Below are positions 1-28,557 of a stretch of 28,557 nt of DNA, in pieces. The position numbers and the translations under genes are program-made. Location: IMG/VR virus record IMGVR_UViG_3300042380_000120, positions 1 through 28,557 of that record; one strand, written 5' to 3'. The notes under the pieces were generated by a model. The model saw nothing but the letters and a program-made list of their open reading frames with translations, was not told where the DNA came from and searched no databases. The DNA comes from a virus. Each line of letters begins with the position of its first letter. The first letter of the stretch is position 1.

Positions 1-120
1 TCGTTTCCCTATACCCAGAGAAGGCCGGAAGAGTTATTAGAGACACCCTATTAATGGTAAGGTTATAGACCCATTTGGTCAGTGAACTATATAGGCCTTC
101 AGAGGATTGATATAAAACAC

Positions 121-145
121 AAGTCCTAAGAGGTTTTTAGGGCTT
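121..145 (+). terminator. Hairpin upstream of the first promoter, possible terminator
   Basis: AAGTCCTAA (121-129) pairs with TTAGGGCTT (137-145), nine pairs including one G-T, around a 7-nt loop. Only a short T-run follows (144-146), so termination would be weak. It lies just before the promoter at 151 and could insulate it from upstream transcription. This is inference from structure only. Confidence 0.35.
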
Positions 146-150
146 TAGTG

Positions 151-179
151 TTGACTTTTATTAAAAAATATGATAAAAT
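151..179 (+). promoter_or_regulatory. Sigma-70 promoter with extended -10, ahead of the packaging genes
   Basis: TTGACT at 151-156 (5 of 6 to the -35 consensus), a 17-nt spacer, and TAAAAT at 174-179 (5 of 6 to TATAAT), preceded by TG at 171-172, which makes an extended -10. The region is very A+T rich. Predicted transcription start is near 186, about 150 nt before the first gene at 340. The same architecture and the same first nine bases recur at 9093. It should allow reading by unmodified host RNA polymerase. Confidence 0.72.
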
Positions 180-205
180 ATATGTATTAGAAAAAAGAGT
201 TTAAG

Positions 206-322
206 AGACACCAAGGTATTGCAAGAGCTGCTTAAGACCTTGGTGACCTTTAAGAAGTAGTAATTAAGAATTAAATTATAAGTGTTCTAAGAGTTGCTGA
301 AGACTCTGAACCACTGGTGTCT
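206..322 (+). promoter_or_regulatory. Structured 5' leader with two alternative pairings
   Basis: CACCAAGGT (209-217) pairs perfectly with ACCTTGGTG (237-245) around a 19-nt loop. A second hairpin pairs AGAGT (290-294) with ACTCT (303-307), extended by TTC/GAA (285-287 with 308-310). AGACACCA (206-213) is also the exact complement of TGGTGTCT (315-322), which ends six bases before the purine-rich ribosome-binding site (328-333) of the first gene. The local and long-range helices share bases 209-213 and cannot coexist. The rest of 1-339 shows no convincing gene. A regulatory role is inference. Confidence 0.4.
223..304 (+). repeat. Short direct repeats in the leader
   Basis: The 16-mer at 223-238 (AAGAGCTGCTTAAGAC) recurs at 289-304 with two mismatches, 66 nt downstream, each copy lying in or over a hairpin loop. 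A second pair, ending in AGAGACACC, lies at 31-47 and 197-212. The leader thus looks built from duplicated small elements. Function unknown. Confidence 0.45.
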
Positions 323-339
323 ATATAGAGGGGATAACT

Positions 340-483
340 ATGCCTTTAAAAAAGGGTTATTCAAAGAAGACTATTTCTGAGAACATCTCAAAAGAGATGA
401 AGTATGGAAAACCCCAGAAGCAGGCCGTAGCGATTGCTTTAGACACTGCCCGTAGAGCTAAGAAGAAAAAGAGTAAGAAGTGA
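340..483 (+). CDS. Small basic phage protein (KQAVAIAL type)
   Basis: A 47-residue lysine-rich protein starting [10 protein letters not shown], with a central [16 protein letters not shown] helix and a poly-basic tail ([10 protein letters not shown]). Similar proteins with the 'KQAIAIAL' motif are common in phage genomes near packaging genes; from memory they are grouped as DUF6496, function unknown. The ATG at 340 follows GAGGGG at 328-333. The TGA stop overlaps the GTG of the next gene by 4 nt (GTGA), so the two are probably translationally coupled. The charge suggests nucleic-acid binding, but nothing in the sequence proves it. Confidence 0.8.
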
Positions 484-875
484 GTGAGACTGGTGTCCCA
501 GAAGAGGCTAAGAGGAAGGGTAGGCCTCCTAAGTCTGAGCTAGCCAAGAACACCCCCGGCAAGCTCACCAAGCGTGGTAGACCTCCTGGTGAGGCTGCTG
601 CGATGGCAGAGTTCAAGGCTAGGATACTGACATCTCCTAAGTCTGTTAAGGTCATCGAAGCTATCTTGAATGCTGCTTTGGATGATGACCATAAGAATCA
701 AGCAGCAGCGTGGCGGATTCTGATGGATAGGATGGTGCCCTTGGCAGAGTTTGAGAAGGGTTCTAATACCAAACCATCTGTTACTATTAACATCACTGGT
801 ATTGGCACTTCTGCCTCTATTGATGGAGAGGTCATTGAAGGTGACTACGAAGAAGGCCAGGAAGAAGACTCCTAG
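480..875 (+). CDS. Putative terminase small subunit or packaging-associated protein with AT-hook-like motifs
   Basis: A 131-residue protein with GTG start. The first 40 residues hold two AT-hook-like cores (RKGRPPK near 12-18, KRGRPPG near 31-37), which in other proteins bind the minor groove of A+T-rich DNA. A helical middle (residues 40-95) follows, then a strongly acidic tail ending in EEGQEEDS. Position, one small gene before terL with only two short genes between, and DNA-binding character fit a small terminase, which normally selects the packaging site. No sequence motif is diagnostic, so the role is inference from context. Its last 35 nt overlap the next gene. Confidence 0.5.
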
Positions 876-1218
876 AGAATATATTGAAAGAGAGGCTGTG
901 TTGTCTGAACCATTGATTGAGATGGTGCTTGCAACGATAGCTGATGGTTATGACCCCCGTAGGTGTCCTAGATGCTCTAGGAAGCAGATGGTAAACATCT
1001 ATTGGGACTACCTAGAAGCGAAAGGTGTAGAAGACTCTGCCGAATCTAAAATAGATATGATGGTGGATATACTGACGCTAGGGTGGTCTAAGGGGGTCTC
1101 CCTTATTGGCACTAAGGCCATAGCAGACGTAGTAGAGGCTGCTCAGAGGGATGTGGTAGAAGGTAGGGATATGTTCCGTAATCTATTAAGCACTAGGACC
1201 CAATGCTGCAATCAATAG
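841..1218 (+). CDS. Hypothetical protein with a CPRC motif, between putative terS and terL
   Basis: The frame is open from 751, but translating from there gives an unlikely Leu-rich stretch read out of the previous gene. GTG 841 is preferred because GGAGAGG (825-831) stands 9 nt before it; ATG 823 is the alternative. The 125-residue product begins with a Lys/Arg cluster, then a charged helical region, and RRCPRC that could be half of a zinc site, although no second CxxC pair exists (two adjacent Cys lie at the extreme C-terminus). I do not recognise it. Its place between the putative small and large terminase genes suggests a packaging role. Confidence 0.6.
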   Translation: MTTKKARKKTPREYIEREAVLSEPLIEMVLATIADGYDPRRCPRCSRKQMVNIYWDYLEAKGVEDSAESKIDMMVDILTLGWSKGVSLIGTKAIADVVEAAQRDVVEGRDMFRNLLSTRTQCCNQ

Positions 1219-1541
1219 GGAAGCCTCTTACCGCTGGTGGCACCACTAAGCTATTTACTGTCCCTGGTGGTTATATGGCTATTGTGGAGCTAATCCGAGT
1301 CACCAATGGTGCGGGAGGCTCCCATGACTTCAGCATCACTTGGAACAATGGCACTGCTGTACTGGTGTATCCTACAACCTCGTTAGCCTCTAAAGCCACC
1401 TACACCTTTGGTGAGAAGAATGAGAGGCTGGTGCTCCGAGAGGGGGATGATATTAGTCTTACAGCATCATCCCATAGTGACTTCACAGCCATTGCTACTT
1501 TAGACATTATCCGTACTGAAAAGACACCGTATAACCTCTAG
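1203..1541 (+). CDS. Small beta-rich protein, probably virion-associated
   Basis: A 112-residue protein predicted to be nearly all beta: alternating hydrophobics, FTVPGGYMAIVELIRV near residues 18-33, and a C-terminal LREGDDISLTASS segment. Small proteins with 'YTVPxGYxAIV' are common in phage genomes and usually annotated as structural or unknown. The ATG overlaps the previous gene by 16 nt, with AGGA (1194-1197) as ribosome-binding site. Its TAG stop shares one base with the GTG of terL (TAGTG). A fibre or decoration subunit is possible; assignment is by resemblance only. Confidence 0.6.
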   Translation: MLQSIGKPLTAGGTTKLFTVPGGYMAIVELIRVTNGAGGSHDFSITWNNGTAVLVYPTTSLASKATYTFGEKNERLVLREGDDISLTASSHSDFTAIATLDIIRTEKTPYNL

Positions 1542-2797
1542 TGTCTAGCCTAAACATCAAGCTGCTTAACTGGCAGCAGAAGGTATGGAAGCACCCTGGA
1601 CGGTTCCAGATAGTGGCGGCAGGGCGTCGATGTGGTAAGTCCAGACTGGCTGCTAGCAAGCTCCTAGTGAAGGCCCTAGAGGCTAAGTCAGGCACTGTGT
1701 TCTATGTGGCCCCCACCCAAGGCCAAGCCCGTGACATCATGTGGCAGTTGCTACTGGAGATGGGGCATCCTGTCATTAAAGGCCACCATGTCAATAATCT
1801 TGAGATTACCCTCATCAATGGGATCAAGATAAGACTAAAGGGTGCTGACAGGCCAGAGACTATGCGTGGTGTCTCTCTGTTCTACTTGGTGCTTGATGAA
1901 TATGCAGACATCAGGCCGGATGTGTGGGAACAGATTCTGAGACCTGCCTTGGCTGACTTGAAAGGGGAAGCCTTGTTTATTGGTACTCCAATGGGTCGTA
2001 ACCACTTCTATGACCTGTTCAAGTATGCAGAGCTTTCAGGGGATGAAGATTGGAAGGCTTGGCACTTTACCTCTTATGACAATGAGACCATTGATCCTAA
2101 AGAGATAGAGGCTGCTAAGAGGTCTATGTCCTCCTATGCCTTCCGTCAGGAGTTCATGGCTTCTTTTGAATCCTTAGGCTCTGAGATATTCAAGGAAGAC
2201 TGGATACGGTACGGGGAAGAACCAGACGCTGGTGATTACTACATTGCCATCGACCTTGCAGGCTTCAAAGAGGCAGGGAAGATAAAGTCTAAGAATGCAA
2301 AGCTGGACGAGTCTGCCATCGCCGTAGTGAAGGTGACACCACAAGGAGAGTGGTGGGTAGCTAACATTATCAGGGGACGCTGGGAGCTAGGACAGACAGT
2401 AGAGAAGATATTCCAAGCTGTCAGGGACTATAAACCAGTAGCAGTAGGCATAGAGAAGGGTATTGCAAGGCAGGCGGTTATGGAGCCTCTGTGTGACATG
2501 ATGCGCAAGTACAACACCTTCTTCAATGTCAAAGAGCTTACGCACGGTAACCAGAAGAAGATTGACAGGATTGTCTGGGCCTTACAGGGACGTTTCGAGA
2601 ACAGCAGGGTCAAGATAAACAGGGGCGAATGGAATGAACAGCTTCTGGATCAGTTGTTTCAGTTCCCAAGTGACTTGGTGCATGATGACTTAGTAGATGC
2701 CTTGGCTTATGTGGCTCAGTTAGCCACTATCCCGTATGGGATTGAAGAGTTTCAAGATACTGATTATGAACCTTTGGATGTCCTGTCGGGATATTGA
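1541..2797 (+). CDS. terL: Terminase large subunit (ATPase-nuclease)
   Basis: A 418-residue motor that drives DNA into the prohead and cuts the concatemer. The N-terminal ATPase has Walker A AGRRCGKS (27-34), Walker B YLVLDEYAD (115-123, D119 and E120), and a GTP motif III at 148-150. The C-terminal RNase H-like nuclease has acidic residues at D238 (IAIDLAG), E305 (VGIEKG) and D382/D383 (HDDLVDALAY). Length is usual for a compact phage terminase. The GTG start shares a base with the upstream stop and has no strong ribosome-binding site, so translation is probably coupled. The portal follows directly. Arginine is often AGG or AGA here. Confidence 0.96.
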   Translation: MSSLNIKLLNWQQKVWKHPGRFQIVAAGRRCGKSRLAASKLLVKALEAKSGTVFYVAPTQGQARDIMWQLLLEMGHPVIKGHHVNNLEITLINGIKIRLKGADRPETMRGVSLFYLVLDEYADIRPDVWEQILRPALADLKGEALFIGTPMGRNHFYDLFKYAELSGDEDWKAWHFTSYDNETIDPKEIEAAKRSMSSYAFRQEFMASFESLGSEIFKEDWIRYGEEPDAGDYYIAIDLAGFKEAGKIKSKNAKLDESAIAVVKVTPQGEWWVANIIRGRWELGQTVEKIFQAVRDYKPVAVGIEKGIARQAVMEPLCDMMRKYNTFFNVKELTHGNQKKIDRIVWALQGRFENSRVKINRGEWNEQLLDQLFQFPSDLVHDDLVDALAYVAQLATIPYGIEEFQDTDYEPLDVLSGY

Positions 2798-2811
2798 TTG
2801 TGGAGAAGCTA

Positions 2812-4830
2812 ATGGATTTCATGGATGCCGAACCGGGTGATTTCTCTTTAGAGGAGAATCTGGAAGGCTGGGTCATGTCCAAGGTGGATGAGTGGCGGGA
2901 ACACTATGAGAATAACTACCAGCGCCGCCATGACGAATACTACCGCATCTGGAGAGGCGTCTGGGCTGCTGAGGATCGCACCAGGGAGTCAGAGCGTAGC
3001 CGTCTGATTAGTCCCGCCACGCAGCAGGCTGTAGAGTCTGCCGTAGCTGAGATGGAAGAGGCTACCTTTGGCAGGGGTGTGTGGTTTGATATTAGTGATG
3101 ATTTCACTGATACACAGAAGCAGGATGTTGAATTCCTGAAGCGAAAGCTGCATGAGGACTTCAAGAAGCAGAAGATACGCAAGAGTATCGCTGAAGCCCT
3201 CATCAATGCCGCTGTGTTTGGCACTGGCATTGCCGAAGTGGTGCTGGAAGAAGTCAAAGAGATGGCACCAGCCACTGAACCTGTCCTTGGTGGGCAGCTT
3301 ACCGCAGTGGGTGTCAACATCAAGAACCGCACAGTAGTGAAGATGCGGTCGATTCTGCCTCAGAACTTCCTGATTGACCCCGCTGCTTGCAGCATTGAGG
3401 AGGCTCTGGGGGTAGTAATCGATGAATATGTACCTGCTCACACCATTGAGATGATGCAAGAGAAGGGTATTTATCGAAAACTACCCATCAGGAACGCTGT
3501 AACCGACCTAGACCTTGAAGAAGACAAGACTCTGACGGTTCCAGAGACTGAAAAGACCCAAAAGACCACCTATTATGGCTTGGTGCCTCGTCATTTGCTT
3601 AAAAAAGCACAGAATGAGGACGGTGAAGTCGTTATTTTGGCAAGTAGTGAGGAAGAAGAAAGCTATTATGTAGAAGCCATTGTGGTATTGGCTAATGGCG
3701 GTGACCTTCTGAAGGCAGAAGAGACCCCCTACATGATGCAGGATAGGCCTGTTGTAGCATTCCCTTGGGACATTGTGCCCGGTAAGTTCTGGGGACGGGG
3801 CATCTGTGAGAAAGCCTACAACAGTCAGAAGGCGCTGGATGCTGAACTTCGTGCGCGTCAGGACGTCTTGGCGCTTACGGTACATCCGATGGTAGGGGTA
3901 GACTCCACAAGGCTCCCTCGTGGGATGAACACAGAGGTTCGCCCTGGTAAGACCATTCTGACTGTTGGAAGGCCCTCAGAGATCATAGAGCCTATCCGGC
4001 TGGGTGGGGTAGACCAAGTTACCTTTGTGCAGGCAGAGGCCCTCCAGAGGATGCTACAGATGGCTACAGGGGCCATCGACTCTGCTGGTATCCCCGGCTC
4101 AATCAATGGTGAATCGACGGCTGCTGGCATCTCCATGAGCCTTGGTGCCATCATCAAGCGCCACAAGCGCACCTTGATTAATTTTCAAGAATCATTCATT
4201 ATTCCGTTTGTGGAAAAGGCTGCATGGCGTTATATGCAGTTTGATCCTGAGTCGTACCCGGTATCTGATTATAAATTCATTGCAACTTCGTCTCTTGGTA
4301 TCATTGCAAGGGAATATGAAGTCACCCAGTTGGTTCAGTTGCTTCAAACCATGTCCGCTGAGTCTCCGTTGTACCCGGTATTGATTCAGTCAATCATTGA
4401 TAATATGAACATAGCCAACCGGGAAGAGCTTAAAGCAGCAATGCAGCAGGCGTCCCAGCCGTCGCCAGAGGCACAACAGGCTCAGAAGATGTCTGTAGAG
4501 GCTGACCTTCGCTTCAAAGGCTCACAGGCGGCTGCTCTGGAAGGACAGGCTGCTGAGTCTATGGCAAGGGCTGAGAAGCTCATGATGGAGCGTAGTGCCA
4601 TCCCTGTAGAGATGCGGATTAAGCTGGGTCAGGCAGCCGCTACCAACATCAAGGACTCTGACAAGAGCAATGAGTTTGAGCGTCGTCTGAAGATGATGCA
4701 GGCCCTGCTGGAAGAGCGTAAGGTGGCTGTATTGGAGCGTAAGGAACAATCAGAATCGCGTAAGCTACAGCAGGTAGAGCCTGTTAAGCGAGCCAAGTTC
4801 AATCGTCAAACAGGGACTATTGAGCTATGA
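2812..4830 (+). CDS. Portal (head-tail connector) protein
   Basis: A 672-residue protein forming the ring through which DNA enters and leaves the capsid. It has the usual podovirus portal make-up: an N-terminal helical region rich in Arg/Glu (YYRIWRGVW), a segment with PQNFLIDPAA, an FPWDIVPGKFWGRGI region, a DVLALTVHPMVGVD region, and a long Gln/Glu/Lys-rich coiled-coil C-terminus of about 130 residues that would form the barrel. ATG 2812 follows GGAGA (2802-2806). The frame also allows TTG 2794, which would overlap the terL stop by 4 nt and add six residues. The downstream gene overlaps by ATGA. Confidence 0.9.
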   Translation: MDFMDAEPGDFSLEENLEGWVMSKVDEWREHYENNYQRRHDEYYRIWRGVWAAEDRTRESERSRLISPATQQAVESAVAEMEEATFGRGVWFDISDDFTDTQKQDVEFLKRKLHEDFKKQKIRKSIAEALINAAVFGTGIAEVVLEEVKEMAPATEPVLGGQLTAVGVNIKNRTVVKMRSILPQNFLIDPAACSIEEALGVVIDEYVPAHTIEMMQEKGIYRKLPIRNAVTDLDLEEDKTLTVPETEKTQKTTYYGLVPRHLLKKAQNEDGEVVILASSEEEESYYVEAIVVLANGGDLLKAEETPYMMQDRPVVAFPWDIVPGKFWGRGICEKAYNSQKALDAELRARQDVLALTVHPMVGVDSTRLPRGMNTEVRPGKTILTVGRPSEIIEPIRLGGVDQVTFVQAEALQRMLQMATGAIDSAGIPGSINGESTAAGISMSLGAIIKRHKRTLINFQESFIIPFVEKAAWRYMQFDPESYPVSDYKFIATSSLGIIAREYEVTQLVQLLQTMSAESPLYPVLIQSIIDNMNIANREELKAAMQQASQPSPEAQQAQKMSVEADLRFKGSQAAALEGQAAESMARAEKLMMERSAIPVEMRIKLGQAAATNIKDSDKSNEFERRLKMMQALLEERKVAVLERKEQSESRKLQQVEPVKRAKFNRQTGTIEL

Positions 4831-5198
4831 TGATTGTTGAGATAGGGCACAAGGAAATAGAGGTTGAGGAAGAGGACATCGACTCCCTTCTTGAGGTTCT
4901 AAACAAGAATAGAAAGCCAGAAGTAGAACCTATAACACCAGAGGCCCTTAAAGAAATACTGGTTTCTAGCTTTCCTGAAATACACACTAGCGTAGAGAAG
5001 ATACACACTAGTGTGGAAAAGATACTCACCAAGATGACCTCAGAGTTTACAGAGGCAGTCAAGAGTATCCCGCCAGTAGTAATACCAGAGCCGAAGGAAC
5101 AGCCGAGACCAGAGCCTGTAAAGCGCATTGTAGTGACTGACATTGAGCGGAATGCCAATGGTTATATCACTACTTGTATATTAAAAGTTCAACGCTAA
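4827..5198 (+). CDS. Acidic coiled-coil protein with tandem heptads
   Basis: A 123-residue acidic protein whose ATG overlaps the portal stop (ATGA). After EIGHKEIEVEEEDID it carries IHTSVEK twice and a third degenerate ILTKMT copy (residues about 52-71), a heptad pattern typical of a coiled coil. A Pro-rich hinge (IPPVVIPEPKEQPRPEP) and a beta-like tail follow. No known family recognised. The position after the portal would suit an assembly factor or connector accessory, but the true scaffold lies at 9651. Its stop is just before the ribosome-binding site of the next gene. Confidence 0.6.
   Translation: MMIVEIGHKEIEVEEEDIDSLLEVLNKNRKPEVEPITPEALKEILVSSFPEIHTSVEKIHTSVEKILTKMTSEFTEAVKSIPPVVIPEPKEQPRPEPVKRIVVTDIERNANGYITTCILKVQR
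4980..5021 (+). repeat. Two tandem 21-bp units encoding a heptad
   Basis: Units 4980-5000 and 5001-5021 differ at only three bases and both encode IHTSVEK; a degenerate third copy begins at 5022. Unit length equals seven codons, so copy number changes keep both frame and coiled-coil phase. Confidence 0.8.
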
Positions 5199-5209
5199 GG
5201 GAGAACGAT

Positions 5210-5650
5210 ATGAGTATGACCAACGCCGCCGAGGCGAACCTGATGAATTTGCTGTTCCTTAACACCGACTGGGCCAACATCGGTGATGTTGCCGGTCTCC
5301 AAAACTCCGCAGCAGCGGGGTCTTTTTACATATCCTTGCATTCGGCCGACCCCGGCGAAGCTGGCAATCAGTCCACCAATGAAATCGCTTACACGGGATA
5401 TGCCCGCGTGGCCGTGGCTCGGACGGCTGGCGGATTCACCCTGACCACCTCGACCATTAGCAATACTGCCTTGGTGCAGTTTGCTCAGTGTACTGGCGGC
5501 ACGGCTACCGCGTCTCACTTTGGAATTGGGACTGACCTCTCCGGCAACGGCAACCTGATCTTCAAGGGTGCGCTGACCTCTTCTCTGTCAATCTCCAACG
5601 GCATCCAGCCCCAGTTCGCTGCTGGTGCAATGACTGTAACGGTAGACTAA
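5210..5650 (+). CDS. Small virion or tail-associated beta protein (HSADPG type)
   Basis: A 146-residue protein with a short N-terminal helix, then YISLHSADPGEAG (near 39-51), ATGYAR-like IAYTGYARVAVART, and a beta-rich remainder. This 'LHTADPG ... YARV' pattern marks a widespread phage family usually labelled tail fibre or structural protein; exact role unknown. ATG 5210 follows AAGGGAG (5197-5203) and is chosen over an upstream in-frame ATG at 5174 that lies inside the previous gene. From here base composition and arginine codons (nearly all CGN) differ from the portal region. Confidence 0.7.
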   Translation: MSMTNAAEANLMNLLFLNTDWANIGDVAGLQNSAAAGSFYISLHSADPGEAGNQSTNEIAYTGYARVAVARTAGGFTLTTSTISNTALVQFAQCTGGTATASHFGIGTDLSGNGNLIFKGALTSSLSISNGIQPQFAAGAMTVTVD

Positions 5651-5769
5651 TGATCTGGATATGCGTCCATTGCTTGCGTCACCTGTTGTGTCTCAACGGT
5701 GAAGTGCAGCCGTGTCCCGAGCATCCTGACGGCCCTTACGAGCAGGTGGAAGTAGACGATGAGCTTTAA
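5650..5769 (+). CDS. 39-residue Cys-rich protein, putative zinc ribbon
   Basis: This short gene starts at an ATG sharing one base with the previous stop (TAATG) and ends 11 nt inside the next gene. The product begins MIWICVHC and contains CPEHPDGPY, giving C5-x2-C8 and C22-x2-H25 as a plausible zinc site, with a further Cys at 14. The C-terminus is acidic. Similar tiny 'CxxC ... CPxHP' proteins occur in tail-gene blocks of other phages (memory, not verified). The tight packing on both sides supports it as real. Confidence 0.6.
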   Translation: MIWICVHCLRHLLCLNGEVQPCPEHPDGPYEQVEVDDEL

Positions 5770-6619
5770 CGGTATCGGTCCGCTTGCTCAGGCTGTAGCT
5801 GAATCAGGGCAGGAATGGAAGTCATTTTTCTTCAAGACGGCTGTCCCTGCTGCTGGTGCTGGACGATGGGCTGATGCGTCCGTAGGTGCTGGGACTCCTA
5901 TTTACAATGCGTATGTAGGTGCCCAATACGAAGCGACTCAGATCATTGGCGCTGGCAACCGAGGCTTGTACACCGGACCAACGCCGCCTACGGGGCAGGA
6001 GAAGTTCATCCACGCCATTCAAGCGGTGTCGGTGTCTGCTGGTGTGCCTGTGTATATGTTGTTGGCGGATTACCTGATGTTTTATCCCTTGATTGACGGG
6101 GATAGTACAGATACACAAACGATGGACAACACGCAAACCCTGCCGAGATACACCTCTGGTGAAGGCGTCAGGTGTATGTTTGTTGTACAGACACCAATGG
6201 CACAGAACGGCACGGTTACGATGAGCTACACCAACTCCGATGGAGTCTCTGGTCGATCAGTAACCTTTGGGATTAACCTCAGTGCGGTTATCGGTGGTGT
6301 CATTAACACGGCAGCCAACACCAACGCAGCCGGTGGAGAGACGCCGTTTGTGCCGCTAGCCAGTGGTGACAAGGGTATTCGAAGCATTGAATCTGTGACC
6401 GTCTCCGGCGCTCCGGGTGGATTCTTAAATGCTGTACTTGTAAAGCCAATGACTCATATACAACTAAGAGAAAACGGCATAGCTGCTGAGAAAATCATGG
6501 TGCCTCACTCTGCTACCTGTCCGAAGGTAGAAAGTGGTGCCTACTTAAACTGGATCATTAACAACGCATCTGCGACGGCTCCCTTGCTTCGTGGATTTGT
6601 TCAATTCGCCTGGGGGTAA
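5759..6619 (+). CDS. Putative virion protein, paralogue A of a tandem pair
   Basis: A 286-residue protein of low charge, rich in Gly, Ala, Ser, Thr and Val, predicted beta-sandwich. It is clearly related to the next gene product. Shared landmarks in the same order are AGRW near residue 35, a YPLIDGDS versus YWPGITNN segment, TQTLPRYTSGEGVR versus TGTPTLRYTNGAGCR, GRSVTFGINLSAVIGG versus GRSLPVTVAMTASGIVGH, FVPLASGDKG versus FLPLASGDTG, and a closing FAWG versus LGWG. No enzymatic motif is seen. A decoration, spike or tail protein is likely from composition and setting; no named family recognised. Confidence 0.65.
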   Translation: MSFNGIGPLAQAVAESGQEWKSFFFKTAVPAAGAGRWADASVGAGTPIYNAYVGAQYEATQIIGAGNRGLYTGPTPPTGQEKFIHAIQAVSVSAGVPVYMLLADYLMFYPLIDGDSTDTQTMDNTQTLPRYTSGEGVRCMFVVQTPMAQNGTVTMSYTNSDGVSGRSVTFGINLSAVIGGVINTAANTNAAGGETPFVPLASGDKGIRSIESVTVSGAPGGFLNAVLVKPMTHIQLRENGIAAEKIMVPHSATCPKVESGAYLNWIINNASATAPLLRGFVQFAWG

Positions 6620-6620
6620 T

Positions 6621-7499
6621 ATGTCATTTTCATCAATGGATGATCTGGTATCCGAAATCACAAGTGGTAAGTTTACGCGCACCGACTGGAACAAGATCAC
6701 GGGTGCTGCTGCTTATGCTGCTGGTCGCTGGTACGACTTCAGCGGCCTGAACGGCACTCCGGTTGCCAATGCTTGGGCTGGTACGTCTCTGGCGTGGCGG
6801 TCATGCGATGAGACCACCGGCAACGGCACCCAGATTTTCGGCCTGCCCTGTGGTGGTAACGTCTCGCCAGATACTAAACACGTCCTCAACGTGTCGGCAG
6901 TGACCGCTGTAGCTACAGGGGTTCCTTCCCAGTTGATGCTGGTAGACCTTCAGGGGTATTGGCCGGGCATTACTAACAACTCCGCTACCGCTCAGACGCT
7001 GACTGGTACGCCGACTCTCCGGTACACCAACGGCGCAGGGTGTCGTCTGTTCTGGGTACAGACATCCGCAGCAGGTGCGACCGCTCAGAACATTTCGGTT
7101 TCGTACTCAAATACAGTTCCCACCTCTGGCCGGTCTCTGCCGGTAACTGTAGCAATGACGGCATCAGGCATCGTGGGTCATATCTCCCACTCCGGTACGG
7201 CTGCCAACAACTACGGGCCGTTCCTGCCCTTGGCTTCTGGTGATACCGGGGTCTCGACGGTGGCAACAGTGACCTTCTCAGCAGCCAACACGGGCACTGG
7301 GGCATTGTGCCTTGCTCGCCCCTTGCTGACGCTGCCGTTGACCACGGTATCGGTTGCTGCCGAACGTGACCTGCTGAACCAGTTGCCTAGCCTGCCGCGA
7401 GTGATGGACGGTGCCTGTCTAACGTGGCTCTACTTCGCGGGCGCTGCGACTGCTACGACCACTAACTTCTACGGCGCGGTAGAACTCGGATGGGGCTAA
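6621..7499 (+). CDS. Putative virion protein, paralogue B of a tandem pair
   Basis: A 292-residue homologue of the preceding protein, sharing the motifs listed there, with FLPLASGDTG and a terminal VELGWG as the clearest. ATG 6621 follows TGGGGG at 6611-6616, one base after the upstream TAA; a longer frame starting at 6591 would lie inside gene A. The two copies have diverged widely, so the duplication is old. Arginine codons are all CGN, unlike terL. The C-terminal end overlaps the next ORF by 10 nt. Function unknown; a heteromeric structural pair is one inference. Confidence 0.65.
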   Translation: MSFSSMDDLVSEITSGKFTRTDWNKITGAAAYAAGRWYDFSGLNGTPVANAWAGTSLAWRSCDETTGNGTQIFGLPCGGNVSPDTKHVLNVSAVTAVATGVPSQLMLVDLQGYWPGITNNSATAQTLTGTPTLRYTNGAGCRLFWVQTSAAGATAQNISVSYSNTVPTSGRSLPVTVAMTASGIVGHISHSGTAANNYGPFLPLASGDTGVSTVATVTFSAANTGTGALCLARPLLTLPLTTVSVAAERDLLNQLPSLPRVMDGACLTWLYFAGAATATTTNFYGAVELGWG

Positions 7500-8281
7500 A
7501 ACAGAACACCACAATCCTCGCGCAGCTACCGCTTAGACAGCGGGGAGGCGATCCGGGGACGCTACGGTCAATGTGGGGGCGTACTGACCTCCGCAATACG
7601 ACCGTGGGTGAAGGCATCCCATCGGAGCTTGCAGGTATCCCTTACGGGCACTTGTATCCTTCATCTTGGAATATGCCCTACCAGGGCGGTGCGATGTCGG
7701 CGTTTACCTTCAAAGGTATTACGTTTGACGTAGCATCTTTGAGTGTCGCTGCTGGCCGGAACATAGACGGCTCGGCAGTCATTACCTTTACCGTCGGCCC
7801 GTCCCAGCTAGACCTGATCGTCTCTGCTGTAGGTAGTTCAAGCGTAACCTTCACTGCTGACGGCACCCTGCTGGTCGCGCTCAACGCTGAAGGCTCTGCC
7901 ACGCTGAACTTCACCGTTGGGCCGTCGACGCTCGGTGCAGAGGCTGGGCTGTTTGGGTCATCGACGGTCACCGTAACGCTCACAGGGACGATGCTGGGGC
8001 AAGGGAACCTAGCAGGTGATATTACTCCATTTACAGAACTATCACCTCAGAGCCTCGCAGCGGCGGTCTGGTCAGCACTCGCGGCTGACTACAACGATGC
8101 TGACACAATGGGTAATAAACTTAACCTAGCATCCTCTGGTGGGGTTGACTACGCTGCCCTAGCGGCAGCGGTATTGGCAGCGGCACAGGCTACTCCGATC
8201 CATGCCGATGTTAAGAAGATGAATAACGCTACTGTTGCAGGTACTGGTATTCCTTCTGACCTCTGGCGAGGTAACCCGTGA
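7490..8281 (+). CDS. Putative structural protein with four 21-residue repeats
   Basis: A 263-residue protein. Residues 94-169 contain four tandem units beginning at G94, G115, G135 and G156, each fitting GS-x4-FT-x2-G-x2-L with slight variation, probably a beta-strand pair per unit. The C-terminal third has ELSPQSLAAAVWSALAADY and ends VAGTGIPSDLWRGNP. That last segment resembles the 'VNG..VTGTG...DPWGP' ends of many phage structural proteins. The N-terminus includes HLYPSSWNMPYQGG. Overlaps with both neighbours (10 nt and 4 nt) tie it to the same operon. Fibre or spike component is inferred. Confidence 0.6.
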   Translation: MGLKQNTTILAQLPLRQRGGDPGTLRSMWGRTDLRNTTVGEGIPSELAGIPYGHLYPSSWNMPYQGGAMSAFTFKGITFDVASLSVAAGRNIDGSAVITFTVGPSQLDLIVSAVGSSSVTFTADGTLLVALNAEGSATLNFTVGPSTLGAEAGLFGSSTVTVTLTGTMLGQGNLAGDITPFTELSPQSLAAAVWSALAADYNDADTMGNKLNLASSGGVDYAALAAAVLAAAQATPIHADVKKMNNATVAGTGIPSDLWRGNP

Positions 8282-8481
8282 ATGGTGCCTTCTCGTCAGG
8301 ATCATTCTTGACTCAGGCGTTTAGTGTTTCTGCATTCTCTTTCGATGTTCAAGAGAAGCGTAGAACCTCTAGGAACCGCTTCCAGAAGTATGAGATTGAA
8401 CAACGGCTACGCAAGATAGACCAACAGGACTTGATAGACATTGTATCCATCTTGAGTTTTGTTGATATTGATAACCTATAG
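8278..8481 (+). CDS. Hypothetical 67-residue protein
   Basis: GTG start overlapping the previous stop by 4 nt (GTGA). The N-terminus is Ser/Phe-rich (FSSGSFLTQAFSVSAFSF), and the C-terminal half is a charged helix (EKRRTSRNRFQKYEIEQRLRK) followed by an IDIVSILSF stretch. No family recognised. It closes the CGN-rich virion module. A real gene is supported by the overlap and by the close start of the next gene. Confidence 0.5.
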   Translation: MNGAFSSGSFLTQAFSVSAFSFDVQEKRRTSRNRFQKYEIEQRLRKIDQQDLIDIVSILSFVDIDNL

Positions 8482-8489
8482 GAAGGTTT

Positions 8490-8771
8490 ATGGCTAAAGA
8501 CCCCCGCCTAGAACGTGCTGGTGTAGAGGGCTATAACAAGCCCAAGAGAACGCCTAACCACCCTACCAAAAGTCATGTAGTGGTTGCCAAGGAAGGCGAC
8601 CAAGTTAAGACCATCAGGTTTGGTCAGCAAGGCGTTAGTGGTAGTCCAAAGAAGCAGGGCGAGTCTGAGTCCTACAGGAAGCGTAGGGAGTCATTCAAGG
8701 CCCGCCATGCTCAGAACATATCCAAGGGAAAGATGTCTGCTGCGTACTGGGCGGACAAGGTTAAATGGTGA
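8490..8771 (+). CDS. Conserved small basic phage protein (SHVVVAKEGD ... IRFGQQGV)
   Basis: A 93-residue basic protein. TPNHPTKSHVVVAKEGD is followed by QVKTIRFGQQGV and, after a charged linker, FKARHAQNISKGKMSAAYWA near the C-terminus. Proteins with exactly these blocks recur in many podovirus genomes without a known function (memory). AGGAAGG (8481-8487) precedes the ATG, close to it. Richness in Lys/Arg suggests nucleic-acid or virion contact, but no fold is evident. The stop overlaps a GTG used by the next gene. Confidence 0.75.
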   Translation: MAKDPRLERAGVEGYNKPKRTPNHPTKSHVVVAKEGDQVKTIRFGQQGVSGSPKKQGESESYRKRRESFKARHAQNISKGKMSAAYWADKVKW

Positions 8772-8917
8772 TTATGCTTACTAAGACTGAGATTGAGAAC
8801 ATCATTAAACAAGTCAACACCAGCTTTGCTGAAGACCGGAAGCGTCTGGACAAGCTAGAAGCTAAGGTGGCTGAACTAGAGAAGAACAAGACCCCTAAGA
8901 AAGGCGAAACAGCATGA
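8768..8917 (+). CDS. Small coiled-coil protein
   Basis: A highly charged helical protein with a heptad-like stretch (FAEDRKRLDKLEAKVAELEK), typical of a short coiled coil. GTG 8768 gives 49 residues, a GTGA overlap with the previous stop, and AAGG at 8757-8760. ATG 8774 gives 47 residues but a longer 13-nt spacing. The stop overlaps the next ATG (ATGA), which supports translation here. Function unknown. Confidence 0.6.
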   Translation: MIMLTKTEIENIIKQVNTSFAEDRKRLDKLEAKVAELEKNKTPKKGETA

Positions 8918-9096
8918 CTTTGAAAGACGATAACAAGATCGAACTGTTCCTATCCCTAATGGCTTACTCCAATGGGAACTGGAACTGTGATGATATCACC
9001 AAGGCTTTTGAATATCTTAAAAAAGAGATAACCACAGAAACAACGCCTATGAAGTTGGTGAAGATTGAAAAGCCTCAAGGACCTACTACTCATTGA
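8914..9096 (+). CDS. Hypothetical 60-residue protein
   Basis: Starts at an ATG overlapping the preceding stop by 4 nt. The product (MTLKDDNKIELFLSLMAY...) has a central WNCDDITKAFEYLKKEI helix and a Pro/Gln/Thr-rich end. No family recognised. Its stop codon overlaps the -35 element of the promoter at 9093, so the transcription unit probably ends or is re-initiated here. Confidence 0.55.
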   Translation: MTLKDDNKIELFLSLMAYSNGNWNCDDITKAFEYLKKEITTETTPMKLVKIEKPQGPTTH

Positions 9097-9121
9097 CTTT
9101 TTGACTAAATTGTGGTATAAT
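9093..9121 (+). promoter_or_regulatory. Strong sigma-70 promoter with perfect extended -10
   Basis: TTGACT (9093-9098), a 17-nt spacer and a perfect TATAAT (9116-9121), preceded by TG at 9113-9114. A second TTGACT lies at 9101-9106 but is too close to the -10 to serve. It shares its first nine bases, spacing and extended -10 with the promoter at 151. Predicted start of transcription is near 9128. It would drive the two small genes, scaffold and capsid. Confidence 0.85.
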
Positions 9122-9132
9122 AAAGGTGTATC

Positions 9133-9384
9133 TTGAATAAAGAATTAGAAGACTACTACAACAACTACATTGATCTTTTCAACCTACCTGGCTGGCAGCA
9201 ACTCCTAAATCACTTTGGATCAATTGCTGAATCCGCCAACTACGTCCCCACAATCCGAGATGCACGAGACCTTGACTACCGTCAGGGGCAACTCGCAGCC
9301 ATCTCAACCCTGCTGAACTTTCAAGACACCGTTAAACAAACCATTGCCTCAATAGAGGCTGGTGAGACTGACGATGCTGTTTGA
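9133..9384 (+). CDS. Conserved small phage protein, possibly capsid-block associated
   Basis: An 83-residue protein (LEDYYNNYIDLFNLPGWQQLL... DLDYRQGQLAAISTLLNF). Short proteins with 'YYNNYLDLF..PGW' and 'YRQGQL' motifs occur before scaffold or capsid genes in other podoviruses (memory); function unknown. TTG 9133 is the only possible start in this frame because a stop lies at 9121-9123. AAGGTG (9123-9128) could act as ribosome-binding site, but the promoter would start the mRNA at about the same point, so translation from this transcript may be nearly leaderless. Confidence 0.7.
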   Translation: MNKELEDYYNNYIDLFNLPGWQQLLNHFGSIAESANYVPTIRDARDLDYRQGQLAAISTLLNFQDTVKQTIASIEAGETDDAV

Positions 9385-9583
9385 TTTCAAGTGCCAGACC
9401 GGCCATGTCTTCGAACAGAACGTAGCTGCTTCCGTCCGTGAGGTAGTTTGTCCTGAATGCACAAGCAACGCTGTTCGTATTATCTCAGCACCTGCCTTGA
9501 AGATACCTTTTAATGCCGATTACCCCGGAGCCTCCTATAAGTGGGCTAGGTATCACGAGAAGGGTTCTAAGAAGTACGACTAA
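9374..9583 (+). CDS. Small zinc-ribbon protein (FmdB-like)
   Basis: A 69-residue protein starting MLFDFKC-QTGH, with CPEC 23 residues later, giving a C/H plus CxxC ligand set similar to the FmdB-type zinc ribbons often found in phages. The C-terminal half (FNADYPGASYKWARYHEKGSKKYD) is typical of the phage versions. ATG 9374 is preferred, with GGTGAG (9361-9366) 7 nt before it; a GTG at 9362 would add four residues. The gene overlaps the previous one by 11 nt. Zinc binding is inferred from the cysteines; function unknown. Confidence 0.7.
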   Translation: MLFDFKCQTGHVFEQNVAASVREVVCPECTSNAVRIISAPALKIPFNADYPGASYKWARYHEKGSKKYD

Positions 9584-9584
9584 C

Positions 9585-9616
9585 AAACAGTCAACCACTA
9601 GCCAAGTGGCCTGTTT
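9585..9616 (+). terminator. Hairpin between zinc-ribbon gene and scaffold gene
   Basis: AAACAG (9585-9590) pairs with CTGTTT (9611-9616), and CCACT (9595-9599) with AGTGG (9605-9609), around a 5-nt loop with an asymmetric internal loop. It starts one base after a stop codon and is followed by TATATTCT. It could terminate partly or protect the 5' end of the scaffold-capsid message after processing. Confidence 0.45.
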
Positions 9617-9650
9617 ATATTCTCCACAATGCTAAGTCACGGAGTGAATA

Positions 9651-10424
9651 ATGGCTGAACTACTTAACGAGCGTCAATTGGAAAATGAAATAGCGGCTCT
9701 GGAAGCCTTGGAGATCAAGGAGAAGGTAGAAGAAACTACCGAACCCTCTGAGGAGATTCCTGAGAAGTATCGCAACAAATCCCTACAGGACATTGTGAGG
9801 ATGCACCAAGAGGCCGAGAAGGCTATGGGGCGTCATGCTAATGAGGTAGGCGAACTGCGAAAGGTAGTCGATGAATTCATTACCAAGCAGACAGAACTTG
9901 TTATCAAAAAGGAACCTGTCAAAGAAGTTGATTTCTTTAGCGATCCAGAAGGGGCTATCTCACAGACAATCGAAAAGCATCCTGCCTTCCAAGAGCTTCG
10001 TAGCCTAACGCAGAAGCAGAAGCAGGCAACGGCACAAGCAGAGATGCTTCGCCGTCACCCGGATTCCCTTGACTTGTTGGTGAATGAGGGTTTCCTAAAC
10101 TGGATTGGTAGCTCTAAGGTTCGTCAGGCTTTGTTGTTGAGGGCTGATAAGGAATATGACGTAGATGCCGCAGATGAGTTGTTCTCATTGTGGAAAGAGC
10201 GTCAGGGCCTTGTGAATCAGGCGGCGACGTCTGAACAGACCTCTCGCAAGGAGACTGTGCGGCGCGCAGCCTCTGGCAACAACAATGTTGCTTCCGAGCC
10301 ACAGGCTAAGAAGAAGTTCCGGCGACAGGACATTATCACACTGATGAAAGATGACCCCGATCGGTATGCTGCCTTAGCCCCTGAGATTCGGCTGGCGTAT
10401 GCAGAGAAACGGGTTATTAACTAA
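9651..10424 (+). CDS. Scaffold (capsid assembly) protein
   Basis: A 257-residue, highly charged, almost fully helical protein placed directly before the major capsid gene. The N-terminus is acidic (AALEALEIKEKVEETTEPSEE), and the middle is coiled-coil. The C-terminus is basic (AKKKFRRQD) with IITLMKDDPDRYAALAPEIRLAY, the type of helix-turn-helix end by which phage scaffolds contact coat protein. The role is to template prohead assembly and then leave. Length is in the range of T7-like scaffolds. A gene spacing of 17 nt to the capsid gene and the known order support the call. Confidence 0.85.
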   Translation: MAELLNERQLENEIAALEALEIKEKVEETTEPSEEIPEKYRNKSLQDIVRMHQEAEKAMGRHANEVGELRKVVDEFITKQTELVIKKEPVKEVDFFSDPEGAISQTIEKHPAFQELRSLTQKQKQATAQAEMLRRHPDSLDLLVNEGFLNWIGSSKVRQALLLRADKEYDVDAADELFSLWKERQGLVNQAATSEQTSRKETVRRAASGNNNVASEPQAKKKFRRQDIITLMKDDPDRYAALAPEIRLAYAEKRVIN

Positions 10425-10441
10425 CCTCCCAGGAGAATAGC

Positions 10442-11395
10442 ATGGCTACTTCAACCTACCCCACAATGACTGGCGCAGTTGGCCTGTCTGATGTTGGTAC
10501 CTTTATCCCCGAATTGTGGTCAGACGAGATTCGGGCGTCCTACGAGAAGAACCTTGTACTGGCTCGACTGGTCAAGCGTCTTTCGATGAAGGGCAAGAAA
10601 GGCGACACGATGCATATCCCGGCACCTGTCCGGGGCCTTGCATATAGCAAGACTGAAAACACTGCCGTAACGCTTCAGAACAATACCGAGTCTGAAGTCA
10701 CGGTAGTTATCAACAATCACTACGAATACTCGCGCTTGATCGAGGACATCGCTGGTGTACAGGCCCTGGACAGCCTCCGTCGTTTCTACACCGAAGACGC
10801 CGGTTATGCCCTTGCCCGTCAGATCGACACCGACCTGTTTGCCCTTGGTAAGAACCTCGGCAACGGTACGGGTTCTAGCTGGGTACACAGTAACTCCTAC
10901 TACATCGATGCCCCGAACGGGCTGTCGGCGTATGCGGCCTCTACTGTAACCACCAGTGACGTATTCACTGATGCTGGCTTCCGTGCTTTGATCCAGTTGA
11001 TGGATGATGCTGACGTACCGATGGATAACCGCTACTTTGTTATCCCCCCGGCACTCCGCAATGCCATCATGGGTATTGACCGCTATGTATCCAGCGACTT
11101 CGTAAACGGTCGTGGTGTACAGAATGGCAAGATCGGTGAACTCTACGGCATCGACATCTATGTTACCAGCAACTGCCCTGAAGTAGAAACGGCAGCAGCC
11201 AACACCGCTGGTGATCGCTTGATTGCTGCCATGCTGATGCACAAGGACTCCTTGATCCTTGCAGAGCAGCTTGGTGTTCGCAGCCAGACCCAGTACAAGC
11301 AGGAATATCTGGCTCACCTCTACACCGCAGATACCCTCTATGGTGTGAAGGCATACCGTCCTGACTCGGCCTTTGTGCTTGTAGTCAACGACTAA
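10442..11395 (+). CDS. Major capsid protein
   Basis: A 317-residue protein with features of podovirus coat proteins of the HK97 fold: an N-terminal arm (TFIPELWSDEIRASYEKNLVLARLV), a KGDTMHIPAPVRG E-loop/P-domain region, and a long spine helix region (EDAGYALARQIDTDLFALG). It closes with LYTADTLYGVKAYRPDSAFVLVV. It follows the scaffold gene, with CCAGGAG (10428-10434) as a good ribosome-binding site, and is itself followed by a hairpin terminator, as expected for the most highly expressed virion gene. Arginine codons are mainly CGN, consistent with high expression. Confidence 0.92.
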   Translation: MATSTYPTMTGAVGLSDVGTFIPELWSDEIRASYEKNLVLARLVKRLSMKGKKGDTMHIPAPVRGLAYSKTENTAVTLQNNTESEVTVVINNHYEYSRLIEDIAGVQALDSLRRFYTEDAGYALARQIDTDLFALGKNLGNGTGSSWVHSNSYYIDAPNGLSAYAASTVTTSDVFTDAGFRALIQLMDDADVPMDNRYFVIPPALRNAIMGIDRYVSSDFVNGRGVQNGKIGELYGIDIYVTSNCPEVETAAANTAGDRLIAAMLMHKDSLILAEQLGVRSQTQYKQEYLAHLYTADTLYGVKAYRPDSAFVLVVND

Positions 11396-11404
11396 GCTAG
11401 TCTA

Positions 11405-11458
11405 GAAAGCTGCACAGTCTTACTTATCTCAAAAGGATAGAGGGCTGTGCAGCCTTTC
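11405..11458 (+). terminator. Hairpin terminator after the capsid gene
   Basis: GAAAGCTGCACAG (11405-11417) pairs with CTGTGCAGCCTTTC (11445-11458), 13 pairs with one bulged C. The loop contains a possible inner TATC/GATA stem. A TT tract and then TTTTT at 11476-11480 follow. The position resembles the capsid-gene terminator of T7. Partial read-through would supply the tail operon, since no strong promoter is seen before 11513. Confidence 0.75.
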
Positions 11459-11512
11459 TTAAGAGCCTCACGGGGTTTTTAAGAAAGGGGTTAAGCGAAC
11501 TAAGAGGGGCTT

Positions 11513-13438
11513 ATGCCGTCAACAATCATTATCAAGAATAGCTCTACACCGTCCGCCGTTCCTACAGTTGTTGATCTTGTCAAAGGTGAGTTGGCCGTCA
11601 ACGTCACTGACAAGCGGCTGTTCACTGAAGACAATTCAGGCAACGTAGTTGAGCTTGGTACGAACCCTTCTTCTATCACTACTGGGAATCTTTCATCCAG
11701 TGGTACTTCTACAATCAATAATCTTGTTGTTACTGGTAGTGTTACTGGTGTTGGTATCCCCGGCGCTGGTACTGTAACGTCAGTATCCGGCACTGGTACT
11801 GTCAATGGGATTACACTAACAGGCACAGTAACAGGTACTGGTAGTCTTACCCTTGGTGGTACCTTATCCAATATAAATTTAGCTTCTCAAGTAACAGGAC
11901 AGCTTCCGCTGGCTAATGGGGGCACAGGCAGAGCATCTCTGACAGCTAACAACCTGATCGTGGGGAATGGAACATCCCCTGTTAACTTCATTGCACCAGG
12001 CGCTGCTGGCTTGCAATTGGTAAGCAATGGCACTGATTGGGTGGCGGGGACGGGTGCGATTATTGGCTATACGTCAAGGCTCACCACCACGGCGTTTGCA
12101 GGCGGGACGCTGAATAATGCTGCAACAACATCCTATGACATGGATGGCGATATTGAAATTGTCGTCGGCGCTAACGCAAGCGGGCACGTTGTTGCGGTAG
12201 CCCATAAAAACTCAACCGATGCGTTCGGCAGCCCGCTGGTGGTAAGGGCGACAAATTGCACTATCAACTACATCGTAGCCATCAAGCATACGTCCACGCA
12301 ATTGCTTGTAGTGTCGTGTACAAGTTCAAGCACAGCGCTTGAAGCGGTTGTTGTGACGCTGGATGCTGGAACACTTGCCCTGACGGCAAATACGGCGGCG
12401 ACTGCTACGCTTTCGGGGAACATAGGGGCTTTTCCAACTCGCAACGGCATTGTTGCAATTCCGTCACTGCCGAATAGTTTTGTTATCAATTACTCAGTCA
12501 CTACACCAACAAGACAGCTTCGCGCCATCTCAATAAGCGGCACAACTGTAACTATTGGCAGCGCGGCAACCCCCTCTGCCGATGCAGATATGGCAGTTGT
12601 GGCAACCGGCGACAAGATTATCGTGGCGCACAAACTTACTAACAACGTCTACACGACGCCGTATACAGTAAGCGGGTCAACACTCACAGCTGGAACCGGC
12701 ACAACAACAAGCGTTACAACCTCAGCCTTGATTAAATTATTCCCTCTTGGATCAAGGTTTTGTTTGCTGTATCAAAATACGTCAACGAATGTGTTAGTTG
12801 GCGGTATCGTGACATTGACTGGAACAACTACCACAATTTCAACAGCCACGCTTATTTCGTCCACAAATTCTTACTCAGACTGTATTGTTGTCGGATCGTC
12901 CAAAGCTCTTGTTTTGAGTGCAACAAACACCACGGGGCAGGGTGCTAACATTCTTACTGATTCATCGGGCACAGCGTCTGCGGGAACCGCGATTTCATCA
13001 CTAGGGGATTCGTACACCCAAAGAGCGTGTGCATATCTCGATGGAACAAATGTAATCGTTCATGAATATGCCTCCGGGACACCCGGAAGTTACAATATTT
13101 TTTCAGTCGATTGCAGCGGGAGCAGCCCATCAATAAATAAAACATTTGCCAGTGTTATAGGGGCCGTCAATTCTATGTTTGAAGTTAATGCCGGATCTAA
13201 TACCCTCCCGCTATTGCGCTCAAGAACAAACTTTTATGGCACCGGATACGTTTATGCAATCAGAAATACAAGTATTGGTGGCGGCGCGTATGTAAGTTTA
13301 GAAACTAGAATTAATTCTTCAGGCGTTCAGTTTTATTCGCCAGTGACGCTATATGGGACAGGATCAGTCGGCAGAAATGACCGCGAAAATTGGGTCGCCA
13401 CGGGCAACGAATTGATTAAAATGGAGCTGCTGGCATGA
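11513..13438 (+). CDS. Tail fibre / receptor-binding protein
   Basis: A 641-residue, nearly all-beta protein. Residues 1-52 (IIIKNSSTPSAVP..LVKGELAVNVTDKRLF) match the virion-anchoring start common to phage fibres. Residues 60-150 are a Gly/Thr/Val-rich shaft with VTGTVTGTGSLTLGG and a LPLANGGTG motif. From about 180 to the end, repeating blade-like units (IEIVVGANASGHVVAVAHKN and similar, about 45-55 residues apart) suggest a beta-propeller or similar receptor-binding domain. AAGAGGGG (11500-11507) precedes the ATG. Wobble composition of the C-terminal part differs from the shaft, suggesting domain exchange. The next gene overlaps by ATGA. Confidence 0.8.
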   Translation: MPSTIIIKNSSTPSAVPTVVDLVKGELAVNVTDKRLFTEDNSGNVVELGTNPSSITTGNLSSSGTSTINNLVVTGSVTGVGIPGAGTVTSVSGTGTVNGITLTGTVTGTGSLTLGGTLSNINLASQVTGQLPLANGGTGRASLTANNLIVGNGTSPVNFIAPGAAGLQLVSNGTDWVAGTGAIIGYTSRLTTTAFAGGTLNNAATTSYDMDGDIEIVVGANASGHVVAVAHKNSTDAFGSPLVVRATNCTINYIVAIKHTSTQLLVVSCTSSSTALEAVVVTLDAGTLALTANTAATATLSGNIGAFPTRNGIVAIPSLPNSFVINYSVTTPTRQLRAISISGTTVTIGSAATPSADADMAVVATGDKIIVAHKLTNNVYTTPYTVSGSTLTAGTGTTTSVTTSALIKLFPLGSRFCLLYQNTSTNVLVGGIVTLTGTTTTISTATLISSTNSYSDCIVVGSSKALVLSATNTTGQGANILTDSSGTASAGTAISSLGDSYTQRACAYLDGTNVIVHEYASGTPGSYNIFSVDCSGSSPSINKTFASVIGAVNSMFEVNAGSNTLPLLRSRTNFYGTGYVYAIRNTSIGGGAYVSLETRINSSGVQFYSPVTLYGTGSVGRNDRENWVATGNELIKMELLA

Positions 13439-13848
13439 AGACAATCGTAAGGCAGGCAGGCAACATCGGCCCATTTTCGGTCATTGAAACCCTAGATGAT
13501 AGGCTTCGTTGCGATGGGGCCGATTTCCAGTTTTCAATCCTTGGTGCATACACCATCAGCGATGATCCTAATGACGCGCCGCCACCACCAGCACCAGAGC
13601 CGATCCCACAAGACCCCAAGTTGGTCGGCACTCTCATCGAGGGGGTTATGTGTTCGGCTACGCGTGACGACCAGAATGGACTGACTGCGGTTGCTATGGG
13701 AACCACAATGGCAAGGGCATCCGGTACTACTTTCCCCGACACTGTGTTCAAGTTTGCTAACGGCAACTCCCTAGTCATTACTGACGCCAACTTCAATACG
13801 GTCTATGCGCTGTGGGTTCCTTTCCGTCAATCCTTCTTCAAGCCGTAA
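13435..13848 (+). CDS. Small fibre-associated protein
   Basis: A 137-residue protein whose start overlaps the fibre stop by 4 nt. The N-terminus (MKTIVRQAGNIGPFSVIETLDDR) resembles short proteins found beside fibres in other marine and freshwater podoviruses. A Pro-rich linker (PPPPAPEPIPQDP, near 46-58) joins it to a C-terminal part with FKFANGNSLVITDANFNTVYALW. Either a fibre chaperone or a fibre tip protein is possible. Placement and coupling are the main evidence. Confidence 0.55.
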   Translation: MKTIVRQAGNIGPFSVIETLDDRLRCDGADFQFSILGAYTISDDPNDAPPPPAPEPIPQDPKLVGTLIEGVMCSATRDDQNGLTAVAMGTTMARASGTTFPDTVFKFANGNSLVITDANFNTVYALWVPFRQSFFKP

Positions 13849-13914
13849 CGCGGGTTCTATTATCAAACTTGAGTGCGCAGCATAACAATCTACTTTTTAC
13901 TATGAGGTAATCCA

Positions 13915-14178
13915 ATGAGTAATAGAGGCCAAGAACGTGCAATTTCTTCTGACCAGACTGTTTCATCGTGGTCTGCTGTTGCTTTAACCAAAAATGATTC
14001 AACAACCTTTCTTACAACCAGGGGAGTCTATGTAGGCACCGCTGGCAGTCTTGTCGTGACCATGAATGATGGCGTCGATGTTACCTTCACTGGTTGCCTC
14101 GGCGGGATGGTTTATCCGTTTCAGATCGTAGCATTTAAGACGGCCTCAACAGCATCTAACGTGGTGGCGCTCTACTAA
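13915..14178 (+). CDS. Spike base-like protein
   Basis: An 87-residue protein with RGVYVGTAGSLVVTMNDGVDVTFTG, GGMVYPFQIVAFK and a terminal NVVALY. This pattern matches the small spike-base family typified by Rcc01079 of the Rhodobacter capsulatus gene transfer agent, which carries head or tail spikes (family knowledge). GAGGT (13904-13908) precedes the ATG. The gene downstream, overlapping by TAATG, is a large lectin-like fibre that this base could anchor. Confidence 0.7.
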   Translation: MSNRGQERAISSDQTVSSWSAVALTKNDSTTFLTTRGVYVGTAGSLVVTMNDGVDVTFTGCLGGMVYPFQIVAFKTASTASNVVALY

Positions 14179-15434
14179 TGAACCTCAACCCTCTCGCAAT
14201 TGCGGTTACTCGCTTTTCGGCGGGTGGTGATTATTACCCGGCGCTGCCTCTTGATTTCAGAACAAACGAGGCGCTTGACTCGCGGATCACGTTTACCCGC
14301 GCCAGCAATGCGACGTACTTTAATAGTTCTGGGGTTTTGCAGACTGCTGGTTCTGGTGTGGCACGCGCCAACCAATATCAAGACTACAACCCCTCCACAC
14401 TGGCACCGCTGGGGTTTCTGATTGAGGAGCAGCGGACTAATCTGCTTTTGCAAAGCGCAGACTTTGGGACATCGTGGGGAGCTAGTAACACAACGGTTAC
14501 CACCAACAGCACTGCATCACCAGACGGCGGGACGAACGCGGACACTATTGCTCACACCGCTGCAGGCGGCGCTATTAACCAGACAACTCAAGCCTTTACC
14601 GCTGGCTCAACTGTTACTTTTAGTGTTTTTGCGAAAAAGAACGCGTCCAATTTTGTACGGCTTGAAATTGGTAACTTGGTTAATTGTTGGTTTAATCTCA
14701 ACACCGGGGCCACTGCAACCAATAATGCTGGGTCTGGCAACGTGCTTTTCTCGGCCAAGTCAATTCAGGCAATCAACAACGGCTGGTATCGGTGTGTTCT
14801 TACCGTAACCACGACAGTGGTGACCAGTCTCGCAGTCCTTATCTACGCCACGAACGCAGACAACACAACGTCTGCCAATGGCAGCAGTATCTACGTCTGG
14901 GGCGCACAAGCCGAAGTCGGTGCATTCGCAACGAGTTACATCGCCACCACCACCGCAGCAGCCACCCGCCTCGCTGACGTTGCGAGCATTACAGGCGCGA
15001 ACTTCTCGTCGTTCTGGACTGCTAGTGAGGGGACAGTGGTTGTTCGCGGAGATTATTCTTATATTGCAACTGGGCAACCCGGACTTGTGCGAGCAGATGA
15101 TGGCACTGATGGCGAGCGAATGATGCTCGCCATAACAGGTGGAACTCAACGATTTACTATTGTTGACGGAAGCGTGGAAGTAGCCGACATTTCGCGTACT
15201 GGGGTAATTGTCGGAACTCCTTTTGCGCAAGCTGCTGCGTACAAAGTAAACGACTGTGCCTCCGTCGTAAATGGCGGAACGGCAGGAACTGACGCAACTG
15301 TGTCAATCCCAACTGTTACCACAATGAGATTTTCACGGACAATTGGTGCTGACTACCCAAACGGCCATATTCAATCCCTGTCCTACTACAACAAGCGTCT
15401 CAGCAACGAAACCCTGCAAGCACTGACGGTGTAA
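14178..15434 (+). CDS. Tail or head spike/fibre protein with lectin-like domains
   Basis: A 418-residue protein. LDFRTNEALDSRITFTRASNATYF, followed by GVLQTAG and LGFLIEEQRTNLLLQSADF (together about residues 25-96), is a motif set common at the N-terminus of phage fibres and secreted carbohydrate-binding proteins. The middle (about 100-255, ending near VWGAQAEVGAFATSYI) looks like a carbohydrate-binding jelly roll, and the C-terminal part (about 265-418, ending HIQSLSYYNKRLSNETLQAL) like a concanavalin A-type lectin fold. Its likely job is receptor binding. Arginine codons are almost all CGN, unlike the following lysis genes. Confidence 0.75.
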   Translation: MNLNPLAIAVTRFSAGGDYYPALPLDFRTNEALDSRITFTRASNATYFNSSGVLQTAGSGVARANQYQDYNPSTLAPLGFLIEEQRTNLLLQSADFGTSWGASNTTVTTNSTASPDGGTNADTIAHTAAGGAINQTTQAFTAGSTVTFSVFAKKNASNFVRLEIGNLVNCWFNLNTGATATNNAGSGNVLFSAKSIQAINNGWYRCVLTVTTTVVTSLAVLIYATNADNTTSANGSSIYVWGAQAEVGAFATSYIATTTAAATRLADVASITGANFSSFWTASEGTVVVRGDYSYIATGQPGLVRADDGTDGERMMLAITGGTQRFTIVDGSVEVADISRTGVIVGTPFAQAAAYKVNDCASVVNGGTAGTDATVSIPTVTTMRFSRTIGADYPNGHIQSLSYYNKRLSNETLQALTV

Positions 15435-15436
15435 TC

Positions 15437-15826
15437 ATGGACTATTTCCTACGTTTCCTCGAAGCCGACAAACCAGCCGTCAGAGCGTTAGGTATTCTTC
15501 TTGGCGAACTCCACAACACCGAAGACGGATCACTTGTTGGCAATGGCTTTGTCTACGTAGGCCACCTGACGGAGCCTACTGGAGAGACCATCGTGGATGA
15601 GCAGGGCATGGAGATTGCCCTTCAGCGGATCATCTGCAATGCCGCCGGAAAGCCGTACATCCATGCCAACTTGCGAACTAGCCAAGACTTGAAAGCCGTG
15701 GCTGAGTCGCTGGTTGCACAGAATCCTGCACTGTCTGATGCTCTGGCGAATCTCGGCAGGTTTTTTCTGCTCGACGACGAAGGAGCGCCACGCGCCCCCA
15801 AGTCTCCAAGAGTTGTTTTTGCTTAA
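15437..15826 (+). CDS. Hypothetical protein after the spike gene
   Basis: A 129-residue protein (MDYFLRFLEADKPAVRALGILLGEL...) starting 2 nt after the spike stop. A central EQGMEIALQRIICNAAGKPYIHANL segment and a helical SLVAQNPALSDALANLGRF follow. No family recognised. Composition matches the spike gene rather than the lysis genes, and the position suggests a fibre chaperone or accessory acquired with the spike. Role is inference only. Confidence 0.55.
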   Translation: MDYFLRFLEADKPAVRALGILLGELHNTEDGSLVGNGFVYVGHLTEPTGETIVDEQGMEIALQRIICNAAGKPYIHANLRTSQDLKAVAESLVAQNPALSDALANLGRFFLLDDEGAPRAPKSPRVVFA

Positions 15827-15839
15827 TAAGGAGCTTGCC

Positions 15840-16061
15840 GTGGATTACCAAGTCCTTTTCAACCTTGCTGTTACTGCTTCTGCTTTCTTTGGTGGTTGGA
15901 TTCTATCCCGAATATACACAGCTATTGATCGGTTAGATGAAGATGTCAGGGAGCTTCCTTTGAAGTATGTTGCTAAGGATGATTACCGTAGTGACCTGAA
16001 AGAAATCAAAGAACACCTCGCAAGAATTCTTGATAAAATCGATGAGAAGGCTGATAAATGA
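15840..16061 (+). CDS. Single-TM membrane protein of the lysis cassette
   Basis: A 73-residue protein with one N-terminal membrane segment (residues about 5-27, LFNLAVTASAFFGGWILSRIY) and a charged coiled-coil tail with ELPLKYVAKDDYRSDLKEIKE and IDEKADK at the end. This 'ELP..YV.KDDY' form is common next to holin and lysozyme genes in phages and is often labelled holin or spanin-like, without firm proof. GTG 15840 is chosen for the AAGGAG (15828-15833) 6 nt upstream; an open frame extends back to 15714 but lies inside the previous gene. The stop overlaps the holin ATG. Confidence 0.7.
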   Translation: MDYQVLFNLAVTASAFFGGWILSRIYTAIDRLDEDVRELPLKYVAKDDYRSDLKEIKEHLARILDKIDEKADK

Positions 16062-16528
16062 TTCTAGAGTCAACCATTGGTGGGATTGTCGGAGGCTTGT
16101 TCAGGATACTCCCTGAAGGTCTCAAGCTGCTTGATAGGAAGAACGAACGCAATCATGAACTAGCCATGCTTGAGGTAGAGTTTAGGTTTGCTCAGGCTAG
16201 GGCAGAACATGAGATGCGGAGGATCGATGCCAGCATGACCTTGGCTGAGATGGACGCTATAGGTAATGCCATCAAAGAGCAGGGACAGACAGCAAGGTCA
16301 GCAGGGTGGTTCGTAGCGGCCATGTCGGCCTTGGTAAGGCCCTTGGTGACTTACTGGTTCGTGGTTATGTATTCCCTGGTAAAGATCATCTCTATGCAGA
16401 TGGCAGTCGCCAGTGGTGCTGATTGGAAAGAAGTAATCATTAGCAATTGGACTATGGATGATATGTCCATGTTGACAATGGTGCTTACTTTCTGGTTTGT
16501 AGGACGAGTATACGAACGCACCAAATGA
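16058..16528 (+). CDS. Holin, GTA 3-TM type
   Basis: A 156-residue protein. A hydrophobic N-terminal helix (residues 5-18, STIGGIVGGLFRIL) is followed by a long amphipathic charged helix (25-80). Two membrane segments then follow, at about 93-118 (VRPLVTYWFVVMYSLVKIISM) and 136-150 (MSMLTMVLTFWFVG). The RPLVTYWFV and FWFVGR signatures match the 3-TM holin family described for gene transfer agent release. It would make membrane lesions that let the cytoplasmic lysozyme reach the wall. It overlaps both neighbours by ATGA. Confidence 0.8.
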   Translation: MILESTIGGIVGGLFRILPEGLKLLDRKNERNHELAMLEVEFRFAQARAEHEMRRIDASMTLAEMDAIGNAIKEQGQTARSAGWFVAAMSALVRPLVTYWFVVMYSLVKIISMQMAVASGADWKEVIISNWTMDDMSMLTMVLTFWFVGRVYERTK

Positions 16529-16974
16529 AACAGGCCCTGAGTAGTGCCGTTGAGTTGGCAAAGCACTTCGAGGGGCTTAGGTTATCTCCTTATCTTTGTC
16601 CCGCTGGTGTTCCCACGCAAGGTTATGGGACAGTGTGGAAACCAGATGGCACCAAGGTCAACTTACACGATCCTGCCATCACTGAAGCCACCGCAGAGCC
16701 TTGGTTAATTACTACCCTTGAAGACATCTGCATCAACCTAGCCAAGGTATCCCCTGTATTGGTAATGAATGAGAATGCTTGGGGAGCCATAGCAGACTTT
16801 GTATATAACCTCGGCATCAGTAGATACAAAAGCAGTACCTTGAAGAAGAGGATTGATAAAGAGGATTTTCAAGGTGCTGGTGTTGAGTTGCTAAGATGGA
16901 ACAGGGCAGGTGGTAGGGTGCTGGCGGGGCTTGTGAGGCGCAGGCAAGCAGAAAGGGAACTGATGCTGCAATGA
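16525..16974 (+). CDS. Endolysin, GH24 lysozyme with Cys-type active site
   Basis: A 149-residue lysozyme of the T4/P22/lambdoid GH24 family that cleaves the MurNAc-GlcNAc bond of peptidoglycan. The catalytic block HFEGLRLSPYLCPAGVPTQGYGT gives E16, C25 and T31, matching T4 lysozyme E11, D20 and T26 by spacing; here Asp is replaced by Cys, as in phage P1 Lyz. The family core AWGAIADFVYNLG (near 85-97) and C-terminal GLVRRRQAERELM are present. No signal peptide or SAR segment is seen, so export should depend on the upstream holin. It overlaps both neighbours by ATGA. Confidence 0.92.
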   Translation: MKQALSSAVELAKHFEGLRLSPYLCPAGVPTQGYGTVWKPDGTKVNLHDPAITEATAEPWLITTLEDICINLAKVSPVLVMNENAWGAIADFVYNLGISRYKSSTLKKRIDKEDFQGAGVELLRWNRAGGRVLAGLVRRRQAERELMLQ

Positions 16975-17393
16975 CTACAATAGCCTACCGAGATGGTGTT
17001 ATAGCGTTTGATTCTAGGTTGTCAGAAGAAGACCTTATTATTTCTGACACCTATGACAAGAGTTACAAAGAAGATGGTTTGAATATCTTCTTCGCAGGTA
17101 GTGTTGTACTGGTGCCTATGCTGGTGGAGTTTATAGTCAACGGTAGCCAGATAGAGATACCTGGGGAGCTTGAGGCTCTTGTATGGATGGACAATGAACT
17201 ACTGTGGGCTGGTCTGTCTGATGGGTATTACTATAAGTTACCTATCAAACTAGACACCTGCTTTGCCATTGGCTCTGGCAAGCCCCATGCCTACACAGCT
17301 ATGGATATGGGTGCTGATGCGCCATTGGCTGTGAAGATGGCAATGCGCAGGGACAAGAACACAGGCGGTCTTATTAATTCCTTTCGATTGTAG
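16971..17393 (+). CDS. Proteasome-like Ntn-hydrolase (HslV-type peptidase)
   Basis: A 140-residue protein starting MTTIAYRDGVIAFDSR. Removing Met would expose Thr as N-terminal nucleophile, as in HslV and proteasome beta subunits. D14 lines up with the family Asp, and K30 or K33 may supply the active-site Lys. FFAGSVV and FAIGSGKPHAYTAMDMGA-like blocks match the conserved AGS and GSG-AxxA regions. It is shorter than bacterial HslV (about 175 residues), and no ATPase partner is in the window. Comparable short Ntn proteins are known in podoviruses; their substrate is unsettled. It is coupled by ATGA to the lysozyme gene. Virion processing or host protein turnover are options. Confidence 0.8.
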   Translation: MTTIAYRDGVIAFDSRLSEEDLIISDTYDKSYKEDGLNIFFAGSVVLVPMLVEFIVNGSQIEIPGELEALVWMDNELLWAGLSDGYYYKLPIKLDTCFAIGSGKPHAYTAMDMGADAPLAVKMAMRRDKNTGGLINSFRL

Positions 17394-17404
17394 GGGCGCA
17401 ACCA

Positions 17405-18619
17405 ATGCCTTTTGAAGTATCTGGTTTTAATCCATATGGCCTTATAGGCAGCATTGCCAGAAGCGTCTTTGGAGGTATGGGTGGTTATAACCCTCCTATA
17501 TCCCCTTACGGAGACATTGGCGGCCCGCGTGATATTTACAGTGCTTCTAGCCCTTCGTTAGAAACACAGCAAAGCATGAGTGATTACATCCTGAATAACC
17601 CTGACTTGGCTGCTGCCTACACAGGGGGCGGTGGTGTAGACCTTGGTGGGGGATTGATTCTTACCAATAGGGGTTTGTTTGATACTGCTAGAGGTGAGGT
17701 TGTTGGGACACCACCATTGATGCCTGTGAGCACACAACCTACTGGGGGTGGTGGGAGCACTAGCAGCGCATCTACTAGCGCCAGTGAGAGCAGTACACCA
17801 AGTGTAGATACAACTATCGTAGGGGGCGACCCAGACATTATTAGAGGCCCTACAATTAGTGCTGGCGACCTTGGTGGGGCTTCTACAGGGCCTCGACAGG
17901 TTCCAGCTACTGGTAATGAATATGTATATCCTAATGAGAAGATTATTAGCCCTGATGCTGAACTAGTCAGAGTGCACAATAACCCTGACGGGTCTAGTGT
18001 GCTTGTGTATAGCGATGGCGCTGAAGTCTTTAATCCTAATGGTAAGAACCCTGACTTTACTAAGTGGCCTACGACGCCAACACCCGGAGCAGTAGCTGAG
18101 ACACAGCAGCCTACAGACTGGAATAAGGTCATTGATGAATGGTTAATCTTTAATCCTAATGCTACTAAAGAGCAGGCTAGACAGACCGGACAGGCTGCTA
18201 ATGTGCCTGCTGATATTCTCAATACAAGACTAGAAGAAAGATTTCCCTCTAATGCTGGCGGTGCTGAAGGCACAGGTGGCACAGGTGGCACAGGAGGCAC
18301 GGGCGGCACCGGAGGCACAGGTGGCACAGGTGGGACTACAGGCACTGCAACCACCGGAGGCACTACGGGCACAGCGACTACAGGGACTACTGGCACCACT
18401 ACTACAGGTACTACAGGAACAGGAGGCACAGGTGGCGGTACTGGCGGAGGCACTGGTGGTGGCACAGGCACTGGTGTAGGCCCTGGTATTGGTGTGACAA
18501 GTAAAGAAGCTACGCGCACCAGTGATGCCTTGTTCGGTACTGACCTGTTCAGATTCCAGCAGGAATACAGCTTGCTTGGTAACTTGTTGAGCTACAACAA
18601 CAGAGGCTTGTTTCGATGA
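17405..18619 (+). CDS. Gly/Thr-rich repeat protein, probable virion component
   Basis: A 404-residue protein with a Gly/Pro-rich N-terminus (MPFEVSGFNPYGLIG), a Ser/Thr linker, a folded-looking part (about 165-275, containing NEYVYPNEKIISPDAELVRV and an LIFNPNATKEQARQTGQAA helix), a long Thr-Gly-Gly repeat (about 289-358) and a short helical end (FRFQQEYSLLGNLL). AGGGG (17392-17396) precedes the ATG. It sits between the lysis genes and the tail tube and shares a 4-nt overlap with the tube gene. Similar repeat-bearing proteins occur at this place in related phages; role unknown. Confidence 0.65.
   Translation: MPFEVSGFNPYGLIGSIARSVFGGMGGYNPPISPYGDIGGPRDIYSASSPSLETQQSMSDYILNNPDLAAAYTGGGGVDLGGGLILTNRGLFDTARGEVVGTPPLMPVSTQPTGGGGSTSSASTSASESSTPSVDTTIVGGDPDIIRGPTISAGDLGGASTGPRQVPATGNEYVYPNEKIISPDAELVRVHNNPDGSSVLVYSDGAEVFNPNGKNPDFTKWPTTPTPGAVAETQQPTDWNKVIDEWLIFNPNATKEQARQTGQAANVPADILNTRLEERFPSNAGGAEGTGGTGGTGGTGGTGGTGGTGGTTGTATTGGTTGTATTGTTGTTTTGTTGTGGTGGGTGGGTGGGTGTGVGPGIGVTSKEATRTSDALFGTDLFRFQQEYSLLGNLLSYNNRGLFR
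18269..18480 (+). repeat. Imperfect 9-bp tandem repeat encoding Thr-Gly-Gly
   Basis: About 70 codons made from units such as GGCACAGGT, reading TGG, TGT and TGGG variants in the 17405 gene. The opposite strand has a long open frame for the same reason, which is not a gene. Unit length is a multiple of three, so expansions stay in frame. Confidence 0.9.
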
Positions 18620-19263
18620 CTTATTTAGATTTAATCAACAGAGTCCTTATCAGGCTTCGTGAGGCTCAGGTAGCTACCCCTACCGACACCGACTACAGCA
18701 AGTTGGTAGGTTACTTGGTGAATGATGCTAAGAGCATTGTAGAGGCTGCTTGGGACTGGGCTGCTCTCCGCACTACTAAAACTGTTACAGCAGTATCAGG
18801 AACTAACACCTATACCATCACAGGCTCTGGTGGTACTTATAAGTTCCTTGATGCTTATAACTCTACATCTAAGTTCAGACTTCAGTTGTTGTCTCAGAAT
18901 GAGATGAACACAAGGATTAACCTGAACACAGCAGCCACTAGTGCCCCTGAATACTTCAGTCTCAATGGTTTCGATAGCAATGGGGATCAGAACATCATTG
19001 TGTATCCTACCCCTGATGCTACTTACTCCTTGAAGTTTGACATGGTTATCCGGGAGCCTGAGTTGACTGCCAGTGCGCAGGAGACTGCGTTGCCTACTCA
19101 GCCTATCCTGCTTTACGCATGGGCTATGGCAACTAGGGAGCGGGGCGAGACTGGGGGCATGGCGGCTCAGGAGATATTTGGCCTAGCTGATAGAGCCTTG
19201 GCAGACGCTGTGGCCTTAGAAGCCAGTAAGTACCAAGCAGAACTTCTCTGGAGGCCTGTGTAA
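18616..19263 (+). CDS. Tail tubular protein A (T7 gp11-like adaptor)
   Basis: A 215-residue protein that forms the ring linking portal and nozzle in podovirus tails. Family features are the N-terminal helix (YLDLINRVLIRLREAQV), LVGYLVNDAKSIVEAAWDWAALR (about 31-53), a central beta part with NIIVYPTPD, and C-terminal helices (RERGETGGMAAQEIFGLADRAL). Length is close to T7 gp11 (196 residues). It is coupled to its neighbours by ATGA upstream and TAATG downstream and is followed by the nozzle gene, the classic pair. Confidence 0.9.
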   Translation: MTYLDLINRVLIRLREAQVATPTDTDYSKLVGYLVNDAKSIVEAAWDWAALRTTKTVTAVSGTNTYTITGSGGTYKFLDAYNSTSKFRLQLLSQNEMNTRINLNTAATSAPEYFSLNGFDSNGDQNIIVYPTPDATYSLKFDMVIREPELTASAQETALPTQPILLYAWAMATRERGETGGMAAQEIFGLADRALADAVALEASKYQAELLWRPV

Positions 19264-20783
19264 TGGCACAGCCCTTACAGACAATTACCATATCAGCACC
19301 AGGGTTCTTTGGGATCAATACCCAAGACTCCCCTATTGGCTTGAACCCTGCCTTTGCCTCCATAGCTGATAACTGTGTTATTGACCAGTATGGCCGTATA
19401 GGGGCTAGGAAGGGCTATGTTTATGTAACAACTAACTCTAGTCCATTAGGCACCAGTGCTGGAGTAGAGGCCCTACACGAACATATAGAAGCCAACGGTA
19501 CTTCCAAGTTCTTCAGTGGTGGTAATAATAAGATATTCACAGGCACAACATCACTGACTGATGTCACCCCAGCCTCCTACACCATCACTGCTAACAACTG
19601 GAAGATAGTGTCTTTTAATAATGCTGTGTACTTCTTCCAGCATGACTATGAACCTCTGGTGTATCAGGAAAGCACAGGCACTGTCGTCAAGATGTCCAGT
19701 GTCTCTGGAGCCTCTGGTACGCCTCCTGAGGGCAACGAAGGCATTGCAGCCTACGGCAGGCTCTGGGTGGCTAACCTGCCCTCTGACAAGTCTACGGTGT
19801 ACTGGTCAGACTTGCTGCTAGGTTCTAAGTGGAATACAGGCTCTGCTGGCTCTATCAATGTCAGTGAGTACTGGCCTACAGGGTATGATGAGATCGTAGC
19901 TCTAGCGGCCCACAACGGCTTCCTGTATATCTTTGGTAGGAACTCTATCCTCATCTACTCTGGTGCCAATGACCCAGCAACGATGGTGTTGCAGGATGCT
20001 GTCAGCAACATAGGCTGCATAGCCAGAGACTCTGTACAGAACACAGGGGGAGACATCATCTTCCTGAGTGCCCAGGGTGTCATGTCTCTCGGCAGGGTGA
20101 TTCAGGAGAAGTCCACACCTATCAAAGACATTAGTAAGAATGTCAGGACTGATTTGACCTCCCTGGTGCCTCTGGAGACTGGGAACATCAAGTCACTCTA
20201 TAGCCCTGAAGAAGCCTTCTACATCATTACATTTCCTATTAATAATGTTACCTACTGCTTTGACATGAGAGCACCATTGCAGGATGGGTCACACAGGGCT
20301 ACTACTTGGACTGGCATAGAGCCATTGGCTATGGTGCGCCGCAGGAATGGTGTCATCTACTTTGGTCATCCGCTGGGAATTAGTCAGTACATAGGCTACT
20401 TAGACAACAATGCCACCTACTTGATGCGGTACTTCAGTATTCCTTTGGACTTCGGTAATGCTGCCAATCTTAAGTTCCTCAAGACTTTTACCATTACCCT
20501 CATTGGGGGTTCTAATGCACAGACTACTCTCAGTTGGAGTTATGACTATGAATATAACTATCAACAGAGAACATTTTCCTTTGGTGGTGGCGATCTTGCT
20601 GAATATAACGTAGATGAATACAACATAGCTGAGTACACACCAGGTATTCTAATTAGGCGACCTTCTGTTCAAGGTAGTGGGTCAGGGACTGTAGTCACTG
20701 TTGGTGTCCAATCCATCATGAACGGAAGCCTCATTTCTATTCAAAAGATAGACATCCTGGCACTCATTGGGAGACTGATATGA
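19263..20783 (+). CDS. Tail tubular protein B (T7 gp12-like nozzle)
   Basis: A 506-residue beta-rich protein. ISAPGFFGINTQDSPIGL and FASIADNCVIDQYGRIGARKGY at the N-terminus are typical of the gp12 nozzle family, followed by repeated propeller-like segments (WKIVSFNNAVYFFQ, GRLWVANLPSDKSTVYWSD, GFLYIFGRNSILIYSG). It forms the distal tail nozzle that contacts fibres and closes the channel. It is shorter than T7 gp12 (794 residues), which is usual for relatives of this kind. It overlaps the tube A stop by one base and the next gene by four. Confidence 0.9.
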   Translation: MAQPLQTITISAPGFFGINTQDSPIGLNPAFASIADNCVIDQYGRIGARKGYVYVTTNSSPLGTSAGVEALHEHIEANGTSKFFSGGNNKIFTGTTSLTDVTPASYTITANNWKIVSFNNAVYFFQHDYEPLVYQESTGTVVKMSSVSGASGTPPEGNEGIAAYGRLWVANLPSDKSTVYWSDLLLGSKWNTGSAGSINVSEYWPTGYDEIVALAAHNGFLYIFGRNSILIYSGANDPATMVLQDAVSNIGCIARDSVQNTGGDIIFLSAQGVMSLGRVIQEKSTPIKDISKNVRTDLTSLVPLETGNIKSLYSPEEAFYIITFPINNVTYCFDMRAPLQDGSHRATTWTGIEPLAMVRRRNGVIYFGHPLGISQYIGYLDNNATYLMRYFSIPLDFGNAANLKFLKTFTITLIGGSNAQTTLSWSYDYEYNYQQRTFSFGGGDLAEYNVDEYNIAEYTPGILIRRPSVQGSGSGTVVTVGVQSIMNGSLISIQKIDILALIGRLI

Positions 20784-21013
20784 GTTCTTACACAAAGACT
20801 ACCAACTTTGCTACCAAGGATGCCCTTGCTTCTGGCAACCCAGCAAAGGTGGTCAAAGGCACTGAGATCAATACTGAATTCGATAACATTGCAACAGCAG
20901 TCAATAGCAAGGCAGACACTGCCAGCCCTACCTTAACAGGTACGGTGACTGCTACCACTGTCAACGTCACAGGTACACTGACGGCTGGCACCATTGATGG
21001 AGGGACGTACTAA
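20780..21013 (+). CDS. Small tail fibre stalk protein
   Basis: A 77-residue protein with a conserved-looking start (SSYTKTTNFATKDALASGNP, KVVKGTEINTEFDNIATAV) and a Thr/Val-rich end (SPTLTGTVTATTVNVTGTLTAGTIDGG). The end has the shape of a triple-stranded fibre shaft. Short proteins of this make-up follow the nozzle gene in other podoviruses and probably serve as a fibre adaptor. ATGA and TAATG overlaps tie it to both neighbours. Confidence 0.7.
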   Translation: MSSYTKTTNFATKDALASGNPAKVVKGTEINTEFDNIATAVNSKADTASPTLTGTVTATTVNVTGTLTAGTIDGGTY

Positions 21014-21861
21014 TGAATCCTGGGGATGTTCTAGCTGGTTTGCTTGGTGTAGGTGCCACAGGTGCCTTGGCTAACTATGGTCTCAGGGAGACTGAGCAGG
21101 CGGGCACAGCCGCTGCTAATCAACTGACAAACCTTGCAGGACAACTGCGGTCTGATCTTCAGTTCCGGCCTTACACGGTCACTACAGGCACTGGTACCAC
21201 TACCTCAGGCCCTACCGGCACCACCGTAGGGATTACACCAGAGCTAGAGGCTCTCCAGAACCAGCTGAGGTCTGGTGCAGGCTCTTTGTTCAGCACAGCC
21301 ACAGCACCCCTACAGGGACGGGCAGCAGAGATCACAGCAGCCTTGGAAGCCGCAGCAGCCCCTAGCAGGGAGAGGGACTACCTTGGCTTGGAGAATCGAT
21401 TGTTCCAGCAGGGTCGCGGCAACGTAAGCACAGCAGCCTTTGGTGGTACTCCTGAACTTCTAGCCTTCAACAAGGCTCTAGAAGAACAAAGGATGATGAA
21501 TGCTCTTACAGGACGCCAGCAGGCTATCGGAGAGCAGGTACAAGCCTACAACGTAGGTGCTGGTATGCTCGGACAGTCCTTCCTGCCCCAGCAGCAGGCA
21601 TTGCAGGCCTTGGGCATTGCTGTCAACCCGATGGAACTGGCTCAACGTATGCAGACCCAGCAGGCTGTTACGGGTGCTGAACTCACTCAGGCAGCAGCAG
21701 AGGCTCAGTTGCAGTCCTCGCAGCAGGCTAATGCGCTCCGTCAGGTATACTTGCAGCAGGCTCTACAGGGTCTTTTCTCACCTCAATACACTGTTACTAA
21801 CAATGCTATTAATCAGGTGCCTAGTCTGATCGGTGGGCTTTTCGGCAGTCTGTTTAAATAA
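21013..21861 (+). CDS. Internal virion (ejection) protein, gp14-like by position
   Basis: A 282-residue Ala/Gln-rich helical protein. A hydrophobic N-terminus (LAGLLGVGATGALANYGL, residues 6-23) could insert in a membrane. A Thr/Gly linker (TTGTGTTTSGPTG, near 57-69) and long helices with runs of Gln/Ala follow, ending in LIGGLFGSLF. Order after tail tube genes, with two further large proteins next, matches the T7 gp14-15-16 set that leaves the head to span the envelope. Sequence similarity to T7 gp14 is not visible, so the call rests on position and composition. Confidence 0.65.
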   Translation: MNPGDVLAGLLGVGATGALANYGLRETEQAGTAAANQLTNLAGQLRSDLQFRPYTVTTGTGTTTSGPTGTTVGITPELEALQNQLRSGAGSLFSTATAPLQGRAAEITAALEAAAAPSRERDYLGLENRLFQQGRGNVSTAAFGGTPELLAFNKALEEQRMMNALTGRQQAIGEQVQAYNVGAGMLGQSFLPQQQALQALGIAVNPMELAQRMQTQQAVTGAELTQAAAEAQLQSSQQANALRQVYLQQALQGLFSPQYTVTNNAINQVPSLIGGLFGSLFK

Positions 21862-21873
21862 GAGGCATAGATA

Positions 21874-23277
21874 ATGGCTAATGAAATGGTTCAAGGACTG
21901 TTGCAGAACCTGCTTCAGCCCCAGCAAGGCCCCGCACCGGCAGACATCATGGCTGCTCTGTCCTCCCGTAACCCTATGGCTGCTGTGTCAGCTATGCAGG
22001 CTCCACAGCTATCCCAGATGTTCGGGCAGCAGTTCAGGGGCCTTATAGGAGGCCTCAGGGGGCAGCCAGCGGCTATGACTGGCAATGAAGCCTACACACA
22101 GGCAGTGCAGCAGTTGTCGGCACAGCCTGACTTTATGAATACTTCTGATAGCTTGGCTAAGCTGGCAGCAGCGGCCTCTGCGGTGGGTAGGACACCAGAG
22201 GCTATGCAGTTCTCAATGCTGGCGAGTCAACGTAAGATGGAAGAACAAGAGCTTGCTAAACAACAGCAATTGGCTAATCAACAGGCGGCCCAGCAACAGA
22301 GTATGCGGCAGGGTTATTCCAGCTTGATTGTTAATTCCCCTACTTTGAATGACCAACAGAAAACAGACTTGGCAGCTATTGCGGCTAGTGGTGGCTTTGA
22401 TGGAAAGACTGCTGACCTTCTGAAGTTAGCCTACCCTTCCTCAGAAGGCCGCTTCAGTATGGCAGGTAACCAAGCTGTATGGGATAACCAGACGGGTACA
22501 TGGGCTGTAGGTGCTAGCCCCGCAGATGCTGCTAAGACCACTGGCGGAGCCGCACTAGCCGCTCCGACAGTCGCTGAAGCCCTCCCTGGCTTTGATGCAG
22601 ACCAGTATGATCCACAATCTATAGGAAGGGCCAATAACGCCTACAGACAAGCTGCCACACCTCAAGAGAAGGAAGCAGCCTTGGCACTCCTAAAGCCTAA
22701 AGCCCGTGCTGGGGAGGAGTGGAGAACTGTTAATAATGTCTCGGTACTCTATCCTGTCTCTGGTGAGCCTCGACGGGAAGCTAATCAGGCTATCGCAGCT
22801 GCTAATGGGTCACGCCAGACGGCTAGGCGGAATGCTGAGAACTTCATTGATATTTCCGATAACATCCTTAAAGACATTTACAGTGGTAAGAGTACCGCAG
22901 GTGCTAAAGGGGCATTGCTTGGGTTTGTGCCAGGAACAACCTATTGGAATCAGCGAGTCAGTATTGATACCCTGAAAGCAAACCTTGGTATCGATGCTCT
23001 GTTTGAGGCACGAAGGAACTCAGCCAATGGTTCTTCAGGCTTTGGGCAGCTTACTCAGATGGAACTCAAGCGTCTTGAGGACCGGGTGCGGAGCCTTAGC
23101 CTTGCACAGACTGAAGAACAGTTTGTAGAGAACCTCACCAAGCTGCGGGAAGACTACGTTAACATCCTTAACAAGGATGGTGGTGAGATGACCATTGAAG
23201 ATTACATTGGCATCAATAGACCAACTCCTGTGCAGACATCCAGCGGTAGGTACACTGTTGAAGAGGTCAATCAATAA
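21874..23277 (+). CDS. Internal virion (ejection) protein, gp15-like by position
   Basis: A 467-residue protein, Ala/Gln-rich and helical at residues 1-175 (including MEEQELAKQQQLANQQAAQQQ). A low-complexity middle follows, then a better-ordered C-terminal domain (about 310-445) with YWNQRVSIDTLKANLGIDALFEARR and FGQLTQMELKRLEDRVRSLSL. That domain (substrate-like 'L..NLGFDAL...G.FGQLS..E') recurs in ejection or internal proteins of many podoviruses. It ends with an acidic tail and a TAATG overlap with the next gene. No enzymatic motif is seen. Confidence 0.7.
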   Translation: MANEMVQGLLQNLLQPQQGPAPADIMAALSSRNPMAAVSAMQAPQLSQMFGQQFRGLIGGLRGQPAAMTGNEAYTQAVQQLSAQPDFMNTSDSLAKLAAAASAVGRTPEAMQFSMLASQRKMEEQELAKQQQLANQQAAQQQSMRQGYSSLIVNSPTLNDQQKTDLAAIAASGGFDGKTADLLKLAYPSSEGRFSMAGNQAVWDNQTGTWAVGASPADAAKTTGGAALAAPTVAEALPGFDADQYDPQSIGRANNAYRQAATPQEKEAALALLKPKARAGEEWRTVNNVSVLYPVSGEPRREANQAIAAANGSRQTARRNAENFIDISDNILKDIYSGKSTAGAKGALLGFVPGTTYWNQRVSIDTLKANLGIDALFEARRNSANGSSGFGQLTQMELKRLEDRVRSLSLAQTEEQFVENLTKLREDYVNILNKDGGEMTIEDYIGINRPTPVQTSSGRYTVEEVNQ

Positions 23278-25088
23278 TGGCTAAGTACCGCATTACCGAT
23301 AAGACCACTGGAAAGACAATGGTGGTTAGCGGGGAGACTCCTCCGACAGAAGCTGATATTGAGCAACTGTTCGCGAGTGTAGCTACACCAGCCACCGATG
23401 TGCCTCCTGCGCCTACGAGGCCGACACCGCCCCCTAGCCCTACCATGCTGCAATATGGCAATGAACTGGCAGCAGGACTGGCGAGGCCCATAGCCAGTAT
23501 CGTAGACACCATCATGTCTCCGGTTGCTGTGGGTTATCAGCTAGCGACTGGTGAGCCTGCTATGTCTGCTAGTTCGATGGTGGCCCCGGTAGGCACCTAT
23601 GCCCCTAACACCTTGGGCAGGATCATAGGGATAGGGGGAGAAACTGCCATGTCTTCCCTGTCTGTAGGGCAGGCCGGTAGAACCTTTGTGTCCTCATTGT
23701 TGGACGATGCTGCTAGGGCGGGGGAGTCTGCCTTCCGTGGAGTACTGAGACAGTTAGGCTCCTCTAAACCAGCAGATGATGTCCTCGGTGGTTTCATAGC
23801 AGGAACATCATCAGAAGCAGCTGGCGCTGCGGCTGAGGACTTAGGTGCCTCGCCAAACACTGCTCAGGCAGTGCGGAGCTTGGCAGGCTTAGGTGCCCCA
23901 GTAGCAGCAGCGCCTGTGTTGAACAGACTGACAAATAGAGTTAATGCTTTCATCACAAAGCCGGGTGCTGTGCCGACTGTTAATGAGATACGGGGAGCAT
24001 CCCGTGCCTTGTACCAGCAGGTGGAAGATTTGGGGATTGTGTTTAATGAAGCCGCTACCAAGCGTATAGTTGATGACATTCAGAACATAGTCACAGCAGA
24101 GGGCCTGACAACCCTGCGAGGAGAGACAACCCTTGGCTCACAGACCTTAAAGATTCTCAAGATGCTAGGAGAGCCTGGAGAGTTTAACGGTACTTCTTTC
24201 TCAGTGTTGGACAAGGCACGATCTGCCTTTGCCGACATAGCATCAGGTACCGACAACGAAGCAAGGATAGCTCGGCAACTTAGAGATGCTGTAGATAACT
24301 TCCTGTTGAATCCTTCTGTTGATGACGTAGCGGCAGTGCAGGCTTCCGGTGGCCGTGCATTACCATCCCCTACAATGGGCACAGAGGATAAGAATGCTAT
24401 TTCAAAGACGCTACTCAATGCCAGAGCTTTGTGGCGTAGGGCGAAGTCGGCAGAGATTATTGACGATGCCTTCTCTGATGCCAACGTAGCTTCGCTGGGG
24501 GCTGAAGGGCAGAACTATAACAAGGTATTGAATGACAACCTGAGAAACCTCTTACGCGATCCTAAGTATGGTACTCAATTCTCAGATGATGAGAAAAAGC
24601 AGATACAGGCAGTGCTACAGGGTGGCTCTGTCCGTAGAACCTTTGAAGCTATCCGTAACTTAGGTATATCGTCTGATAACTATATCAAAGCAACCTTACT
24701 TGGCACTGCTGGTGCTGCTGCTTATGGTTATTCAACACCTCAAGCTATGGCGTTTTTCTCTGGAGTGGTAGGCACCAAGGCCATAGCGGAGGCTTCCAAG
24801 GTAATCGCTTCTCAGTTCTTCAAGAACGATGCCAATGCAATGAGAGCCATCATGCGGGCTGGCCCCAATGCCCAAGTCATAGCGCGTACCTACTTGGCTA
24901 GGACTAGGCCGAGTGAAAGGAACCCTGCTGAATTGGCAGTGCTGTTCCGTAACTCAGGGGTAGACCTTAGTAAGCTAGCTGAGAAGCCCCCGATCCCTAG
25001 TGCCTTGGTGTCTGATGCTGTGGCTTTTGCCCAAGCCTTGGAAGCAATGCAGAACACAGCACAGGCAGTAGAAGGAGCAGGGCAATAA
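23277..25088 (+). CDS. Internal virion (ejection) protein, gp16-like by position
   Basis: A 603-residue protein, last of the late operon. The N-terminus YRITDKTTGKTMVVSGETPPTEADIEQLF is a small beta domain with the 'GETPPTEADI' motif found in phage ejection proteins. A Pro-rich linker, Ala/Gly-rich amphipathic segments (about 60-220), a long helical domain (230-490) and hydrophobic stretches (LLGTAGAAAYGYSTPQAMAFF, near 480-500) follow. It is much shorter than T7 gp16 (1318 residues), and no lytic transglycosylase motif is visible. It likely enters the envelope during DNA ejection. The stop lies beside the minus-strand terminator. Confidence 0.7.
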   Translation: MAKYRITDKTTGKTMVVSGETPPTEADIEQLFASVATPATDVPPAPTRPTPPPSPTMLQYGNELAAGLARPIASIVDTIMSPVAVGYQLATGEPAMSASSMVAPVGTYAPNTLGRIIGIGGETAMSSLSVGQAGRTFVSSLLDDAARAGESAFRGVLRQLGSSKPADDVLGGFIAGTSSEAAGAAAEDLGASPNTAQAVRSLAGLGAPVAAAPVLNRLTNRVNAFITKPGAVPTVNEIRGASRALYQQVEDLGIVFNEAATKRIVDDIQNIVTAEGLTTLRGETTLGSQTLKILKMLGEPGEFNGTSFSVLDKARSAFADIASGTDNEARIARQLRDAVDNFLLNPSVDDVAAVQASGGRALPSPTMGTEDKNAISKTLLNARALWRRAKSAEIIDDAFSDANVASLGAEGQNYNKVLNDNLRNLLRDPKYGTQFSDDEKKQIQAVLQGGSVRRTFEAIRNLGISSDNYIKATLLGTAGAAAYGYSTPQAMAFFSGVVGTKAIAEASKVIASQFFKNDANAMRAIMRAGPNAQVIARTYLARTRPSERNPAELAVLFRNSGVDLSKLAEKPPIPSALVSDAVAFAQALEAMQNTAQAVEGAGQ

Positions 25089-25122
25089 AAAACCCTGCAT
25101 AGTAGGGGCGGACTATGCAGGG
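25086..25122 (-). terminator. Strong intrinsic terminator of the minus-strand operon
   Basis: On the minus strand an 11-bp perfect stem (CCCTGCATAGT at 25122-25112 and ACTATGCAGGG at 25103-25093) with an 8-nt loop is followed by six T (25092-25087). On the plus strand the same hairpin lacks a T-tract. It lies directly between the converging operons, and the T-run overlaps the stop of the last late gene. Confidence 0.92.
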
Positions 25123-25167
25123 CGGAGGCAAGCTACAAGAGCTATTGGTGTCTTATTGTAGGTCAGC

Positions 25168-25488
25168 TCAGGAGGGGGATTTCATTACTTCTAAGAGCTT
25201 GTTCAAGTACCACTGTGCTTTGTTTAAGTCCTGCTGGGGTTTGCCCTTGTAGTTGTATCGCCAGAGATACTTAAGGGCATTACCTTTCAAATATCCTCTA
25301 TACTCTTGTGGAGACATTGAAGCCTCAATAGCTTCGATGCACTCCACCTTGCCGTTATTATAGTGGGGTGGATGATTTACTTCATCTACCTTCGCTGTTG
25401 CCATAGTGTTACCCACAAAGCGAGGCAGCCTACGCTCGCTGTACTGGTCATTCCTCAAATCATTCCACTCCTCTGCTGTACCAGGCAT
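25168..25488 (-). CDS. DUF3310 protein (T7 gp1.7-related nucleotide kinase domain)
   Basis: A 106-residue protein. The domain HPPHYNNGKVECIEAIEASM (about 39-58) with YLKGNALKYLWRYNYKGKPQQDLNKAQWYL (65-94) is the DUF3310 signature, found in T7 gp1.7, a nucleotide kinase that affects dTMP/dGMP metabolism. The conserved H-Y-GxxE and KYLWR-KG positions are all present. A poorly conserved N-terminal extension of about 28 residues precedes it; ATG 25488 has ACGGAGAG 4 nt upstream, and M29 is an alternative. It is the last gene of the replication operon, one base after the phosphoesterase stop. Confidence 0.82.
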   Translation of the reverse strand: MPGTAEEWNDLRNDQYSERRLPRFVGNTMATAKVDEVNHPPHYNNGKVECIEAIEASMSPQEYRGYLKGNALKYLWRYNYKGKPQQDLNKAQWYLNKLLEVMKSPS

Positions 25489-25489
25489 A

Positions 25490-26254
25490 TCACTCTCCGT
25501 ATTTCTTTCTCAGGTAGTTAAGGCTGACGGGCATCTCATCGAAGGCTCCGTCCCTTACATCATTAAGCATCCAGATACCCCGCCAGCTACCGTTCCCTTG
25601 GTTGCCGAGGTAGTCTTCCTCATGTTGGTAGAAGATACCAGCAAACAATGCCGTCATCCCCTTACCATCTGCCCTGCGTCCGTAGGCTATGTCCCTGTCC
25701 TGTACATGGCCCATGATGCAACTCATATGCTTCTTTGTCAACAGAGCCTTAGCACTGGTGACGGGTCTCAGCATGGCACCGGATGGGAAGTAATGACTGA
25801 AGGCAACACCATTGATGACAAAGACCTCAAGGAAGTCATACACCTCAAAGCCCCACTGCTCTAGGCCAAAGTCCTGATAGCCCATCATGCCTTCCAGCAT
25901 GGCATCCGTGTTGATGGCTCTTTCAATCCTCTCCTCATGGTTGCCTATGCAGAAGATCAGCCGAGGCTTCCATACCTTGTGCTTGTTAGTTCGCTGGCGC
26001 TCCTGCTCCTGGATGATAGGGGCCATGAACTTAGCCATCCCCAGTCTGCCAGCTTCGATGTCCTTGGTGTAGCGCCTGCCTTCAAAGGACTTCTTACCCT
26101 TGTCGTAACTGCTTAGGCTAGGCATATCCCAGTGGTCACCAATGAAGACAATGACATCAGGATACTTCTCTACTGCATACTGCCCTGCCCAAGTAAGATG
26201 ATCCAGAGGCACTTCAGGCTTTACTTGGGTGTCTGGAATAACAAGTATTCTCAT
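25490..26254 (-). CDS. Calcineurin-like metallophosphoesterase
   Basis: A 254-residue phosphoesterase-fold protein. Motifs are PDTQ (D8, Q10) in place of DxH, IGDHWD (39-43), IGNHEER (103-109), SHYF with H154, and GHVQ (182-185) in place of GHxH. D8, D40, N105, H106, H154 and H183 remain to bind metals. In this fold the His of DxH and the second His of GHxH sit at the same metal; here both are Gln. Phage homologues with PDTQVKPG exist, so this is probably a family trait. It is coupled by ATGA to endonuclease I. Substrate unknown; a DNA-end or nucleotide phosphatase is plausible from the operon. Confidence 0.85.
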   Translation of the reverse strand: MRILVIPDTQVKPEVPLDHLTWAGQYAVEKYPDVIVFIGDHWDMPSLSSYDKGKKSFEGRRYTKDIEAGRLGMAKFMAPIIQEQERQRTNKHKVWKPRLIFCIGNHEERIERAINTDAMLEGMMGYQDFGLEQWGFEVYDFLEVFVINGVAFSHYFPSGAMLRPVTSAKALLTKKHMSCIMGHVQDRDIAYGRRADGKGMTALFAGIFYQHEEDYLGNQGNGSWRGIWMLNDVRDGAFDEMPVSLNYLRKKYGE

Positions 26255-26715
26255 TTAATTCCCCATGATGCAGGTATGGTGTCTTCAGTGAAGTATCTGA
26301 AGCCGTTAAGGACTGCCCAGTCACCATGCGTCAGCCGAGTACCATCTACGCGCTTCCTTGCCCCCGGCATTGGTGTCTGAGCATTCCAGAAGATGAACAC
26401 AAGTTCTTCGTTCTTATCCAGCCCCTGCTTTACATCAATGTACTTCCTAGCCTCGCCTCTGTCCCTGAAGCGTCCCTTGGCTTCTATGAAGACTGTCCAG
26501 CCTCCTTTGACTCTGTTATCGCGGTAGATGAAGTCAGGATGATAGGTCTTTACCTGAGTGTACTCTACCGTCTCTGTATGGCACTTACAGGCCCTTAGCT
26601 GGCGCTGGTGTAGCTCATACTCGAACCATGAGTCATAGCCCTTAGGTGGCTTCTGCTTGCTTCTCTTCTTCACTGCCTTGGGCCTCGGTATCCGTAGGGG
26701 GTATCCATATCTCAC
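26251..26715 (-). CDS. Endonuclease I (T7 gp3-like Holliday junction resolvase)
   Basis: A 154-residue PD-(D/E)xK nuclease. HPDF (59-62, D61), FIEAKG (77-81, E78 and K80) and a preceding E32 or E34 in DSWFEYEL match the T7 gp3 active site (E20, D55, E65, K67). The IPASWGIK end parallels LIPAEWI of T7. Role: debranches replication intermediates and helps degrade host DNA. The frame opens at GTG 26715, overlapping the exonuclease gene by 74 nt. GTG 26673, preceded by GAGG 9 nt away, would give a length closer to T7 gp3 and a 32-nt overlap, so the start is uncertain. Confidence 0.88.
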   Translation of the reverse strand: MRYGYPLRIPRPKAVKKRSKQKPPKGYDSWFEYELHQRQLRACKCHTETVEYTQVKTYHPDFIYRDNRVKGGWTVFIEAKGRFRDRGEARKYIDVKQGLDKNEELVFIFWNAQTPMPGARKRVDGTRLTHGDWAVLNGFRYFTEDTIPASWGIK

Positions 26716-27367
26716 TCTCGTACCGCCTTAGCCATAGTAGCTTCCCGTTCTCAATAACTCTGGCAGTGTCGCCTTCGTACATCTCAACACACTTCTGAAA
26801 CAACTGTAGCTCTGTCTTGCACTCAGCGAGGGCCTTCATAGCCTTGGCTGGCCCTATGCCTCGGATGCCTATGACATTATCTACCCTGTCCCCTGTGAGT
26901 ATCTGGCTGTAGAAGAATACCAAACCTTTCCAAGGGGTGACGGTGTAGTGGATGTCTTTGACAAAGTTATAGTGCTTACCAGGTATCTGATCCAAGTCCT
27001 TGTCGATTGAACAGATGACGCAGTTAGCCCCACGCTCTGTAGCCTCTATGGCGATTAGATCGTCTGCTTCCTCACCAGAGGAGACTACAGAGGGGTGCCT
27101 GTCACGCAAGTGGTTACGCACAGTGTCGAGATGCTCAGGCTTCTCTTTTGGCCTGTTGCCCTTGTAGGGGGCTGTGGTGGCAAGGGTGTTGCGGTAGTTC
27201 CCCTTGCCGGTCAGAAACACCTTGTAGTCATCGTTATCTGCCGTTGCGGTCTTATTAACGATGTTCCTGACATAGGTGTCAGCGATGGTGAACAGGTCTT
27301 CTACCGACTCAGCCTCTTTCGAGAACACGGTACGGTAGCAGATGATGTCACCATCGATGAGGATCAT
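26642..27367 (-). CDS. 5'-3' exonuclease (T7 gp6-like)
   Basis: A 241-residue FEN-family nuclease that removes primers and processes ends. Metal-binding acids are D5 and D7 (IDGDII), E99/E100 and D102/D103 (GEEADDLIA), D122, D124 and D126 (SIDKDLDQIPG), and D160/D163 (GDRVDNV). A helix-hairpin-helix follows at 167-176 (GIRGIGPAKA), and YKGNR (68-72) is the DNA-contact motif. LWLRRYESEIW resembles the end of T7 gp6. An acidic, Glu/Gln-rich tail of about 18 residues may be dispensable and coincides with the overlapping endonuclease start. The ATG overlaps the upstream stop by TAATG. Confidence 0.9.
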   Translation of the reverse strand: MILIDGDIICYRTVFSKEAESVEDLFTIADTYVRNIVNKTATADNDDYKVFLTGKGNYRNTLATTAPYKGNRPKEKPEHLDTVRNHLRDRHPSVVSSGEEADDLIAIEATERGANCVICSIDKDLDQIPGKHYNFVKDIHYTVTPWKGLVFFYSQILTGDRVDNVIGIRGIGPAKAMKALAECKTELQLFQKCVEMYEGDTARVIENGKLLWLRRYESEIWIPPTDTEAQGSEEEKQAEAT

Positions 27368-27774
27368 TAGATGAAGTCCTCATCATCCGAGACAGTAGCG
27401 TCTGGATTGTATTCAACAAGATTAGTAATCACTAACTTGGCAAGGCTAGGACTGACACCTTTCTTGTCACCCACTGGTGCCTTCCACTCATAGGAACCAA
27501 TCAAGGCATTAGCGCTGGTGCCGTTGCCTATGTTAGTCCCTGTGATGGGATTGCCCTTGCCATCCAAGGCTTTGATGGGCCTGTTTGACTTGCAGGTAAT
27601 GAACTTACCCTTCAGGTCATGCACCTTGGTAATGACTTTGATCTTTGCCAAAGACGCTACCTGCTCATCAGACAAGTTACCAATGTCTACCTGGTACTTG
27701 CCGGACATATCATTGACCTTCTCAAGGTTGGCCCAGAAGATGGTCACGTTCTTCAATGCTACTAAGTCTGACAT
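27367..27774 (-). CDS. Single-strand DNA-binding protein (T7 gp2.5-like)
   Basis: A 135-residue protein with an N-terminal beta strand (LKNVTIFWANLEK) and a core that includes GKYQVDIGNLSDEQV and KFITCKSNRPIKALDGKG. The acidic C-terminal tail ends VSDDEDFI, like the T7 gp2.5 tail that binds polymerase and primase-helicase. It is shorter than T7 gp2.5 (232 residues), mainly in the core. The first gene after the minus-strand promoter, it has a near-perfect AAAGGAGG (27786-27779) 4 nt before the ATG, implying high expression, as suits a protein used stoichiometrically. Confidence 0.85.
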   Translation of the reverse strand: MSDLVALKNVTIFWANLEKVNDMSGKYQVDIGNLSDEQVASLAKIKVITKVHDLKGKFITCKSNRPIKALDGKGNPITGTNIGNGTSANALIGSYEWKAPVGDKKGVSPSLAKLVITNLVEYNPDATVSDDEDFI

Positions 27775-27804
27775 ATTGCCTCCTTTGTTGACGTTGCACT
27801 TCGT

Positions 27805-27832
27805 AGTCTATGAAATCTCTATAGCTTGTCAA
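27805..27832 (-). promoter_or_regulatory. Sigma-70-like promoter for the replication genes, with inverted repeat over the -35
   Basis: On the minus strand TTGACA (27832-27827, perfect) and TAGACT (27810-27805, 4 of 6 to TATAAT) are spaced 16 nt. The predicted start is near 27798, about 25 nt before the SSB start. GCTTGACAAGC (27834-27824) is an 11-bp palindrome covering the -35 and could be an operator. No extended -10 is present, unlike the plus-strand promoters. Confidence 0.6.
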
Positions 27833-27838
27833 GCCCTT

Positions 27839-28408
27839 TTATCCCCACTGCGTTGCCATTGCTTCACCTATTCCTGTAAATGTCCTAGATCTTTCTTTCC
27901 ATCTGTCTTCGCTAGGGGCCATCTTCCATACCCTTTGCTCCCGGCCTTCTACGACATCCGTAGGGACTAGATAGGGAAGGTTGTATAACCATAGTCCTGT
28001 CTTCTTTGTCTCTCCGTGTCCAAACATCCAAGGCTGTATGTACTGGGGCTTTGGTAGTTCTTCATAGTTACTCAATACCCCTACTGGGTTCTCCATACAG
28101 ACCTTTGGTGAATACTGCTTCGCTAGTCGCCATAGCTGTAGTGTCCACTGTGCAGCCTCGACACGCTTATCGTGCCCCGGCATCCCTGTACCGTACCAGC
28201 GGTTACCACTGACTGCCAGATGGGTGCAAGGCGGGTGCATGATAATAATGTCCCAGCCTTCTGCAATGGCTACCATGCAGTCCTGCTTCTTGTGGAATAC
28301 TGAACCATCTTCAGCATCCAAGAAATCGCATGACTAGGCATTGTGACCTTTTTTTTTGAAAGCCTCTCTTACAACACCGCTGTACTCACAAGCTACTAGA
28401 ATGTTCAT
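27839..28408 (-). pseudogene. C5 DNA methyltransferase-like gene interrupted by an in-frame amber codon
   Basis: The reading frame starts at ATG 28408 (TGATG overlap with the polymerase stop) and gives MNILVACEYSGVVREAFKKK, GHNA, then TAG at codon 25 (28336-28334). It continues in the same frame with SCDFLDAEDG to the TAA at 27839-27841. Both sides of the TAG match one phage family, with an SAM-binding start (ACEYSG), HPPC (58-61, catalytic Cys in C5 methyltransferases), MENPVG (105-110) and a C-terminal GHGETKKTGLWLYNLP, EGREQR and RWKERSRTF. In that family the position is often Trp, so TGG to TAG would suffice. An open frame from TTG 28321 would make 160 residues but has no ribosome-binding site. 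Nonsense mutation, suppression or a base error are possible. Confidence 0.75.
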
Positions 28409-28557
28409 CAATGCGTCTCTGCCCAGTTCTTACCGATCTTCGCCTCACCAGAGAGGGGGCAATTCAACTTCAATACCTCCCCTGCCTCTTTAATCGCCAG
28501 TACCCCTAGCCTCGCCACTTCTTCAGCATGATCTGGAGAAGCCTCTATCTGCCATTC
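28408..28557 (-). CDS. DNA polymerase, family A (T7 gp5-like), C-terminal 49 residues only
   Basis: The window edge cuts the gene; 49 residues and the stop remain, beginning EWQIEASPDHAEEVARLGV and ending CPLSGEAKIGKNWAETH. The final segment matches the T7 polymerase end (LDTEGKMGPNWAICH), including the conserved G-x2-G/W-A-H pattern, and the helix before it corresponds to the last polymerase helix. Its TGA shares a base with the ATG of the methyltransferase-like gene. Its presence at the head of the operon shows the replication module continues to the right. Confidence 0.8.
   Translation of the reverse strand, partial: EWQIEASPDHAEEVARLGVLAIKEAGEVLKLNCPLSGEAKIGKNWAETH

Follow-up and report, generated by a model that had tools for sequence, protein, structure and literature searches.

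What do two adjacent, related genes contribute to a phage when they lie between portal and scaffold, where podoviruses seldom have large genes, and when their products resemble no family with a name? The question is raised by the window, a stretch of 28,557 nucleotides (IMG/VR record IMGVR_UViG_3300042380_000120) that stems from a freshwater virus of bacteria. A sequence-only reading of this DNA had described the two genes, here P1 and P2, as tandem paralogues of virion-like character and had suggested a heteromeric decoration or spike. The position given there is correct, the portal gene being found upstream and scaffold-like and capsid genes downstream. The features of the region are the following.

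2794-4830, portal gene, nearest PHROG family 1216
4741..8489, + strand, inserted block as a whole, in comparison with the empty site of the near relatives L116 and L117
4827..5198, + strand, small gene right after the portal gene, 123 aa
5210..5650, + strand, P3, gp80-type fibre I bead protein, 146 aa (PF23140, PHROG 240, 8jou)
5650..5769, + strand, Cys-rich mini-ORF, 39 aa, with CxxC...CxEH (reads CVHC...CPEHPDG)
5759..6619, + strand, P1, first paralogue, 286 aa, predicted jelly-roll, variable copy
6621..7499, + strand, P2, second paralogue, 292 aa from ATG, predicted jelly-roll, constant copy
7490..8281, + strand, P4, rope-like repeat protein by period, alignment and gene order, 263 aa
9651-10424, scaffold-like gene
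10442-11395, major head protein (capsid) gene, PHROG major head protein

For P2 the ATG at 6621 was used as start; a mechanical ORF caller gives the GTG at 6591. P1 and P2 are real tandem paralogues, as had been claimed: in BLASTP their resemblance is far beyond chance, with 93/278 = 33% identity and an E value of 1e-35. The motifs AGRW, RYT-GxG, GRS, PLASGD and the terminal WG follow in the same order in both proteins, and in an alignment of 40 family members the residues G45, D109, R134, Y162, G210, L231, P234, L267 and W291 (P2 numbering) are invariant. Neither protein has a sequence match in PHROGs, Pfam or PDB. The same holds for a profile of 31 family members, and these members searched against PHROGs gave a best E value of 0.033, reached by single members. 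The family thus stays without a name, in agreement with the sequence-only reading. A match to an enzyme family, named beforehand as a refutation, did not occur, and an enzyme is unlikely for a pair with no sequence match in Pfam, PHROGs or PDB. P2 has matches in 282 IMG/VR stretches.

The unit to which P1 and P2 belong also takes in neighbours at 5210-5650 and 7490-8281 that the first reading had missed. P3 belongs with the fibre I beads of GP4 and is homologous to a solved fibre protein: it matches Pfam PF23140, 'Podophage GP4 fiber I protein gp80', with E 2.7e-19 and 70 bits (cut-off 27), PHROG 240 (head protein) with E 1.5e-15, and chain a of PDB entry 8jou with E 2e-4, the sequence of chain a being that of ten chains of 8jou. 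P4 has the position of a rope (beside the bead gene) and its repeat character, with no sequence match to the solved rope. In residues 61-200 a period of 41 scores 0.84 vs a maximum of 0.26 in 300 shuffles, and alignment with 19 relatives reveals a conserved N-terminal part of ~70 aa, repeats of ~20/41 aa and a swappable C-terminus. A search of the PDB by sequence for the GP4 rope, made with P4 and with the repeat protein of phage BcepIL02, found nothing. The genes are spaced tightly, as in translational coupling, with a gap of 1 nt between P1 and P2 and an overlap of P2 and P4. Among main-family loci with enough sequence, the order P3-P-P-P4 occurs 63 times and P3-P-P4 11 times; other patterns mostly belong to contigs with cut ends. 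Carriers in the freshwater clade have kept both P copies side by side.

Two smaller genes also lie within the inserted block. The ATG of the mini-ORF overlaps the P3 stop, its end overlaps the P1 start, and its translations are conserved among loci. Since a strict CxxC...C..H between P3 and the first jelly-roll gene is present in 54/69 two-copy loci and in 1/14 single-copy loci, the mini-ORF tends to travel with P1. Its product might, as a guess, be a putative zinc ribbon. The 123-aa gene at 4827-5198 gave no significant family match. It is missing from the empty site, and collagen-like proteins take the same place in some relatives; its product is possibly a stalk or anchor.

We read P1 and P2 as components of a chain-type appendage resembling fibre I of phage GP4, with a probability of roughly 0.6. 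The block that contains them probably builds a surface appendage for reaching the host. The virion-like character ascribed to the pair is likewise supported by the gene context.

Structure prediction for each protein had been proposed as a check. The AlphaFold2 models (pLDDT 88.0 and pTM 0.88 for P1, pLDDT 78.9 and pTM 0.82 for P2) are both beta-rich and jelly-roll-like, and viral jelly-rolls are matched weakly, with best Z values of 7.5 for P1 and 5.5 for P2 (VIA-align). The top match of P1 is polyomavirus VP1 (rmsd 3.9, 130 residues), and the list also contains residues 202-336 of VP2 of infectious bursal disease virus (IBDV, a birnavirus; Z 7.0, rmsd 3.4, 108 residues) and, lower down, the TNF-like 4-1BBL (Z 6.5, rmsd 3.5, 117 residues). 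For P2, Foldseek against the PDB gave no match at E <= 0.001, with TM-scores below 0.25. Strong matches were obtained in BFVD, with TM-scores mostly of 0.7-0.9, all of them uncharacterised phage proteins of like kind. Since Z values below 8 can reflect a common arrangement, we claim a jelly-roll-like topology only, and the fold kinship of both models is to be taken as loose. The predicted P1 topology aligns with the single jelly-rolls of polyomavirus VP1 and birnavirus VP2 202-336 at ~5% identity and Z < 8, by which neither common descent nor a capsid role is implied.

The two copies evolve differently. In pairwise comparison over 60 complete loci, P2 has the highest median amino acid identity (88%), followed by P3 (82%), the N-terminal 72 residues of P4 (78%) and P1 (44%). 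The corresponding median pN/pS values of 0.17, 0.23, 0.28 and 0.55 are rough because synonymous sites are near saturation. Pairwise identities of the block genes are loosely correlated (0.29-0.66), which is what exchange of parts inside the block would produce. In the tree P1 and P2 form separate groups with support of 100/97 and 100/99, respectively. Paired genes also occur in three distant genomes, a 642-kb phage, MW202692 and L102; there the first gene is placed with P1 (95/86), and the second stands in a group of its own; the duplication is therefore probably older than these splits, the deepest forks of the tree being unsure owing to long branches.

A strongly variable P1 next to a constant P2 is also what would be expected of a distal receptor-binding tip, for example of trimers, in which P2 provides attachment and P1 specificity and P3/P4 form the shaft. 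The matches of P1 to the IBDV VP2 region 202-336 and to 4-1BBL are in line with such a tip, as are the extra stretches inserted in the P2-type proteins of L150 and L090. The variation of P1, however, affects strands as well as loops (entropy 1.21 against 1.32) and is not concentrated at a binding tip, and no carbohydrate-binding family is matched. We regard this assignment, which overlaps the chain-appendage reading as a narrower form of it, as rather unlikely. 

For the appendage itself, the behaviour of the whole block is informative. The portal, scaffold, capsid and terminase of the window were compared with P2-bearing contigs (tblastn, E 1e-3). In contigs whose P2 is 84-93% identical no match to portal, scaffold or capsid was obtained at this threshold, and the terminase gave sporadic partial matches of 30-41%. 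In loci with no match to the window portal or capsid, identities are mostly 73-88% for P3, 38-80% for P1 and 84-93% for P2. DNA similarity to the window sets in where P3 starts (5204-5216) and in many cases ends at ~7708, codon 73 of P4. The carrier portals fall into PHROG families 156, 12082, 332 and 12, and the window portal is nearest to 1216. Among the carriers, BLASTP matches were found for 3/21 portal, 6/21 terminase and 1/15 capsid-candidate pairs, none above 46%, and P2 is 84-94% identical in 55/55 carrier pairs. The block moves as a unit between phages with unrelated or barely related portals, terminases and capsids. Chimeric assembly as cause of the mosaic is ruled out by dozens of independent contigs that agree, and is also countered by a cultured phage, PA-SR01, with a single-P version.

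The carriers extend to long-tailed phages. L037 has a capsid protein of Pfam PF05065 and weak head-connector matches, from which we infer a long-tailed phage. The Pseudanabaena phage PA-SR01, which carries a bead gene, one P homologue and a gene for a 675-aa repeat protein, is a cultured siphovirus (PMC10286775); its particles gave a four-band gel in which bands were matched by size (PMC10286775). In PA-SR01 and its relatives (L103, L104, L105, L113, L091) the repeat protein after the single P measures 588-830 aa, that of L105 being perhaps shortened by a frameshift. Elsewhere in the window, at ~337-480, a small basic protein is encoded by DNA that is 70-74% identical in the unrelated carriers L022, L043, L047, L048 and L059. 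With a wide profile, the scan of viral contigs gave the best 80 loci again; the divergent members came from two distant queries.

The reverse comparison follows the backbone of the window. In L116 and L117 the portal is 88%, the scaffold 93%, the capsid 90% and the gene at 8490 97-98% identical to those of the window, and the portal gene is directly followed by the homologue of the gene at 8490, where DNA similarity resumes. The left edge of the block is approximate, since the last ~29 portal residues differ too. A search with the window portal and capsid gave 159 backbone loci for scanning, 75 of them with at least 3.5 kb beyond the portal; in both sets L150 is the only locus with matches to P3, P1 and P2. 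Other modules fill the portal-to-scaffold interval in L140 (4332-7558), L144 (3462-6515) and L152 (3799-6999). They consist of small bead-sized proteins, a protein of 257-267 aa and then a repeat protein with a period of 22 residues, and the ropes of L144 and L152 differ in repeat number. Just after the portal, L121, L144, L152, L195 and L150 have proteins that read as collagen-like; that of L150 was tested with Pfam and confirmed (PF01391). Since several relatives fill the interval with different modules, it has the appearance of a site at which appendage-like modules are exchanged. The remark that podoviruses seldom have large genes here holds for this lineage, whose close members either lack an insert at this site or carry a different one. 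At 8490-8771 the window encodes a 93-aa protein of PHROG 7595 with a weak match to a DNA-pilot protein, which is found at other positions in other phages.

Distant relatives place the P genes in further surroundings. In MW202738 (L095) a P-P pair is followed, at 9484-10932, by a repeat protein fused to an alginate lyase (PF05426, E 1.3e-18), with a period of 22 in residues 21-140 (score 1.38 vs a shuffled maximum of 0.55). The fusion can be read as a string of the appendage that bears a depolymerase. In Rctr197k the P genes come after a Baseplate_J-like gene, and the protein after them appears lectin-like by eye, with a weak DUF1583 match alone. Both are attachment-type neighbourhoods. Small proteins of phrog_644 in MW202738, Rctr197k and L062 were considered as gp80 homologues and rejected (hhalign probability 0.1). 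Inserted stretches were found in P2-type proteins of L150 and MW202692; such proteins are encoded at L150 3841-5097 (419 aa) and L090 14871-16043 (390 aa), and the L150 insert has the look of a carbohydrate-binding module by eye, with no match in Pfam. The distant MW202713 (L096) has a single P, and bead and rope were not detected; P is thus able to occur in their absence. Bacterial genomes, scanned once, yielded one P locus, in a Bdellovibrionales MAG (L093 10001-10876, 213-kb contig), which is probably a prophage. There, near terminase- and portal-like genes, a bead gene is accompanied by one P gene, whose product is 57% identical to P2, and a repeat-like protein is encoded downstream.

These observations bear on the first half of the proposed 'decoration or spike'. 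As a decoration, P1 and P2 would form a heteromer that coats the head as cement or surface protein, independently of bead and rope. The location between portal and scaffold/capsid genes, the jelly-roll-like predicted fold and the relative L096 with neither bead nor rope detected are all compatible with this. A protein that binds a capsid lattice could, however, hardly occur as the same block with unrelated capsid proteins, and the linkage to fibre-type genes is constant. The P genes beside Baseplate_J in Rctr197k and before the rope-alginate lyase fusion in MW202738 point in the same direction, since attachment-type surroundings disfavour an obligate role on the capsid lattice. Because the block moves between unrelated capsids and one relative has a Baseplate_J-like neighbour, we consider a decoration improbable. 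The spike fares better, in the broader form of a surface appendage, for which the fibre-I bead, the rope, the alginate lyase fusion and the baseplate-type neighbour speak. Secreted or intracellular accessory proteins outside the virion, acting for example in counter-defence or superinfection exclusion, are very improbable: mobility and an empty site are typical of accessory genes as well, but the insertion includes P3 from a solved virion-fibre family, its genes are packed as if translationally coupled, and the block lies within virion gene clusters in the carriers examined.

The chain-type appendage could then be built as follows. P4 would run as one extended polypeptide, with gp80-type bead subunits strung along its short repeats in the manner of the GP4 rope, and its conserved N-terminal ~70 residues, to which the shared DNA usually reaches, may dock on P2. 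P1 and P2 would both be present in the virion and in contact with each other, possibly as a heteromer. P2 would be the constant hub, nearly invariant because it touches P1, P3 and P4. The fast-evolving P1 is probably the exposed part of the P1/P2 assembly, where it would contact the cell surface, possibly by receptor binding, or diversify the appendage. The exchangeable C-terminus of P4 might adapt the unit to a given virion or carry an effector domain. More tentatively, and at somewhat less than even odds, the block of ~3-4 kb (bead, mini-protein, P2, P1 and rope) may be a self-contained plug-in appendage that is traded as a whole host-contact organelle. It would move between podophages and long-tailed phages, with the exchangeable rope end assembling it on each.

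P1 and P2 represent an unnamed family with members in hundreds of IMG/VR stretches, and few features common to these otherwise unrelated phages are as conserved as P2. Should the block prove to be a surface appendage that is portable, exchange among phages would reach beyond receptor-binding tips to complete host-contact modules, and the family would be a marker for such modules in unannotated genomes. The block would also provide a natural assembly of beads and rope, and four or five small proteins could be enough to reconstitute it.

By homology, the closest known system is fibre I of the Ralstonia podophage GP4, through P3, which shares the gp80 family. There, gp80 dimers are reportedly joined by an elongated rope protein, and gp77 is said to be the 15-fold fibre-tail adaptor. 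BcepIL02, which has gp80 and gp77 in common with GP4, has a short-repeat protein after the bead as in the window: its gp80-type gene is followed by a repeat protein with a 20-residue period and then by a homologue of GP4 gp77. Bead and rope thus appear to be an existing unit that took in the P genes. The window differs from GP4 fibre I in the addition of P1, P2 and the Cys-rich mini-ORF between bead and rope, and in the mobility of the block between unrelated phages. GP4 fibre I is not known to contain a jelly-roll pair, so that P1/P2 may have a distinct function within the shared operon. Among 20 window proteins searched with Pfam none matched PF23148, the gp77-type adaptor; the record itself may be incomplete.

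Among the closest in concept and mechanism is the neck fibre of the Anabaena myophage A-1(L), a separately encoded, self-assembling bead chain of gp80-gp81-gp82 with anchor, repeated beads and distal bead (PMC10966104). As described there, its chain differs in that trimers link head to tail, with no rope (PMC10966104). A-1(L) is absent from the matches listed for the P3 search of the phage collection. Equally close are the bead-on-a-string proteins of A511 (BW3TFN) and Milano (garland), in which dimeric beads are strung along an extended polypeptide (PMC10811340), the mechanism also proposed for P3 and P4. These assemblies consist of other proteins and are located on the baseplate or the tail fibre network (PMC10811340). 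A jelly-roll pair is not known from them or from the A-1(L) neck fibre. In comparison with these systems, what appears new here is an unnamed jelly-roll-pair family within an otherwise known kind of chain appendage.

Follow-up and report, generated by a model that had tools for sequence, protein, structure and literature searches.

What does a very small proteasome-type gene do in a phage when it sits directly behind the lysozyme gene; does it serve lysis, does it depend on an unfoldase, or does it act on its own? The question is raised by a gene on the plus strand, 16971..17393, of the stretch of DNA analyzed here (the window), a virus contig of 28,557 bases that carries genes for a large terminase, a portal, a weakly matched scaffold, a major head protein and tail proteins, in this order (PHROG).

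The gene starts with ATG and encodes 140 amino acids; PHROG, profile and fold matches (below) support it as a real ORF. Three genes precede it on the same strand: one for a small protein heading the lysis block, with a GTG start read from the sequence (15840..16061; PHROG 462 lipoprotein, 1e-9 on 15870-16061), one for a membrane protein at the holin position (16058..16528; PHROG 6637, 2e-30, with a weak match to PHROG 3427 holin, 0.001) and, directly upstream, the endolysin (lysozyme) gene (16525..16974; PHROG 7 endolysin, E = 3e-41). Overlaps of 4 bases join the four genes in series, the bases shared by the lysozyme ORF and the ORF under study being ATGA. This overlap, the N-terminus MTTIAYRDGVIAFDSR and the GSGKPHA block had been described in the initial annotation of the locus; all were confirmed in the ORFs of the window. 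On reading the window sequence, we noticed no strong ribosome-binding site near the start codon. An in-frame start upstream was not found in the window, hence there is no N-terminal extension; such a start is absent from 50 of 80 IMG/VR loci of the family and present in the other 30.

The next gene in the 3′ direction (17405..18619, plus strand; ORF call) is Gly/Thr-rich, contains a Gly-Gly-Thr repeat run at 18270-18420 and has no PHROG match at E <= 1; among relatives it varies (46-87% identity over alignable parts). Further downstream, the ORF at 19263-20783 has 'amidase' (lysis, 1e-35) as its best PHROG match, with other matches to virion structural and head closure proteins; the ORF may encode a tail or connector protein that PHROG has misnamed.

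Used alone, the window sequence gave matches too weak to classify the protein: an E of 0.11 in Pfam, an 18-bit match to the archaeal beta subunit of NCBIfam (cut-off, 224) and, with phmmer against PDB, nothing better than 0.66. A profile was needed. In PDB, a profile of 73 sequences matched 205 different sequences (E <= 0.01), PSMB8 being the best (7.5e-18), and the best 60 of the 205 were all proteasome, HslV or BPH. Also, PHROG 1040, 'peptidase HslV family', matched residues 1-139 of the window protein (E = 1e-25). The AlphaFold model (pLDDT 95.6, pTM 0.89) aligned with HslV structures 4g4e and 1g3i at Z of 16.5 (135-136 residues, 2.4-2.5 Å); proteasome beta subunits came within 1 Z of this top match, which makes a tie. 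The proteasome-beta fold with N-terminal Thr is present, residue 2 of the model falling on HslV residue 1 as the first aligned pair. Helix H2 is absent from the model, where a single helix (45-57) lies between strands 37-43 and 67-73, and helices H3 and H4 are short. The term 'HslV-like' Ntn-hydrolase used in the initial annotation is correct as a statement on fold.

Fuchs, Alva and Lupas described a family from phages and prophages, PPH, whose members have ∼140 residues, no H2 and no propeptide; the available part of their text reports no AAA+ partner, no telling genomic context and no function (PMC8665760). The window protein has the features of this family: the profile match, 140 amino acids, no H2 and the equivalents of Thr1, Asp17, Lys33 and Gly47. 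From size, features and phage range, rather than from the authors' alignment, we infer that PHROG 1040 corresponds to PPH. By profile and model, the window gene encodes a proteasome-type enzyme of very small size that belongs to a phage family already in print. The earlier remark that comparable phage genes exist with an open role agrees with this publication, which, in its available part, draws the family from many phages and gives no function (PMC8665760). In the open-licence literature, covered mostly as listings and beginnings of abstracts, we found no experiment on PPH and no function for it; no relevant mention of HslV or a protease was found in the articles on phiCbK (PMC3556154) and PAK_P3 (PMC4933390).

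The predicted nucleophile is Thr2 (codon 16974..16976, plus strand, as are all codons below), which conservation identifies with the N-terminal Thr1 left after Met removal. The profile, conservation and the HslV alignment assign Asp14 (17010..17012) and Lys30 (17058..17060) to Asp17 and Lys33 of the proteasome triad; the profile and conservation assign Gly43 (17097..17099) to the oxyanion-hole Gly47, Ser102 of the GSG block (17274..17276) to Ser129, and Asp128 to Thr131 (17352..17363) to the positions of Asp166 and Ser169. Positions 129, 166 and 169 of the proteasome are ones that we take to have catalytic roles. In the set fetched by tblastn, Thr2 and Lys30 were conserved in 19/19 sequences, Asp14, Gly43, Asp128 and Ser/Thr131 in 18/19 and Ser102 in 17/19; four of the exceptions come from a single sequence (L098:3432), a second, distinct proteasome-like gene. 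In the set fetched by pattern, the counts were 54/54 for Thr2 and Asp14, 53/54 for Lys30, 52/54 for Ser102 and Ser/Thr131, 51/54 for Asp128 and 47/54 for Gly43; as the 80 IMG/VR loci had been scanned with the peptide MTTIAYRD, N-terminal conservation is biased here and the Thr2 and Asp14 counts are affected. The tblastn set (19 sequences from 18 records, without the fetched Medea1 and phiSD1 copies) serves as the control. Conservation and the model thus show the equivalents of Thr1, Asp17, Lys33, Gly47, Ser129, Asp166 and Ser/Thr169 as a predicted classical proteasome active site. Furthermore, the gene is under purifying selection, with pN of 0.014-0.017 versus pS of 0.17-0.21.

In the clade of the window, the PPH gene and its neighbors differ in history. 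The PPH protein is 97% identical to those of loci L002 and L003, but identity to these loci falls to 38-39% for the lysozyme and to 23-24% for the holin-position protein; in L005 the relation is reversed (lysozyme 74%, holin 87%, PPH 62%). The dS of PPH is 0.19-0.25 against L002-L004, whereas three structural genes downstream have dS of 0.75-0.79 in the comparison with L003. The contrasts in identity and in dS therefore indicate a PPH history apart from that of the neighboring genes. At the DNA level, the block of high identity to L002 (94.7%) covers the end of the lysozyme gene and the PPH gene (16945..17394, plus strand), with alignable DNA resuming downstream at 17577. In the comparison with L003 and L004, the block (about 89%) begins at 16860 and extends 110 bases into the lysozyme gene. 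Of 20 other pairs with close PPH genes, six showed an interruption of the DNA match at the start of PPH, at its stop or at both (L023 with L014, L016, L018, L025 and L036; L051 with L060), while 14 were collinear through the gene, three of them being identical contigs; edges of blastn blocks can shrink to conserved coding DNA, and only the window/L003 comparison is backed by dS of other genes. These alignments suggest that PPH was exchanged without the surrounding genes.

Gain or loss of PPH was also considered with the structural gene 19263-20783 as a reference. Among 37 distinct contigs (counted where the structural gene lies >3 kb from the locus start), 34 had no PPH in the stretch; the lysozyme was not found in those 34 either (tblastn, E <= 1e-3), so that PPH is not separable there from the lysis block, and we rejected these contigs as evidence of PPH gain or loss. 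Thus, only L002-L005 separate PPH from the lysis block. As far as the literature was searched, neither the separate exchange nor the terminase bias described below appears in published papers on the family.

We consider it somewhat better than an even bet (a probability of roughly 0.55) that PPH, carried by phages as a late cassette of a single gene, is a threonine peptidase that is self-contained and needs no ATP. Host methionine aminopeptidase would remove Met1, as the following residue suggests, and expose the Thr; Thr1 and the proteasome-type set would then form the predicted active site. A small ring of identical subunits would be the most likely assembly; with H3 and H4 short, such rings may not stack, and a monomer, as in connectase, may be formed instead. 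Since H2 is lost, H3 and H4 are short and the surface for the HslU tail is missing, the protein most likely works without an ATPase, and it would act on peptides or on unfolded or flexible polypeptides. Late expression would come from translational coupling to whichever gene stands in front, here the lysozyme gene, and phages could exchange the one-gene cassette without the lysis and packaging genes that surround it. A cassette of this kind is more likely to have a target met in any infected cell than the neighboring lysozyme; candidates would be a host, defense or stress polypeptide, or a misfolded late protein.

Hundreds of phage records match PPH, a proteasome-type protein of very compact build (tblastn, 397 records at E <= 0.01 and 589 at E <= 10), and its exchange without the neighbors suggests a self-contained function. 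Its presence in the cultured Escherichia coli phage Bas73, which presumably grows on laboratory E. coli K-12, makes the question of function testable. One could speculate further that the freely exchanged gene encodes a counter-defense or takeover enzyme, a ring or a monomer with no ATPase docking site, acting alone on a host or defense polypeptide; we hold this narrower proposal as a tentative one, with the odds against it.

A second reading, possible and in our estimate unlikely, connects the late-gene seat with virion processing or packaging: PPH would cleave one of the late proteins of the phage (the scaffold, the portal, the terminase or a tail protein). What speaks for it is the position relative to packaging and head genes. 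The large terminase lies within 3 kb of PPH in 11/22 non-redundant records, with 3.6 expected (p = 1.6e-4); the test covered 36 records and PHROG 2 only, 26 of them having a match and four being dropped as redundant (before this removal, 13/26 versus 4.1 expected). The records for genome searches were picked mainly for length and represent 36 of 80 loci, or 31 in later searches. PPH is located two genes before the terminase in phiAH14a and Medea1 and after the terminase ORF in CcrSC; in Vibrio phages it is near portal, head or capsid genes, in some of them between the portal and head morphogenesis or head completion genes. The neighbor families include the small and large terminase subunits, portal and head-tail adaptor.

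Scans of neighbors covered 60 of the 80 IMG/VR loci, after removal of redundant ones, and 38/42 host-genome loci (29 of Pseudomonas or Pseudomonadaceae); for the latter, 101/114 downstream and 79/114 upstream ORFs were used, those dropped being mostly on the opposite strand. As ORF calling was greedy by length and each scan took the top 25 families, all counts are rough lower bounds. The PHROG 2 large terminase was the gene directly before PPH in at least 4/60 IMG/VR loci (among 25 of 40 families listed), and a small terminase subunit family was the gene directly after it in at least 5/57 (among 25 of 47 families listed); at host-genome loci, the 101 downstream ORFs included at least 10 small and at least 11 large terminases. 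The terminase bias could point to a role in packaging or head assembly. Against virion processing stand the 20 annotated regions, across which PPH has no constant partner gene, and its exchange without neighbors in several comparisons. Nor is the seat uniform: PPH is found among replication genes in KPP10 (with the endolysin about 3.5 kb off) and among unknown or mixed genes in Rhizobium and Erythrobacter phages and in hairong. PPH favors the late block, sometimes the junction of lysis and packaging genes, with no fixed partner.

A gene matching PHROG 513 'transposase' (L264:5437-6060) lies right after PPH, and PHROG 513 was seen in at least 13/101 scanned neighbors; the genes directly after PPH in L266, L272, L274, L286 and L303 are 70-81% identical to it, and phiAH14a has after PPH a gene of equal length and offset, a likeness by length and offset alone. 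The PHROG 513 gene may encode a true transposase or may serve PPH as a mobility partner.

The initial annotation had placed the peptidase in a coupling with the lysis genes. The late operon position behind holin-like and lysozyme genes stood up to analysis, the functional tie did not; on the present evidence, the link to lysis is one of position. If PPH were a lysis-linked enzyme, it would tune lysis by processing the holin, endolysin or spanin, a role that we find quite improbable. In the window, it lies directly behind the lysozyme gene with the ATGA overlap, and in four near relatives it also follows a lysozyme gene directly (L002, L003 and L005; in L004 judged by the aligned end of the lysozyme gene). 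In the Jersey-like Salmonella phage Ent1, in Bas73 and in phiSD1, PPH is just before a holin-holin-endolysin series; at several host-genome loci, mostly of Pseudomonas, holins were found among the three ORFs upstream of PPH (of 79 upstream ORFs, PHROG 2508 in at least 6, 126 in at least 3, 2359 in at least 2 and 217 in at least 1). The PHROG 7 endolysin taken alone is within 3 kb in 3/7 records versus 1.05 expected (p = 0.06, redundant rows kept).

The overlap itself is automatic: with Thr (ACN) as codon 2 the gene must begin with ATGA, and an upstream frame in that register has to stop there, so that ATGA is not independent evidence of coupling to lysis. An equal overlap with the preceding ORF was seen in 24/60 non-redundant relatives (ORFs called greedily by length). 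The low identity of the lysozyme and holin-position proteins where PPH is nearly identical argues against a shared role. With five further endolysin families added to PHROG 7, an endolysin was within 3 kb in 3/18 records, 2.5 being expected (p = 0.47), i.e. no nearer than chance and with no constant association; this test left out the redundant records G001, G034 and G035 as well as hits in open frames of 2561, 5748 and 3551 amino acids, which are probable virion proteins, and one of the hits retained (G031) is below the Pfam cut-off. The PHROG 7 endolysin was the gene directly before PPH in at least 2/60 IMG/VR loci, L003 and L005, both in the clade of the window, and in Ent1 an annotated terminator separates PPH from the holins. 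As the neighbors differ (portal and head, terminase and replication genes elsewhere) and PPH was exchanged separately, the seat beside lysis genes says little on its role.

Equally doubtful is a viral HslV that borrows host HslU as its unfoldase. The claim that no unfoldase is nearby was borne out: no AAA_2 (HslU/Clp type) domain and no linked hslU were found in the window record, which is probably a fragment, and no AAA_2 domain was found in any of the 52 carrier records (the window, 20 named phages searched whole, and other carriers, of which IMG/VR records may be fragments), with 14/14 control genomes positive. A missing phage unfoldase would suit the use of the host enzyme, as would the top fold match to HslV, even if tied with proteasome beta subunits; HslU was above the cut-off in 33/36 host genomes carrying such genes (36 genomes from 38 loci, L301 left out), while the three genomes with none are all metagenome-assembled and may be incomplete. 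However, the alignment to E. coli HslV leaves residues ∼68-88 (mature numbering) unmatched, i.e. H2 including Ala79 and Lys80, and the HslV pocket positions Phe54 and Phe57 align with Pro49 and Val52 of the window protein. These four HslV residues are discussed, in the available part of PMC6429459, as the pocket or contacts of the HslU tail. The absence of the helix that contacts the HslU C-terminal tail argues against canonical co-option of host HslU, one of the options raised in the initial annotation.

That PPH is a monomeric protein ligase or specific processing enzyme like connectase, and not a ring protease, we consider very improbable: small size and the lack of H2 fit this proposal, as connectase also lacks helices of the first pair (PMC8665760), but the two-helix S3-S4 insertion of connectase has no counterpart in the model, which has short turns among the first strands, and the available text of PMC8665760 describes an affinity of PPH to HslV/BPH within group I.

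Compared with the PPH family as given in the available part of PMC8665760, the window copy shares the length of ∼140 residues, the lack of H2 and propeptide, the catalytic set, the occurrence in tailed phages and the lack of an AAA+ partner; nothing sets it apart, although the paper reports no telling context and we observed the terminase bias and separate exchange. HslV (ClpQ) has the same fold and catalytic residues (Z of 16.5 over 135 residues), but exceeds the window protein in length by about 35 residues, retains H2 and with it the site of HslU contact, and works with HslU. BPH (5ovs/5ovt) is a group I homolog and, like the protein proposed here, a ring protease with no known unfoldase, but it is bacterial and keeps H2 and an acidic pore loop, according to the available text (PMC8665760). 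Phage HslV without HslU was put in print in 2020 for HslV-like ORFs of the Salmonella jumbo phage pSal-SNUABM-04; there, two copies are present in one jumbo phage, and the likeness to PPH is by description in the available part of the article (PMC7823757).

Larger relatives were seen in two phages. Aeromonas phage 2-L372D has tandem proteasome-like genes: L098:3432-3983 encodes 183 amino acids with Thr-Cys after the start, and L098:4001-4885 encodes a PPH-like protein of 294 amino acids whose long extension at the C-terminus is RPC-like; the two may form a system of two subunits. In Vibrio phage 1.193.O, the PPH-like protein of L096:4001-4801 has 266 amino acids and a C-terminal extension as described in print for RPC.
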